A stretch of DNA of 64,000 nt from Bacillus sp. es.036 (lineage in GTDB: Bacteria; Bacillota; Bacilli; Bacillales; Guptibacillaceae), in the NCBI RefSeq assembly GCF_002563635.1, contig NZ_PDIZ01000003.1:186001-250000 (forward strand), in the 5' to 3' direction. Below are positions 1 through 64,000 of the stretch, piece after piece. Below the pieces are notes generated by a model that saw only the letters and a program-made list of their open reading frames with translations, had not been told where the DNA came from and searched no databases. How positions within the stretch are numbered: the first letter of the stretch is position 1; each line of letters opens with the position of its first letter. The position numbers and the translations under genes were made by a program.

Positions 1-586
1 GTACGATGAGCAAAATCTAGCAAACTATGATGCGATTCTTCTACCAGGCGGTTTCTCTTACGGAGATTACCTTCGCAGTGGCGCCATTGCTCGCTTTGCG
101 CCGATTATGTCTGAGGTAGTGAAGGCAGCTGAAGCAGGGAAACCGATCCTCGGTGTTTGTAATGGATTCCAAATTCTCTTGGAAGCAGGTCTGTTACCAG
201 GAGCGATGAAGCGAAATAAAAACCTGAAGTTTATGTGTCGTCCAGTGACACTACGCGTTCAAAACAATGAAACGATGTTTACTTCAGCTTATGATAAAGA
301 AGAAGAAATTACGATTCCAATCGCACACGGAGAAGGAAACTATTATTGCGATGAGGCGACACTCGCGACACTGACGCAGGAAAATCGTATTGCGTTTACC
401 TATGCGGATAATCCGAACGGCTCGGTTGAAGATATTGCTGGGATCGTAAACGAAAAGGGCAACGTCCTCGGTATGATGCCTCACCCTGAACGAGCGGTAG
501 ATGAGCTGTTAGGAAGTGCAGATGGATTAAATCTATTTAAATCGATATTACGCAACTGGAGGGAATCCCATGTCACACATGCATGA
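1..586 (+). CDS. purQ: Phosphoribosylformylglycinamidine synthase, glutamine amidotransferase subunit PurQ (5' end outside window)
   Basis: Glutaminase subunit of FGAM synthase: it releases ammonia from glutamine for PurL in step 4 of purine synthesis, working with PurL and PurS. The open frame runs in from the left edge (codon phase begins at base 2), so the N terminus is missing. Visible class-I amidotransferase features are the [14 protein letters not shown] stretch, the nucleophile motif GVCNGFQ (Cys in codons 154-174 region) and the His/Glu pair in [10 protein letters not shown] near the end. It ends with TGA at 584-586, 17 bases inside purL, so translation of the two is probably coupled. 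purS and the first genes of the operon are presumably upstream, not seen here. Confidence 0.97.
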
Positions 587-2795
587 ACCAACACCTGAGC
601 TGATTAAAGACCAGAAACTCTACAGTCAGATGGGCTTAACAGATGAAGAATTCAGTATGGTGGAAGTGATTCTCGGCCGTACACCGAATTACACGGAAAC
701 GGGGTTATTTTCCGTTATGTGGTCGGAACACTGTAGCTATAAAAATTCAAAGCCGGTGTTGAAAAAATTCCCCGTAACTGGTGAGCGTGTTCTTCAAGGT
801 CCTGGGGAAGGGGCTGGAATCGTTGATATTGGTGATGAGCAGGCAGTCGTATTTAAGATTGAAAGCCACAACCATCCATCTGCGATCGAGCCTTATCAAG
901 GTGCGGCAACAGGGGTTGGCGGCATTATTCGTGACGTTTTCTCGATGGGAGCTCGTCCTATTGCCCTTCTTAATTCCCTTCGATTTGGTGAACTTAGCAA
1001 TCCGAAAGTGAAGTATCTGTTTGAAGAAGTTGTTGCTGGTATTGCAGGATACGGGAACTGTATTGGAATCCCTACGGTAGGTGGAGAAGTACAGTTCGAT
1101 TCTTCTTACGATGGAAACCCGCTTGTGAACGCGATGTGTGTTGGCTTAATCGATCATAAAGACATTCAAAAAGGAATTGCATCTGGAGCTGGAAACACGG
1201 TCATGTACGTTGGTGCGAGCACTGGGCGTGACGGCATCCACGGCGCAACCTTCGCGTCTGAAGAATTAACAGATGCTTCTGACGAAAAGCGCCCTGCTGT
1301 TCAAGTAGGGGATCCGTTCATGGAAAAGCTTCTGCTTGAAGCGTGTCTTGAACTTGTTCACTGCGACTCACTTGTCGGTATTCAAGATATGGGAGCAGCT
1401 GGACTAACATCTTCAGCTTCCGAAATGGCGAGTAAGGCAGGAATGGGACTTGAAATGAATCTTGATGAAGTTCCACAGCGCGAAAAAGGCATGACGCCAT
1501 ATGAAATGATGTTGTCTGAGTCACAGGAGCGAATGCTCGTTGTGGTGAAGAAAGGGCACGAAGCTGAGATCAAAGCCATTACAGATCGCTGGGGTCTTTT
1601 AGCGAAAGAAGTTGGGGTTGTAACAGAAGATAAGCGGTTCCGACTTCTTCATAAAGGGGAAGTTGTGGCAGACGTCCCGGTTGATGCACTTGCCGAAGAA
1701 GCGCCGGTTTATCATAAACCTTCTCGCATTCCTGAGTATTATATTGAAAATCAACAGCTTCATAAGCCAATTCCTGAAGTGGAAAATGCGAAAGACATGC
1801 TTTATACGCTTCTAGGTCAGCCGACAATTTCAAGCAAGGAATGGGTTTTTGATCAGTATGACTATATGGTGCGTACGAATACAGTTGTAGCACCAGGATC
1901 AGATGCTGCAGTTGTCCGCGTGCGTGGAACGAACAAAGGGTTAGCGATGACGACGGATTGTAATTCACGTTATTTATATCTCGATCCTGAAGTAGGCGGT
2001 CAGATCGCGGTTGCAGAAGCGGCACGTAATATCGTTTGTTCAGGTGGCGAGCCATTAGCGATCACTGATTGCTTGAACTTTGGTAACCCTGAGAAACCAG
2101 AGATCTTCTGGCAAATTGAAAAAGCAACAGATGGTATGAGTGAAGCTTGTCGCATGCTAAATGCACCTGTTATTGGGGGGAACGTGTCCCTTTATAACGA
2201 GACGAACGGCATTGCCGTATATCCAACACCGGTAGTTGGCATGGTCGGTCTCGTTCATGATCTTAGTCATGTTACGACGCAGCATTTTAAAAAAGAAGGA
2301 AACTTGATTTACATGCTGGGCGAAACGGGAGAAGATTTTGGCGGTAGCGAGCTTCAAAAGTACCTTGATGGTAAGATCTCAGGTCAAGCCCCAACCCTTA
2401 ATCTTGAAATTGAAAAAGAACGCCAAAACCAACTTCTAACGGCCATTCAAGATGGTCTTGTTGAATCAGCTCACGATCTCGCGGAAGGCGGCCTTAGTGT
2501 GGCCCTTGCAGAATCGCTCATTGGCACAGAGCTTGGAGCCAACGTAAGGATTGACGGAGATATTACGACAGACCTCTTTAGTGAAACACAATCTCGTTTT
2601 CTTGTAAGCATCAAGGGGGAACATCAGCAGGCATTTGAGCAACGAACGGGAGCAACGCTAATCGGTGAAGTAACGGGTACGGGCGTATTAACGATTATGC
2701 ACGAGGATGAAACACATATCTTCGATGCTCCAGTTCAAGAGCTTGAAGCAGCCTGGAAAGGAGCCATTCCATGTTTGGTGAAATCAAAGGCTTAA
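570..2795 (+). CDS. purL: Phosphoribosylformylglycinamidine synthase subunit PurL (small form)
   Basis: ATP-dependent synthetase subunit that converts FGAR plus ammonia to FGAM. At 741 residues it is the short Gram-positive form that lacks a fused glutaminase domain, consistent with separate purQ. The [12 protein letters not shown] motif (residues about 51-62) is the signature of this family, and two AIRS-type halves follow (for instance GGNVSLYNE in the second half). The ATG at 570 is chosen because CTGGAGGGA lies at the right distance inside the end of purQ. Its own 3' end overlaps purF by 25 bases. Product assignment is firm from sequence recognition and operon position. Confidence 0.98.
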
Positions 2796-4183
2796 ATGAA
2801 GAGTGTGGCGTATTTGGTATCTGGGGTCACCCGGATGCTGCGTCATTAACGTACTACGGTCTTCATAGTTTACAGCATCGTGGGCAAGAAGGTGCTGGAA
2901 TTGTCACGACTGACGGTGATCGTCTCTATAACCATAAAGGCCTTGGACTTGTGAATGATGTCTTTGGACCAGGTGATCTTGAGAAGCTTGAAGGAAATGG
3001 TGCGATCGGCCATGTGAGGTATTCAACTGCTGGAGGCGGGGGATATGAGAATGTTCAGCCTCTTGTGTTCCGCTCACAAAATGGTGGCCTCGCTCTTGCG
3101 CATAATGGAAACTTAGTAAATGCGAATGCGCTTAAGCACCAGCTCGAAGGTCAAGGGAGTATTTTTCAAACAACGTCCGATACAGAAGTGCTTGCCCATC
3201 TCATTAAACGAAGCGGCTACTTAAGTCAGCGTGAAAAAGTAAAGAATGCCCTCACAATGGTAAAAGGTGCTTATGCTTTCATTATGATGACAGAGAAAGA
3301 AATGATGGTTGCTCTTGATCCCCACGGATTGAGACCCCTTTCCATAGGCATTCTAGAAGGCGCCTATGTCGTGGCATCTGAAACGTGCGCATTTGATTTA
3401 ATCGGAGCGGAATATATTCGAGATGTGCAACCAGGTGAGCTTTTGATCATTAGCGAGAATGGACTCGAATCTGAGCGCTTTTCTTCTTCGGTTTCACGTG
3501 CCATTTGCTCGATGGAGTACATCTATTTCTCAAGGCCAGATAGCAACATTGAAAACATTAATGTGCATACCGCTCGTAAACAGCTGGGTAAACAGCTTGC
3601 AAAAGAAGCGCCAATTGAAGCGGATATTGTAACGGGTGTACCAGATTCCAGTATTTCTGCAGCAATTGGATACGCAGAAGAATCAGGTATTCCATATGAA
3701 ATGGGATTAATTAAAAATCGCTATGTAGGCAGAACGTTCATCCAACCTTCTCAGGAGCTAAGAGAACGAGGGGTGAAGATGAAGCTTTCACCAGTTCGAG
3801 GAGTTGTTGAAGGCAAGCGTGTCGTGATTGTTGATGATTCAATTGTAAGAGGGACAACAAGCAGACGAATCGTGACAATGCTTCGTGAAGCAGGAGCGAA
3901 AGAAGTTCACGTTCGCATTAGTGCACCACCTATTATCAGCCCATGCTATTACGGAATTGATACATCAAACTCAGGCGAATTGATTGCGGCGAAGATGAGT
4001 GTTGATGAGATGTGTGAAGAAATTGGTGCGGATTCGCTAACATTCCTTACAACTGATGGCATGACCACAGCGATCGGCAGAGAAGAGAAAGATTCATCGT
4101 GTGGTCAGTGTCTAGGTTGTTTTACAGGCAACTATCCAACGGAAATTTATCCTGATACCGTTCATCCTTACGAAAAAGTTTAA
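2771..4183 (+). CDS. purF: Amidophosphoribosyltransferase PurF
   Basis: Catalyses the committed step of purine synthesis, PRPP plus glutamine to 5-phosphoribosylamine. The start [12 protein letters not shown] shows an 11-residue propeptide followed by the nucleophile Cys12, as in the Bacillus enzyme, which matures by cleavage. An N-terminal Ntn glutaminase domain is followed by a PRTase domain with the PRPP loop [14 protein letters not shown] (about residues 352-365). The C-terminal [10 protein letters not shown] supplies cysteines of the structural, oxygen-labile 4Fe-4S cluster known in this family. Start codon lies within purL behind GGAAAGGAG, giving a 25-base overlap. Known to be feedback-inhibited by purine nucleotides. 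Confidence 0.98.
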
Positions 4184-4198
4184 CCGAAGGAGGCCATT

Positions 4199-5239
4199 AT
4201 GGCACAAGCATACAGGCAGGCAGGCGTTAACATAGAAGCAGGTTATGAAGCAGTGGATCGTATTAAGCCTCACGTCAAGAAAACAATTCGCAAAGGCGTA
4301 ATGGGCGGACTTGGTGGCTTTGGCGGCATGTTCGATCTGTCTGAACTAGACTACGAGAAACCAGTTCTCGTTTCAGGAACGGACGGTGTTGGAACAAAGC
4401 TCATGCTTGCGATTCAACTCGATCGGCACGATACGATTGGCATTGATTGCGTGGCCATGTGCGTCAATGATGTTGTCGCACAGGGGGCAGAACCTCTCTA
4501 TTTTCTTGATTATATTGCAACTGGAAAGCTTGCACCAGAGCGAATCGAGGAAATTGTAAAGGGTGTGGCAGAAGGCTGTTCACAGGCAGGCTGTGCCTTA
4601 ATTGGTGGAGAAACAGCGGAAATGCCTGATATGTATCAAGAAAACGACTATGATCTTGCTGGGTTTACTGTGGGAGCTGTTGAAAAGTCGAAGCTGATTA
4701 CGACAGAGAATGTGAAAGAAGGAAATGTCCTAATCGGTCTTGCTTCAAACGGCATTCACAGCAACGGTTTTTCCCTTGTACGTAAAGTGTTGCTGAAAGA
4801 TCATAAGATGGATCTTGCAACCTCATATGAAGAGCTTGATTCAACGCTTGGAGAGACGTTGCTTGCCCCAACGCGTATTTATGTTAAACCGGTTTTAAAT
4901 GTTCTTAAATCACACACTGTGAATGGAATTGCCCATATAACAGGCGGTGGTTTTGAAGAGAATATTCCGCGTATGCTTCCTGAAGGACTGGCAGCTCAAG
5001 TTGATTATGGTTCATGGCCGATTCCGCCAATCTTTGATTTAATCGAAAAGAAAGGCAATCTTGTTCGTAAGGAAATGTTTACAACATTTAATATGGGTGT
5101 AGGTATGGTACTTGCTGTGCCGGAAGATGAGGCTGTTAATGTCATTAAAGCTCTTGAACAGGATGGCGAACGAGCTTATATGATTGGGCGCGTAGTCAAA
5201 GGAGAAGGAATTGAATTTGGAGGCGGTGACCTGTCGTGA
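4199..5239 (+). CDS. purM: Phosphoribosylformylglycinamidine cyclo-ligase PurM (AIR synthetase)
   Basis: Closes the imidazole ring: FGAM plus ATP to AIR, step 5 of the pathway. The 346-residue length is typical. Family signatures are [14 protein letters not shown] near the N terminus, DGVGTKL, the [22 protein letters not shown] stretch (read here as [15 protein letters not shown]-like) and [10 protein letters not shown]. It starts 15 bases after purF behind GAAGGAGG. The stop TGA overlaps the purN GTG start in a GTGA junction, a sign of translational coupling. Confidence 0.98.
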
Positions 5240-5814
5240 AGAAGCTAGCCGTATTCGCATCTGGAAGCGGCTCGAACTTCGAAGCGATTGCCGCAGCCAT
5301 TGAAAAAGGACAATTAGAGGCTGAAGTTGCTCTTGTTGTATGCGACCGTCCTGGAGCAAAAGTTGAAAAAAGGGCAGAACGCTTTGGCATTCCTGTCCTT
5401 TCCTTTTATCCTAAATCATATGACTCAAAAGCTGATTTTGAAAACTTCATTCTTCAACAATTGAACGAAGCGGGTGTTGATTGGATTGTTCTTGCTGGTT
5501 ATATGAGGTTAATTGGTCCAACGCTCCTTCAAGGTTTTGAAGGAAGAATCATCAATATTCATCCCTCTCTCCTTCCGTCTTTTCCAGGAAAAGACGCGAT
5601 TGGCCAAGCATTCGAAGCTGGGGTTAAAATCACAGGTGTTACCGTTCATTTCGTGGACGAGGGAATGGATACAGGGAAAATTATTGATCAAGACAGCGTT
5701 CGAATTGATGAGGGAGATACGAAAGAGGACCTGGCAAACAAAATTCAGGCCGTTGAACACCTTTTGTATCCAGCTGTCATTCGTTCCCTTCTTCAGGAAA
5801 AAAACAAGAGATAG
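5236..5814 (+). CDS. purN: Phosphoribosylglycinamide formyltransferase PurN
   Basis: Transfers a formyl group from 10-formyltetrahydrofolate to GAR (step 3). Formyltransferase-fold signatures: [12 protein letters not shown] for substrate phosphate binding, the catalytic [12 protein letters not shown] segment (Asn and His) and [13 protein letters not shown] with the conserved His and Asp. The GTG start at 5236 overlaps the purM stop by four bases and has GGAGG at 5219-5223. It is 192 residues, a normal length. Confidence 0.97.
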
Positions 5815-5828
5815 TAGGAGGAGTTCAC

Positions 5829-7367
5829 ATGACGATTAAACGCGCACTCATTAGCGTTTCTGATAAAACAGATATTACAGCATTTGCAAAAGGACTTGCG
5901 GAAAAAGGGGTAGAGGTGATCTCAACAGGTGGGACAAAGCGTGCCCTTGAAGAAGCCGGTGTTAATGTGATTGGCATTTCAGACGTCACTGGTTTCCCAG
6001 AAATTCTTGATGGCCGAGTAAAAACACTCCATCCTAACGTACATAGTGGTCTTCTTGCTGTGCGTGATAATGAAGCTCATCAAGAACAGTTGAAAGAGCT
6101 TAATATCAAACCGATTGATCTTGTCGTTGTGAATTTGTATCCTTTTCAGGAAACAATCGCAAAACCAGACGTGACGTATGAAGAAGCAATTGAAAACATT
6201 GATATTGGTGGACCTACAATGCTTCGTTCCGCTGCTAAAAATCATCGGGATGTTACTGTAGTTGTCGATCCTTCTGACTACAACCGCGTTTTACGTCAAG
6301 TTGAAGAAAATGGCGACACAACAGAAATTCTTCGTCGTGAACTTGCAGCAAAAGTATTCCGTCATACGGCTTCTTATGATGCTGTGATCTCCGAATATTT
6401 AACTGCTCAATCCGGTGAAGAAGAGCCTGAATCACTAACGGTAACCTTTGAGCGCAAACAAACGCTTCGCTATGGTGAAAATCCTCATCAAAAAGCTGTT
6501 TTCTATAAAAAACCATTGTACAAAGGGGCATCTCTTGCTTCAGCTGAGCAGTTAAATGGGAAAGAGCTTTCTTACAATAACATTAATGATGCAAATGCAG
6601 CGCTAAATATTGTGAAGGAATTTGATCAGCCAGCTGTTGTAGCTGTTAAACATATGAACCCTTGTGGCGTAGGTACGGGGGAGACGATTGTCGAAGCTTA
6701 TCAGAAAGCGTATGAAGCTGATTCAACGTCTATTTTTGGTGGCATTGTTGCGATCAATCGTGAAGTGGACGAAGCAACGGCGCTTAAGTTAAAAGAAATA
6801 TTCCTTGAAATTATTATGGCGCCTTCATTTACGGAAGAAGCTCTGGCTGTGTTAACAAAGAAAAAGAACCTTCGCCTATTAAAGCTAGATGTCGCGGCTT
6901 CACCTGCTGTAGAACACCAGCTTACATCAGTAAATGGCGGTCTTTTATTACAAGAACGAGATCGTTATGGTTTTGACGAAGCGAACATTACCGTACCAAC
7001 CGACCGTGAACCGACAGAAGAAGAATGGGAAGCGCTCAAACTAGCATGGAAAGTTGTGAAGCACGTCAAGTCCAATGCGATTGTATTAACGAAAAATGAT
7101 CAAACAATCGGAATTGGTGCTGGACAGATGAACCGTGTCGGTGCGGCAAATATTGCGATTGAACAAGCGGGTGATCAGAGTAAAGGATCGGTAATGGGCT
7201 CAGACGCTTTCTTCCCGATGGATGATACGGTTGAAGCAGCAGGACGAGCTGGTGTGACAGCGATCATCCAACCTGGCGGATCGATCCGAGATGAGGATTC
7301 GATTAAGAAAGCGAATGAATATGGCATTACAATGGTCTTTACTGGCATTCGTCATTTCAAACATTAA
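5829..7367 (+). CDS. purH: Bifunctional AICAR formyltransferase/IMP cyclohydrolase PurH
   Basis: Carries out the last two steps to IMP. The N-terminal third is the MGS-like IMP cyclohydrolase domain ([41 protein letters not shown]). The remainder is the AICAR transformylase domain with the catalytic Lys-His in [12 protein letters not shown], the ENPHQKA motif and a C-terminal GAGQMNRV segment. 512 residues fits the family. GTAGGAGGAGTTCAC precedes the ATG. Lies 14 bases after purN, same operon. Confidence 0.98.
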
Positions 7368-8730
<1,363 letters not shown>

Positions 8731-8760
8731 AACTAAACCTCCTTTTAATAAGGTAGAGAA

Positions 8761-8788
8761 AACTTCCCTAAATATAGGGAAGTTTTTT
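8761..8788 (+). terminator. Terminator after the purine operon
   Basis: Perfect hairpin AACTTCCCT-AAATAT-AGGGAAGTT followed by a T run at 8782-8789. It is oriented for the purine operon; the transcript would run antisense through the whole 33-codon gene before stopping. On the minus strand the T tract is weak but it may also end the transcript of the 8798-9043 gene. Confidence 0.8.
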
Positions 8789-8797
8789 TGTGAAGAT

Positions 8798-9043
8798 TTA
8801 AGAAGGGTTGATCACTCTTTCAAGTGCTGTTTCATCTGGGTCGCGTGTTTCATCATGCGTCATAAGATCGACGACAGGGCAATAACGCGTATGACCTTCT
8901 GCTACCTTCATGGCACCGACAGCAGCGAGAAGCCAGGCTGAGTTTGACTCCTCTTTAGAAAGCTTGGCGGTTGAATAGGCAAGCAGAGTGAAACCGGCTG
9001 TTAAGCGAATAAAGGCATTTAACATACTAATATTTGGCTTCAT
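8798..9043 (-). CDS. DUF2892 (YgaP-like transmembrane domain) family protein
   Basis: 81-residue protein resembling the DUF2892/YgaP-type small transmembrane domain: it starts MKPNISMLNAFIRLTAG, has a hydrophobic helix (TAGFTLLAYSTA) and a second weaker one (AWLLAAVGAMKVAEG), then TRYCPVVDL, where the Cys-Pro near the end of the second helix is typical of the family. No reaction is known. An upstream in-frame ATG at 9062-9064 is rejected because the AAAGGAGA ribosome binding site lies between it and the ATG at 9043. Monocistronic, divergent from the next gene. Confidence 0.8.
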   Translation of the reverse strand: MKPNISMLNAFIRLTAGFTLLAYSTAKLSKEESNSAWLLAAVGAMKVAEGHTRYCPVVDLMTHDETRDPDETALERVINPS

Positions 9044-9136
9044 TTGAAAATCTCCTTTCTTCATTCACAAATCTAAAGTAGCAACGTGTCGAAATTATGT
9101 TAAAATAAAGAAAACTTCTTGAAGCGGGTGATGGTT

Positions 9137-10876
9137 ATGGCGAAAAGAAAAAATTTATGGACGAAGCAGCAATTACGACAACACGTTCAAGTTGTGTCTG
9201 GAGAACTGCCTCCATCGATCGTTTTCTATCATGCAACTTATTTGAATCACGGATTAAAAAAATGGGTGACATCTAATATATGGGTATATGAAGATCGGAT
9301 TGTGTACGTAGGCGATGATCTACCTGAAAAGCATCCATCGACTGAATGGATTGATTGCGAAGGCCGATGCCTTGTACCAGGTTACATTGAACCACATGCA
9401 CACCCATTTCAACTATATAATCCCCTTACTCTTGCGCGATATACATCTCAGCGGGGAACGACGACAATGATGAATGACAACCTTCTTTTACTTCTAGGTT
9501 TACCAAAAGAGAAAGCGCTTACATTAATCGAAGAGCTTGATCAGTTTCCTGTTTCCATGTATTGGTGGGCACGATATGATTCGCAAACAAAGCTGTTAGA
9601 TGAAGATATGATTACAAATAAATTGATGAAGGAATGGCTTGCGCACCCATTAGTCATTCAAGGCGGGGAACTGACCGCATGGCCTGATGTACTTAGTGGA
9701 GATGATGAAATTCTAGAATGGATGCAAGAGACGCGAAGACTTGGTAAGCCTGTTGAAGGTCATTTGCCGGGTGCCTCTCTTGCCACATTAACAAAGATGG
9801 GACTGTTGGGTGTTTCATGTGATCATGAAGCGATGACGGGTGAAGAGGCCTTGCGCCGTTTAGAGATGGGTATGATGACATCACTTCGTTATTCTTCGAT
9901 CAGGCCAGATCTTCCTGTCATTCTGGAATCTTTACTAAAAAAAGGGGTCACTTCCTTTGAGCGAGTGATGATGAATACAGATGGCTCAACGCCTTCCTTC
10001 TTAGAAAATGGCACGACGGACAAGTTAATTGAAATGGCGCTTGAGAAAGGAGTAAGTGCAGAAGATGCGTATTCAATGGTGTCATATAATGTGGCAAACC
10101 ACTACGGAATAAGCGATACGCATGGTATGATAGCACCGGGTAGAGTCGCTCATATTAATATCCTTGAATCAAAAGAAAAGCCCCTTCCCGTTGCCGTACT
10201 TGCGGGTGGGCAATGGTTAAAGTGTGATGGAGAAGAAATGGACCAGGACTGGTCTTTTGATTGGGAAAAGCATGGGCTTACTCCACTTAATAATAATTGG
10301 AAAATACAGCCTAATGATTTAACGTTTTCAGGTCCAGCAGGAATGGAAATGATGAATGCGGTGATTACAAAGCCGTATAACTTATCTGTTGAAACGTCCG
10401 TAGACGAGCTTCCGGCAGAATCAGATGAAAGCTTTATCATGCTCCTTAGTCGCGAAGGGAAATGGCGGGTAAATACGATCATTAAAGGTTTCGCGAATCG
10501 AGTGAAAGGTTTTGCCAGTAGTTTTTCGAACACGGGTGATTTTATTCTTATCGGTAAAAGTAAAGCAGATATGATGACGGCTTTTAATCGAATTAATGAA
10601 ATTGGTGGAGGTATCTCACTTGTTGAAGACGGAGAAGTTATTTCCGAAATCCAATTACCTCTGATGGGGAAAATGTCCGATCTTCCGCTTGAAGAATTGA
10701 TTACAAAGGAAAAACAAATGATCCAAGAACTTGAGAATAGAGGCTATTCATACAAAGATCCGGTTTATAGCTTGCTGTTCTTCTCTTCGACGCATTTACC
10801 TTTTATACGATTGACGCAGCAAGGAATTTATGATGTAAAGAGAAAAATGGTACTTTTTCCTTCGATAATGCGTTAA
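9137..10876 (+). CDS. yerA: Adenine deaminase-like amidohydrolase (YerA type)
   Basis: Metal-dependent hydrolase of the adenine deaminase family (adenine to hypoxanthine in the AdeC branch); the YerA branch is of uncertain substrate. Amidohydrolase ligands are visible in GYIEPHAHPFQLYNP (HxH), VEGHLPGASL and SCDHEAMTGEEALRRLE. The C-terminal adenine-deaminase-type domain has KWRVNTIIKGFA and ends VLFPSIMR, the same ending as B. subtilis YerA. Start uncertain: ATG at 9137 has GGGTGAT at proper spacing; a TTG at 9119 in frame would add six residues. Follows the purine operon as in B. subtilis, which fits a purine salvage role. Confidence 0.85.
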   Translation: MAKRKNLWTKQQLRQHVQVVSGELPPSIVFYHATYLNHGLKKWVTSNIWVYEDRIVYVGDDLPEKHPSTEWIDCEGRCLVPGYIEPHAHPFQLYNPLTLARYTSQRGTTTMMNDNLLLLLGLPKEKALTLIEELDQFPVSMYWWARYDSQTKLLDEDMITNKLMKEWLAHPLVIQGGELTAWPDVLSGDDEILEWMQETRRLGKPVEGHLPGASLATLTKMGLLGVSCDHEAMTGEEALRRLEMGMMTSLRYSSIRPDLPVILESLLKKGVTSFERVMMNTDGSTPSFLENGTTDKLIEMALEKGVSAEDAYSMVSYNVANHYGISDTHGMIAPGRVAHINILESKEKPLPVAVLAGGQWLKCDGEEMDQDWSFDWEKHGLTPLNNNWKIQPNDLTFSGPAGMEMMNAVITKPYNLSVETSVDELPAESDESFIMLLSREGKWRVNTIIKGFANRVKGFASSFSNTGDFILIGKSKADMMTAFNRINEIGGGISLVEDGEVISEIQLPLMGKMSDLPLEELITKEKQMIQELENRGYSYKDPVYSLLFFSSTHLPFIRLTQQGIYDVKRKMVLFPSIMR

Positions 10877-10910
10877 ACTATAACAAAGTAAATCCTTAAT
10901 GAAGTAAAGC

Positions 10911-10946
10911 ACGTGAATTTCTCACGTTCAATTGTTAAAATGAACG
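10911..10946. promoter_or_regulatory. Two overlapping inverted repeats upstream of yerC
   Basis: ACGTGA-ATTTC-TCACGT (10911-10927) and CGTTCA-ATTGTTAAAA-TGAACG (10925-10946) share two bases and lie about 85 bases before the yerC start. A TTGTTA at 10933 with a TAATAG about 19 bases on could be a weak promoter. These could be operator dyads, perhaps for YerC itself, but no factor can be named. Confidence 0.35.
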
Positions 10947-11031
10947 CAAAGTGGAATAATAGCGCATCATGATGAGTGCAGAATAGAAAACATAGACCGA
11001 TACAGAATGAAGTAAGGAGAGTGGATGTATA

Positions 11032-11328
11032 ATGCAAATTGATAAACTTCGAGGTAAAACACTGGACCAATTGTTTGAAGCGATTCTTTCATTAAAAGAT
11101 CTAGAAGAGTGTTATTTATTCTTTGACGATTTAGCGACTGTGAACGAAATACAATCTCTCGCTCAGCGATTGGAAGTAGCAAGAATGCTTCGTGAAGGGT
11201 TTACGTATCATAAAATTGAAACGGAAACAGGCGCAAGCACAGCGACGATTTCCAGAGTGAAGCGTAGTTTAAATTATGGAAACGACGGCTATCAAATGAC
11301 GCTTGATCGCGTCCATAATAACGAGTAG
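11032..11328 (+). CDS. yerC: YerC/YecD family TrpR-related DNA-binding protein
   Basis: 98-residue protein of the YerC/YecD family, related in fold to the Trp repressor. The segment SLAQRLEVARMLREGFTYHKIETETGASTATISRVKRSL (residues about 44-80) reads as a TrpR-like helix-turn-helix, with TGASTATISRVKRSL as recognition part. It is expected to be a small dimeric regulator; targets are not known to me. TAAGGAGAGTGG precedes the ATG. Stands alone between the deaminase homologue and pcrB, as in B. subtilis apart from missing yerB and yerD. Confidence 0.85.
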   Translation: MQIDKLRGKTLDQLFEAILSLKDLEECYLFFDDLATVNEIQSLAQRLEVARMLREGFTYHKIETETGASTATISRVKRSLNYGNDGYQMTLDRVHNNE

Positions 11329-11329
11329 A

Positions 11330-11362
11330 AAAATGAGCCGGATTCCGGCTCATTTTTGTTTT
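11330..11362 (+). terminator. Terminator after yerC
   Basis: Near-perfect palindrome AAATGAGCCGGA-T-TCCGGCTCATTT followed by TTGTTTT, immediately after the yerC stop codon. A strong intrinsic terminator. Confidence 0.9.
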
Positions 11363-11396
11363 GGTTTGAGGGTTTCTGTAATGCAGTTTAGCCATT

Positions 11397-11466
11397 TCGC
11401 GGAATTATTAAAGGAATCGCGGAAAAAAGGTTCGATTTCGCGGAATTATTAAGAAAATCGCGGGAA
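11397..11466. repeat. Tandem array of TCGCGGAAWT cores with a 20-21 base period
   Basis: Four cores of the form TCGCGG(A/G)A start at 11397, 11417, 11438 and 11458, that is spaced 20, 21 and 20 bases. Copies one and three continue identically as TCGCGGAATTATTAA. The array lies between the yerC terminator and the pcrB promoter, in a stretch with no believable gene. It has the same layout (10-base core, 10-base spacer) as the unrelated-core array at 25971-26060. Confidence 0.75.
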
Positions 11467-11486
11467 TATGGCGCGGTGGTATTCAC

Positions 11487-11790
11487 GTGTTCAATTTGGG
11501 GGGCTCCAGCGCTTGTCGAGGCTAAACGGACGCTTCCGCTTTTCATTGATCCAGCTGCAGTAGGCCAAATCTTCCGGCTGTTTCGCCCAATCGAATGAGA
11601 CAAAAAGCGTCTCAGTCTCATGGGCTCCAACATCCTGCAGATTTAAACGGGCCCACTTCCGCTTTTCATTGATCCAGCTGCAGTGGGCAGACTCTCGGTC
11701 ACTTCACCTTTCAACTCGAACACAAAGACCGTGTTCAATTTGAAAGGTTCCAGTGCCTTTCGAGTCTAAACGCCCACTTCCGCTTTTCAG
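11487..11790. repeat. Tandem repeat with a 122-base period, 2.5 copies, hairpin-forming
   Basis: Three copies start at 11487, 11609 and 11731, exactly 122 bases apart; the last is cut after about 60 bases. Shared blocks are GG(C/T)TCCA, TAAACG, CTTCCGCTTTTCA and, in copies one and two, TTGATCCAGCTGCAGT(A/G)GGC. At each junction a stem with a 7-base loop can form: TGAGAC/GTCTCA at 11596-11614 and GAACAC/GTGTTC at 11718-11736. The stem sequences differ but still pair. A second outer stem ACCTTTCAA/TTGAAAGGT surrounds the latter. The CTTCCGCTTTTC block resembles dispersed repeats I recall from several Bacillaceae genomes; no coding potential is convincing. Confidence 0.75.
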
Positions 11791-11807
11791 GTATTCTTTG
11801 ATATAAT
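11778..11807 (+). promoter_or_regulatory. Candidate pcrB promoter built on the end of the 122-base repeat
   Basis: TATAAT at 11802-11807 with TTCCGC at 11778-11783 (18-base spacer) as a weak -35. The TTCCGC belongs to the conserved block of the third repeat copy. About 36 bases before the pcrB start. Confidence 0.45.
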
Positions 11808-11842
11808 CCAATTTATGAGGAAAAGTGGGAGGAAGGGTTAGG

Positions 11843-12532
11843 ATGTTTGATTTTCTAGAGTGGAAGCATGTGTTTAAGCTGGATCCGAATAAGGAGATTG
11901 AAGATTATGATCTTGAGGCGATTTGTGAGTCTGGGACGGATGCGGTGATTGTTGGTGGTAGTGATGGTGTGACGCTTGATCGGACGTTAGATTTACTTGC
12001 TAGAATTCGTCGTTACGCGGTACCATGTGCTCTTGAGGTGTCGACTGTGGAAGCAGTGACCCCAGGATTTGATTTTTATTTTATTCCAACCGTGTTGAAT
12101 ACGGAAGACAGTCGTTGGGTAACGGGTTTGCATCATGAAGCTGTAAAAGAGTTTGGTGAGATTATGAATTGGGATGAAATCATTATGGAGGGGTACTGTA
12201 TTCTCAATCAGGATTCTAAGGTTGCTCAGTTAACTTCTGCTCATACTAATCTTGATGAAGAAGATGTACTTGCTTATGCGCGAATGGCAGAAAAGATGTT
12301 CAAACTGCCGATTTTTTATGTGGAATACAGTGGAACCTATGGAGATAAAGAACTTGTTCAGAAGGTAAGCCGCGTTCTTGATGAGACGAAACTTTTCTAC
12401 GGTGGAGGAATTGATTCGCCGGAGAAAGCAAAAGAAATGGCTGCTTCTGCAGATACTGTTATTGTTGGGAATATTATTTACGATAATATCAAACAAGCGA
12501 TTAAAACGGTTGCTGCTGTGAAAGGAAATTGA
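11843..12532 (+). CDS. pcrB: Heptaprenylglyceryl phosphate synthase PcrB
   Basis: TIM-barrel prenyltransferase that transfers a heptaprenyl group to glycerol-1-phosphate, known for Bacillus PcrB; related to archaeal GGGP synthases. Recognised from [33 protein letters not shown], the [10 protein letters not shown] segment, [18 protein letters not shown] and the phosphate-binding [12 protein letters not shown] near the C terminus. ATG at 11843 is chosen because GGGAGGAAGGG lies just upstream; a GTG at 11825 would bury that site. 229 residues is normal. Forms the conserved pcrB-pcrA-ligA-camS cluster. Confidence 0.95.
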
Positions 12533-12595
12533 TTCTCTCCTATCGATCAGGTAAAATAAGATATAAGAACATACGTTTGCGAGGAGTGCGAAAAC

Positions 12596-14818
12596 ATGCA
12601 ACGAATAGTTGATAAGTTATTAAACGGATTAAACCCCGAACAACAGGAAGCGGTCAAGCACACGGATGGACCGCTTTTAATTATGGCTGGAGCAGGCAGT
12701 GGAAAAACGAGAGTGCTCACGCATCGAATCGCGTACCTTCTTGTTGAGAAACAAGTCTCTCCATGGAACATCCTTGCGATTACCTTTACAAATAAAGCAG
12801 CGCGAGAAATGAGAGAACGAGTGAATTCCATTACAGGCCCGGTTGCCGAAGACATTTGGATTTCAACGTTCCACTCGATGTGTGTCCGTATTTTAAGAAG
12901 AGACGGGGATCGCATTGGCATTAATCGGAACTTTACAATTCTTGATTCTGGTGACCAGTTGACGGTGATTAAGAAAATTTTGAAGGAACAAAACGTCGAT
13001 CCTAAGAAATTTGAGCCGCGAGGAATTTTAGGAAGTATTAGCTCTGCAAAGAATGAACTAGAAACGCCGGAAGACTATAAAGCAAACGCCAAAGGACCGT
13101 ATGAAAGTGTTGTTGCGGATGCATATGAACAATATCAAAAGCAGCTTCGTAAAAACCAGGCGCTCGACTTTGATGACTTGATTATGAGAACCATTACGCT
13201 CTTTAAAAAGGTGCCAGAAGTGCTGGAATTCTATCAGCGCAAATTTCAGTACATTCATGTGGACGAGTATCAAGATACGAACAAAGCACAATATGTCCTT
13301 GTCAAATTAATGGCTGAGAAATATCAAAACCTATGCGTAGTAGGTGATTCCGATCAGTCGATCTATCGCTGGCGCGGGGCTGATATTCAAAATATCCTCT
13401 CGTTTGAAAAAGACTATCCAAGTGCACGTGCGATCTTCCTTGAGCAAAACTATCGTTCGACAAAGAAAATTCTCCAAGCGGCGAATGTAGTGATTGAAAA
13501 CAACATGAATCGAAAACCTAAAAAATTATGGACCGATAATGATGATGGCCCGCACATTACGTATTATCAAGCCAATGATGAACATGATGAGAGTCGCTTT
13601 GTAACAGGGAAAATCCTTGATATGGTGAATAGCGGAAAGCGAACGAATGCACAAATTGCGATTCTTTATCGGACGAATGCACAGTCTCGAGTGATTGAGG
13701 AAATTTTAAATAAGTCGAACATTCATTACAACATTGTCGGCGGTACAAAGTTCTACGATCGTAAAGAAATTAAAGACGTTCTTGCCTATCTTCGTCTTAT
13801 TGCAAACCCCGATGACGATATTAGCTTACTTAGAATCGTCAATGTTCCAAAGCGCGGTGTCGGTGCATCGACTATGGACAAGGTAGCGCAATATGCAGCT
13901 AATCAAGATATTTCTATCTTTACAGCGCTTCAAGAGGTTGAACAGATTGGCTTAAGTGCCCGTTTTACGAAGTCTCTTAAAACGTTTGGTAATCAAATGG
14001 CCAACTGGTCGCAAATGCAGGAATATTTAGCGGTATCTGAACTTGTTGAAGAAGTGATTGATAAATCGGGCTATCGAGATGCACTACGAAACGAGAACAC
14101 GATTGAATCACAAACCCGACTTGAAAATATTGATGAATTTCTTTCTGTAACGCAGGAGTTTGAGAAAGCAAGTGAAGACAAGAGCTTGATTGCTTTTCTA
14201 ACGGACCTCGCCTTGGTTGCAGATATTGATAAGTTGGATGAGGATGAAAACGAGCAAAAGGAAGCTGTTACGCTCATGACTCTTCACTCAGCGAAAGGCT
14301 TGGAGTTCCCGGTCGTTTTCCTTATCGGGATGGAAGAAGGCGTGTTTCCGCATAGTCGCTCCCTATTTGAGGAAGAAGAAATGGAAGAAGAACGCCGACT
14401 TGCTTACGTAGGTATTACAAGGGCAGAAGAAGAATTGTTTTTAACAAATTCTCGTCTTCGAACGCTTTACGGGAAAACGAATGCGAATCCTGTCTCTCGC
14501 TTCATTGGTGAAATTCCAGAAGAATTACTTGAAAAGCAAGGACAGGAAAAACCTGCAACACCGTTTGGAGGGACAAGTTCTCGACCTTCTTCAAGACCTG
14601 CTACTCCTAAAACACCGAGACGCCCTCAGCTGACTTCAACAGGCGGAGATTCACTGGACTGGAAGGTAGGAGACAAAGCGAGCCACCGCAAGTGGGGAGT
14701 TGGAACGGTTGTTAGCGTGAAAGGTGATGGCGATTCGACTGAGCTTGATATTGCATTCCCAAATCCAGTTGGAATCAAGCGCTTGTTAGCAAAATTTGCG
14801 CCAATTGAAAAGCAATAG
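12596..14818 (+). CDS. pcrA: ATP-dependent DNA helicase PcrA (UvrD/Rep family)
   Basis: 3'-to-5' SF1A helicase used in excision repair, rolling-circle replication and conflict resolution. Helicase motifs in order: Walker [15 protein letters not shown] (residue about 32), [13 protein letters not shown] (Ia), [12 protein letters not shown] (II), [16 protein letters not shown] (III), [10 protein letters not shown] (IV), [17 protein letters not shown] (V) and [17 protein letters not shown] (VI). The C-terminal tail has a Ser/Thr/Pro-rich linker ([17 protein letters not shown]) followed by a Tudor-like [20 protein letters not shown] domain that binds RNA polymerase in this family. GCGAGGAGTGCG precedes the ATG. 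Confidence 0.98.
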
Positions 14819-14834
14819 TCATTTTAGAAGGTGA

Positions 14835-16844
<2,010 letters not shown>

Positions 16845-16857
16845 GGAGAGGAAATTA

Positions 16858-18105
16858 ATGCCAAAGAAGCAAACGTTCATCGTTAGTATCATGGCTCTTT
16901 CGCTCGTATTATCCGGTTGTGTTCCGAGTTTTATGAAGGGCGAGCAGGACGATACAGTAAAGGTGAATGACTCAGAAGGCGAAGAAAGTGAAGAAATGAT
17001 TGTAAGTGAAGATATAAAAACTTCAGAGACGTATTATCGTTCGGTGTTAGATAAAGATGGGGAAAAAAATTCTCTTGATACTTCACAAGTTAGAGGATTA
17101 ATTACGGCTGGTGTTGATAACCGTCTTGATGTAGATGCACTTGAAATGGGATTGATTCGACTTTCTCAAGAACAATTTGATCCTGATAAATATTTCTTTA
17201 AAGAAGGACAGCTTTTTGATACAGAGCAAATCCATGGCTGGCTGTATCGTGATAACGGTGTAACAAAGGAAGAAGCTGAGAAAGATGATGAGAAGGAAGT
17301 AAATGTAGGGCTTAATCCGCAGCTCGGTGTGGAAGAAAACCCTGCACAATACGAGCAAGTAATTGAAGCTGAAAAGAAAAACCCTAAATTCCTCTCTTAT
17401 ATTCATGAACAGGATTATTATGTTCAGAACAAAGATGAAGAATTGCAGCTAGGCGGAGTTTCGATTGCCTTATCGCTTTATTCTGAATATCCTTACTCGG
17501 TTCTTGATGAAAATGGTTTGAAGTATACCGGTTCGGTAAAGTTAGATAAAGATGAAGTGGTTGCAAAGGCAAAAGAATCAATTAAACCAATCGTTGAGAA
17601 AATTCGAGCCGAGCATGACGTCCCAATCATGTTTACGCTCTTCTTAGAGCAGCCACGACAATCGGTTGTCCCAGGTAACTTCGTGGCAAGCACGATTGTA
17701 GAGAAAGGTAAATCTAGCCCTGAGTCATGGAAAGATTTAAATGAAAAGTACATTGCATTTCCTTCATCTGCCGCTGATGAGGAATATCCAGCGGAAGCTG
17801 AGAAGTTTGATGACTTCACACGTGAAATACAAGATTTCTTTCCGAACTTTGTAGGAGTCATTGGAACCGGCTTCTATAAACAAGACGAACTTTCTCAATT
17901 AAAGATTGAGATTCCAATTCAGTTCTATAGCAAATCTGAAGTGATTTCGTTCACCCAGTTTGTAAATGGACTTGTTAAAAAGCGTAATGATACATTTCCT
18001 CAAGATTTACCTGTCTCGATCTATATCACAAGCAACGGGGAAACAGAAAGTTTGATTGTGAAGGATCCTAACGAAGAAGAACCGTTTGTTCATATTTATC
18101 AATAA
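16858..18105 (+). CDS. camS: CamS family lipoprotein (YerH; sex-pheromone cAM373-like precursor)
   Basis: Secreted lipoprotein of unknown cellular role. The N terminus KKQTFIVSIMALSLVLSGC is a lipoprotein signal with the lipobox LSGC, so Cys21 or so would be lipid-modified. The acidic linker (DSEGEESEEMIVSEDIKTSE) is followed by the CamS domain (YYRSVL, RGLITAGVDNRLDVDALEMGL, SQEQFDPDKYFFKEGQ). In some relatives the signal peptide gives rise to a pheromone-like peptide; that is not shown here. It follows ligA by 13 bases with GAGGAGAGG before the ATG, as in B. subtilis. Confidence 0.93.
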   Translation: MPKKQTFIVSIMALSLVLSGCVPSFMKGEQDDTVKVNDSEGEESEEMIVSEDIKTSETYYRSVLDKDGEKNSLDTSQVRGLITAGVDNRLDVDALEMGLIRLSQEQFDPDKYFFKEGQLFDTEQIHGWLYRDNGVTKEEAEKDDEKEVNVGLNPQLGVEENPAQYEQVIEAEKKNPKFLSYIHEQDYYVQNKDEELQLGGVSIALSLYSEYPYSVLDENGLKYTGSVKLDKDEVVAKAKESIKPIVEKIRAEHDVPIMFTLFLEQPRQSVVPGNFVASTIVEKGKSSPESWKDLNEKYIAFPSSAADEEYPAEAEKFDDFTREIQDFFPNFVGVIGTGFYKQDELSQLKIEIPIQFYSKSEVISFTQFVNGLVKKRNDTFPQDLPVSIYITSNGETESLIVKDPNEEEPFVHIYQ

Positions 18106-18110
18106 AAATA

Positions 18111-18140
18111 AAGCCCTCCCGAGACAACGGGAGGGCTTTT
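18111..18140. terminator. Bidirectional terminator between camS and znuA
   Basis: Stem AAGCCCTCCCG-AGACAA-CGGGAGGGCTT flanked by A run on one side and TT on the other. Serves the convergent camS and znuA genes. Confidence 0.85.
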
Positions 18141-18141
18141 G

Positions 18142-19119
18142 CTATTCTGATAGAGCTTTTTCTAGTGTTTGAATGTTTTGTTCCATTAAAGTGAAATAAG
18201 TTTCATCATTTTCGATATCTTCTTCTGTTAAGACAGAGAGGTTATGAATGCGAAGCGTCTCAAGGCCAAGCTCTTGTTGAACTGCTTTTGCTGGCTTTGG
18301 CGTAGCATTTTGTTCAAAAAGCATATACTTCAAATTGTAACTTTTAGCTGTTTCAATGATATCTTCTAACTGTTTTTGCGTAGGTTCTTGAGATGGTGAA
18401 AGGCCAGATACACTTAATTGTTTAAGTCCATAGCGACTTTCCCAGTAGCTATAGGCATCGTGCGAAATAAGGAACTCTTTTTTCGGTGCACTGTCAGCCA
18501 TTTCACGGAATTCTTTATCTAGAGCTAATAGCTCTTCTTCTAATGTTTCAAAATTAGACTCAAATGTTTTCTTATTGTCAGGATTAATTTCTATAAGTGC
18601 GTGTTTAATATTTTCGGCCTGCTGGATAGCGAGGGTTGGATCAATCCAAATGTGTGGATTCACATCGCCATGATCGTGATCGGCGTGCTCTTCATCAGCA
18701 TGTTCTTCATGCTCTCCTTCTTCATCAGCATGTTCCTCATGTTCTTCTATTGTTTCATCAAAGTGAATTCCTTCAGCGGATTCAAGCGTCATGACGTCTT
18801 CATTTTTCAAGGTATCTTTAGCTGCATCAGCAAATCCTTCCATGCCTGCTCCATTGTAGATAAATAAATCGGATTCAGCTAACTCTGTCATTGTTTTCGT
18901 CGTTGGCTCGAAACTATGTGCGTCACTGCCAGGAGGAATGATGGATTCAGCGGTTACATGTTCTCCGCCAATTCGTTCAGCAAAATATTCAAGAGGATAA
19001 AGTGTTGTATAAATACTTAGCTTTCCATCCGCATTTGTGTCTGGCTCTTGACCACAACCGACTAGGACAAGCGTAGATATAGATAGTAAGAATGCTACTG
19101 TTAAAAAGCGATTTTTCAT
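18142..19119 (-). CDS. znuA: Zinc ABC transporter substrate-binding lipoprotein ZnuA (orphan)
   Basis: Captures Zn2+ outside the membrane for a ZnuBC-type importer. A lipoprotein signal ends in LVGCGQ. The A-1 cluster fold is shown by LYPLEYFAERIGGEHV, PPGSDAHSFEPTTKT (first His ligand), a His/Asp/Glu-rich loop at about residues 125-153 (EEHADEEHADHDHGDVNPHIWIDP), FLISHDAYSYWESRYGL (third His) and FEQNATPKPA. 325 residues is normal. No permease or ATPase gene is adjacent, so it must use one encoded elsewhere. The promoter contains a Zur-type box. It is inserted between camS and the proline symporter, where B. subtilis has yerI. Confidence 0.93.
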   Translation of the reverse strand: MKNRFLTVAFLLSISTLVLVGCGQEPDTNADGKLSIYTTLYPLEYFAERIGGEHVTAESIIPPGSDAHSFEPTTKTMTELAESDLFIYNGAGMEGFADAAKDTLKNEDVMTLESAEGIHFDETIEEHEEHADEEGEHEEHADEEHADHDHGDVNPHIWIDPTLAIQQAENIKHALIEINPDNKKTFESNFETLEEELLALDKEFREMADSAPKKEFLISHDAYSYWESRYGLKQLSVSGLSPSQEPTQKQLEDIIETAKSYNLKYMLFEQNATPKPAKAVQQELGLETLRIHNLSVLTEEDIENDETYFTLMEQNIQTLEKALSE

Positions 19120-19155
19120 AAGCGATTTTCCCTTCCCTAAGTTTCTCTGCCACTC

Positions 19156-19183
19156 ATTATATCGTAATCATTACGTTTTGCAA
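19156..19183 (-). promoter_or_regulatory. znuA promoter with Zur box
   Basis: Reading the minus strand: TTGCAA (19183-19178), 16 bases, TATAAT (19161-19156). The spacer holds the perfect dyad CGTAAT-C-ATTACG (19163-19175), which agrees with the Bacillus Zur operator core. Repressor binding there would block both promoter elements, giving expression under zinc starvation. Confidence 0.85.
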
Positions 19184-19572
19184 ACAGTAACCTTTCCGAT
19201 TTATTTCGTTCCTGGTGAGGAACTCAATATAGGACGAAAAATAAGTTGGGAATTGAACATTTAAAACGGTATGAAAAGAAGAGAAACGCGGCAATCTATA
19301 AAAAAATATTTCAATTCGGAGGTTAACATTACAAAAAGGTGGGTAAATGTTACTAAAGTATGTCGAAGCATCACACAATCAGCAACTTATTTAAATAAAT
19401 TTTCTTGAATACTTATGACATAAAAGTTGCTAAAAGAAGGAAATAAACTCCTTTAGTGAATTTTTATTCATTAAAAAGTTTATCTTATAATATTTTAATT
19501 GTTCTGAAAAATATTTTGTGATATAGTAATCATTGGTTTGAAAAGGACTAATGGTCTACATCAATAATTTGA
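19184..19572. other. AT-rich intergenic stretch without a believable gene
   Basis: About 390 bases between the znuA promoter and the symporter operon. A TATAAT-like element near 19486 (TTATCTTATAATATT) and TATAGT near 19532 (TTGTGATATAGTAATC) are possible start points for the symporter operon, which in B. subtilis has two promoters. Reading frames here lack ribosome binding sites. Confidence 0.4.
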
Positions 19573-19601
19573 ATTCACAGGAAAAATGCATAGCTGTGAA
19601 T
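19573..19601. promoter_or_regulatory. Inverted repeat in the leader of the symporter operon
   Basis: ATTCACAG (19573-19580) and CTGTGAAT (19594-19601) are perfect 8-base arms around a 13-base spacer, ending 9 bases before the ribosome binding site of the 34-codon gene. It could be an operator or an mRNA hairpin. Confidence 0.5.
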
Positions 19602-19625
19602 ATTGACTTTGAAGGGGGTGAAAGT

Positions 19626-19730
19626 GTGGAATACACCTTAACTACCGCAACATGGTTCTGGTTACTTATACCAATGCCTTTATTAGTCGTATTATCAATA
19701 ATAACTTTTTTTACCGAAAGGAGAGAATAG
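19626..19730 (+). CDS. Symporter small accessory protein (34 aa membrane peptide)
   Basis: Found by hand: GTG at 19626, TAG at 19728-19730, with GAAGGGGGTGAAA upstream. The peptide MEYTLTTATWFWLLIPMPLL continues as one hydrophobic helix (about residues 9-30) and ends TERRE. It matches what I recall as the 'symporter small accessory protein' family that precedes sodium:solute symporters. The codons for its last residues form the AAAGGAGAG ribosome binding site of the symporter gene 6 bases further on, so the two are translationally linked. Its role is presumably to assist or stabilise the transporter; unproven. Confidence 0.75.
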   Translation: MEYTLTTATWFWLLIPMPLLVVLSIITFFTERRE

Positions 19731-19736
19731 TACTCG

Positions 19737-21200
19737 ATGGGTATTGAAACGCCAACGTTAGTTACGTTTATTGTTTATCTTGTGGGTATGCTCGCAATCG
19801 GATTAATTGCATACCGAATGACAAGTAACTTGTCCGATTATGTACTTGGAGGAAGAAGATTAGGTGGATCTGTGGCCGCATTAAGTGCAGGCGCATCAGA
19901 TATGAGTAGCTGGCTCTTACTAGGACTACCTGGTGCAATGTACGCAGGCGGTATGAGTCAAATTTGGATTGGGATTGGGCTCGCAATCGGAGCTTACTTG
20001 AACTGGCAATTTGTTGCATCACGCCTTCGTCGCTATACTGAAGTAGCGAATGATTCAATAACGGTTCCAGATTACCTTGAGAATCGTTTCCGTGATGGAT
20101 CGAAAGCACTTCGTGTGATCTCAGCAATTGTTATTCTTGTATTTTTTACGTTCTATACGTCTTCAGGTCTTGTTGGGGGCGCAATCCTGTTTGAAAGCTC
20201 GTTCGGAATGAGCTATGAAAGCGCATTGTGGATCGGTGCAATTGTTATTATTTCATATACGTTCCTCGGTGGTTTCCTAGCGGTAAGCTGGACAGATTTC
20301 TTCCAGGGAATACTTATGTTCCTTGCACTAGTTGTCGTTCCAATTGTTGCCCTAAATGAAATGGGTGGCTGGAATGAAACAGTTAATCAAGTTGGTGCAA
20401 CGGATACAACTTACCTAGATATCTTTACTGGTATGAGTTTCATGGGAATTATTTCTCTACTTGGTTGGGGACTTGGTTACTTTGGACAACCTCACATTAT
20501 TACTCGTTTTATGGCAGTTAAATCTTCGAAAGAAATTCCTAAAGCACGCCTTGTTGGTATGTCATGGATGGTTCTTTCTCTGTTTGGTGCAATCTTTACT
20601 GGTTTCATCGGTATTGCCTATTTTGATGCTGGACTTCCGAACTCTGAAACCGTCTTTATCGAATTTACTCAAGTACTCTTTAATCCATGGGTATCCGGCT
20701 TCTTACTAGCTGCAATCCTATCTGCGATCATGAGTACAATTGATTCTCAGCTACTTGTATCTTCAAGTGCTGTTGCGGAGGACTTTTATAAAGCGATTCT
20801 TCGTAAAAATGCAAGCCAAACTGAGCTTGTATGGGTAGGTCGTATTGCTGTCCTAGGTATTGCGTTACTTGCCATCCTACTTGCTTATAACCCTGATAGC
20901 AGTGTTCTTGATCTTGTAAGTTATGCGTGGGCTGGTTTTGGTGCCGCATTTGGACCTGTTATTATCTTAAGTCTATTCTGGAAACGCATGACCCGTAATG
21001 GTGCACTTGCTGGTATTATCACTGGTGCCGTAGTTGTTATCTTATGGGCTCAACTATCAGGTGGACTGTTCGATCTTTATGAATTAATCCCAGGCTTTAT
21101 CCTGGCATGGATTGCTGTAATGGCATTCAGCTTTGTTGGTAAAGAGCCAGGTGAAGAAATTGAAGCTGAATTCGAAGCGGCAAAAACGTCTAAATTCTAA
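19737..21200 (+). CDS. opuE: Sodium/proline symporter (PutP/OpuE type)
   Basis: SSS-family transporter taking up proline with Na+, in the cytoplasmic membrane. 487 residues with about 13 hydrophobic segments. Family marks: LVGMLAIGLIAYRMTSNLSDYVLGGRRLGG at the N terminus, AGASDMSSWLLLGLPGAMYAGG (Na+/proline site), GWGLGYFGQPHIITRFMAVKS and SAIMSTIDSQLLVSSSAVAEDFYK. PutP and OpuE cannot be told apart by sequence alone. The gene symbol rests on position: camS, then symporter, then gatCAB is the B. subtilis opuE location, where it serves osmoprotective proline uptake. Preceded by a small accessory peptide gene. Confidence 0.9.
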   Translation: MGIETPTLVTFIVYLVGMLAIGLIAYRMTSNLSDYVLGGRRLGGSVAALSAGASDMSSWLLLGLPGAMYAGGMSQIWIGIGLAIGAYLNWQFVASRLRRYTEVANDSITVPDYLENRFRDGSKALRVISAIVILVFFTFYTSSGLVGGAILFESSFGMSYESALWIGAIVIISYTFLGGFLAVSWTDFFQGILMFLALVVVPIVALNEMGGWNETVNQVGATDTTYLDIFTGMSFMGIISLLGWGLGYFGQPHIITRFMAVKSSKEIPKARLVGMSWMVLSLFGAIFTGFIGIAYFDAGLPNSETVFIEFTQVLFNPWVSGFLLAAILSAIMSTIDSQLLVSSSAVAEDFYKAILRKNASQTELVWVGRIAVLGIALLAILLAYNPDSSVLDLVSYAWAGFGAAFGPVIILSLFWKRMTRNGALAGIITGAVVVILWAQLSGGLFDLYELIPGFILAWIAVMAFSFVGKEPGEEIEAEFEAAKTSKF

Positions 21201-21215
21201 TTAGCTTTACTCAGA

Positions 21216-21246
21216 GACTCATCCCATTTGGGGGTGAGTCTTTTTT
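21216..21246 (+). terminator. Terminator after the proline symporter
   Basis: Stem GACTCATCCC-ATTT-GGGGGTGAGTC followed by six T's. Confidence 0.85.
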
Positions 21247-21296
21247 ATAGAATTAAGAATGGGAATGATTGATTGAGGCTAATGTCCAAACACTCG

Positions 21297-21342
21297 TTAA
21301 ACAAACGTTTGATTAAGTCGGATTAATCAAACGTTTGTTTAA
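21297..21342. repeat. Perfect 46-base inverted repeat (20-base arms, 6-base loop) upstream of gatC
   Basis: Left arm TTAAACAAACGTTTGATTAA, loop GTCGGA, right arm its exact reverse complement. Each arm contains the shorter dyad CAAACGTTTG, so the element can be read as two operator-like sites in mirror image or as a cruciform/hairpin. There is no T run after the stem (AAAATTGG follows), so it is not a standard terminator. A further dyad AACAGA-CAGCGT-TCTGTT lies just downstream (21349-21366). Confidence 0.85.
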
Positions 21343-21436
21343 AATTGGAACAGACAGCGTTCTGTTGCTTAATGAAGCTTATTTTTGGTATCATCTATAT
21401 ATTGCAGGTTGTTCGAAATTTGTGGAGGTGAAAGTG

Positions 21437-21727
21437 ATGTCCAGAATTACCAAAGAAGAGGTTAAGCATGTAGCCAATCTCGCTAGACTAGAAATGGATG
21501 AGGCAGAGGTCGAAAAATTTACAACTCAGCTTGATGACATTATCTCTATGGCGGAGCAGCTAAATGAATTAGATACAGAGAACGTTGAGCCTACAACGCA
21601 CGTTCTTGATTTGAAAAATGTACTGCGTGAAGACAAAGTACAGCCGTGGCTAACGCGTGAGGAAGCATTGAAGAATGCACCGGATCAAGCCAACGGTCAA
21701 GTAAAAGTTCCATCAATATTTGAGTAA
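21437..21727 (+). CDS. gatC: Asp-tRNA(Asn)/Glu-tRNA(Gln) amidotransferase subunit GatC
   Basis: Small subunit that holds GatA and GatB together in the transamidosome making Gln-tRNA(Gln) (and Asn-tRNA(Asn) where needed). The 96-residue protein reads [20 protein letters not shown], with the typical [29 protein letters not shown] core and a C terminus matching the family. ATG at 21437 is chosen for the GGAGGTGA site at 21424-21431; a longer frame from 21335 has no such site and would run through the inverted-repeat downstream region. Confidence 0.96.
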
Positions 21728-21741
21728 GGGAGGCAACGTCC

Positions 21742-23190
21742 TTGTTTGATAAAAGCATAAGTGAGCTTCACAGCTTGCTTCATAAGAAAGAGTTATCCGT
21801 CAGTGAACTTGTTCAAACTTCGTTTGATCGCATTCAAACGGTCGACGAAAAGGTAAAAGCGTTCATGACGTTAAATGAAGAAGGTGCCATGCAAGCGGCA
21901 AAAGCGCTTGATGAAAAGCTCGGTACCGAAGAGGCAAGAGGACTTCTCTTTGGTCTCCCTGTCGGTGTGAAAGATAACATCGTTACGAAAGGACTACGCA
22001 CAACAGCGTCAAGTCAGCTTCTAAGTAACTTTGAACCATTACATAATGCAACGGTGGTTGAACGCTTAAATGCAGCGGAAACGATTACTGTCGGCAAATT
22101 GAATATGGACGAGTTCGCGATGGGTTCTTCGAATGAGAACTCTGGTTATTTCGGCACGCGTAACCCTTGGAATACAGATTATGTACCGGGCGGATCAAGC
22201 GGTGGGTCAGCTGCCTCTGTTGCGGCTGGAGAGGTATTCTTTTCTCTTGGTTCTGATACAGGTGGTTCGATCCGTCAACCAGCTGCCTTTTGTGGTGTTG
22301 TTGGACTAAAGCCTACGTACGGACTAGTTTCTCGTTTTGGACTAATTGCTTTTGCATCATCACTTGATCAAATTGGCCCCATTACGAACACAGTAGAAGA
22401 TAACGCTTATCTTCTTCAATCGATTGCCGGTCATGACAAGATGGATTCAACATCAGCGAACGTTGACGTTCCAGATTATCTTTCAAGTCTAACAGGTGAT
22501 GTGAAAGGTCTTCGAATTGCTGTACCGAAAGAGTACCTTGCTGAAGGTGTAGATGAAGATGTGAAGAACAGCGTCCTTCAGTCACTTAAAAAGCTTGAAG
22601 AACTTGGCGCAACGTGGGAAGAAGTATCGCTTCCGCACTCAAAATATGCAGTAGCAACATACTATCTTCTTTCTTCTTCAGAAGCATCAGCAAACCTGGC
22701 TCGCTTTGACGGCGTACGCTATGGCGTTCGTGCTGAAGCAGAGAACCTGATTGATCTTTATAAGAAAACAAGAAGCGAAGGCTTTGGGGACGAAGTGAAG
22801 CGACGCATCATGCTTGGTACGTTTGCTCTTAGCTCTGGTTACTACGATGCTTATTACAAGAAAGCACAAAAAGTTCGTACGCTGATCAAGAACGATTTTG
22901 AAAAAGTGTTCGAAGACTATGATGTGATTATCGGACCTACAACGCCAACTCCAGCCTTTAAAGTAGGCGAGAAGATTGATAACCCGCTAACAATGTATGC
23001 GAATGATATTCTCACAATCCCGGTTAACCTTGCAGGCGTTCCTGCGATTTCCGTACCATGTGGTTTATCAAATGGCCTACCTGTTGGACTTCAAATAATC
23101 GGAAAGCACTTTGATGAGAAGACCGTTTATCGCGTTGCTCATGCGTATGAGCAAGCAACGGATCATCATAAGGCTAAACCAGAGCTGTAA
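21742..23190 (+). CDS. gatA: Asp-tRNA(Asn)/Glu-tRNA(Gln) amidotransferase subunit GatA
   Basis: Amidase-family subunit that hydrolyses glutamine to supply ammonia. The Ser-cisSer-Lys triad is visible: [10 protein letters not shown] (Lys, about residue 78), [13 protein letters not shown] (cis-Ser) and [16 protein letters not shown] (nucleophile Ser). 482 residues. Start is a TTG at 21742 with AAGGGAGG 8 bases before; no ATG fits better. 14 bases after gatC in the gatCAB operon. Confidence 0.97.
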
Positions 23191-23206
23191 GGGGTGACGA
23201 CTGAAA

Positions 23207-24640
23207 ATGAATTTTGAAACTATTATTGGTCTGGAAGTTCACTCAGAACTGAAGACAAACACAAAGATTTTCTGTAATTGTTCAACGAATTTCGGTGCGC
23301 CGCCTAACACGAACGTTTGCCCGATCTGTCTCGGCCATCCTGGTGTTCTTCCAGTCATGAACGAACAGGCCGTTGATTTTGCAATGCGTGCGGCAATGGC
23401 ATTGAACTGTGAAATCGCTGAAGATACGAAGTTTGACCGTAAAAACTATTTCTATCCAGATAACCCGAAAGCCTATCAGATCTCTCAATATGATAAGCCA
23501 ATTGGTGAAAACGGATGGATTGATATTGAAGTAAATGGCAAAACAAAACGTATCGGTATTACACGTCTTCACCTCGAGGAAGATGCTGGTAAACTCACGC
23601 ACGTTGATGGCGAGAACCATTCTCTTGTTGACTTCAACCGTCAGGGTACGCCTCTTGTTGAGATCGTATCTGAGCCGGATATCCGTACGCCAGAAGAAGC
23701 GTATGCTTACCTTGAGAAGCTTAAAGCGATTCTTCAATATACGGAAGTGTCTGACTGTAAAATGGAAGAAGGATCTCTTCGCTGTGATGCGAACCTTTCT
23801 CTTCGTCCATATGGTCAAGAAGAGTTTGGTACGAAAACAGAGCTTAAAAACTTGAACTCGTTCGCTAACGTACAGAAAGGTCTTCAATATGAAGAAGTGC
23901 GTCAGGAGAAAGAACTTCTTGCAGGAAATGTGATCGGCCAGGAAACGCGTCGTTACGACGAAGCTGGTAAGAAAACGATCTTAATGCGTGTAAAAGAAGG
24001 ATCTGACGACTACCGCTACTTCCCAGAACCAGACCTTGTTCGTCTAGCGATTAATAAAGAATGGATGGACCGCGTTCGTGCGGACATTCCTGAGCTTCCA
24101 GACGCTCGTCGTGAGCGCTATGTGAAGGAATATGATCTTCCTGAGTACGATGCGATGGTGCTTACTCAATCCAAGAAAATGTCCGATTTCTTTGAAGTTG
24201 CCATTGGCCAGGGTGCTGATCCAAAACAGACTTCAAACTGGTTAATGGGTGAAGTATCGGCTTACTTGAATGCGAACTATAAAGAAATTGACGAAGTGGC
24301 TCTTACTCCAGAAGGATTAGGGAAACTGATTTCTCTTATTGAAAAGGGAACAATTTCTTCGAAGATCGCGAAGAAAGTATTCAAAGACCTTATTGAAAAA
24401 GGCGGAGATCCTGAACAGATCGTTAAAGACAAAGGTCTTGTACAGATTTCTGATGAAGGCGAGCTTCGTTCTATCGTGTCAGGTATTCTTGATGAGAACG
24501 AACAATCCATTGAAGACTACAAAAACGGGAAAGACCGTGCTATCGGCTTCCTCGTTGGTCAAGTGATGAAAGCAACCAAAGGAAAAGCAAATCCTCCAAT
24601 GGTTAACAAGCTGATTGTAGAAGAAATGGATAAACGCTAA
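23207..24640 (+). CDS. gatB: Asp-tRNA(Asn)/Glu-tRNA(Gln) amidotransferase subunit GatB
   Basis: Kinase/transamidase subunit that activates the mischarged aminoacyl-tRNA with ATP and adds ammonia. Begins [19 protein letters not shown], with the zinc-site cysteines in FCNCSTNFG and [14 protein letters not shown], then [22 protein letters not shown] and YRYFPEPDL. The helical and YqeY-like C-terminal tail ([24 protein letters not shown]) binds tRNA. 477 residues; final gene of the operon, followed by a terminator. Confidence 0.97.
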
Positions 24641-24646
24641 ATGGCG

Positions 24647-24673
24647 AAACCCTCCCAAGTGGAGGGTTTTTTT
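24647..24673 (+). terminator. Terminator after gatCAB
   Basis: AAACCCTCC-CAAGT-GGAGGGTTT followed by a T run, 6 bases after the gatB stop codon. Confidence 0.9.
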
Positions 24674-24724
24674 ATGTCTAAAGAGGAGTTTGAGTATGTT
24701 CACCTTATTCACTTATTTTCGGCT

Positions 24725-24753
24725 TTGCTTTTTTTTAGGGAAAAGCCTATAAT
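24725..24753 (+). promoter_or_regulatory. Candidate sigma-A promoter for dgkB
   Basis: TTGCTT, 17 bases, TATAAT. Leaves an mRNA leader of about 175 bases before dgkB, in which an AACGGTCACGAGATTGTGGGCGTTTTTTG stretch could form a weak hairpin. Confidence 0.55.
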
Positions 24754-24935
24754 CAGAACAGAAGGTTAAGCGGAAGAAAACGGTCACGAGATTGTGGGCG
24801 TTTTTTGTTTGCGACTATCATATAAATAAGTAACGAGGACATTTAAAATGCCGCGTGCTTTGATACGCTTGAAGATTGAAGAAATATAAACATTCTGCAT
24901 GAAGAATTAAGATAGAGAAGATAGGATGATGAAGG

Positions 24936-25883
24936 ATGAAACGTGCGAGACTAATCTATAATCCAACGTCCGGAAGAGAACAAGTGAAGAGGTCACTACC
25001 ATATATCCTCGAACGCCTTGAAAAAAATGGGTACGAGACGTCTGCCCATGCAACCACTTGTGAAGGCGATGCGACGGAAGCAGCGCGCATTGCCGTCGAG
25101 CGACGCTTTGATCTTGTCATTGCGGCAGGGGGAGATGGGACGATCTATGAAGTGATCAATGGCATTGCCGAGCAGCCATATCGGCCGAAGATGGGGATTA
25201 TTCCAGTTGGTACAACCAATGACTTTGCACGAGCGATTGGCGTTCCGCGCACAGTTGAAGGTGCGATGGACGTTCTGTGCAATGGTCTTGAAATGCCAAT
25301 TGATATCGGTCGAGTGAACGAGCATTACTTCATCAATATCGCAGGTGGCGGACGCCTGACTGAATTAACATATGAAGTGCCTAGTAAGCTTAAAACAATG
25401 CTTGGCCAGCTAGCTTACTATATGAAAGGCATTGAGATGCTTCCATCGATTCGCCCTGCAAGAACGAGGATTGAATACGACGGTAAGCTTTTTGAAGGTG
25501 AAATTATGCTTTTCCTTGTTTCAAACTCAAACTCCATCGGCGGATTTGAGAAGCTAGCCCCACATGCATCGTTGAATGATGGTCTGTTCGATCTAATGAT
25601 TTTAAAGAAGACGAACATCGCAGAATTCATTCGCATCGCAAGCAGTGCACTTCGCGGTGATCATATTAATGATCCAAATGTTGTGTATAAGAAAGCAAGC
25701 CACATTAAAGTAGAATCAGTTGATAAAATGCAGCTGAACCTGGACGGCGAGTACGGTGGCCCGCTTCCAGCCGAGTTTACGAACTTATACCGTCATATTA
25801 CAATGATCGTGCCGAAAGAAACGAGCGAAAAACATACAAATGAAGAAGAAGCCGCGCACAAGCGCGCCATTTCAGGTGAGTAG
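24936..25883 (+). CDS. dgkB: Diacylglycerol kinase DgkB (YerQ type)
   Basis: Soluble lipid kinase recycling diacylglycerol (from lipoteichoic acid synthesis) to phosphatidic acid. DAGK catalytic-domain marks: RLIYNPTSGREQVKRSLP at the N terminus, VIAAGGDGTIYEVINGI (nucleotide loop, about residues 64-81), PVGTTNDFARAIGVPR and the C-terminal DGEYGGPLPAEF. 315 residues, slightly longer than the B. subtilis protein through a charged C-terminal tail. The ribosome binding site is weak (AGGATGATGAAGG abuts the ATG). Position upstream of rlmCD agrees with B. subtilis yerQ-yerS. Confidence 0.94.
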   Translation: MKRARLIYNPTSGREQVKRSLPYILERLEKNGYETSAHATTCEGDATEAARIAVERRFDLVIAAGGDGTIYEVINGIAEQPYRPKMGIIPVGTTNDFARAIGVPRTVEGAMDVLCNGLEMPIDIGRVNEHYFINIAGGGRLTELTYEVPSKLKTMLGQLAYYMKGIEMLPSIRPARTRIEYDGKLFEGEIMLFLVSNSNSIGGFEKLAPHASLNDGLFDLMILKKTNIAEFIRIASSALRGDHINDPNVVYKKASHIKVESVDKMQLNLDGEYGGPLPAEFTNLYRHITMIVPKETSEKHTNEEEAAHKRAISGE

Positions 25884-25896
25884 AAATGAAGGAGAG

Positions 25897-25926
25897 AAGT
25901 CAGAGACTGAGAGCTCTGGCTTTTTC
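25897..25926 (+). terminator. Terminator after dgkB
   Basis: AAGTCAGAG-ACTGAGAG-CTCTGGCTT with one G-T pair, followed by TTTTC. Confidence 0.75.
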
Positions 25927-25970
25927 TGTTGTTCTCTGTGGATGAGGGGAAGCGGGTTGTGAATTCGGTT

Positions 25971-26060
25971 TTAGCCAATAAAAATAGATTTTGGCTAATA
26001 TATTTCAGATTTGGCCAATATATCGAGAGTTTAGCCAATATAATTCCATTTTGGCCAATA
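25971..26060. repeat. Tandem array of five TTRGCYAATA cores with an exact 20-base period
   Basis: Cores TTAGCCAATA, TTGGCTAATA, TTGGCCAATA, TTAGCCAATA and TTGGCCAATA begin at 25971, 25991, 26011, 26031 and 26051, each followed by ten bases of variable AT-rich sequence. The array lies between the dgkB terminator and the rlmCD promoter. A 20-base step is two helical turns, so all cores face the same side of the DNA. No gene is supported in this stretch. Confidence 0.9.
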
Positions 26061-26111
26061 AACCATGAAATCAAGCTCGCCTCACATGCAAAAAGCACCG
26101 CGCTGTTACAT

Positions 26112-26140
26112 TTCGCGATCCATTCACACTGTGGTACAAT
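26112..26140 (+). promoter_or_regulatory. Candidate rlmCD promoter
   Basis: TTCGCG, 17 bases, TACAAT at 26135-26140. The -10 overlaps the dyad GTACA-ATTTT-TGTAC (26134-26148), which may be regulatory. Confidence 0.5.
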
Positions 26141-26179
26141 TTTTGTACATGAAATCGAACGGAAAAGGACGGAAACCTA

Positions 26180-27550
26180 ATGAGTAATCAAGAAGTACCT
26201 GTAAAAAAGAATGACGTTGTCGAAGTAGAATTCAGAGACCTTTCCCATGACGGGGCAGGCGTCGCGAAAATAGATGGATACACGCTTTTCGTCCCGTATG
26301 GCATTCCCGGAGAAACCGCGAGCGTAAAAGTGATCAAGACGAAGAAAGGCTATGGCTTCGCTAAGCTGCTGGATGTCAAAGTGGAGAGCGAAGACCGCAA
26401 CACGCCGCCGTGTCCGATTTTCTATCAGTGTGGCGGCTGTCAAACACAGCACATTACGTATGATAGCCAGCTAAAATTCAAGCACAAGCAAGTTCAAGAC
26501 GTGATGGAGCGTATTGCGAAAATTGATGTACCTGTTCATCCTGTTCTTGGCATGGAAGACCCATGGCGCTACCGCAATAAAGCGCAGGTTCCAGTTGGTG
26601 AACAGAACGGTAAAATCGTTGCAGGCTTCTACCAACAGCGCAGTCACCAGATTATTGATATGGACCAGTGCCTCATTCAGGAGCAGGAGAACGATGAGGT
26701 TCTACACGTTGTGAAAGAAATTGCTGAGAAGTACGGCATCCGTGCATACGACGAGCGCTCACATCGCGGAACGCTTAGACACGTTGTTGCAAAATACGGA
26801 AAGCAAACGGATGACATTATGGTTGTGATCGTAACGAAAAACAAAGACTTACCAAATCGCAAGAACATCATCAAAGACATCACAGAGCAACTTCCGAAAG
26901 TGAAATCGATCGTTCAAAACGTGAATCCGAAGCGCACAAACGTGATTTTCGGTGACGAAACCCGCGTCCTATGGGGATCACCATACATTTACGACACGAT
27001 TGGTGACATAAAATTCGCCATCTCAGCTCGCTCATTCTATCAAGTAAACCCGGATCAAACGAAAGTGCTTTACGATCAGGCGCTTGAATACGCTGGTCTG
27101 ACTGGGAATGAAACGGTCATCGATGCTTATTGCGGTATCGGAACCATTTCACTTTTCCTTGCTCAAAAAGCGAAGCAGGTGTACGGAGTTGAAATCGTAC
27201 CAGAAGCGATTGAAGATGCGAAACGTAATGCTGAGCTAAACGGCATTACAAACGCAGAATTTGCGGTTGGTGAAGCAGAAAACGTCATCCCAGCCTGGAA
27301 AGAGCAGGGCATAAAGCCTGACGTCATCGTCGTTGATCCACCACGTAAAGGGTGTGACGAAGCGCTACTTCAAACGATTATTGATATGAAGCCTGAGAAA
27401 GTCGTTTATGTATCATGTAACCCGGCAACGCTAGCTCGGGATCTACGGATCTTAGAAGATGGTGGATTTGAAACGAAGGAAGTTCAGCCGGTTGATATGT
27501 TCCCGCATACTACTCACGTCGAGTGCGTAACCTGGCTAGAAAAGAAATAA
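26180..27550 (+). CDS. rlmCD: 23S rRNA (uracil-5)-methyltransferase RlmCD
   Basis: SAM-dependent RumA-type methyltransferase; the B. subtilis homologue methylates both U747 and U1939 of 23S rRNA. Domain order: N-terminal TRAM domain (about residues 8-66), a 4Fe-4S cluster site in [14 protein letters not shown] plus a further Cys near residue 160 (MDQCLIQ), then the Rossmann methyltransferase with [26 protein letters not shown] and the catalytic Cys in [14 protein letters not shown]. 456 residues. The ATG at 26180 has AAAAGGA about 10 bases upstream. Confidence 0.95.
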
Positions 27551-27566
27551 ATCATTTCATGCAATA

Positions 27567-27622
27567 TAAAAAAAGGCACCTCTCCCAAACGCTAATTAAA
27601 GCGAATGGGAGGGTGCTTTTTT
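27567..27622. terminator. Bidirectional terminator between rlmCD and katG
   Basis: Long stem from AAAAAGGCACCTCTCCCA and TGGGAGGGTGCTTTTTT with a one-base bulge and an inner CGCT/AGCG pairing. Suits both convergent genes. Confidence 0.85.
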
Positions 27623-27630
27623 CATTATAC

Positions 27631-29871
<2,241 letters not shown>

Positions 29872-29918
29872 TCAATCTCCTTTCGAATGTAAGAAAATTA
29901 ATTGTAACTCCTATTAGA

Positions 29919-29952
29919 TTATAATTATAATAAATTAATAATCATTTTGGAA
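29919..29952 (-). promoter_or_regulatory. katG promoter with PerR-like operator
   Basis: Minus strand: TTCCAA (29952-29947), 17 bases, TATAAT (29929-29924). TTATTATAATTATAA (29933-29919) overlaps the -10 and matches the PerR consensus TTATAATNATTATAA at 13 of 15 positions by eye. Confidence 0.65.
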
Positions 29953-30204
29953 GAGTTATGAACTAATTTTCACAAAATAATTTCAAAACACTACTAGTTA
30001 GAGCGGTTACAACTAGTTTGGAAATGAAGAAAGGCACTGGTTAATCTTCCAACGTTCATGGTAAGTAGATAAGAGAACCATCCGATAGCTAGGCAACAGA
30101 AGAAGCGCTTTTCTTCCAGTTTCATTCTCCCACTTACTATATACTTTCGATTTATTAACCGGTTTACCTCTTTCAAAAAACAGTTAGAGACATTCATTTA
30201 ATAG
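29953..30204. other. Intergenic stretch between katG promoter and HAD-gene terminator
   Basis: About 250 bases with no feature I can support. A 67-codon frame on the minus strand (29994-30197) has no ribosome binding site. Confidence 0.4.
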
Positions 30205-30239
30205 AAAAAGAGAGGCAGTGGTAAACCGCCTCTCTTTTT
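30205..30239 (-). terminator. Terminator of the Cof-type HAD gene
   Basis: AAAAAGAGAGGC and GCCTCTCTTTTT form a 12-bp stem with an 11-base loop directly after the stop codon of the minus-strand gene. Confidence 0.85.
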
Positions 30240-30245
30240 GGAACT

Positions 30246-31070
30246 CTATTTTGTTACAAGCTGATCTTTTAATAGAAACTTTTCAACTACTTTTGCGACA
30301 CCGTCATTCTCGTTCGTATCTGTAATGTAGTCAGAAATCTTTTTGATGTCATCCGGAGCATTCCCCATCGCAACGCCAAGTCCGGCAAATTCAATCATTT
30401 CTTGATCATTGTAACTGTCTCCAACGGCAATAACTTCTTCTCGTTTAATACCGAACTCATTAATAAGTTTCTCGATGCTCGTGCCTTTCGTGATTCCTTT
30501 ATCGGTGAACTCGAGAAAATAAGGCTTGGATCGCATCACGCTGAATTCTTCTCCTAACTCAGCTTGTAGTTTCTTTTCAACTTTCTTGAGATGCTCTGGC
30601 TCTCCGACCATGAGAACTTTTACGACGGGTTCCGTGACCCCATCCATAAAGGAATCGACGACAGTAATCGGTAAACCTGTGAGTTCAGCCTCAATCGTTG
30701 TGTAGGGGTTTCCTTCTGCAGTAATAATTTCATCTCCAACGTACGTATGAATGTACACATCTTCTCGCGTACTAATGTCATGGAGTCGTTGAACCGCTTC
30801 TACAGATAATGTCTGACTGAAGAAATCCTTTTTTGAGTGACAGTTAATAATTTTTCCGCCATTAAAGGATAGAATGTAACTCTCATAGTCTGCGAGGAGG
30901 AGTTCGTCAGCATATGAAACCATTCCGAACGTTGGTCTTCCAGATGCAAGCACAACTTTTTTTCCATCTTGCTGCGCTTGCATTAGAGCTTCTTTATTTC
31001 GATTAGAAATCGTTTGATCAGCACTGAGCAATGTATCGTCTAAATCTAATACAATCATTTTATAAGACAT
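30246..31070 (-). CDS. Cof-type HAD-IIB family hydrolase
   Basis: Cytosolic phosphatase acting on sugar phosphates, nucleotides or cofactor intermediates; the exact substrate cannot be read from the sequence. HAD motifs: I, MIVLDLDDTLLS (nucleophile Asp at about residue 9); II, VLASGRPTFGM; III, Lys in FTDKGITKGTSIEKL; IV, VIAVGDSYNDQEMIEFAGLGVAMGNAP. The C2-type cap lies between motifs II and III. 274 residues. AAGGAGATG precedes the ATG. Monocistronic. Confidence 0.88.
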   Translation of the reverse strand: MSYKMIVLDLDDTLLSADQTISNRNKEALMQAQQDGKKVVLASGRPTFGMVSYADELLLADYESYILSFNGGKIINCHSKKDFFSQTLSVEAVQRLHDISTREDVYIHTYVGDEIITAEGNPYTTIEAELTGLPITVVDSFMDGVTEPVVKVLMVGEPEHLKKVEKKLQAELGEEFSVMRSKPYFLEFTDKGITKGTSIEKLINEFGIKREEVIAVGDSYNDQEMIEFAGLGVAMGNAPDDIKKISDYITDTNENDGVAKVVEKFLLKDQLVTK

Positions 31071-31338
31071 ATGTGATTTTCATCTCCTTACTAGTTTCCC
31101 TTACCATTTTACTAGAATTCAGTTAAAAAGGGGGGAGGGTTCCTAAAATGGAAAAAAGTAATGATTATGTAGAGTAGAGAAGATGTCTTTATAAAGACTT
31201 GTTTTTTATAGTAAACCCTTTTCAAAGCAAATCAATTGACCATTTTCTATGAGAGGAGTATCTTTGGATTCAACATTCGATTTCGAAAGTTAGACGCTAT
31301 ATTTTGAAACGTTTAAACGAATCAAAGGAGAATATACA

Positions 31339-32643
31339 ATGGAAAACTATCAAGAACTTACATTAAAGCAACAATCCTACTTCAGAAGCGGGAAAACAAA
31401 AGATGTATCATTTCGAATAGATGCGTTAACAAAATTAAAAGAGCTCATGTCATCTCATGAACAAGACATTATTGCTGCTCTAAAAGCAGATTTAAATAAA
31501 CCTGAAACAGAAACAAAGCGCGCGGAGATTGGTCTTGTTTTAGGGGAAATTAATTTCATGATTGAGAATTTATCTGCGTGGTCAACACCAAATAAAGTGG
31601 AAACACCATCCACTCATGCAGGAGCAACAAGCTTCATTGTTCCTGAACCATACGGCTCAGCACTCGTCATTGCACCATGGAACTATCCGGTACAACTTGC
31701 CGTTGCACCGCTAGCTGGAGCGATTGCCGCTGGAAACTGTGCTGTCTTAAAACCATCAGAGTTAACACCACATACTTCTAATCTTTTAGCTAAGATGATT
31801 AATGAGAATTTCCCTGAAGAATACTTGCGCGTTGTTGAAGGGGAAGTAGAAACAAGCACGGCTCTTCTCAAAGAGAAATTTGATTATATCTTCTTTACTG
31901 GTAGTACCGGCGTGGGAAAAATTGTGGCAGGAGCGGCTGCTAAGAATTTAACACCAGTGACACTTGAGTTAGGTGGAAAAAGTCCTGCTATCGTGCATGA
32001 AGATGCTGACCTTGAGGAAGCAGCAGCGCGAATTGCCCGCGGTAAATTTGCGAATGCGGGTCAAACGTGTGTAGCACCTGACTATCTTCTTGTCCATCGA
32101 AAGGTAAAAGATCAGTTGGTTAGCAAAATGAAAGAAGTGATCACCAACACTTACGGAGAGAACGTTTCAGAAAACCTTGAATTCCCCCACGTAGTAAGTG
32201 AACGTCATTTTGATCGTTTGAATGAATTCTTGAGTAATGGAGAAGTAGTCGCTGGAGGTAACGCTGACAAATCACGCTTATTCATCGAACCAACAATATT
32301 AGATCATATTTCATGGGATGATCCTGTGATGCAAGATGAGATCTTTGGACCTATTCTACCTGTTCTTGTTTATGACGAAATTGCAGAAGCGATTGATGCT
32401 GTCGTTGAACGTCCAAAGCCACTAGCACTCTATCTTTTCTCTGATAATGAACAGGTACAAGATGACGTATTAAATACCATTTCATTTGGTGGCGGAGCAA
32501 TCAATGATACGATCAATCACATGACTTCTCACCACCTTCCATTTGGCGGTGTAGGGAATAGCGGTATGGGAGCTTACCATGGGAAAGCTAGTTTTGATAC
32601 GTTCTCACACTTCAAGAGCATTTTGAAACGCTCAAATAAGTAA
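31339..32643 (+). CDS. Aldehyde dehydrogenase family protein (class 3, YwdH-like)
   Basis: NAD(P)-dependent oxidation of aldehydes, probably medium- or long-chain fatty aldehydes as in class 3 enzymes. The 434-residue length, shorter than standard ALDHs, and the sequence GSALVIAPWNYPVQLAVAPL fit the YwdH/AlkH type. Catalytic residues: Glu in VTLELGGKSP and Cys in NAGQTCVAPDYLL; NAD contact FTGSTGVGKIV. C-terminal PFGGVGNSGMGAYHG is typical. CAAAGGAGAATATACA precedes the ATG. It could belong to lipid peroxide aldehyde detoxification near katG; that is inference. Confidence 0.9.
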   Translation: MENYQELTLKQQSYFRSGKTKDVSFRIDALTKLKELMSSHEQDIIAALKADLNKPETETKRAEIGLVLGEINFMIENLSAWSTPNKVETPSTHAGATSFIVPEPYGSALVIAPWNYPVQLAVAPLAGAIAAGNCAVLKPSELTPHTSNLLAKMINENFPEEYLRVVEGEVETSTALLKEKFDYIFFTGSTGVGKIVAGAAAKNLTPVTLELGGKSPAIVHEDADLEEAAARIARGKFANAGQTCVAPDYLLVHRKVKDQLVSKMKEVITNTYGENVSENLEFPHVVSERHFDRLNEFLSNGEVVAGGNADKSRLFIEPTILDHISWDDPVMQDEIFGPILPVLVYDEIAEAIDAVVERPKPLALYLFSDNEQVQDDVLNTISFGGGAINDTINHMTSHHLPFGGVGNSGMGAYHGKASFDTFSHFKSILKRSNK

Positions 32644-32756
32644 ATAGCCTATTTTCATGCTTTATGATGCTTCATAAAGGGTATATGACGAAAGTAGACA
32701 ACATTGAATCTGAAGTTTTGTTTAATAGGAGAATATACGTAGAAAGGGTGTTGAAA

Positions 32757-33407
32757 ATGAAAGTACTTATAGTTGGAGCAAATGGTCAGATTGGGAAGCA
32801 TTTAACTTCCTTTATTAAAGAGCATAACGATCTAGAAGCGAAAGTAATGATTCGTAAGGAAGAGCAGGCTTCTTACTTTAAGGATTTAGGCGCAGAAACT
32901 GCTGTGGTTGATTTAGAGGAAGATATTAACGCGATCGCGAAAGCTGCTGAAGGCGTGGATGCGATTGTCTTTACAGCAGGTTCCGGTCCAAATACCGGTG
33001 CTGATAAAACAATGCTGGTTGATTTAGATGGTGCTGTAAAAACAATTGAAGCAGCGAAAGTAGCTGGCGTAAAACGGTTTGTAATGATTAGTTCTTATGA
33101 CACAACGCGTGAAGCGATTCAGTCTGCTCCATCTTCATTTTCACCTTATGTAGCAGCGAAGCACTATGCAGATGAATGGTTGCGAGCAACGGATTTAGAT
33201 TATACGATCATCCATCCAGGTGCCTTAACGAATGATCAGGGAATCGGTAAGGTCAACGCTGCTACTAGAGTAGAAAGAAATGAAATACCTCGAGAAGATG
33301 TTGCGAGTGTGATCATAGCGACGCTCGAAAATGATGCAACGATTGGCAAGGAATTTCAAGTCGTGACAGGAACGGAGCCAATTAAAGAAAGCATCCATTC
33401 ACTTTAA
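32757..33407 (+). CDS. NAD(P)-binding SDR-type protein (YhfK-like)
   Basis: Atypical short-chain dehydrogenase (SDR_a5-like) starting MKVLIVGANGQIGKHLTSFI, with the NAD(P) glycine motif GANGQIG. It also has VFTAGSGPNTGADKT and a Ser-Tyr-Lys-like group in MISSYDTT and SPYVAAKHYADEWL, plus HPGALTND. Substrate unknown. An upstream in-frame ATG at 32664 is rejected since the conserved Rossmann strand begins at the ATG at 32757, which has AAAGGGTG upstream. 113 bases after the aldehyde dehydrogenase, possibly cotranscribed. Confidence 0.85.
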   Translation: MKVLIVGANGQIGKHLTSFIKEHNDLEAKVMIRKEEQASYFKDLGAETAVVDLEEDINAIAKAAEGVDAIVFTAGSGPNTGADKTMLVDLDGAVKTIEAAKVAGVKRFVMISSYDTTREAIQSAPSSFSPYVAAKHYADEWLRATDLDYTIIHPGALTNDQGIGKVNAATRVERNEIPREDVASVIIATLENDATIGKEFQVVTGTEPIKESIHSL

Positions 33408-33441
33408 CTGAAACTCGATTTTTTAAAAAAGAAATTGCATC

Positions 33442-33480
33442 AAACAAAGCCCCTTGTTCACAGGCAAGGGGGTTTGTTTT
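33442..33480 (+). terminator. Terminator after the YhfK-like gene
   Basis: AAACAAAGCCCCTTG-TTCACAGG-CAAGGGGGTTTGTTT followed by T. Confidence 0.85.
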
Positions 33481-33505
33481 GATCTTTTTATTAAAGGAAG
33501 ATATT

Positions 33506-33538
33506 AAAAAACCACCTGGGAATCTCCCCGATGGTTTT
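33506..33538 (-). terminator. Terminator of the YjcZ-like small gene
   Basis: On the minus strand AAAACCATCGGGGA-GATT-CCCAGGTGGTTTT followed by TT, 10 bases after the stop codon. Confidence 0.7.
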
Positions 33539-33547
33539 GATGAAGTA

Positions 33548-33715
33548 TTAGCAGTCTTTTCCATTAACGAAAGCAGCGCCAACGATGATAAGAAGAATGA
33601 ACAATACAACGATTAGCGCAAAGCCATTCCCGTAACGAGCGCCACCAACTTGGTTTCCGCAACCGCCGTATCCAGCGCCACCAACCTGGTTTCCACATCC
33701 GTAACCATAACTCAT
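33548..33715 (-). CDS. YjcZ family sporulation-type small membrane protein
   Basis: 55-residue protein: a Gly/Tyr/Cys-rich N-terminal half and a C-terminal hydrophobic helix [20 protein letters not shown], the layout of the YjcZ family of small spore-associated proteins. The unit [12 protein letters not shown] occurs twice (about residues 6-17 and 19-30), and the DNA is likewise duplicated, showing a recent internal duplication. ATG at 33713-33715 has AAAGGAGATGATTTC upstream; a more distal ATG six codons earlier would contain that site. Function unknown, expression expected in sporulation. Confidence 0.85.
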
Positions 33716-33870
33716 GAAATCATCTCCTTTCATAGTTTCTTCTTTAGTGTATGAAGGAGAAGAGGATGGTGCTTAGGTGTTGGACTAGTTAAAAAAAAGT
33801 TAGGTGCACTGGTGGCATCATCTAGAACTTAAAGAAAAATTCTACTTAAGAAAAATGGGTTTTGTTCGCT

Positions 33871-34620
33871 CTATTTAAATGAAGCGTATCCTTCATCAGC
33901 CATGACGACACTGCCGTTTATCGCACTAGCTTCTTCTAATGAAAGAAGGTAAACTGCGTCGGCTAGCTGCTCGGGATCTGTGAGTTTATTGCCGATAACT
34001 TTTGCTTTCATACCGTCGATTAAGCCTTTATCACGATATCCTTGAACGATTGGCGTATCGACAACGCCAGGTGCGACACCAACAACGCGGATGCCGTATG
34101 GTGCTAAATCAAGCGCAGCTGATTTCGTCATCATATTGACCGCCCCTTTTGTTGCATGGTAAGCGAAAGTGGCTGGCGAAGCGAGGACACCAAAAACAGA
34201 TGTTGTATTGATGATGACGCCTTTCACATTTAAAGCCTTCATCTTTTTAGCGGCAGCCATAATTCCATACGCGACGCCGTGCTGGTTAATGTCGATTACT
34301 TTATGATAATCTTCTAAATCAAATTCCGGAAGAGGGGTAGGACGTCCAATTCCGGCGTTATTAAACATCACGTCGATCGTCCCGAATTGTTCAACAGTTT
34401 TTTCGATAAGCGCTTCCACATCTTCATAACGCGAAACGTCTGTCTTCACAAAGAGTGCAGCTCCACCTTCTGCTTCAATTAATTCAACTGTTTCAGTACC
34501 TTTCTTTTCATCAAAATCAGCAACAACGACTTGATCACCTTTCCTTGCGAACTTTAAACATGTTTGTCTCCCAATTCCACTCGCTCCACCTGTAATTACT
34601 ACTACTCTATTTGCAGTCAT
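33871..34620 (-). CDS. Short-chain dehydrogenase/reductase (classical SDR)
   Basis: NAD(P)-dependent oxidoreductase, 249 residues. Classical SDR motifs: VITGGASGIGRQ (cofactor), VVADFDEKKG (Asp favours NAD), MFNNAGIGRPTP (NNAG), catalytic Ser in NTTSVFG and YxxxK in YHATKGAVNMM, then PGVVDTPI. Substrate cannot be told. AAAAAGGGGCCC lies before the ATG. Divergent from a LysR regulator 115 bases away, which likely controls it. Confidence 0.88.
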   Translation of the reverse strand: MTANRVVVITGGASGIGRQTCLKFARKGDQVVVADFDEKKGTETVELIEAEGGAALFVKTDVSRYEDVEALIEKTVEQFGTIDVMFNNAGIGRPTPLPEFDLEDYHKVIDINQHGVAYGIMAAAKKMKALNVKGVIINTTSVFGVLASPATFAYHATKGAVNMMTKSAALDLAPYGIRVVGVAPGVVDTPIVQGYRDKGLIDGMKAKVIGNKLTDPEQLADAVYLLSLEEASAINGSVVMADEGYASFK

Positions 34621-34707
34621 ATCTAAGGGCCCCTTTTTAAAAGTATTTCACGGCTTTAGTTTATCATCGTTCATGTTTAATAAATATTTAAATATCGTTA
34701 TACTTAA

Positions 34708-34722
34708 TTAAGCATTGCTTAA
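34708..34722. promoter_or_regulatory. Perfect dyad in the SDR/LysR divergent region
   Basis: TTAAGCA-T-TGCTTAA, a 15-base palindrome of the T-N11-A LysR-box kind. It overlaps the start of the regulator's AAGGAAG ribosome binding site; TATACT at 34699-34704 is a possible -10. Fits autorepression by the LysR protein. Confidence 0.55.
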
Positions 34723-34735
34723 GGAAGTGTGTAGA

Positions 34736-35626
34736 ATGAATATCGAACAAATGGCGTATATCGTTACAGTGGCAAACACGGGATCACTATCGAAGGCTGC
34801 GGAAGAACTACACATCAGCTTATCGGCTATCAGCCAATCAATAAGTAAGTTAGAGAACGAAATAGGTTTGAAAATATTTGTGCGTAATCGAGCAGGCGCG
34901 GCTCTAACTTCCCAAGGCGAGCAAATTGTATCGAAGGCGAGAGAAGTCATAACAAAGATGGAAGAAGTAAGAGAAGAAGTAAACCGTCAACTAGATATGT
35001 TGAGTGGTGAATTAAAGATCGCTACGATTCCAGGACCGATTCATTTGTTAGTTGACGTTGTTTCACGTTTTAAAAGAGCGTATCCCAATGTGAAACTAGA
35101 GATCTATGAGAATGGACCGGTAAAAATAATTGAAGAACTGTATCAAAAGCAGTTGGATTTAGGGCTTATTTTAATATCGGAGCGGCTTATTCAAAAACAT
35201 AACATGCTTTCTTTTGAAAAAGTAAGGGATGGAAAAATGGTCGTAGGGGTAAGAAAGGAATCACCTCTAGCTAGCAAAAAGACGATTAAACCAGAGGATC
35301 TTATTCATGAGACGCTCGTTCTTTACGATGATGCTTATATCGAACAATTTGTGGCAGAAACGTTATCGCAATTTGGTTCGCCTGATATTTTGTTTACTAC
35401 AAACAATACAGATGCAATAAAAAATGCTGTTAAGAGAGGGATTGCAGTAACCCTTGGAATTGACTATTCGTTTGGGAACAGGCATATAAGAGAGCGTGAC
35501 ATTGTTATGGTAGAGATTGAGGAAGGGGAGCAAGAAAATGTGTTCCTTGCTCTTGTGCGTCATCGTGAAGGACAAGCGAATCGTGTTAGACGAGAGTTCG
35601 AAGCGAGTATAAAAAAGTATTTTTAA
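34736..35626 (+). CDS. LysR family transcriptional regulator
   Basis: 296-residue LTTR. N-terminal winged HTH in MNIEQMAYIVTVANTGSLSKAAEELHISLSAISQSISKLENEIG (residues 1-44), then a substrate-binding domain beginning near residue 92 (GELKIATIPGPIHLLVDVV). ATG at 34736 has AAGGAAG 8 bases before; an upstream TTG frame is rejected. Likely partner of the divergent SDR gene; inducer unknown. Confidence 0.9.
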   Translation: MNIEQMAYIVTVANTGSLSKAAEELHISLSAISQSISKLENEIGLKIFVRNRAGAALTSQGEQIVSKAREVITKMEEVREEVNRQLDMLSGELKIATIPGPIHLLVDVVSRFKRAYPNVKLEIYENGPVKIIEELYQKQLDLGLILISERLIQKHNMLSFEKVRDGKMVVGVRKESPLASKKTIKPEDLIHETLVLYDDAYIEQFVAETLSQFGSPDILFTTNNTDAIKNAVKRGIAVTLGIDYSFGNRHIRERDIVMVEIEEGEQENVFLALVRHREGQANRVRREFEASIKKYF

Positions 35627-35659
35627 AAAGGCTGGTTCATTATTTGAACCAGCCTTTTT
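35625..35659. terminator. Bidirectional terminator overlapping the end of desR
   Basis: AAAAAGGCTGGTTCA and TGAACCAGCCTTTTT form a 14-15 bp stem. The right arm lies inside the last codons of desR (the Gly-Trp-Phe-Lys end), so coding sequence and terminator are shared. Confidence 0.85.
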
Positions 35660-36239
35660 CTTTAAAACGTGAAATCGCTTCGATTCGGTTTGTGACTTCT
35701 AATTTATCGAGAATGACGGAAATATAATTACGAACGGTACCTGGAGTAATATAAAGTTCACTTGAGATATCTTTCGTGTTTTTACCATCAGCCATCAGCT
35801 GGATTACCTGCTTTTCGCGTTCCGTTAGTGGGTTTTCATTCCCAAAAGCGAGATCGACTAGCTCTGGAGCAAAAATTCGCTGACCTTCTATGATTTTACG
35901 AATCGAGCTAGCTAATTCATCACTTGGACTATCTTTTAATAAATACCCACTAACCCCAGCTTTACGTGCTCTTTCAAAATAACCGGCGCGTGCAAAAGTG
36001 GTAAGAATAATGATTTTGCACGATACACTACTTAATTCTTCCGCAGCATCGAGTCCGCTTTTCAGTGGCATTTCAATGTCCATAATACATATATCGGGCT
36101 TTAATTCTTTCACTAAAGAGATCGCTTCTTCACCATTTGTTGCCTGGCCGACGACTTCCATTCCTTCTTCTAGATCGAGTAGAGAGCCAAGCGCTCCAAG
36201 GAGCATACGTTGGTCTTCTGCAAGTACGATGCGTATCAC
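35640..36239 (-). CDS. desR: Response regulator DesR (NarL/FixJ type)
   Basis: Partner of DesK; when phosphorylated it activates the desaturase gene on cold shock. 199 residues: receiver domain with the acidic pair AEDQ near residue 8 and the phospho-acceptor Asp in DICIMDIEMP (about residue 54), Lys in LLKDSPSDEL, then a LuxR-type HTH (LTEREKQVIQLMADGKNTKDISSELYI, about residues 138-165). The start overlaps the desK stop by 4 bases. Its 3' end is built into a terminator stem. Confidence 0.93.
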   Translation of the reverse strand: MIRIVLAEDQRMLLGALGSLLDLEEGMEVVGQATNGEEAISLVKELKPDICIMDIEMPLKSGLDAAEELSSVSCKIIILTTFARAGYFERARKAGVSGYLLKDSPSDELASSIRKIIEGQRIFAPELVDLAFGNENPLTEREKQVIQLMADGKNTKDISSELYITPGTVRNYISVILDKLEVTNRIEAISRFKEKGWFK

Positions 36240-37372
36240 ACCGATCCCTCCTGTTCATTTTGTTGAATCACATTTGGTACTCGAATGTTTAAGGTTGTTC
36301 CTTGTGAAGAGTGAAATTCAAGAGTTCCGTTTACGAACTCTAATCGTTCTCTCATCCCCTGAAGTCCGTGCCCTTGAAATGACGTCGTTCCTTCGGGGAT
36401 GCCAATACCATTATCCTCAACTTGGATCAGGACTTCGGTTTGGGATTGCTTCACGAGAACCCTGCACCATGAAGCTTGGCTATGTTTAACGATATTTGTT
36501 ACGGCTTCTTTCAGACACATACTTAAAACATTTTCGGCAAGCAATGGCGTGTTTTCGAGCTGTGGATTCCCTTCAAGACGAAACTCCATTTCCGCCGCTT
36601 GTAGGATTTGTTGCACGCGAATCAATTCATCCTCTAACCTGGCTCCGCGCATATTTGAAACCATTTCGCGAACTTCTTTCAATGCGGTTCTTGCAGTCTG
36701 TCTTATGTCATGAATTTCATTAATAGCTGCATCAGGTTTTACTGGGATTAATTTTCGAGCTAAATCGCTTTTTAAACCGATCATCGAAAGCTTTTGACCA
36801 AGTGTATCATGTAAATCACGTGCGATTCGTTCTCTTTCTTCAATCACCATTAATTGTGAAATCTTCTCATTGGCGCTTTGTAATTGTTGTTCGAGGTGGT
36901 GCTGCTTATTACGGTACCGAATTGTGAATGGAAGGAGAGCAACGCCTAGCACACAGATGAAGATAAACGGAAGCTGTGGAAGCAAGGTATCATCATGTGT
37001 AAAGAAAATAATGACTGTTGCTGCAATCGTTGTTGTTAAATGAACAATATAGAGTGAGAGAAAACCAGCTTTATTCTCAATGCTACCAATGAAAAACGCT
37101 AAAAATAGAGCGAAGTACACGTACCCAAATAAAATTGTCATTACGATGCTAATCGCCATTTCAATACTGACCCATAAATAAACCAATTTACTATTAGAGA
37201 TGAAAGAGAGACGGTAGGATAAGAAAAATAAAAGTATGACAAAAATACCGATTGTAATTTCAATAACCGATGATGATCTGAAAATAAAAAAGAAGGGAAG
37301 CAAACAAAAAATAATCCAAACATAAGAACTGATCCCGGTGTTCTTAGGAATGATGTGATACCAGCTTTGCAT
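36236..37372 (-). CDS. desK: Membrane thermosensor histidine kinase DesK
   Basis: Senses membrane order through its transmembrane segments and controls DesR. About five hydrophobic segments in residues 14-150 are followed by a coiled-coil and the DHp motif ERIARDLHDTLGQKLSMIGLKSDLARKLI (His near residue 180), very close to B. subtilis DesK, and a HATPase domain (CLKEAVTNIVKHSQA, VEDNGIGIP, GHGLQGMRERLEFVNG). ATG at 37372 has AAAGGAGATCCCC upstream; an ATG 14 codons earlier lacks a site. 378 residues. Confidence 0.93.
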   Translation of the reverse strand: MQSWYHIIPKNTGISSYVWIIFCLLPFFFIFRSSSVIEITIGIFVILLFFLSYRLSFISNSKLVYLWVSIEMAISIVMTILFGYVYFALFLAFFIGSIENKAGFLSLYIVHLTTTIAATVIIFFTHDDTLLPQLPFIFICVLGVALLPFTIRYRNKQHHLEQQLQSANEKISQLMVIEERERIARDLHDTLGQKLSMIGLKSDLARKLIPVKPDAAINEIHDIRQTARTALKEVREMVSNMRGARLEDELIRVQQILQAAEMEFRLEGNPQLENTPLLAENVLSMCLKEAVTNIVKHSQASWCRVLVKQSQTEVLIQVEDNGIGIPEGTTSFQGHGLQGMRERLEFVNGTLEFHSSQGTTLNIRVPNVIQQNEQEGSV

Positions 37373-37467
37373 GGGGATCTCCTTTCGAAACGCTATGGTT
37401 ACAGGATATACCATCTGTATGCGTATGTCACTTATCTACCATTAGTATAATCCCTTTAAAGATATTG

Positions 37468-37496
37468 AAAAACCCATCCAAGATGAATGGGTTTTT
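37468..37496 (-). terminator. Terminator between des and desK
   Basis: AAAAACCCAT-CCAAGATGA-ATGGGTTTTT directly after the des stop codon. It separates desaturase and sensor transcription. Confidence 0.85.
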
Positions 37497-37504
37497 CAGT
37501 AATG

Positions 37505-38563
37505 TTATTTTTCCTGGAAGCTTGGTCTTTTAGCATTCATCATTGCAAGTTTGCCAGGGTTTTTAAGAAGTGGTTTAACTTCTTTAAAGGTAACAAATGT
37601 TTTGTTTTTTGTATCATAGAGACGGAATCGAATTGATTCAAGACTTGATAACAACGTAATTGTCGTCGCCTTATGCAATGGTGGCGTAGATTCATGCGCT
37701 TTCTCAAGATGATAGTTAGGTACTCTTGGGCTTAAGTGATGTACATGGTGATACCCGATGCTTCCGGATACCCATTGAAGGATTTTTGGAAGCTTGTAAT
37801 AAGAACTACCATCAACCGCAGCTTTTACAAAATCCCATTCTGTTTCATCTTCATAATAAGAGTCCTCAAATTGGTGCTGTACGTAGAACAACCAAATTCC
37901 AAGTGAGCCTGCTACGTAAAGGATTGGTAGCTGAATAATTAAAAACGCTTCCCATCCAATCGCGAGAATCAAAAGAGAATAAATCGCTACAATGGATGCA
38001 TTTGTAATATATGTGCTCATACGTTCTTTACGTTTCGCATCTTTACGATTGAAACGATTAGCGATAAGGAACAAGTAAATTGGACCAAGACCAAACATCA
38101 CAATCGGGTTACGGTAGAGACGATAAGCAAGTCTACCCCAAAATGAAGCTTGGGCATACTCTTCAACCGTCATCACCCAGATGTCACCTGTTCCGCGCTT
38201 ATCTAAGTTACCGCTCGTTGCATGGTGGATGTTATGCTCACGTTTCCATTTTTCAAAAGGAAAGAGTGTGATGATGCCAGAGATTGTCCCAACAATCCGG
38301 TTTGCTTTTTGACTTTTGAAGAAGGAACCGTGCGTACAGTCGTGAAAAATGATAAAGATTCGAACAACAAATCCTCCTGCAATCATCGCAAGTGGAACGG
38401 CTAGCCAGGTAGAAACGCTTAAGCTCTGGTAAGCGAGAAACCATAGCAATAAGAATGGAAGAAGGGTGTTCAAGAGCTGTCGTACCCCTACGACCGTGTC
38501 GGGCTTTGCGAAAGTTGATACACTTTTTTTCAATTCTTTTTGTTTTTGTTTTTGTTCATTCAT
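37505..38563 (-). CDS. des: Acyl-lipid desaturase Des
   Basis: Membrane di-iron enzyme that introduces a cis double bond (delta-5 in B. subtilis) into existing phospholipid acyl chains to restore fluidity in the cold. Three histidine boxes: HDCTHGS (about residue 75), HNIHHATS (about 110) and HHVHHL (about 275). Four or more hydrophobic segments. 352 residues. AAAAAAGGGGTAACCAT precedes the ATG. Immediately upstream of desK-desR as in B. subtilis, with its own terminator. Confidence 0.93.
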   Translation of the reverse strand: MNEQKQKQKELKKSVSTFAKPDTVVGVRQLLNTLLPFLLLWFLAYQSLSVSTWLAVPLAMIAGGFVVRIFIIFHDCTHGSFFKSQKANRIVGTISGIITLFPFEKWKREHNIHHATSGNLDKRGTGDIWVMTVEEYAQASFWGRLAYRLYRNPIVMFGLGPIYLFLIANRFNRKDAKRKERMSTYITNASIVAIYSLLILAIGWEAFLIIQLPILYVAGSLGIWLFYVQHQFEDSYYEDETEWDFVKAAVDGSSYYKLPKILQWVSGSIGYHHVHHLSPRVPNYHLEKAHESTPPLHKATTITLLSSLESIRFRLYDTKNKTFVTFKEVKPLLKNPGKLAMMNAKRPSFQEK

Positions 38564-38608
38564 ATGGTTACCCCTTTTTTAGGCATAGTTGAAATAACGT
38601 TAAGCCTA

Positions 38609-38675
38609 ATGATAGAGGATAGAGTGTCATGGTGGAAGACACAAACGTCAGGACATAACCATGATAAATGTCATG
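38609..38675 (-). promoter_or_regulatory. des promoter and DesR-type operator
   Basis: Minus strand: TTCCAC (38637-38632), 17 bases, TATCAT (38614-38609). About 23 bases upstream of the -35 is the dyad CATGA-CATTTA-TCATG (38675-38660). An activator site just upstream of a weak -35 is what is known for DesR at des. A further CATGACA lies in the spacer. Confidence 0.6.
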
Positions 38676-38736
38676 GGTTTGTTGGGGATATTAGGAAAAA
38701 CCGTTCTAAAAACTTGTGTCCACTTAGAAATATCAC

Positions 38737-38770
38737 AAAAAAAGCCCCTCAAACCTCTATAGTGAGGCTT
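38737..38770 (-). terminator. Probable terminator of hxlAB
   Basis: Minus strand AAGCCTC...GAGGGGCTT (imperfect) followed by TTTTTTTG, 18 bases beyond the hxlB stop codon. Confidence 0.6.
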
Positions 38771-38787
38771 GGAGGACTTAAGAAATG

Positions 38788-39342
38788 CTACTCTAAATTC
38801 GCATGTTTCCCATACATTTTATTCGTATCTAAACCTTTCTTCTCCATGAATCGCAAAATAATTGCATCATAGAAAAGCAAAAGGGTTTGTTCGAATAACG
38901 ATCCCATTGGTTGAATGGTTTCGTAGTTACCAGACTGATCTTTGGGAGAGCCTGGTAGTGTTACGATAATATCTGCTAATTCACCAATTGTAGAGTTGGG
39001 ATTAATTGTAACAGCCGCAATTTTTCCACCAATGTTCGCAGCTTTCTTCGCAATAGAGACGAGCTGCTTGGTTTCACCAGAACCTGATCCAATGATGATT
39101 AGATCACCTTCTTCAAAGGTTGGTGTGACTGTTTCGCCAACAACGTAAGCATCGATGCCCATATGCATCATGCGCATGGCAAAGGACTTTGCCATGAAGC
39201 CAGAGCGACCACCGCCAGCAACGAATACTTTCTTGGCTGCTAGTATTTCATTGGCGAGCTGTTCAGCTTCTTCGTCAGCAATGAGATCTACTGAACGATT
39301 TAGCTCATCAATAATTTCAGCTAAATAGTGAGTAGTCTGCAT
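38788..39342 (-). CDS. hxlB: 6-phospho-3-hexuloisomerase HxlB (PHI)
   Basis: Isomerises hexulose-6-phosphate to fructose-6-phosphate, the second step of the ribulose monophosphate route of formaldehyde fixation. SIS-domain protein: VFVAGGGRSGFMAKSFAMRMMHMG, GETVTPTFEEGDLIIIGSGSGETKQL and the C-terminal GSLFEQTLLLFYDAIILRFMEKK. The 184-residue form starting MQTTHYLAEI is chosen: its AAAGGATAA site lies at the end of hxlA and the ATG is 7 bases after the hxlA stop. Confidence 0.93.
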   Translation of the reverse strand: MQTTHYLAEIIDELNRSVDLIADEEAEQLANEILAAKKVFVAGGGRSGFMAKSFAMRMMHMGIDAYVVGETVTPTFEEGDLIIIGSGSGETKQLVSIAKKAANIGGKIAAVTINPNSTIGELADIIVTLPGSPKDQSGNYETIQPMGSLFEQTLLLFYDAIILRFMEKKGLDTNKMYGKHANLE

Positions 39343-39349
39343 AGTAGTA

Positions 39350-39979
39350 TTATCCTTTAATAAGCTTTTGCATTTTTGATGCAACGGCTTTTTTATCGTC
39401 TTCACCAGTAATACCGCCACCTACGATGACAAGGTCTGGTTGTACTTTTACAACTTCTTCAAGAGAATCAAGCTTAATCCCACCAGCGATAGCGGTTTTG
39501 GCATTCTTCACAACGCCTTTGATTGTTTCAAGGTCTTCGAAAGAATTCTGGCCTTTTGCTTGAAGGTCATAACCAGTGTGAACACAAATATAGTCAACAC
39601 CTAGTGCATCTACTTCTTTCGCACGAGTTGCAAGGTCTTTCACTGCCATCATATCTACAAGGATTTCTTTCCCTTGTTTCTTCGCTTCTTCAACAGCACC
39701 TTTGATTGATTCATCTTCAGCGGCACCAAGAATTGTAATGATATCTGCATTTGATTCAGAGGCTTTCATCACTTCATAACCTGCAGCATCCATAATTTTA
39801 AGGTCTGCAAGAACTTCAAGGTTAGGGAATGCGGCTTTCATTTCTTTAACAGCGCGAAGACCTTCGTTGATAACGATCGGCGTACCGATTTCAACGATAT
39901 CAATGTGCTCCTGAACCTCTTTCACTAGTTCAATTCCTTCTTCTGTGTTTACCAAGTCTAATGCTAGCTGTAATTTCAT
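39350..39979 (-). CDS. hxlA: 3-hexulose-6-phosphate synthase HxlA (HPS)
   Basis: Condenses formaldehyde with ribulose-5-phosphate. Orotidine-monophosphate-decarboxylase-fold protein of 209 residues: MKLQLALDLVNTEEGI, the catalytic/metal motif VLADLKIMDAAGYE (Asp, Lys, Asp), VDYICVHTGYD and VVGGGITGEDDKK phosphate loop. Start set at 39979 where GGGAGTGA precedes the ATG; an upstream in-frame start has none. Forms an operon with hxlB and is divergent from hxlR. Confidence 0.95.
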   Translation of the reverse strand: MKLQLALDLVNTEEGIELVKEVQEHIDIVEIGTPIVINEGLRAVKEMKAAFPNLEVLADLKIMDAAGYEVMKASESNADIITILGAAEDESIKGAVEEAKKQGKEILVDMMAVKDLATRAKEVDALGVDYICVHTGYDLQAKGQNSFEDLETIKGVVKNAKTAIAGGIKLDSLEEVVKVQPDLVIVGGGITGEDDKKAVASKMQKLIKG

Positions 39980-40060
39980 AATACGTTCACTCCCAATCCA
40001 TATTTTTTCTTTCTCTCTCTTATCCGACACCAATATAATCGATCTGATGGTGTAGTAGCA

Positions 40061-40140
40061 AGTATACTGCTTACTATCACATCATGTAAGTACGCACATT
40101 AAACTTACATAGTGTCAAAAAGTATACTATGAGTTATAAT
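40061..40140. promoter_or_regulatory. hxlA/hxlR divergent control region
   Basis: AGTATACT occurs at 40061-40068 and 40121-40128, exactly 60 bases apart, and ATGTAAGT (40084-40091) pairs with ACTTACAT (40103-40110). For hxlR, GTGTCA-17-TATAAT ends at 40140; for hxlA, the minus strand has TTGCTA-18-TATATT near 40035-40060. HxlR of B. subtilis activates hxlAB on formaldehyde, so these repeats are the probable binding sites. Confidence 0.6.
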
Positions 40141-40162
40141 GGGCTTATACGGAGGTGATTTC

Positions 40163-40525
40163 GTGTCACGCACCCAGGATAAAACATTCTATTGTGAAAA
40201 AGAATTAACGCTTGCGGTTATCGGAGGCAAGTGGAAAATGCTGATTTTATGGCATTTAGGCAAGCAGGGTACAAAACGATTTGGTGAATTAAAGTCCCTT
40301 ATGCCGGGAATTACACAGCGTATGCTAGTAAATCAGCTAAGAGAATTAGAAGATGACCAAATTGTTCATCGAGAAGTGTACCCAGTTGTCCCTCCGAAGG
40401 TAGAGTATTCCCTTACAGAGCAAGGTGAAACATTAATGCCAATACTCGACTCCATGTATGAGTGGGGCAAGAATTACAATCAAAATGTCCTTGGCAAACC
40501 GATTGAAACGAAAGAGTCGGTATAA
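40163..40525 (+). CDS. hxlR: HxlR family transcriptional regulator
   Basis: Winged-helix activator of hxlAB that responds to formaldehyde, by homology and position. 120 residues: [21 protein letters not shown] (with the conserved Cys used by many members of this family), [24 protein letters not shown] as HTH and a wing ([13 protein letters not shown]). GTG at 40163 is chosen because CGGAGGTGATTTC sits just before it; the ATG 8 codons upstream would contain the site. Confidence 0.9.
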
Positions 40526-40530
40526 AACAC

Positions 40531-40570
40531 AAAACCCCTGCGCGCTCTGTACAGAGCGCGCAGGGGTTTT
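40531..40570. terminator. Very strong bidirectional terminator
   Basis: A perfect 40-base palindrome, AAAACCCCTGCGCGCTCTGT and its exact complement, between the convergent hxlR and hydrolase genes. Confidence 0.9.
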
Positions 40571-40575
40571 ACAGG

Positions 40576-41373
40576 TTAGTGTTCAACCAATAACTGTATT
40601 TCTTCTTTGATTGTTTCCCATGCAAAAGATGTTGTGTCGATTAATATGAAGTGTTCCGCTGAAGGAAGCTCAATCAGTTTTACAAAATCACCTTCACCTT
40701 CAGCTTCCCGCTGATAGTAGTCGCTAATGCCGATTGGTACGTTAATATCTAATGCACCGTGAACGAGAATTTGCTGAACGCCAAGAGGAAGAAGTTCTAC
40801 TGGTGATGCGTTTTTGTACCGATCTGGATAGTGCTCTGGTGAACCCCCTATCAGTTCAGCCGTTGGATTGTTGGGGGCAAGAGAAAGAGCTTGATCTCTA
40901 TAGTTGTGAACGCCATACATCATTTCGAGATCGTTCACCCCTGCTAGACTAACCACTCCATGAAGAGGAAGAGGTTTCTTGATATATAATTCACTACTCT
41001 CGTCAATGCGACCTCGCGCAGCAAGCCATGTTGCTAGATGACCTCCAGCTGAATGCCCAATTGTAACAACCTTATCAAGGTTAAGAGGGTAAGAATCAGC
41101 AAGCGTCCTTATGTAGTCTGTTGCTTGTGCTGCATCAGTAAATGTTCCAGGATAGCCGCCACCTTGTTGCCCAGTTCGACGGTATTCAATATTCCATGTG
41201 GCAAATCCACTTGCTGTTAAATCTTCCACTACTTCTCTCATGATCTCGAGTGTAAATTGTTTTCTCCAAAAGCCCCCGTGAATGACAACGGCAATCGGAA
41301 AAGGGCCATCTCCTTTCGGAAGACGCAATTCACCAAATTGATTTTCGTTTTCACCATAGAATATCTTTTCCAC
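40576..41373 (-). CDS. Alpha/beta hydrolase (BD-FAE/kynurenine-formamidase-like)
   Basis: Esterase- or formamidase-like hydrolase of 265 residues. It shows the oxyanion motif VVIHGGFWRKQF, nucleophile elbow TIGHSAGGHLATW, acid GALDINVP and catalytic His in PSAEHFILI. The HGGFW and SAGGH pattern is that of arylformamidase and bile/feruloyl esterase relatives; substrate unknown. The start is set at the GTG at 41373, which has GAGAGGTGG 8 bases before; an ATG at 41415 in frame has no ribosome binding site. Monocistronic. Confidence 0.82.
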   Translation of the reverse strand: MEKIFYGENENQFGELRLPKGDGPFPIAVVIHGGFWRKQFTLEIMREVVEDLTASGFATWNIEYRRTGQQGGGYPGTFTDAAQATDYIRTLADSYPLNLDKVVTIGHSAGGHLATWLAARGRIDESSELYIKKPLPLHGVVSLAGVNDLEMMYGVHNYRDQALSLAPNNPTAELIGGSPEHYPDRYKNASPVELLPLGVQQILVHGALDINVPIGISDYYQREAEGEGDFVKLIELPSAEHFILIDTTSFAWETIKEEIQLLVEH

Positions 41374-41455
41374 GTTGTTAACCACCTCTCTGATCGAAAT
41401 GACATGCCCCTTCATTATCGCATATCACGTGACACTTTCATCAGATGTTGCACTT

Positions 41456-41483
41456 AAAAAGCCAATCAATAAACGATTGGCTT
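41456..41483 (-). terminator. Terminator of the GerPA/GerPF-like gene
   Basis: AAAGCCAATC-GTTTATT-GATTGGCTTT then TT on the minus strand, 26 bases after the stop codon. Confidence 0.85.
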
Positions 41484-41508
41484 TACTGCGAAAAAAGAAT
41501 AATGATGC

Positions 41509-41697
41509 CTAGTTACCTAGCTTTATGCCTCTTGCAACGCTATAAAAATTATTTACAATCATAAATGATCCCGTATTGCCTCCACCGGATCCGCTAACCG
41601 TATTACTTACGGAGATTGGAGAGATCGTGTGCGCACACTGAACTACCGTTCCGCTGTTGTTCGTAATGATCACTGGCCCTCTAATAAAACAACCCAT
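41509..41697 (-). CDS. GerPA/GerPF family spore germination protein
   Basis: 62 residues: IRGPVIITNNSGTVVQCAHTISPISVSNTVSGSGGGNTGSFMIVNN. The pattern IRGPVxI, the ISP/SVS segment and SGSGGGNTGSF are marks of the GerPA/GerPF family, small coat-associated proteins needed for germinant access. GAGGAGTGA precedes the ATG. It stands alone, not in a gerPABCDEF operon, so it is an extra family copy rather than the operon gene. Confidence 0.82.
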   Translation of the reverse strand: MGCFIRGPVIITNNSGTVVQCAHTISPISVSNTVSGSGGGNTGSFMIVNNFYSVARGIKLGN

Positions 41698-41801
41698 CTA
41701 TTTCACTCCTCAAAAGCCGTCTTCTGATAGCAGTATATGGACAAACTGAGTGAATGGTGTGGACATGTATTGAGAATCAGCGTCTATATAGAATTAATCA
41801 T

Positions 41802-41829
41802 AAAAATAGGAGCCAGCTGCCTGACCCCT
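41802..41829 (-). terminator. Terminator of the ldh-lctP operon
   Basis: Minus strand AGGGGTCAG-GCAG-CTGGCTCCT (nine pairs, two G-T) followed by ATTTTTA. Confidence 0.7.
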
Positions 41830-41839
41830 AAGTAACGCG

Positions 41840-43492
41840 TTAACTTATGAAAAGGGCTTGAGCAAAGGTGATGCCCCCTGTGATGAGTAAAAAGACGAAG
41901 CTATATTTGAGAGTGAAACGGAAGAGATCTCCTTCGCGTCCTACAAGACCAACCGCACCTGTTGCAACGGCGATAGACTGTGGAGATAGCATTTTTGCCA
42001 TCACGCCACCTGCTGTATTCGCAGCAACGAGCACCATCGGAAGAACAGCGATTTGTTGAGCGGTAATCTGTTGTAGATTCCCGAATAGTGCGTTGTTAGA
42101 TGTAACAGAACCTGTTAAGAATACGCCAATCCATCCAAGCAGTGGAGAGAGGAATGGGAAGACGCCACCTGTTGCAGCAAGGGCTAGACCTAATGTAGAG
42201 CTCATTCCACTATAATTTGCAATGAAGGCGAATCCTAGCACCATCATAATTGTAAGAACGGGCTTTTGAAGTTCTTTTACCGTTTCAACAAAAGCTTCTA
42301 GCGCCGCTTTAGGACTCATTCTAAGAATAAAAATAGATAGGATCGCAGCGATGAAAATGGCTGTTCCTGTTGCTGAAAGAAGATCAAGTTTCAACATCGC
42401 CCCATATGGTGTAGGTTCACTTACAATTGGTGCTGTTTTAATAACGAGATTATGGAGTCCAGGTACAGGAATTTGAAGAATCGTTGCTTCAAGTAATCCG
42501 CCTTCTACAAATAAATTTTTGAAAGGTTTTAAACTCCAGATTGTGACCATTCCTGTTAACGCAATGAATGGAGACCATGCTTTTAAAATTCTACCTGCTG
42601 TTAGCTGAGCTTCAGGGTCAAGAGAAACAGCCAGTTGTGCCTCCACTTCAGGGTTAATTCCATGAGTTTGTTGCATTTTGGGATGCCATATTTTCACGAA
42701 TACAGCTACGGCTACTAAACTAACGATGGAAGAAGTAATGTTAGGGAGTTCAGGTCCAATAAATGTGACTGTAGCCCATTGAGTAATGGCATATGTGCTA
42801 CCGGCAACGAGAGCTGCTGGCCATACTTCTTTCAAGCCTTTCATACCATCCATAATGACGACGAGTAGGAATGGAATTGTGAAAGAGATAAAGGGAAGAG
42901 ACGTGCCGAGAAATTGCCCAATTTCCATTGGAGCGAGTCCACTTACTTGACCAGCAACAATGACGGGGATGCCCATTGCGCCAAAAGCACCGCTAGCTGT
43001 ATTGGCGATTAAACATAGTCCAGCTGCTTTAAGTGGTTCGAATCCAAGTCCGACAAGAAGGGCTGCTGTAATCGCAATCGGTGCTCCAAAACCAGCTGCG
43101 CCTTCAAGAAACGCATTGAATGAAAAGGCGACGAGCAACATTTGAATTCGTTTGTCATCCGTAATGGATACAATGGAACTCCTGATAATGTCGAATTGCC
43201 CACTTTTTACAGAAAGTTTATAAAGGTAGACCGCTCCAATAACGATGTAAGAAATTGGCCATAAGCCAAATGCAAATCCGTAACCAGTTGTGGCTGCAAC
43301 CATCGAGATCGGCATATCATAGAAGAGAATCGCAATCACGATAGCGAGCATCACTGTAACCGTAGCAGCGATATGCCCTTTCATTCGAAAAGCGGTAAGA
43401 GCAAGAAAGAAAAAGATAATCGGGATAAGAGCAATAAAAGCGGATAGCCAGATGTTAGTAAATGGATCATATACTTGTGTCCATGTTTCCAT
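41840..43492 (-). CDS. lctP: L-lactate permease (LctP/LldP family)
   Basis: Proton-linked lactate transporter in the cytoplasmic membrane. 550 residues with about 13-14 hydrophobic segments; it starts METWTQVYDPFTNIWLSAFIALIPI and carries AFLEGAAGFGAPIAITAALL, LIANTASGAFGAMGIPV and LTGSVTSNNALFGNLQQ, all signature stretches of LctP. AAGAGGTGATCTCCC precedes the ATG. It follows ldh by 33 bases, the same ldh-lctP pair as in B. subtilis, exporting or importing fermentation lactate. Confidence 0.95.
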   Translation of the reverse strand: METWTQVYDPFTNIWLSAFIALIPIIFFFLALTAFRMKGHIAATVTVMLAIVIAILFYDMPISMVAATTGYGFAFGLWPISYIVIGAVYLYKLSVKSGQFDIIRSSIVSITDDKRIQMLLVAFSFNAFLEGAAGFGAPIAITAALLVGLGFEPLKAAGLCLIANTASGAFGAMGIPVIVAGQVSGLAPMEIGQFLGTSLPFISFTIPFLLVVIMDGMKGLKEVWPAALVAGSTYAITQWATVTFIGPELPNITSSIVSLVAVAVFVKIWHPKMQQTHGINPEVEAQLAVSLDPEAQLTAGRILKAWSPFIALTGMVTIWSLKPFKNLFVEGGLLEATILQIPVPGLHNLVIKTAPIVSEPTPYGAMLKLDLLSATGTAIFIAAILSIFILRMSPKAALEAFVETVKELQKPVLTIMMVLGFAFIANYSGMSSTLGLALAATGGVFPFLSPLLGWIGVFLTGSVTSNNALFGNLQQITAQQIAVLPMVLVAANTAGGVMAKMLSPQSIAVATGAVGLVGREGDLFRFTLKYSFVFLLITGGITFAQALFIS

Positions 43493-43525
43493 GGGAGATC
43501 ACCTCTTAAGCGTTATAGTAGGGTT

Positions 43526-44491
<966 letters not shown>

Positions 44492-44499
44492 CTATTGTT

Positions 44500-44563
44500 T
44501 GTGATGTCTTTCACATACATAATATAACGTGGATTTAATTGCTCATATGTGACAAAGATCACA
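44500..44563 (-). promoter_or_regulatory. Two Rex-type operators upstream of ldh
   Basis: TGTGA-TGTCTT-TCACA (44500-44515) and TGTGA-CAAAGA-TCACA (44548-44563), both with the 6-base spacing of the Rex consensus TTGTGAANNNNTTCACAA. They flank an AT-rich TTATATTATG region that probably holds the -10. Rex repression of ldh at low NADH/NAD is known in Bacillus. Confidence 0.8.
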
Positions 44564-44633
44564 TGAAAAGGTTTACATATAAAATTAATTTTAAAAGGTA
44601 AAATAAACATGATTAAATGAGAAATCTATGTAA

Positions 44634-44658
44634 AAAACGCTCAAATTTTGAGCGTTTT
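44634..44658 (-). terminator. Terminator of the small Lsm-like gene
   Basis: AAAACGCTCAAA-A-TTTGAGCGTTTT followed by TT on the minus strand, just beyond the stop codon. Confidence 0.85.
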
Positions 44659-44663
44659 GTTTT

Positions 44664-44909
44664 TTACCAGAAAAAGAAAGGTGACCAGCTATAAGCAGCG
44701 ATGGAGGCAAGACCGACTGCAATGAGAGCCGCTCCGAAAAAAAAGTAGCTACCAAAGCCGGGACCGTCGTTTCCGCCGCCCTCCATCGGGCGCAGGTAGA
44801 CATTGTCACGATCACAGTGGTCGATGTATCCATAGTGCGTAGTGCCATCGTGGCAGCGAATGGCTACACATCTGCCAACATTATTATTGAATTTCTCGTG
44901 ATAAGACAT
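44664..44909 (-). CDS. Uncharacterised small protein: Sm-like N-terminal half, C-terminal membrane helix
   Basis: 81 residues. The first half, GRCVAIRCHDGTTHYGYIDHCDRDNVYLRPM, resembles the two-strand Sm1/Sm2 pattern of Lsm-like small proteins seen in Bacillus spore genes. A Gly-rich linker (EGGGNDGPGFGSYFFFG) leads to a hydrophobic helix and ends SWSPFFFW. ATG at 44909 with GAGGA 5 bases before is preferred to the ATG four codons upstream. Possibly sporulation-related, by likeness in style only; no function assigned. Confidence 0.7.
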   Translation of the reverse strand: MSYHEKFNNNVGRCVAIRCHDGTTHYGYIDHCDRDNVYLRPMEGGGNDGPGFGSYFFFGAALIAVGLASIAAYSWSPFFFW

Positions 44910-45012
44910 GTTATTCCTCATTTCTAGTTTAGTGTAAGAGTCACGAAACTCTCCGAACTTGCTAGATACATTATTACTCTATGAAATAAACATAGAGGAG
45001 GTTTGGACAGGA

Positions 45013-45060
45013 ATGGAATTGAAGCAAAATAACAACACTTTAATAAAAGAAATTAAGTAG
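45013..45060 (+). CDS. Possible 15-codon leader peptide
   Basis: ATG at 45013, TAG at 45058-45060, peptide MELKQNNNTLIKEIK. It is preceded by CATAGAGGAGG (44991-45001), and the following gene by the similar AATAGAGGAGG (45077-45087). Spacing from the Shine-Dalgarno to the ATG is long (11 bases). It may be a leader peptide or a remnant of duplicated translation-start sequence. Confidence 0.25.
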   Translation: MELKQNNNTLIKEIK

Positions 45061-45092
45061 CTATGATAAAGATACAATAGAGGAGGTGCGGG

Positions 45093-45920
45093 ATGGACAC
45101 GATTAAACCACTGGGGTCATTTTATAGAGTGGATGATGAAGGCCATTTGGTAAACGATACGTCGTGGGAGAAAATTGATCGAAACTATCGAAATGCGATC
45201 AGACGTGCTGTTGAAATTTTAACTCTAGCAATCCCTATAAGCAGCATTTACTTAAGGGGATCAGTGCCAAAGGGGAATGGAATTGAGGGTATATCGGATC
45301 TTGATTTCATAGTTTTAACGGACCAAGATAATGAAAAAGCAGCTGAGTTCCTAAATGAAAAACTAACAGATGAATTTCCATGGGTGAGTGGTTGTGAGGT
45401 AAGTTTTTTTTCACATCAAAAGCTAGGAAAATTAACGCGCTTTTCAATCATTCCATTTATGCTCAAAACGTCTAGTCTCTGTGTATACGGAAACGACGTG
45501 ACAAATGATATTCCGAATTTTAAGCCAGACCGAGCCCTTGCCAATGATCATCTCATTCAGCTGCGAAAACATATTAATCAGGCGAAAAAAGAGCTGCTCG
45601 GCAATGAAGATGCGGAAGATATTGCGGATTGCTGTACATGGATTATGAAAATAATTGTTCGTAGTGGACTAGCGCTTGTCATGGAACAAAAGCCAATGTA
45701 TACAAGAGATCTATATCCAGCGTATGCGTTATTTAGCGCTCATTACTCACAGAAAGAACAAGAAATGAAGCAGGCCATAACATATGCGATTGTACCTTCT
45801 AAATCTGCAGATGAAATAACTCGTTTTTTGAATGGGTTTGGGGAATGGATGATTCAAGAATCAAATCAATGGTTAGATCAATACAATCCGAGTCGAGTAC
45901 CTTATATGCCTATAACATAA
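45093..45920 (+). CDS. Nucleotidyltransferase-fold protein of unknown substrate
   Basis: 275 residues. The polymerase-beta-type nucleotidyltransferase motif is clear: IYLRGSVPKGNGIEGISDLDFIVLT (about residues 53-77), with GS and the DxD metal-binding pair (Asp-Leu-Asp); a third acidic residue may be in CEVSFF (about residue 106). The C-terminal half is helical (IADCCTWIMKIIVRSGLALV), as in aminoglycoside adenylyltransferases, but it is not close enough to any resistance enzyme I recognise to claim that activity. GAGGAGGTGCGGG precedes the ATG. Monocistronic. Confidence 0.75.
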   Translation: MDTIKPLGSFYRVDDEGHLVNDTSWEKIDRNYRNAIRRAVEILTLAIPISSIYLRGSVPKGNGIEGISDLDFIVLTDQDNEKAAEFLNEKLTDEFPWVSGCEVSFFSHQKLGKLTRFSIIPFMLKTSSLCVYGNDVTNDIPNFKPDRALANDHLIQLRKHINQAKKELLGNEDAEDIADCCTWIMKIIVRSGLALVMEQKPMYTRDLYPAYALFSAHYSQKEQEMKQAITYAIVPSKSADEITRFLNGFGEWMIQESNQWLDQYNPSRVPYMPIT

Positions 45921-45930
45921 TAGCTAAATG

Positions 45931-45970
45931 AAAAGACCGGAGATCAAGAAAATGATCTTCGGCCTTTTTT
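45931..45970 (+). terminator. Terminator after the nucleotidyltransferase gene
   Basis: AAAAGACCGGAGATC-AAGAAAAT-GATCTTCGGCCTTTT followed by TT; two G-T pairs. Confidence 0.85.
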
Positions 45971-45973
45971 CAT

Positions 45974-46123
45974 TTATAAATAGGTGATTAACGCGATTCC
46001 GCCTAAGAACAAACCACTTAGAATGAGTTTACCGAAAAGGGGGAGTTGTTCTTTTCCCTTTTCGTTGATTCGTTCTTCTTCTTCATCAATAGTCGTTTTA
46101 TATTTTGAATGACAGCAGCCCAT
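45974..46123 (-). CDS. Small Cys-Cys membrane protein, unknown
   Basis: Found by hand: 49 codons, ATG at 46121-46123, TAA at 45974-45976, with AAAGGTGTGATG upstream. The peptide begins MGCCHSKYKTT, continues with an acidic stretch (DEEEERINEKGKE) and ends in a hydrophobic helix LILSGLFLGGIALITYL. Lies 53 bases after the cstA stop on the same strand, so it may be cotranscribed with cstA. It is not the DUF466 (YbdD) partner of enterobacterial cstA, which is different in sequence. Confidence 0.6.
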   Translation of the reverse strand: MGCCHSKYKTTIDEEEERINEKGKEQLPLFGKLILSGLFLGGIALITYL

Positions 46124-46176
46124 ATCATCACACCTTTACAATCCGTCAAAGGGGGATTTTCTGTTCAACGTATCCT

Positions 46177-47634
46177 TTATGCAACGCTGTCCTTATCCCA
46201 ACCTGAAATATCGATTTCGAGGGGAATGTTGGCAGCACGTTGCTTACGAGCCGAGTAGAAGAAAGCTACAATAACAGCGATCGTAATGATGGTTGCCCCA
46301 ATGTAAGCGACGTTCATCGGTAAGCGAAATCCAATTGGCGCATTTAGAATGTAAGTGGTCGTTGCCATCGTGATGAAAATCGCTGGAATCATCGCAATCC
46401 AATAGTTTTTCTTCGCAATAAACAAGTACATTGCACCAACCCATAAGGCAATCATCGCTGTAGACTGGTTTGCCCATGAGAAGTATCTCCATAGAAGGGT
46501 GAAATCAATTTTCGTGAGCCCAAATGCAACAACGAAAAGCGGTAGTGCGATCCAGAGACGATTTGTTACTTTACGCTGTGAGTAATTAAAGTAGTCTGCA
46601 ATAATCATACGAGCACTTCTGAAGGCTGTATCGCCAGACGTAATTGGAAGGACGATAACACCAAGAATGGCTAGCGTTCCGCCGATTGCACCGAGCATGA
46701 GCGTAGAAGCTTCACTTACAATGGCAGCGGGACCACCATTTGCAAGTAGTTCATTTAACCCAACCGGGCCATTGAATAAGCTCATAGCGGCAGCCGCCCA
46801 AATCATCGCAATGACACCTTCTGCAATCATCATACCGTAGAAAATGTTACGACCTTGTTTTTCATTTTGCGTTGTGCGTGAAATGATTGGCGTTTGTGTG
46901 GCGTGAAACCCAGAAAGCGCGCCGCAAGAGATTGTTAAGAACAGCAATGGAAAGACCGGTGCATTGTCAGGGTGAAAGTTACTTAGCGTAATTTCAGGAA
47001 TCGGTGCGCCGGTGAACACAAGTCCAGCACCAACACCAAGTGCACTAATAAGAAGAAGGGCGCCAAAGATTGGATAGAAGCGACCGATGATTTTATCAAT
47101 CGGTAGCAATGTAGCTAGGATATAGTAAACAAAAATCGCTCCTAGAATAAGGCCCATTGTTGCCCAGCCGTTCATTAAGTTATTCAATAGACCAGCTGGT
47201 GCTGTGACAAACACCGTTCCTGTTAGAAGGAGAAGTAGAACGGCGAATGCATTTACAACGTGCTTCATCACTTTTCCAAGAAACTTTCCTGCAAGTTCAG
47301 GTAAGTGAGCGCCCCTGTTACGAATGGAGATCATTCCTGTAAGGTAATCGTGAACAGCTCCTGCGAAAATACAGCCAAATACGATCCAGAGAAAAGCGAC
47401 TGGCCCGTAGAGTGCACCAAGAATCGGGCCGAATATTGGACCAACCCCTGCAATGTTCAATAATTGGATTAAAGAATTTTTCTTCGTGTTCATTGGAAGG
47501 TAATCGACGCCATCCTGATGCGTATAGGCGGGGGTTTGACGTGCTTCCTTAATGCCAAAAATTTTCTCAACAAATTTTCCGTAAGTAAAATAACCAATAA
47601 TAAGAAGTGCAATTCCTGCTAGAAATGTATACAT
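46177..47634 (-). CDS. cstA: CstA family transporter (carbon starvation protein; peptide or pyruvate uptake)
   Basis: Polytopic membrane transporter of 485 residues. CstA marks: YTFLAGIALLIIGYFTYGKFVEKIFG, LLNIAGVGPIFGPILGALYGPVAFLWIVFG and CGALSGFHATQTPIISRTTQNE. Members take up pyruvate (E. coli BtsT) or peptides. ATG at 47634 has AAAGGGATGAT before it; an ATG 24 codons upstream has no site. It lies directly downstream of lytS-lytT, whose LytTR-type binding repeats are found in its promoter, so pyruvate is the most likely substrate (inference). Confidence 0.9.
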   Translation of the reverse strand: MYTFLAGIALLIIGYFTYGKFVEKIFGIKEARQTPAYTHQDGVDYLPMNTKKNSLIQLLNIAGVGPIFGPILGALYGPVAFLWIVFGCIFAGAVHDYLTGMISIRNRGAHLPELAGKFLGKVMKHVVNAFAVLLLLLTGTVFVTAPAGLLNNLMNGWATMGLILGAIFVYYILATLLPIDKIIGRFYPIFGALLLISALGVGAGLVFTGAPIPEITLSNFHPDNAPVFPLLFLTISCGALSGFHATQTPIISRTTQNEKQGRNIFYGMMIAEGVIAMIWAAAAMSLFNGPVGLNELLANGGPAAIVSEASTLMLGAIGGTLAILGVIVLPITSGDTAFRSARMIIADYFNYSQRKVTNRLWIALPLFVVAFGLTKIDFTLLWRYFSWANQSTAMIALWVGAMYLFIAKKNYWIAMIPAIFITMATTTYILNAPIGFRLPMNVAYIGATIITIAVIVAFFYSARKQRAANIPLEIDISGWDKDSVA

Positions 47635-47673
47635 GAAATCATCCCTTTCCGTACAATGTATGCGTTTACATAA

Positions 47674-47749
47674 AGTATAAGAGATGAGAGGGAGGAATGG
47701 ACTCATTCCGCTCTAACATGTCTGAAAGTTGGATTGAGATGTCTGTATG
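47674..47749 (-). promoter_or_regulatory. cstA promoter with LytTR-type direct repeats
   Basis: Direct repeats ATGTCTG at 47718-47724 and 47739-47745, exactly 21 bases apart, the spacing known for LytTR regulators; a -10 TATACT (47679-47674, minus strand) with no good -35 lies downstream. This is the layout of an activator-dependent promoter. Confidence 0.65.
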
Positions 47750-47771
47750 AAAGACTGACATGCACTCGGAA

Positions 47772-48500
47772 TTACAATTCAAGTTCAGTACGAAGCGCTT
47801 TTACATAATTACGACTTACAGAAAGCTTTTCTCGAGCACCTTCTAATTCAAGCTGATAAGCACCATTAAACCAGGGGGTCAGGCGCGTCACGTAGTGAAG
47901 ATTAACAAGATATCCTTTATGAATTCTAAAAAATGAGAAGGAGGATAGTCGGCTTTCAAGTTCTTTTAGCGCCATCTTCACTTCGTACTCGCCATTTTTC
48001 ACAACGATCCGTGAGACTTTTTCATCGCGAAAAATAAAGAGGATATCATTGGGATCGAGGTAATGAATCTCACCTTCTAGTTCAACTGATAGCTTGCCTT
48101 TCTTTGGTGGAAGATCTTCTTTAGTAGATACGTGCATCAACTTCTCTAGACGCTGTACGGTTTGATAAAGCTGTTCTTCATCATAAGGTTTCAGAAGATA
48201 GTCAACCGCTTCATATCGAAAAGCTTCTGCAGCAAATTCAGGATAAGCAGTCGCAAAAACAATGTGCGGTGGTTTTTTTAGTTCCAATAAGGCTTTTGCT
48301 GCTTCCATCCCATTCATTTTGGGCATCTCGACATCAAGAAACACAACATCTGGTTGGAGTTGAAGTGCTTTGATCACAGCTGTTTCACCTGAATCAGCTT
48401 CACCAATGACATTTATCGACTTACAATGTGAGAGTAAATGAACGAGTTCCTGGCGGCTGTATCGTTCATCATCCACGATTAAACATTTCAATTCGTTCAT
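47772..48500 (-). CDS. lytT: LytTR response regulator LytT
   Basis: 242 residues. Receiver domain: VDDERYSRQEL, phospho-acceptor Asp in PDVVFLDVEMPKMNG (about residue 55) and KPYDEEQL. C-terminal LytTR DNA-binding domain: DILFIFRDEKVSRIVVKNGEY, FFRIHKGYLVNLHYVTRLTPWFNGAYQL and KLSVSRNYVKALR. Starts immediately after the lytS stop (TAG then ATG), so cotranscribed and coupled. In Bacillus LytST controls pyruvate transport genes; here cstA follows with matching repeats. Confidence 0.92.
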   Translation of the reverse strand: MNELKCLIVDDERYSRQELVHLLSHCKSINVIGEADSGETAVIKALQLQPDVVFLDVEMPKMNGMEAAKALLELKKPPHIVFATAYPEFAAEAFRYEAVDYLLKPYDEEQLYQTVQRLEKLMHVSTKEDLPPKKGKLSVELEGEIHYLDPNDILFIFRDEKVSRIVVKNGEYEVKMALKELESRLSSFSFFRIHKGYLVNLHYVTRLTPWFNGAYQLELEGAREKLSVSRNYVKALRTELEL

Positions 48501-50237
48501 CTATTCGTCCTCCATTAGTGGAATCAAAAAGCAAATGGTTGTACCGTTATAAGGCTCGCTATGAATGGAAAGGCTTGCTTCGTTTCCAAATAGCATTGTT
48601 AGGCGACGATTTACGTTATAGAGTCCGAGTCCTGTACCAATCTCAGACGCGACGTGTGCTTTTCCGAGCTCTGTTAAACGATCAGGGGGAATCCCTTCAC
48701 CGTTATCAGTCACACAAACAGTAACCCCGTTTAGATTTTGAGCAATCGTAATTTCAACGAGACAATCGTTTTCCTTATTTTTGATACCGTGTTTAATCGC
48801 ATTCTCAACAATCGGCTGTAACGTCAGGGGAGGCAATTGAACCGTTAATACACTTTCATCAATTGTATATTTAACGGTTAGTCTGTCTACAAAACGAGCT
48901 TCTTCCACTTCCAGATAGGCTTTCACATGTTTTAACTCCTGGTTAAGCGACGTCATATTTGCCGTAGTTCCAGATAAATTCTGTCTTAAGAAGTGTGAAA
49001 GGGAGACGAGTAATTTACGTGCTTTATCTGGTTCAATTCGAATTAACGAAATGATCGTATTAAGTGAATTAAACAGAAAGTGCGGACTGATTTGTGCTTG
49101 TAATGCTTTGATTTCGGCTTCTTTTGCGAGCTGATAGGCTTTATCTGCTTCAGCGATTTCGAGCTGATTACTAAGAAGATTGCTGAGACCGAGCACAAGC
49201 TCAGTAATAATATGGGTAATCTCTTTTTCCGATCGGAAGTAAAATTTTAGCGTGCCGATTGTTTTCCCTCGCTGTTTAAGCGGGGCAATGATGGCAGCTC
49301 CGAGCGGGCAGTCTTTTTCGGCGCAGTGAATGGTCTGATCGTTTGCTACAACAATCTCACCATTATGAATGACGTCTTTCGTAATGGTTGTTTGAATCTC
49401 ATGTCCGGATTGGTGATGGTCGTTTGCAAGGCCAACGTGACTTAAAATGTGTGTACGATCTGTTATCGCGACTGCACTACCTTCAATTTCACGATGAAGA
49501 ATCTGACAAACTTCATTAGCTGAAGCTTCGGAAAGTCCCTGTCTGAGATACCCGAGTGTTTGATCCGCGATACGAAGGGTTTTCTGTGCCTGAAGAGCAC
49601 CAGCTTTTTCTTCCTCGTTTACAACATTTTTTATAATAAGAAGGAAGAGAGCACAGCCAATCCCGTTTGCGAGAATCATTGGGATTCCGATTACTTCTAC
49701 TAGAGCCAGGGCATTTTGGAACGGTTTAGAAAGAATCAAAATAATGAGCATTTGAACGGCTTCTGCACCTGCACCGATCATAAAGGCTGATCGAAGTTTA
49801 ACATGACGATTTCGTTTATGTAGAGAGCCCGCGATAAGTCCAGCAATAATGGAGGCAAGTCCACAAGCAAATGCTGTGAATCCACCGAGCATATAGCGGT
49901 GAACCCCTGCGATAAGTCCGGCACCAAAGCCAACCCTCTTTCCACCAAGAAGTCCAGCAAGAACGACCCCAATTACTCTTGAATTCGCGATGGCTTCGTC
50001 AGAAGAAACTTCCAGCGGCCAGGAATTAAATTGGAGTGAATCTGTACTAAATGTTAAACCTGTATACGTTCCGATGATCCCGAAGAAACCAAAGAAGCCA
50101 ATCGCAACATACTGTTGCTTACGAGCAAGCTGATCGCTGTAGATCATATCTCTGAAGAAGCGAAAGCGGGTTAGCACAAATGCAATTGTAACGATAATGC
50201 CAAGTCGCTCAAGCATCGTAAGCAAGAGTTCGATCAT
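48501..50237 (-). CDS. lytS: Sensor histidine kinase LytS
   Basis: 578 residues. N-terminal 5TM-LYT domain with five to six hydrophobic segments (residues about 5-200, including GVVLAGLLGGKRVGFGAGLIAGVHRY), a GAF-like domain (AVAITDRTHILSHVG ... IIAPLKQRGKTIGTLKFYF), then the LytS-type kinase core with the His in QISPHFLFNSLNTIISLIR and the ATPase PPLTLQPIVENAIKHGI and GTGLGLYNVNRRL. AAAGGAGC precedes the ATG. Known homologues respond to extracellular pyruvate or membrane potential. Confidence 0.93.
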   Translation of the reverse strand: MIELLLTMLERLGIIVTIAFVLTRFRFFRDMIYSDQLARKQQYVAIGFFGFFGIIGTYTGLTFSTDSLQFNSWPLEVSSDEAIANSRVIGVVLAGLLGGKRVGFGAGLIAGVHRYMLGGFTAFACGLASIIAGLIAGSLHKRNRHVKLRSAFMIGAGAEAVQMLIILILSKPFQNALALVEVIGIPMILANGIGCALFLLIIKNVVNEEEKAGALQAQKTLRIADQTLGYLRQGLSEASANEVCQILHREIEGSAVAITDRTHILSHVGLANDHHQSGHEIQTTITKDVIHNGEIVVANDQTIHCAEKDCPLGAAIIAPLKQRGKTIGTLKFYFRSEKEITHIITELVLGLSNLLSNQLEIAEADKAYQLAKEAEIKALQAQISPHFLFNSLNTIISLIRIEPDKARKLLVSLSHFLRQNLSGTTANMTSLNQELKHVKAYLEVEEARFVDRLTVKYTIDESVLTVQLPPLTLQPIVENAIKHGIKNKENDCLVEITIAQNLNGVTVCVTDNGEGIPPDRLTELGKAHVASEIGTGLGLYNVNRRLTMLFGNEASLSIHSEPYNGTTICFLIPLMEDE

Positions 50238-50256
50238 GAGGAGAAGCTCCTTTCAG

Positions 50257-50294
50257 GTGCCTGTCACCACCCGGTTTAAGTCAAATTCTGTCGA
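50257..50294. repeat. Dispersed 38-base repeat, copy A
   Basis: Begins GTGCCTGTCACCACCCG and ends TGTCGA with 15 variable bases between; the same frame of 17 + 15 + 6 recurs at 56908-56945. Lies in the untranslated leader of lytS. Confidence 0.75.
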
Positions 50295-50315
50295 ATGGTA
50301 AAGCGGTTACTTCTT

Positions 50316-50344
50316 ATTATACGGGTTTTAATGAAGAGATAAAA
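50316..50344 (-). promoter_or_regulatory. Candidate lytST promoter
   Basis: Minus strand TTTTAT (50344-50339), 17 bases, TATAAT (50321-50316), about 80 bases before the lytS ATG, so that repeat copy A is in the mRNA leader. Confidence 0.5.
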
Positions 50345-50397
50345 TGGATGAACGAGTGAAGACGAATCACTCAAACATAAAATGCGATTTCTTACAG

Positions 50398-51816
50398 TTA
50401 CGTTTGAATATCAAACTTCCTTAACCGGTACTGCAAGCTTTGTCTACTCAGACCTAACACCTGTGCTGTTTTCGAGATGTTGTTTTTATTTTCTTTAAGC
50501 ACTTGTTGAATATAATTTTTTTCAGTTTTCTCCATTTGTTCTTTCAATGGGATGACTTGATTTGAGTGATGAATGGTTAGTTGATCAGGCTCAATCAAAT
50601 GTCTTTCTTTTTGTAATGGAGATTTATTTCGATACTGAATGGGCAAATGAGAATAGTGTATGATGTCTTCGCTCATCATTAAATTCATCGCTCCTTCAAT
50701 AATATGCTCTAATTCTCGAACATTCCCTGGCCAATCGTAAGCCTGGAATGACTCAGAGACTTCGGTATCTACTCCTTTCACATCCATTTGAAAGAGATCA
50801 TTATATTTTGAGATAAAGGAATCTACTAACAAAGAGATATCCTCTTTCCTTTCTCTAAGTGGCGGGATAAATAGTGTCACAACCCCAAGTCGGTAATACA
50901 AGTCTTTACGCATTCGTTCCTTCGCAATGGCTTCAATGGGGTCTTCGTTCATTGTAGCGATAATTCTGACGTCAATGGCCTTATCTTCTGTATCACCAAT
51001 GCGCCTAATTGTTTTTTCCTGCAGGACTCTCAATAGTTTCGCTTGTAAATTCATACTTAAAGAATTGATTTCATCAAGTAATAACGTTCCGCCCTCTGCT
51101 TGTTCGAATAATCCTGGTCGTTCCGTGGCGCCTGTAAAAGCACCACGCTTTGTCCCAAAAAGAAGGCTTTCAATTAAGTTATCCGGCAGTGCTGCGCAAT
51201 TTTGCGAGATAAATGGAGCCGAAGAGCGATGGCTTCCATTGTGAATGCTTTGCGCGAATAATTCTTTCCCCGTACCGGTCTCCCCTACAATTAAAACAGA
51301 CGACGACGTTCGCGTACTGCGTTTTGTATTCTCAATCACTTCTTGAATAGCAAGACTACTTCCGATAATGCTATCAAATGTAAAGCGCGTGTTCCCTTTT
51401 CGATTCATATTATCTCGGATTAACCGTTCTAATTTAGTCACATCGTTAGAAATTTCGACAGCGCCTTTAATCGTACCATTTTCTAAAATGGGAAAAGAGT
51501 GATTAATTGTCGTGATTTCTTTCCCTTTATTATTGAAATACGTTTGTTTCACATTAGACGTTTCGACCCCCTTTTGAAGCGCCTTAACGAGCGTGCTGCT
51601 TTCATTTGCAGAGAACATGAAAACATCTAATAAATATTTATCAAGCACATCCTGGTGATCCATTGCTTCAATTTGCATCATTTTCGGATTGTAAATGATC
51701 GTTTTACCTTTCTCGTCGATCACATGAACACCTACGTCGATTTCATCGATGATTTTTTTATATACCTGGTTTATGGTTTCAAGAGATTTACAGTCGTTCT
51801 CAGTGTCATTATCCAA
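50398..51816 (-). CDS. rocR: Sigma-54-dependent activator RocR
   Basis: Activates arginine/ornithine catabolic genes with sigma-54 (SigL). 472 residues: N-terminal PAS sensor (about residues 15-130, GVHVIDEKGKTIIYNPKMMQIEAMD), AAA+ domain with Walker A GETGTGKELFAQSIH and the sigma-54 contact loop GAFTGA (about residue 225), Walker B GGTLLLDEIN and a C-terminal Fis-type HTH (NNISKTAQVLGLSRQSLQYRLRKF). TTG start at 51814-51816 behind GGAGGTATG. Divergent from rocD, which has a -24/-12 promoter. Confidence 0.92.
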   Translation of the reverse strand: MDNDTENDCKSLETINQVYKKIIDEIDVGVHVIDEKGKTIIYNPKMMQIEAMDHQDVLDKYLLDVFMFSANESSTLVKALQKGVETSNVKQTYFNNKGKEITTINHSFPILENGTIKGAVEISNDVTKLERLIRDNMNRKGNTRFTFDSIIGSSLAIQEVIENTKRSTRTSSSVLIVGETGTGKELFAQSIHNGSHRSSAPFISQNCAALPDNLIESLLFGTKRGAFTGATERPGLFEQAEGGTLLLDEINSLSMNLQAKLLRVLQEKTIRRIGDTEDKAIDVRIIATMNEDPIEAIAKERMRKDLYYRLGVVTLFIPPLRERKEDISLLVDSFISKYNDLFQMDVKGVDTEVSESFQAYDWPGNVRELEHIIEGAMNLMMSEDIIHYSHLPIQYRNKSPLQKERHLIEPDQLTIHHSNQVIPLKEQMEKTEKNYIQQVLKENKNNISKTAQVLGLSRQSLQYRLRKFDIQT

Positions 51817-51862
51817 AATACATACCTCCTATACTGCTATCGTTATTGTATGTGTAGAAGTA

Positions 51863-51930
51863 CATGCGTTGCAATATTTTATTGCGCATACATGCAAAAA
51901 AGATCAATTATACGCAAAGGAATTTTGCAT
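51863..51930. promoter_or_regulatory. Probable RocR upstream activating sequences
   Basis: Two dyads: GCAAT-ATTTT-ATTGC (51871-51885), flanked by ATGCG and GCAT, and ATGCAAAA (51892-51899) with TTTTGCAT (51923-51930). They sit 50-130 bases upstream of the sigma-54 promoter, where enhancer sites are expected. Confidence 0.6.
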
Positions 51931-51981
51931 ATCTGAATTGAATAATCCCCGTCATCCTTATACTTAACGCGTAAATAAAAG

Positions 51982-51999
51982 TTGGCATAAAACTTGCTA
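51982..51999 (+). promoter_or_regulatory. Sigma-54 (-24/-12) promoter of rocD
   Basis: TTGGCATAAAACTTGCTA: GG and GC are separated by exactly 10 bases, as sigma-54 promoters require. 73 bases before the rocD start. Confidence 0.88.
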
Positions 52000-52072
52000 A
52001 TTACTAAGGGGAGAGAAGAGCGAAGTTATTTTTGCTCCTCTAGGTGAGGCGAACTTTTAAAGGAGGATGAAC

Positions 52073-53275
52073 ATGAAGACACAAACAACGACTGAGAATG
52101 TGATTGAAAAAACAACTCAACTTGGAGCGAATAACTATAACCCGCTTCCAATTGTTATTACGGAAGCGGAAGGGGTTTGGGTAAAAGACCCTGAAGGTAA
52201 CCGATACATGGATATGCTGAGCGCTTATTCAGCAGTTAATCAAGGACACCGTCATCCGAAAATCATTCAAGCGTTAAAAGATCAAGCAGATCGCATTACG
52301 TTAACTTCTAGAGCTTTTCATAACGACCAATTGGCTCCGTTTTATGAGAAGGTCGCAAAGCTAACGAATAAAGCAAAAGTTCTTCCAATGAACACGGGGG
52401 CAGAAGCAGTAGAAACTGCCATTAAAACAGTGCGACGCTGGGCTTATGATGTGAAAGGCGTTTCTGAAAATCAGGCTGAGATTATTGCATGCGTCGGGAA
52501 TTTCCATGGACGTACAATGACGGCTGTATCCCTTTCTTCTGAGGCTGAATACCAGAGAGGATTCGGTCCAATGTTACCGGGAATTAAATTGATTCCTTAC
52601 GGTGACATTGATGCGCTACGAAAGGCCATTACACCAAATACAGCTGCTTTCTTATTTGAACCGATTCAAGGAGAAGCAGGGATTGTCATTCCTCCAGAAG
52701 GCTTTTTAAAGGAAGCTTATGATGTTTGTAAAGAGAATAATGTGCTTTACGTTGCAGATGAAATTCAAGCGGGTCTTGGGCGCTCTGGTAAAACATTTGC
52801 CTGCGATTGGGAAAATGTTGAGCCGGATATTTATATTCTTGGAAAAGCGCTGGGCGGAGGCGTCTTCCCAATCTCATGTATTGCAGCTAATGAAGAGATT
52901 CTTGGTGTCTTTAATCCTGGCTCACACGGATCAACATTTGGGGGGAATCCACTTGGGTGTGCCGTTTCCGTTGCTGCGCTTGAAGTTTTAGAAGACGAAC
53001 AGTTAGCTCAGCGGTCACTCGAACTTGGAAACTATTTTCAAGAAAAATTAAAGGAAATCGACAACCCTCTTATAAAAGATGTGCGCGGTAAAGGATTATT
53101 TATCGGAGTTGAATTAACAGAGTCAGCAAGACCTTACTGCGAAAAGTTAAAAGAAGAAGGACTTTTATGTAAGGAAACGCATGATACGGTGATTCGATTT
53201 GCACCACCGCTCGTGATTTCACGTAAAGATCTTGAATGGGCCATAGCTAAAATCGTAAATGTGTTATCCAAGTAA
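52073..53275 (+). CDS. rocD: Ornithine aminotransferase RocD
   Basis: PLP enzyme converting ornithine and 2-oxoglutarate to glutamate semialdehyde and glutamate. 400 residues and very close to B. subtilis Roc[70 protein letters not shown], then the PLP Lys in [15 protein letters not shown] and [19 protein letters not shown] at 52073 is preferred: AAAGGAGGAT (52059-52068) abuts the ATG at 52067. Under sigma-54/RocR control. Confidence 0.96.
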
Positions 53276-53302
53276 GAACAATAAATAAGATGAGGTGTCT
53301 AA

Positions 53303-54592
53303 ATGGAAACGGCAGTTAGCCAACAATTAAAGCAGGATGAAAAACAAGATACGGAATCACTGAATTTATTTCACTCCACTCAAATTGTCGTGAAGGAAGC
53401 GCTGGACCAATTAGGCTATTCAGATGAGATGTATGAACTTTTAAAAGAACCAATGAGAATGCTAACTGTCCGTATTCCTGTGCGAATGGATAATGATAAG
53501 GTTCGTATTTTTACCGGATATCGGTCCCAACATAATGATGCGGTGGGACCAACAAAAGGTGGGGTGCGATTTCATCCAGAGGTAAATGAAGATGAAGTAA
53601 AGGCGCTATCTTTATGGATGAGCTTAAAATGTGGGATCGCCAATTTACCTTACGGCGGAGGAAAGGGCGGGATCATTTGTGATCCGCGCGAGATGTCTTT
53701 TCGCGAATTGGAACGGTTAAGCCGTGGCTATGTTCGTGCAATCAGTCAGGTTGTTGGACCGACAAAAGATATTCCTGCTCCAGATGTTTTCACAAATTCA
53801 CAAATTATGGCATGGATGATGGATGAATACAGTCGGATTCGTGAATTCGATTCTCCTGGATTCATTACGGGTAAACCAGTGGTGCTTGGTGGCTCTCATG
53901 GAAGAGAAACGGCAACAGCTCGTGGTGTAACGATCTGCATTGAAGAGGCTGCTAGAAAAAAGGGAATCAAGCTACAGGGAGCACGCGTAGTTATTCAGGG
54001 GTTTGGCAATGCTGGGAGTTTCCTAGCGAAATTCATGCATGATGCTGGAGCTAAAATCATTGGAATCTCTGATGCTTATGGTGCGATTTATAATTCTGAA
54101 GGTCTTGATATTGATGACTTGCTAGATCGGCGCGATAGTTTTGGAACGGTGACAACTTTATTTAACAACACGATTACGAATAAGGATCTCCTTGAGTTAG
54201 ACTGCGATATTCTTGTGCCAGCTGCGATTTCAAATCAAATTACAATCGAAAATGCTTCAGCCATTAAAGCTTCCATTGTAGTAGAAGCTGCTAATGGACC
54301 GACAACAATCGAGGCTACCAAAATCTTAACAAAGCGGGGTATTTTACTTGTTCCTGATGTACTGGCAAGTTCAGGTGGTGTGACAGTCTCGTATTTTGAA
54401 TGGGTTCAAAATAATCAGGGGTACTATTGGACCGAAGAAGAAGTAGAAGCAAGGTTGCGAAAGGTGATCGTTGAGTCTTTTGCGAAAGTTTATGAAATCT
54501 CAAAAACTTACCACGTTGATACAAGGTTAGCAGCTTATATGGCAGGAATTCGAAAGATGGCAGAAGCTTCAAAGTTTCGAGGTTGGGTTTAG
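53303..54592 (+). CDS. NAD-specific glutamate dehydrogenase (RocG/GudB type)
   Basis: Oxidises glutamate to 2-oxoglutarate and ammonia, finishing arginine/ornithine breakdown. 429 residues: substrate region KGGVRFHPEVNEDEVKALSLWMSLKCGIANLPYGGGKGGI (catalytic Lys residues), Rossmann domain VVIQGFGNAGSFLA and VEAANGPTTIEATKIL. 27 bases after rocD with GAGGTG before the ATG, so cotranscribed. In B. subtilis rocG lies apart from rocD; here they are joined, which argues for the catabolic RocG role. Confidence 0.94.
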   Translation: METAVSQQLKQDEKQDTESLNLFHSTQIVVKEALDQLGYSDEMYELLKEPMRMLTVRIPVRMDNDKVRIFTGYRSQHNDAVGPTKGGVRFHPEVNEDEVKALSLWMSLKCGIANLPYGGGKGGIICDPREMSFRELERLSRGYVRAISQVVGPTKDIPAPDVFTNSQIMAWMMDEYSRIREFDSPGFITGKPVVLGGSHGRETATARGVTICIEEAARKKGIKLQGARVVIQGFGNAGSFLAKFMHDAGAKIIGISDAYGAIYNSEGLDIDDLLDRRDSFGTVTTLFNNTITNKDLLELDCDILVPAAISNQITIENASAIKASIVVEAANGPTTIEATKILTKRGILLVPDVLASSGGVTVSYFEWVQNNQGYYWTEEEVEARLRKVIVESFAKVYEISKTYHVDTRLAAYMAGIRKMAEASKFRGWV

Positions 54593-54633
54593 GTCGGATT
54601 CTATATTACTGTAACGAAAGGGAGGATGATAGA

Positions 54634-54888
54634 ATGAATGAGATCGTTCATACAATCAACAGTCCTTACTATGGTACAATTGAGCAGGTCGTTACACAGC
54701 CATTGGATTATGTATATGAGTGGGAAACCTTGTTTTTAGTTAAAACAGGCGAAGGTAAACTTGAACATATTAATGTTGGAGTAAGTGGACATCTCCTTTC
54801 AATTGAAGTGACTCAGGGAGAAGAGATCACACCTGTTACAGTGTTAGGAACCTTGAGGGATGATTTGTTAATAACCGGTAGTGATTGA
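54634..54888 (+). CDS. Small biotinyl/lipoyl-domain-like protein lacking the acceptor lysine
   Basis: 84 residues, not recognised as a named protein. The pattern INSPYYGTIEQVV ... YEWETLFLVKTGEG ... LEHINVGVSGHLLSIEVTQGEEITPVTVLGTL follows the whole barrel-sandwich layout of biotinyl/lipoyl domains. Where the biotin-accepting MKM would be, it has EGK, so modification is unlikely at the usual place. AAAGGGAGGATGAT precedes the ATG at 54634. It lies 41 bases after the glutamate dehydrogenase and 81 bases before an antiporter, in the apparent roc operon. Confidence 0.7.
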   Translation: MNEIVHTINSPYYGTIEQVVTQPLDYVYEWETLFLVKTGEGKLEHINVGVSGHLLSIEVTQGEEITPVTVLGTLRDDLLITGSD

Positions 54889-54969
54889 TGAGAGATAAGC
54901 GCGCCACCCTTTTCTGTTTAGGCAGAAGAGGTACATAGGTAGACCATGAATCAAACTGGAGGTAAGCGA

Positions 54970-56403
54970 ATGAGGAGAACCGATAAGCAGATGACTTTTG
55001 GTTTAGCAATTGTTCCGTTCATAGCTATGATTGTTGCGATGGTTTTTACCATTGTCGTTTTTGAAGGAAGTGCCCATATCCCTCTTATTTTGGGCGCTGT
55101 TGTATCCGCTTTCATTGCTTGGTTTGTTGGTTTCAGTTGGGGTGAAATCGAATCTAGTATTTACAAAGGAATTCGTCTTGCGTTACCAGCAGTGGTTATC
55201 ATCATTCTTGTAGGGATTGTGATAGGCGCATGGATTGGCGGAGGAATTGTAGCAACAATGTTTTATTATGGTTTAAAGCTCATATCGCCGGCTTTTTTCT
55301 TAGTGTCTATTGCGGTTATTTGTGCAATTGTCTCGATTGCGACGGGAAGTTCGTGGTCCACAATGGGGACAATCGGTATTGCAGGGATGGGAATAGGAAT
55401 GAGCATGGACATTCCTTCTGGAATGGTGGCTGGAGCGATTATTTCAGGAGCGTACTTTGGCGATAAAATGTCCCCTCTTTCAGATACGACGAATCTCGCT
55501 TCAGGAACAGTAGGGGCAAATTTGTTCGAACATATTAAGCATATGACGTATACTACAGTGCCCGCCTTTATCATTGCTCTGGGTGTTTACTGGTATTTAG
55601 GAACAAAATTTGCCTCAAATAAGATTGATTTTGAGAAAATCGAAGCGATTATGAAAGTGTTACAAGAAGAGTTCGTTATTTCACCTTGGCTCCTTATAGC
55701 GCCAGCTCTAGTAATTGTATTAGTATCAAAAAAAGTACCCGTTATCCCTTCCTTAATTTCTGGTATTATTCTGGGTTTTCTTGCTGATGTTTTTGTGCAG
55801 GGCGGTGATGTAGGAACAGCAGTCAATACATTGCAAAGCGGGTTTTTCATTGAAACAGGGAATGCCACAATCGATGAACTTTTCAATCGAGGTGGCATAG
55901 ACGATATGATGTATACCGTCTCTCTCGTAATTTGTGCGATGACGTTTGGTGGAATACTAGAAAACACAGGAATGCTTCATGCAATTGTAAATCAAATTAT
56001 TAAAATAGCAAAAACAGCGAAAGGGTTATTAACGACGACAGTTATGTCTGCCTTTGCAACAAATGTGTTAACGGCAGAGCAATATATATCAGTAGTGTTA
56101 CCAGGTCGGATGTATGTAAAGAGATATAGAGAGTTAAATCTCCATCCCAAAAATTTATCAAGGGCGATCGAGGATGGAGGGACTTTAACTTCGGTGTTTG
56201 TCCCGTGGAATACGTGTGCTGTATTTATCTTTGGTACGTTAGGAGTTTCTGTGATTGACTATGCGCCATATGCGATCTTAAACTATCTTGTACCTATTCT
56301 TTCGATTGTCTTTGCGTGGAGTGGTTTAACAATTGCTTATATGACAAAGGAAGAGAGAATGAACTGGGTGGAGGATGAAGAGAAGGTAGAAGAAGTAGGA
56401 TAA
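54970..56403 (+). CDS. NhaC family Na+/H+ antiporter-like transporter
   Basis: Membrane protein of 477 residues with about 11-12 hydrophobic segments. NhaC marks: TGSSWSTMGTIGIAGMGIG, GAIISGAYFGDKMSPLSDTTNLASG, GGILENTGMLHAIV and VLTAEQYISVVLPGRMY. Relatives exchange protons for Na+ or carry organic acids/amino acids (MleN, for example), so the substrate is open; in this operon an amino-acid or sodium role is plausible. ATG at 54970 has TGGAGGTAAGCG directly upstream; the ATG 8 codons earlier is rejected. Confidence 0.87.
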   Translation: MRRTDKQMTFGLAIVPFIAMIVAMVFTIVVFEGSAHIPLILGAVVSAFIAWFVGFSWGEIESSIYKGIRLALPAVVIIILVGIVIGAWIGGGIVATMFYYGLKLISPAFFLVSIAVICAIVSIATGSSWSTMGTIGIAGMGIGMSMDIPSGMVAGAIISGAYFGDKMSPLSDTTNLASGTVGANLFEHIKHMTYTTVPAFIIALGVYWYLGTKFASNKIDFEKIEAIMKVLQEEFVISPWLLIAPALVIVLVSKKVPVIPSLISGIILGFLADVFVQGGDVGTAVNTLQSGFFIETGNATIDELFNRGGIDDMMYTVSLVICAMTFGGILENTGMLHAIVNQIIKIAKTAKGLLTTTVMSAFATNVLTAEQYISVVLPGRMYVKRYRELNLHPKNLSRAIEDGGTLTSVFVPWNTCAVFIFGTLGVSVIDYAPYAILNYLVPILSIVFAWSGLTIAYMTKEERMNWVEDEEKVEEVG

Positions 56404-56421
56404 TAGGAAGAAGTATAAAAT

Positions 56422-56458
56422 AAAAAGCAGAATTCCTTATAAGGAGATTCTGCTTTTT
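56422..56458. terminator. Terminator after the NhaC-type gene
   Basis: AAAAAGCAGAAT...ATTCTGCTTTTT with an inner CCTTATAAGG pairing. It can serve both strands; the minus-strand gene next to it ends at 56474. Confidence 0.85.
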
Positions 56459-56473
56459 GAATTGATTTCGATT

Positions 56474-56851
56474 TTATCCGCAAAGCTGCGTAAGAATTTT
56501 TTGGATTGTATAGATGCTATCATCCTTCTTAAACTGTTTTGAGAAAGTAGGAGTCTGTGAACTAGAGACCCAGATTTTAAGTTCTGCATCAAGATCGAAG
56601 TGTCCTGCTGTTTCAATACTGAAGTGCGAAATGCTCTTATATGGAACAGAATGATATTCTACTTTCTTACCTGTCATCCCCTGCTTGTCAACAAATAAAA
56701 GCCGTTTGTCTGTGAACACGATTAAATCTCTAACAAGCTTAAACGCAGCGTTCACCTCTTCTGTGTCAGCAAGAATGTTAGACAGTTCTTTCTTCACATC
56801 TTCTTTTTTCATCGTAGAAGCATTTCCCATAAATCCGCTTAAAATGCCCAT
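56474..56851 (-). CDS. Bacterial PH-domain protein (pfam08000-like)
   Basis: 125 residues: LSNILADTEEVNAAFKLVRDLIVFTDKRLLFVDKQGMTGKKVEYHSVPYKSISHFSIETAGHFDLDAELKIW. This is the beta-rich pattern of small bacterial pleckstrin-homology-like proteins, with the typical FTDKRLLFVDKQG turn. Cytosolic; function unknown. ATG at 56851 has AAGGAGGAGTTACA before it; an ATG 17 codons upstream has none. Confidence 0.85.
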   Translation of the reverse strand: MGILSGFMGNASTMKKEDVKKELSNILADTEEVNAAFKLVRDLIVFTDKRLLFVDKQGMTGKKVEYHSVPYKSISHFSIETAGHFDLDAELKIWVSSSQTPTFSKQFKKDDSIYTIQKILTQLCG

Positions 56852-56907
56852 TGTAACTCCTCCTTCACATTTTTTATCATGCTCTCCCTCATATTCTAGC
56901 ATAGGTA

Positions 56908-56945
56908 GTGCCTGTCACCACCCGAACTGGATCGAATGCTGTCGA
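56908..56945. repeat. Dispersed 38-base repeat, copy B
   Basis: GTGCCTGTCACCACCCG, 15 variable bases, TGTCGA: the same skeleton as copy A at 50257-50294. Lies upstream of the PH-domain gene on the opposite strand. Confidence 0.75.
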
Positions 56946-57063
56946 GCAATATATGGATAAAAAAGCGGGTTTTTGCATACGTATCGAATGATGCTCGTGC
57001 TACACTCAAGTTAACAATGCAATCAGGAAGAACAGCAGTGATTACTATTAGGAGGGGTCAACA

Positions 57064-57870
57064 ATGCCATTCATGAATCTTGAAGATGACCTTGAACTTT
57101 ATTATGAAGATGTGGGAATGGGGAGTCCGGTTATCTTTATTCACGGTGTTTGGATGAGTAGCCGTTTTTTCAAAAAGCAGCTTCCTTACTTTAGACAGAA
57201 GTATCGAGCAATTTCTTTGGATTTAAGGGGTCATGGCCAGTCCTCTCATGTTCAAACTGGTCATACTGTGGCAAACTATGCTCGTGATCTTAAGAAGTTC
57301 ATCGATGAGCTTCACTTAAAAGAAGTCACGCTAGTGGGTTGGTCAATGGGAGCCTTTGTCATTTGGGAATATTTGCATCAGTTCGGTGAAGACAATGTGA
57401 AGGGCACGGTTATTGTTGATGAGCTCGCATCTGACTTCAAATGGCCTGATTTTGATATAGGTGCATTCGATCTCCCAGCACTTACAGGAATGATGAGAGA
57501 CATTCAATCCGATCAGAAGGAATTACTTCAAGGGTTTATTCCTCTCATGTTTAAAGAGGAACGATCTCAATCCGAGCTTGAGTGGATGTTAGAGGAGACA
57601 ACGAAAATGCCAGCTTCCATTGCTAGTGCTATTTTATTCGATCAATCGATCATTGACTGCCGTCCTTATTTAAATCAAATCACGAAACCAACGCTATTGT
57701 GTTTTGGAAAAGAAGAAAAGCTCATCCCTGTAGCAGCAGGAGAACACTTAGAACGTGAAATCCCTAACGCAAAACTCGTCTTATTCGAAGATAGCTGCCA
57801 CTGTCCATTTATAGAAGAAACTGACCGATTTAATCGGATCGTTGATGAATTTATAGGGAATTTAATTTAG
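57064..57870 (+). CDS. Alpha/beta fold hydrolase
   Basis: 268 residues of the alpha/beta hydrolase superfamily, haloperoxidase/esterase-like. It has the oxyanion region VIFIHGVWMSSRFF, SLDLRGHGQSS, nucleophile elbow LVGWSMGAFVIWEYL (Ser about residue 97), acid in FGKEEKLIP and His in DSCHCPFIEE. Substrate unknown. TTAGGAGGGGTCAACA precedes the ATG. A terminator follows, so it is separate from the beta-glucoside locus. Confidence 0.85.
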   Translation: MPFMNLEDDLELYYEDVGMGSPVIFIHGVWMSSRFFKKQLPYFRQKYRAISLDLRGHGQSSHVQTGHTVANYARDLKKFIDELHLKEVTLVGWSMGAFVIWEYLHQFGEDNVKGTVIVDELASDFKWPDFDIGAFDLPALTGMMRDIQSDQKELLQGFIPLMFKEERSQSELEWMLEETTKMPASIASAILFDQSIIDCRPYLNQITKPTLLCFGKEEKLIPVAAGEHLEREIPNAKLVLFEDSCHCPFIEETDRFNRIVDEFIGNLI

Positions 57871-57877
57871 CTTTTTG

Positions 57878-57909
57878 AAAAGGCAAGTAAACCTGTTTAC
57901 TTGTCTTTT
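57878..57909 (+). terminator. Terminator after the hydrolase gene
   Basis: AAAAGGCAAGTAAAC-CT-GTTTACTTGTCTTTT with one G-T pair. Confidence 0.85.
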
Positions 57910-57950
57910 ATTTTCTTTCAAAAAACTTTAAATTTTCCTGAAAATAGGTG

Positions 57951-58001
57951 TTGCTTATCCAAAAATGCTGGGATATAATAACATCAACGAAAGCGCTTTC
58001 G
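57951..58001 (+). promoter_or_regulatory. lacI-type gene promoter and operator
   Basis: TTGCTT (57951-57956), 17 bases, TATAAT (57974-57979), followed by the perfect dyad CGAAAGCGCTTTCG (57988-58001), a LacI/CcpA (cre)-type site over the transcription start. Suggests autoregulation or catabolite repression. Confidence 0.75.
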
Positions 58002-58018
58002 ATCCAGAGGAGACAAAG

Positions 58019-59035
58019 ATGATTACAATCTATGATTTAGCAAAAAAAACTGGATTTTCAAGTACGACCGTTTCCAAAGCTCTCAATAATTATCCAGATG
58101 TTAGCAAAAAGACAAGGCAGGCCATTCTTGATACGGCTACTGAAATGGGCTACTTACCAAATGCTCATGCACAATCTCTTTCAACGAAGAAATCATGGAC
58201 AATAGGCGTCATGTTTTCGGAAGACAATCAAATCGGGATGAAGCATCCATTTTTCAGTGCTGTTATTGAAAGCTTTCGAAAACATGCTGAGAAGGAAGGC
58301 TATGATCTCATTCTTGCTTCTAGAAATCTTCGTAACAGAGGTTCGAGTTACCTTGAGCACTTCCTGTATCGAGGTGTAGACGGTATTGTGGTTATCTGTT
58401 CAGATCCGAATGATCCACAGGTGCAAGAAATGATTGATGCTAGCATTCCAATTGTTGTCATCGATATGAGTAATCGAAACTGTAGTGTCGTATTCTCTGA
58501 TAATCTTTCCGGTGGTGCACTTGCGATTAACTACTTGTATTCGCTCGGCCATACGAAGATCGCTCATATTTCAGGTGAACCTTCTATCTATGCTGGCCAA
58601 GTAAGAATTCAGGGTTACTCGGACGCGATGAAGAAGTTAGAGCTTCCAATTTTAGAAGGCTATCTTGTAAATGGTGGAATGTTTTCTATTGAAGAAGGCG
58701 CCAAAGCAATGGATAAGCTTCTTGATTTAAAAGAGCCTCCTACAGCTATCTTTGTAGCAGGGGACCATATGGCCATAGGTGCAATGGAAGTTGCTAAGAA
58801 AAGAGGGTACAATATCCCGGATGATATCTCGATCATTGGTTATGATGATATCGAAATGGCAAGTTATGTAACGCCGAAATTAACAACAATTAAACAGGAT
58901 ACTGATTCAATTGGCATTCGTGCAACCCAGCTTCTTATGAAGCAAATCATTCAAAAGAAAAAAATCATCACAGAAGAAATTATCCCAGTCGAGTTAATTG
59001 AAAGAGAATCTTGTAAACGACTAAAGAAAAAATAA
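58019..59035 (+). CDS. LacI family transcriptional regulator of the beta-glucoside locus
   Basis: 338 residues. N-terminal HTH MITIYDLAKKTGFSSTTVSKALNNYPDVSKKTRQ (residues 1-34) with hinge MGYLPNAHAQSLSTKKS, then a periplasmic-binding-like sensor domain (TIGVMFSEDN, FFSAVIESFRKHAEKEGYDLILAS, GIVVICSDPNDP, PTAIFVAGDHMAIGAMEVAKKRG). ATG at 58019 has AGAGGAGACAAAG upstream; a longer frame from 57965 would start inside the promoter. Probably represses the adjacent transporter and glycosidase genes through the operators at 59094-59143. Confidence 0.9.
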   Translation: MITIYDLAKKTGFSSTTVSKALNNYPDVSKKTRQAILDTATEMGYLPNAHAQSLSTKKSWTIGVMFSEDNQIGMKHPFFSAVIESFRKHAEKEGYDLILASRNLRNRGSSYLEHFLYRGVDGIVVICSDPNDPQVQEMIDASIPIVVIDMSNRNCSVVFSDNLSGGALAINYLYSLGHTKIAHISGEPSIYAGQVRIQGYSDAMKKLELPILEGYLVNGGMFSIEEGAKAMDKLLDLKEPPTAIFVAGDHMAIGAMEVAKKRGYNIPDDISIIGYDDIEMASYVTPKLTTIKQDTDSIGIRATQLLMKQIIQKKKIITEEIIPVELIERESCKRLKKK

Positions 59036-59053
59036 TTTTTTTTAGTCGTATAA

Positions 59054-59143
59054 GAAACCGCTTTCAATGAAGGGGATTTATATTTTTGGTTAAATCGAAA
59101 CCGGTTTCGATTTTATTTTATACCTATTTCGAAACCGGTTTCG
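59054..59143. promoter_or_regulatory. Operators in front of the beta-glucoside operon
   Basis: ATCGAAACCGGTTTCGAT (59094-59111, palindrome extending to 59092-59113) and CGAAACCGGTTTCG (59130-59143) share the core GAAACCGGTTTC; centres are 34 bases apart. GAAACCGCTTTC at 59054-59065, read on the other strand, is a cre-like site. The two identical dyads are the likely targets of the LacI protein, the third of CcpA. Confidence 0.8.
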
Positions 59144-59183
59144 CTAATAATATATTCTTTGAAAAAAAGGAAGGGGCTCATCC

Positions 59184-60497
59184 ATGAAAAAGGTTATTGG
59201 TCTTATGATGTCACTCGTCTTATTGTTTGGTATTTTAGCTGGTTGTTCAAACTCGGAGTCTTCAGGAGAAGCAAAAGGGGATAAAGATGTTGATTTAAAA
59301 GTTTGGTCTTTTACCGATGAGTTAAAGAAACCAATTACAAAATTTGAAGAAAAAAATGGTGTGAAAATCGAGCTAACAATTGTACCGATTGCTGACTACC
59401 CTACTAAGCTTAAGCCTGTTCTTGAAAGTGGCGTAGGAGCACCTGATGTGTTTACGGGAGAAATCGCGTTTTTGAAGCAATGGGTAAATGCTGGTTACTG
59501 GGAAAACCTTTCTGAGGATCCTTATAACGTAAATGAACTTGCAGATAACTATGTGCCCTATGTTTTTGACTTAGGTAAGGACGAGAATGGTGATGTAAGA
59601 GCATTATCATGGCAAACAACACCTGGTGGAATTTACTACAAGCGTAGCATTGCGAAAGAAGTGCTTGGCACCGATGATCCTGATGAAATTGGTGAAATGC
59701 TAACATCAATGGATAAAGTATTTGAAGTATCAGAAAAAATGAAAGAAAAAGGTTACCGTATGTTCCCGGACGAAGGATCGATTCGCTGGTTCTCTCAAGG
59801 AGATGATCCTCAAGCTTGGGTCAATGAAAAGGATGAATTACAGCTAACAGATCAAAAAATCGAATTTCTAGATTATGCAAAAAAACTTCGTGAAGAGAGC
59901 TATACAGCACTTGCTCCAGAATGGTCACCTTCATGGTTTGAAGCAATGGATAAGCCAATTAAGGTAAAAGAAAATGGCGATGAAACTGAAACAGAAGTTT
60001 TCTCTTATGTTCTTCCTACATGGGGTCTACATAGTGTCTTGAAGACAAATGTAGAAGACTCTGTTGGAGACTGGGCAGTAACAAGTGGTCCTAGTCCGTA
60101 TTTCTGGGGTGGAACTTGGTTAGGTGTCTACAACAAGTCTGAGAATAAAGAGCTTGCGTATGATTTTGTGAAAATGATGACACAAGATGATGAATTCCTA
60201 ACAGATTGGGCAAAAGAAACTGGCGATGTTCTTTCTTACCTTCCTGTAACGAATGAAATCAAAGGGGATTTTAGTGATGAGTTCCTTGGTGGACAAAATA
60301 ACTATCAGTTCTTCCTTGAGCAAGCAAAGAGCATTGAGCCAGGTATCGTAACAAAGTACGATCAGCAGCTTGATACATTTTATGGTAATGCGGTTCAGGA
60401 GTATGTAGATGGTAAGAAATCAAAAGACGAAGCGATTGCTGAATTTTATAAGAAAGCTCAAAATGCTTACCCTGAATTGAAAGTACCAAAGAAGTAA
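59184..60497 (+). CDS. ABC transporter sugar-binding lipoprotein
   Basis: 437-residue family-1 extracellular binding protein. Lipoprotein signal MKKVIGLMMSLVLLFGILAGCSN with lipobox LAGC. The mature part has DLKVWSFTDELKKPITKFEEKNGVKI and GAPDVFTGEIAFLKQWVNAGYWENL, typical of oligosaccharide-binding proteins. AAAAAGGAAGGGG precedes the ATG. First gene of the beta-glucoside operon. No ATPase gene is seen here; relatives use a shared MsmX-type ATPase. Confidence 0.92.
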   Translation: MKKVIGLMMSLVLLFGILAGCSNSESSGEAKGDKDVDLKVWSFTDELKKPITKFEEKNGVKIELTIVPIADYPTKLKPVLESGVGAPDVFTGEIAFLKQWVNAGYWENLSEDPYNVNELADNYVPYVFDLGKDENGDVRALSWQTTPGGIYYKRSIAKEVLGTDDPDEIGEMLTSMDKVFEVSEKMKEKGYRMFPDEGSIRWFSQGDDPQAWVNEKDELQLTDQKIEFLDYAKKLREESYTALAPEWSPSWFEAMDKPIKVKENGDETETEVFSYVLPTWGLHSVLKTNVEDSVGDWAVTSGPSPYFWGGTWLGVYNKSENKELAYDFVKMMTQDDEFLTDWAKETGDVLSYLPVTNEIKGDFSDEFLGGQNNYQFFLEQAKSIEPGIVTKYDQQLDTFYGNAVQEYVDGKKSKDEAIAEFYKKAQNAYPELKVPKK

Positions 60498-60504
60498 GAA
60501 GTGT

Positions 60505-60534
60505 AAGCGGTGTAAGGATTCTTATACCGCTTAT
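60505..60534 (+). terminator. Intercistronic hairpin after the binding-protein gene
   Basis: TAAGCGGTGTAAG-GATT-CTTATACCGCTTA, a 13-bp stem with one G-T pair, followed by TCTTATTTT. Probably a leaky terminator or stabiliser giving more binding protein than permease. Confidence 0.75.
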
Positions 60535-60557
60535 CTTATTTTGAAAGGAGCGACGAG

Positions 60558-61457
60558 ATGAAGAATCTGAACCGCTATGGCTATGCCTTTATAGCACCGT
60601 TTTGGATCATTTTTCTCATATTTAATATCTACCCCGTAGCACTAACCTTCTACTATAGTTTTACAAATTACAGCGGTAGTGGAACGGCAGAAGTAGTAGG
60701 TTTTGCGAACTACCAACGATTAATTGCTGACTCCTATTTTGTAGAGGCATTCTTTAATACATGGAAAATATGGGGTGTGAACTTTGCCCTCCAAATTGTC
60801 ATTGCACTTATTCTAGCTATGATCTTCTCAGATGCGCGAGTGAAAATGAAAGGACTTTCATTCTTCCGTTCGATCTTCTACCTACCAAATTTAATTACGG
60901 TCAGTTCAGTAGCCCTATTATTTGGCATACTACTAGATTGGCAGCACGGATCGTTAAATATGGTTTTAATGAATATCGGTGTTATCTCAGAGCCTATTAA
61001 CTGGTTGAATCAGCCAACAACTGCTCAACTTTCAGTATCTCTTATTCTCACGTGGATGTGGTTTGGACATTCCTTCATCGTCGTTATGGCGGGCGTATCA
61101 GGAATTTCTACTGATTTCTATGAAGCTGCTTTAATTGATGGAGCGAATCGTTGGCAAACCTTCACCAAAATTACGCTTCCTTTGTTAAAACCGATCCTTC
61201 TTTACATTATGATTACCTCGTTAATTGGTGGTCTCCAGCTATTTGATTTACCTATGCTTTTAACAGATGGTATTGGTTCTCCAGATGGATCGTTAAATAC
61301 GATGGTTCTCTACTTATACAACCAGGCATTTAAGTACAACAATTATGGTTACGCTGCTGCAGTTGCATACGGGCTGTTTATTATTACAGTGATCTTCTCA
61401 GCAATTGTCTTTAAATCAATGTATGGCAACGAGCGTAAACAAGCGAGGCGGGTGTAA
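60558..61457 (+). CDS. Sugar ABC transporter permease (MalF/UgpA type)
   Basis: 299 residues, six hydrophobic segments. Starts with RYGYAFIAPFWIIFLIFNIYPVALTFYYSFTNYSG, typical of this permease group, and has the ATPase-contact EAA loop in YEAALIDGANRWQTFTKITLPLLKP (about residues 190-214). AAAGGAGCGACG precedes the ATG. Forms a heterodimer with the next gene product. Confidence 0.93.
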   Translation: MKNLNRYGYAFIAPFWIIFLIFNIYPVALTFYYSFTNYSGSGTAEVVGFANYQRLIADSYFVEAFFNTWKIWGVNFALQIVIALILAMIFSDARVKMKGLSFFRSIFYLPNLITVSSVALLFGILLDWQHGSLNMVLMNIGVISEPINWLNQPTTAQLSVSLILTWMWFGHSFIVVMAGVSGISTDFYEAALIDGANRWQTFTKITLPLLKPILLYIMITSLIGGLQLFDLPMLLTDGIGSPDGSLNTMVLYLYNQAFKYNNYGYAAAVAYGLFIITVIFSAIVFKSMYGNERKQARRV

Positions 61458-61460
61458 ATC

Positions 61461-62372
61461 ATGATCGACCGATCAGAAATCGAAAACAATGTGACGCCTG
61501 AACAACTGGCGAAAAGAACGCTAATCCCTCAAGAAAAAAAGACGAAGAAGCGTCGCTCGATTGTGAAGGGGATCATTTATGCGCTACTCATTTTAACTGC
61601 GGTTATTTGTTTTATTCCATTCCTTATGATGCTTGTCAATGCGACGCGTTCAAATGATGCGATTCTTACTGGATTTACGTTAATTCCTGGTACAGCACTG
61701 ATGGAGAACTATCGCACCATGATGGAATACGTAAACATCTGGAATGGCTTTAAAAACAGTTTAATTATTTCGGTGCTTGTGACGCTTTTAACTGGTTACT
61801 TTTCAGCTCTAACTGCGTATGGCTTTGCTTTCTATACATTTAAAGGTAAAAATTTCTTGTTCGTTTTTATGCTTGTGATGATGATGGTACCAGGTCAGTT
61901 AGGTCTAATCGGCTTCTACGAGCTTTGTAAAAACCTAGGCATCCTGGATACGTTTATCCCATTAATTGTCCCTGCAGTTGCTAGTCCATTTGTTGTGTTC
62001 TTCTTACGTCAGTACATTCAAACGACGCTTCATCCAAGTTTAATTGAAGCTGCTCGAATTGACGGAGCAAGCGAATTGCGGATCTTCCATACGGTTGCGA
62101 TTCCGATCATGATGCCAGCAGTGGCAACGATGTCGATCTTTACTTTCATCGGCTCATGGAACAACTACATTATGCCGTTAGTGATTCTATTTTCACCAGA
62201 AAAGTACACGCTACCGGTTTTGATGGGATTCCTAAAAGGTTCACAGGTCGCACAAAATTTAGGTTCTATGTATCTAGGTATCGCCATTTCTGTTGTACCG
62301 ATCATGATCGCCTTTCTATTTTTATCTAAGTACATCGTTAATAGTATTTCAGCAGGGGCTGTTAAAGAGTAG
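61461..62372 (+). CDS. Sugar ABC transporter permease (MalG/UgpE type)
   Basis: 303 residues with a long basic N-terminal tail (EKKTKKRRS) before the first membrane segment. Six hydrophobic segments, EAA loop in IEAARIDGASELRIFHTVAIPIMMP (about residues 194-218). Begins 3 bases after the preceding permease stop; ATG follows GGCGGGTGTAAATC. Confidence 0.93.
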   Translation: MIDRSEIENNVTPEQLAKRTLIPQEKKTKKRRSIVKGIIYALLILTAVICFIPFLMMLVNATRSNDAILTGFTLIPGTALMENYRTMMEYVNIWNGFKNSLIISVLVTLLTGYFSALTAYGFAFYTFKGKNFLFVFMLVMMMVPGQLGLIGFYELCKNLGILDTFIPLIVPAVASPFVVFFLRQYIQTTLHPSLIEAARIDGASELRIFHTVAIPIMMPAVATMSIFTFIGSWNNYIMPLVILFSPEKYTLPVLMGFLKGSQVAQNLGSMYLGIAISVVPIMIAFLFLSKYIVNSISAGAVKE

Positions 62373-62386
62373 GGGAGTGGAAGTAT

Positions 62387-63733
62387 ATGAATTTCAATAA
62401 AGACTTTACGTTTGGAACGGCAACATCTTCGTATCAAATTGAAGGAGCCCACAACGAGGGAGGAAGAACTCCTTCCATCTGGGATATGTTCTGTGATATC
62501 CCAGGTAAAGTGCATCAACAGCACAATGGTAATGTAGCTTGTGATCACTACCATCGCTATGAAGAAGACATCCAAATTATTAAAGAACTTGGGGTAGACA
62601 GTTACCGCTTCTCCATCGCTTGGCCACGAATATTCCCAGCGAAGGGGGATTATAATCCAGAGGGAATGGCCTTCTACAAAACATTAGCAAAACGATTGCG
62701 TGAAGAAGGCATTAAGCCAGCTGTTACTCTCTACCACTGGGACCTTCCAATGTGGGCACATGAAGAAGGCGGTTGGGTAAACCGAGATTCAGTCGAGTGG
62801 TTCTTGGATTATGCAAAAGTTTGCTTCCGTGAGCTTGATGGATTAGTAGATTCATGGATTACGCACAACGAACCATGGTGTGCTGGCTTCCTTGGGTACC
62901 ATATGGGCGTTCATGCTCCAGGACATACGAACTTAGATGAAGCTGTTCGTGCTGTTCACCATATGCTTTTATCTCATGGAGAAGCGGTGAATTTGTTGAA
63001 AAACGAATTTGCTTCGACGACATCCATTGGGATTACGTTAAATTTATCGCCTGTTTATCCGAAAACGGATTCGGTTAACGATCGCCTTGCAGCAAATAAC
63101 TCAGATGGTTACTCGAATCGCTGGTTCTTAGATCCAGTTTTTAAAGGAAGCTACCCGGTAGACATGATGAACTTGTTCTCTAAATATGTTCATAATTTTG
63201 ATTTTATTCAAGATGGCGATTTGCAGACAATATCCACTCAATGTGATTTCTTTGGTATTAACTTTTATAGCCGTGGTTTAGTCGAATTTAATGCGGCCAA
63301 TGATTTTATGACTCAGGGGGCATATTCTGATTACGAAAAAACTGGAATGGGATGGGATATTGCACCAAATGAATTTAAGGACCTCATTAGAAGATTAAGA
63401 AATGAATATACAGATCTCCCAATTTATATTACGGAAAATGGCGCAGCGTACGATGATAAGGTGGAAGACGGACGAGTTCACGATCAAAATCGAATCGATT
63501 ACGTTGAAAAGCATCTTCAAGCTGTTTCAGATTTAAATGAAGAAGGCATGAACATTCAGGGCTACTATTTGTGGTCGTTGCTTGATAATTTCGAATGGAG
63601 CTTTGGGTATGATAAGCGTTTTGGAATAATCTACGTGAATTATGAAACTCAGGAACGAATCTGGAAAGACAGTGCATTGTGGTATGCGGACATTGTGAAA
63701 AATAGAGGATCCGTTCTGCCACTTAATGCATAG
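62387..63733 (+). CDS. bglA: GH1 beta-glucosidase
   Basis: Cleaves beta-glucosides inside the cell. 448 residues, no signal peptide. GH1 features: FTFGTATSSYQIEGAHNEGGRTPSIWD at the N terminus, DHYHRYEEDIQIIKELGVDSYRFSIAWPRI, acid/base Glu in WITHNEPWCAGF (about residue 165) and nucleophile Glu in LPIYITENGAAYDD (about residue 352). GGGGAGTGG precedes the ATG, 14 bases after the permease. Would hydrolyse the imported oligosaccharides. Confidence 0.95.
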   Translation: MNFNKDFTFGTATSSYQIEGAHNEGGRTPSIWDMFCDIPGKVHQQHNGNVACDHYHRYEEDIQIIKELGVDSYRFSIAWPRIFPAKGDYNPEGMAFYKTLAKRLREEGIKPAVTLYHWDLPMWAHEEGGWVNRDSVEWFLDYAKVCFRELDGLVDSWITHNEPWCAGFLGYHMGVHAPGHTNLDEAVRAVHHMLLSHGEAVNLLKNEFASTTSIGITLNLSPVYPKTDSVNDRLAANNSDGYSNRWFLDPVFKGSYPVDMMNLFSKYVHNFDFIQDGDLQTISTQCDFFGINFYSRGLVEFNAANDFMTQGAYSDYEKTGMGWDIAPNEFKDLIRRLRNEYTDLPIYITENGAAYDDKVEDGRVHDQNRIDYVEKHLQAVSDLNEEGMNIQGYYLWSLLDNFEWSFGYDKRFGIIYVNYETQERIWKDSALWYADIVKNRGSVLPLNA

Positions 63734-63749
63734 AAGGAAGGGGCATTCT

Positions 63750-64000
63750 GTGAAAACAAAAACAATGACTCATATTCAATCGGCTAGAGATAATGGAGAT
63801 CTTCTTAACGTTAAAGAACCCCTAGAAGTCTCATCTCTTCCAAATGAAGATGCTACTCAGATTAAGCTTAATCCAAATGAAACATATCAAACAATACTAG
63901 GGTTTGGTGGTGCCTTTACAGAGGCATCTGCTCATACCCTTTCTCTTATTAGCGAAGAGAAAAGGAATGAAGTTATTCATCGCTATTTTCATCCAGAAGA
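63750..64000 (+). CDS. GH30 family glycosidase, N-terminal fragment (cut by window edge)
   Basis: Open at the right edge after 83 codons. GTG start at 63750 with GAAGGAAGGGG upstream. The sequence TYQTILGFGGAFTEASAHTLSLISEEKR is the start of GH30 glucosylceramidase/beta-1,6-glucanase barrels. No signal peptide, so probably an intracellular enzyme. Catalytic glutamates lie beyond the window. Same operon as bglA; together they suggest use of gentio- or other beta-gluco-oligosaccharides. Confidence 0.88.
   Translation, partial: MKTKTMTHIQSARDNGDLLNVKEPLEVSSLPNEDATQIKLNPNETYQTILGFGGAFTEASAHTLSLISEEKRNEVIHRYFHPE

Follow-up and report, generated by a model that had tools for sequence, protein, structure and literature searches.

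The 64,000-nucleotide stretch of Bacillus sp. es.036 analysed here (the window) contains, between two genes, five short sites repeated at a constant interval, which raises the question of what kind of element such an array is and what maintains it. The array and its neighbours comprise the following features.

24936..25883, plus strand: flanking gene (ORF), a putative dagK-like lipid kinase
25894..25925, plus strand: terminator-like stem after dagK (terminator scan; 12 pairs, T tail)
25970..26062, plus strand: full five-unit array including conserved edge bases (profile of units)
25971..25980, plus strand: core 1, TTAGCCAATA (pattern scan and shuffle control)
25991..26000, plus strand: core 2, TTGGCTAATA (pattern scan and shuffle control)
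26011..26020, plus strand: core 3, TTGGCCAATA (pattern scan and shuffle control)
26031..26040, plus strand: core 4, TTAGCCAATA (pattern scan and shuffle control)
26051..26060, plus strand: core 5, TTGGCCAATA (pattern scan and shuffle control)
26128..26175, plus strand: conserved rlmD promoter/leader block (alignment of 14 genus genomes, read by eye)
26180..27550, plus strand: flanking gene (ORF), a putative RlmD/TrmA-type RNA methyltransferase

A pattern of two cores separated by 10 unspecified bases, with up to 2 mismatches allowed, recovers 4 exact adjacent pairs in the window and one reverse-strand image with 2 mismatches, and occurs in 0 of 100 dinucleotide shuffles. TRF independently detects a repeat of period 20 with 4.6 copies at 25969-26060, confirming the preliminary description of five cores, all on the plus strand, at an exact 20-bp pitch. 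The edge bases of the array are a T ahead of core 1 and two A/T-type bases past core 5. Other tandem repeats found by TRF in the window lie at 33630-33701 (a 36-bp unit, two copies) and 18689-18745 (a 30-bp unit, 1.9 copies).

The window array lies between the dagK-like gene with its terminator-like stem and the block upstream of rlmD. The terminator scan returned 4 such sites in the window against 1.9 expected, and the stem at 25894-25925 is kept in all 14 genomes sampled from the genus, including those that are array-less at that locus. The block upstream of rlmD, with an extended -10 element TGGTACAAT at 26132-26140 (promoter read by eye), is likewise conserved in 14 of 14 genus genomes, and the first 140 residues of RlmD have a match in all 15 genomes sampled from the family, where G014 represents a sister genus. 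Placement in a terminator-promoter gap, as first described, fits the window array but does not generalize: across 29 loci, each represented by a single array and with genes called from ORF length alone, 10 arrays are in convergent gaps, 14 in co-directional gaps, 2 in divergent gaps and 3 in gaps of undetermined type, making this one setting of several.

The binding word is longer than the core. A profile of 302 unique units, drawn from all loci collected and including other genera, reads T-TTRGNYAATA-WAW followed by six free positions. Position 11 is A or T in 297 of the 302 units, position 12 is A in 273, position 13 is A or T in 277, and position 20 is T in 270; because these four positions are conserved as well, only about six (14-19) are free, rather than the ten variable bases originally reported between cores. 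The site is thus an asymmetric word of approximately 14 bp, TTTRGNYAATAWAW, with about six free bases per unit. From unit to unit, position 11 also tends to switch between A and T, in the order A-T-A-T-A (Fisher p=0.007).

The preliminary description also held that a self-complementary TTGGCCAA would allow binding in either direction, which the data do not support. The sites within an array are co-oriented and the word is asymmetric; an A at position 5 makes 32 of the 133 scored cores nonpalindromic, and no covariation is seen between positions 3 and 6 (Fisher p=0.37; p=0.65 where position 5 is C). Self-complementarity was rejected as the functional feature on this basis.

Pitch and copy number are both tightly distributed. 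When spacings of 14-26 bp were allowed in five genomes, 118 of 120 core-to-core distances came out at exactly 20 bp, one at 19 and one at 21; in other genera, the pitch ranges from 18 to 21 bp. The absence of drift is therefore true of the window array and slightly overstated for the family. Among the 107 arrays of the genus (119 unique arrays minus 12 from outside it, counting only arrays with at least 3 strong units), 85 have five units, 15 have three, 5 have four and 2 have six. When loci are grouped by their flanks, at least one member of 27 of the 29 has a five-unit array.

Over 27 loci, sequence conservation extends only about two bases past the array edges before it reaches background. 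The exception is a T-tract 6-9 bp upstream of the arrays, with T in 17-19 of the 27 loci, as terminators leave; beyond this tract and the edge bases, no shared flanks were found over the 27 loci. In 25 of 29 loci, the 50 bp to the left of the array contain more G than the 50 bp to its right (p=6.5e-6), a difference that is gone by 100 bp and that convergent contexts may partly account for.

Arrays of this type are widespread in the genome and in its relatives. When the genome of the window is searched for the two-core pattern, allowing up to 2 mismatches, there are 61 matches, against 0 for the reversed control; these merge to 21 places, with five units in 11, six in 1, three in 5 and two in 4. 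Two of the places, at C1 315001 and 2898793, are weak, and three cores are damaged in the five-unit array at 744378. The 21 places include convergent, co-directional and divergent gaps, with arrays in both orientations. Adjacent pairs with 1 mismatch are present in 13 of the 14 genus genomes, with controls at 0; none occur in the sister genus G014, and the exception within the genus, G006, gives 3 matches at 2 mismatches versus 4 in the reversed control, which is chance level. The refuting condition named in the preliminary description, absence of the pattern elsewhere in the genome and in relatives, is thus contradicted by the data. A single remnant core stands before rlmD in G006 (L187, L233), as if a partner protein had been lost.

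Across the order, triplets occur in 26 of 397 genomes and 7 of 135 genera, with controls at 0; in two of the seven genera (g29, g78) the evidence is weak, consisting of a single match of 1-2 mismatches per genome. Other genera, Sutcliffiella among them, carry the variant words TTGGATAATAAA, TTGGACAATAAA and CGGCTAATAGRAT. A scan of a named collection recovered 99 stretches, of which 84 were judged to belong to the same genus (under the names Pseudalkalibacillus, 'Alkalihalobacillus' and 'Bacillus' sp.), 9 to other Bacillaceae and 6 to organisms elsewhere; these last six (L065, L067, L090, L111, L140, L147) look like simple repeats and were left out. In Sutcliffiella-type genomes, GTCGAATGGC precedes 9 of 13 arrays (L197-L200, L207-L210, L218-L220, L103, L071) and ATAAA..TCGAC follows five of the 13 (four of these being one locus); the two are possibly terminal inverted repeats.

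The window array is a member of a lineage-specific family of chromosomal elements dispersed between genes. An exact triplet scan of viral contigs returned nothing, nor did blastn searches of phages and plasmids with the window array as sole query, and an origin from plasmids, phages or viruses was set aside on these searches. Origin-centred placement, as is seen for Noc and RacA sites, was also rejected: in G008, on the contig beginning with dnaA, 16 of 21 places are in the first half and none lie between 1.86 and 3.26 Mb, a distribution that is uneven but arm-asymmetric, and shared loci make the genomes non-independent. Judged by title and the start of the abstract, none of the papers that the literature searches brought up is about these arrays.

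The array upstream of rlmD is orthologous across the genus by alignment, allowing its gain, loss and divergence to be followed. Five units are present in G000, G013, G004, G007, G002 and G010; the array is damaged in G003 and G009 (losses of 6 and 5 bp, respectively), reduced to three units in G011 by an exact 40-bp loss, to two in G005 and G008, and to one core in G006, and it is absent from G001 and G012. Loss elsewhere is also mostly by whole units: relative to G000, G008 has gone from five units to one at C1 407,746, and in the genome of the window a single core is left where G008 has two.

Within surviving arrays, cores and filler diverge at very different rates. Between G000 and its orthologues at rlmD and mraZ, 1 of 235 bases differs at core positions 4 and 7-10, compared with 68 of 234 at filler positions 14-19; the count covers readable arrays only, and every pair in it shares G000. 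Orthologues were located through the neighbouring gene, giving six comparisons at rlmD and four at mraZ; arrays left out as unreadable were those of G011, G005, G009, G008 and G006 at rlmD and of G008, G009 and G011 at mraZ, and only the readable units of G003 and G005 were scored, with one G005 filler running into a deletion. Restricting the rlmD comparison to the three most distant genomes (G002, G003 and G010) gives 1 of 65 for the core versus 36 of 66 for the filler. Over 146 orthologous pairs at 18 loci, a set itself ascertained on arrays by pattern, change at core positions 4 and 7-10 is 0.5-2%, compared with 25% in the flanks. The disparity of 1 in 235 against 68 in 234 indicates purifying selection on the cores. 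The proposal that helical phase is under selection gains support from three sides: the near-invariant 20-bp pitch, length changes that mostly involve whole 20-bp units, and cores that are kept where the filler diverges.

Cooperative binding of a protein along one side of the helix would be expected to leave a constant pitch and orientation, a typical count of five, and cores that are conserved between filler that is free to vary. The array is probably a cooperative five-site docking platform for a putative DNA-binding protein, with an architectural or recombination-accessory role. A putative sequence-specific protein would bind all five sites cooperatively on nearly the same DNA face, each site being turned by about 34 degrees from the last because 20 bp corresponds to about 1.9 turns, and the five bound sites would form a nucleoprotein patch of roughly 90-100 bp. 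An architectural role could consist of chromosome anchoring or domain marking. The arrays ignore gene orientation, are found in convergent and co-directional gaps more often than in divergent ones and, in one region, separate exchangeable gene blocks. An architectural or accessory recombination platform is for these reasons a likelier role for the patch than that of a classical promoter operator. Against the docking platform, the arrays are dispensable, G006 having none by pattern search and decayed copies occurring at rlmD and mraZ, and the five-fold number could reflect founder inheritance instead of selection.

A second class of array bears on whether recombination is the primary function. 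In these, a 15-bp inverted repeat, TTAGAATNATTCTNG, abuts core 1 directly; we take its shape to be the 7-1-7 form of Fur/PerR-like sites. The module of inverted repeat and core (up to 2 mismatches) is found in 12 of the 15 family genomes, and no copy was found in G006. Arrays of the aspA region (L170, L241, L242, L267-L273) are of this class. Around aspA, fetched stretches from five species show co-oriented arrays separating operons, and the blocks so delimited are present or absent from one species to the next: sugar uptake and opuB are missing from G004, opuB is missing from G007, a mannosidase operon is present in G008 and G004, and lipoprotein genes lie on differing sides of a conserved block (the names aspA, opuB, sugar uptake, mannosidase and SDR are presumed). 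Paralogous small lipoprotein-like genes (L242:11486-14956 and relatives) vary in number and place between species beside arrays.

If the inverted repeat and the five-site array together formed the joint of mobile gene cassettes, with the array supplying accessory sites for a putative recombinase, such blockwise differences would be expected. The clearest case is an SDR gene: G007 reads F15, array, F51 and G011 reads F15, array, SDR, array, F51, with like outer flanks; the two G011 arrays differ at 3 of 90 bases, and G000 carries the same SDR block elsewhere, behind opuB and an array, with the same flank to the right of the array. Either an insertion of SDR in G011 or a deletion between two arrays in G007 would explain the difference. 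In G008 the palindrome and array are joined directly to the end of opuB, a junction at which G000 carries about 95 bp of other DNA (by eye); the distance from block end to module is 1 bp in G008 and 92 bp in G000. Modules also run one way in G000 (6/6), G008 (8/8), G004 (4/4) and G009 (5/5), but their orientation is mixed in G007 (5 and 1), G011 (1 and 8) and G013 (1 and 3), where copies are on different draft contigs.

A blind test of block ends found a modest excess near arrays: 39 of 101 lie within 100 bp of one, against a null mean of 25 and maximum of 40 in 301 draws, the pairs not being independent. Ten of the 101 ends come as close as 20 bp to an array in both genomes. Of the gaps of at least 100 bp in the aspA region, 21 of 47 hold an array in any case. 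Ordinary homologous recombination between repeats, or a deletion in G007, could produce the same joints, and the arrays at rlmD and mraZ are solitary, with no cassette. Attachment or recombination sites are for these reasons a rather unlikely account of the arrays as a whole. Its specific form, in which the inverted repeat is the crossover site, the array is the platform of a putative recombinase, the aspA, sugar uptake, opuB, mannosidase and SDR operons move as units and solitary arrays are empty joints, is quite unlikely. An ORF resembling a small serine recombinase by eye (L275:4674-5228; G000 C1 about 425,674) lies near the aspA-region arrays and is present in G000 only among the five stretches compared. 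The block joints nevertheless suggest a link to recombination or domain borders, and the arrays may mark where gene blocks are swapped.

The arrays might instead be operators through which an ordinary transcription factor controls a regulon comprising about 20 loci. Some do occupy promoter gaps, such as those before aspA, opuB and a presumed acyl-CoA dehydrogenase-like gene, whose start codon the array at C1 3378831 immediately precedes. On the ORF-length gene calls, however, 10 of the 29 loci are convergent gaps and only 2 divergent, and the neighbouring genes have no common function by eye, making this explanation unlikely.

The presence of arrays at mraZ raises the possibility of a relic or end of a non-autonomous, MITE-like transposable element with decaying transposase-binding sites. 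Eight related species have, between bshC and the host terminator, a terminator-like hairpin with an array or its remnant (nothing readable in G011), followed by the word GTGACAGGCAC in 8 of 8 and, before that word, by a TTCGACA block in 7 of 8 (not in G004); copies in G005, G008, G009 and G011 are decayed or collapsed. A short gap without an array occupies the site in G006, G003, G010, G012, G001 and the sister genus G014, and G002 has other DNA there. Because the more distant genomes lack the array, gain at mraZ is the simpler reading of the presence pattern and protein identities. Copies that have collapsed to 4, 3, 2 or 1 units would likewise suit a decaying element. For the G008 arrays at 988k and 3,265k and the array at 2,858k in the genome of the window, a search for empty sites gave no usable pair. 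Against a mobile relic, cores remain intact at loci where the filler has diverged by as much as 55% (36/66), no conserved ends exist beyond the array over 27 loci, and no target duplication is visible by eye at mraZ, so that we consider it quite unlikely.

An RNA-level element, in which the array would act as a transcript by folding into hairpins or titrating an RNA-binding protein, is very unlikely: the window array folds better than shuffled sequences (z of -3.4 and -3.5 on the two strands), as do arrays over 27 loci (mean z of -2.3 and -1.9, below -2 in 17 and 14 of the 27), but arrays occur in both orientations relative to genes, folding tends to be weaker the more cores carry A at position 5, a base with no compensating partner, and there is no pairing covariation within cores or between adjacent cores. 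RNA hairpins were accordingly rejected as foldable, yet lacking covariation and dependent on one base, and the window contains no Rfam match at the gathering threshold.

The arrays can be set beside several known systems. CRISPR arrays have long, near-identical repeats and unrelated longer spacers, and the present arrays, with a degenerate 14-bp word, about six free bases and a 20-bp pitch, are not of that kind. REP/BIME, RUP, BOX and MIRU elements resemble the arrays in being dispersed, short and intergenic, often at 3' ends beside terminators. Their units are palindromic, and REPs are tied to RAYT-type enzymes; the arrays differ in consisting of five direct asymmetric sites at a fixed pitch and usual number, and the palindromic unit of REP/BIME has no counterpart in a word that is asymmetric and whose positions 3 and 6 do not covary. 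All 15 family genomes carry Y1 transposase genes, including the array-less G006 and G014 (RAYTs and orthologues unsorted). Since no genome lacks them, and the GGTGCCTGTCACC repeat is found by itself as well as next to several arrays, a RAYT/REP origin was set aside. Each family genome has two to six Y1-type genes, those of 200-300 aa being RAYT-like by length only. Within the window, the REP-like word GTGACAGGCAC (GGTGCCTGTCACC on the plus strand) occurs on the minus strand at 50257-50267 and 56908-56918, with TGTCGA-type bases some 20-30 bases away, and GTGACAGGCAC also flanks the arrays L162, L173 and L177.

Closer in layout are the plasmid centromeres R1 parC, R388 stb and pSK41 cen (20-bp repeats), which are built of tandem direct repeats. 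They share with the arrays a few direct repeats, a regular pitch and cooperative binding, and the small, fixed number of repeats typical of ParR/StbA-type centromeres has its parallel in the five units of 85 of 107 arrays; the centromeres, which work with a cognate ribbon-helix-helix partition protein and a motor, are single plasmid loci, whereas the arrays have about 20 chromosomal copies. Integron attC, resolvase res and Xer cer-type sites are alike in placing an inverted repeat beside multisite DNA and, in the aspA region, in forming co-oriented joints of gene blocks. In integron-type systems, a dedicated recombinase acts on the site and cassettes are inserted there as units; what was observed here on that point is one clean SDR case and consistent operon differences, together with a breakpoint statistic that is modest and arrays in 21 of 47 gaps of the region. 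We know of no integron-like system in the Firmicutes; if the cassette reading were true, the arrays would constitute one, working in integron fashion with unrelated sites. As a selected yet dispensable element at about 20 chromosomal places, the array in any event offers a handle on a putative chromosome-binding protein, for which it could serve as bait.

Among binding-site repeats, those of RemA in Bacillus are similar in being repetitive, AT-rich direct sites in a relative, and they are described as periodic 7-bp protections at 3-bp intervals (a 10-bp pitch) with modest conservation (PMC8481266). The 20-bp pitch and strict word of the arrays do not fit a RemA-type operator. The TAACTGA direct repeats of Beggiatoaceae provide a parallel in their many intergenic sets of short repeats with a patchy distribution across lineages (PMC4679880). 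In layout, the arrays of this genus resemble multisite centromeres and accessory recombination sites, and we rate them as a variant of the known dispersed intergenic binding arrays.
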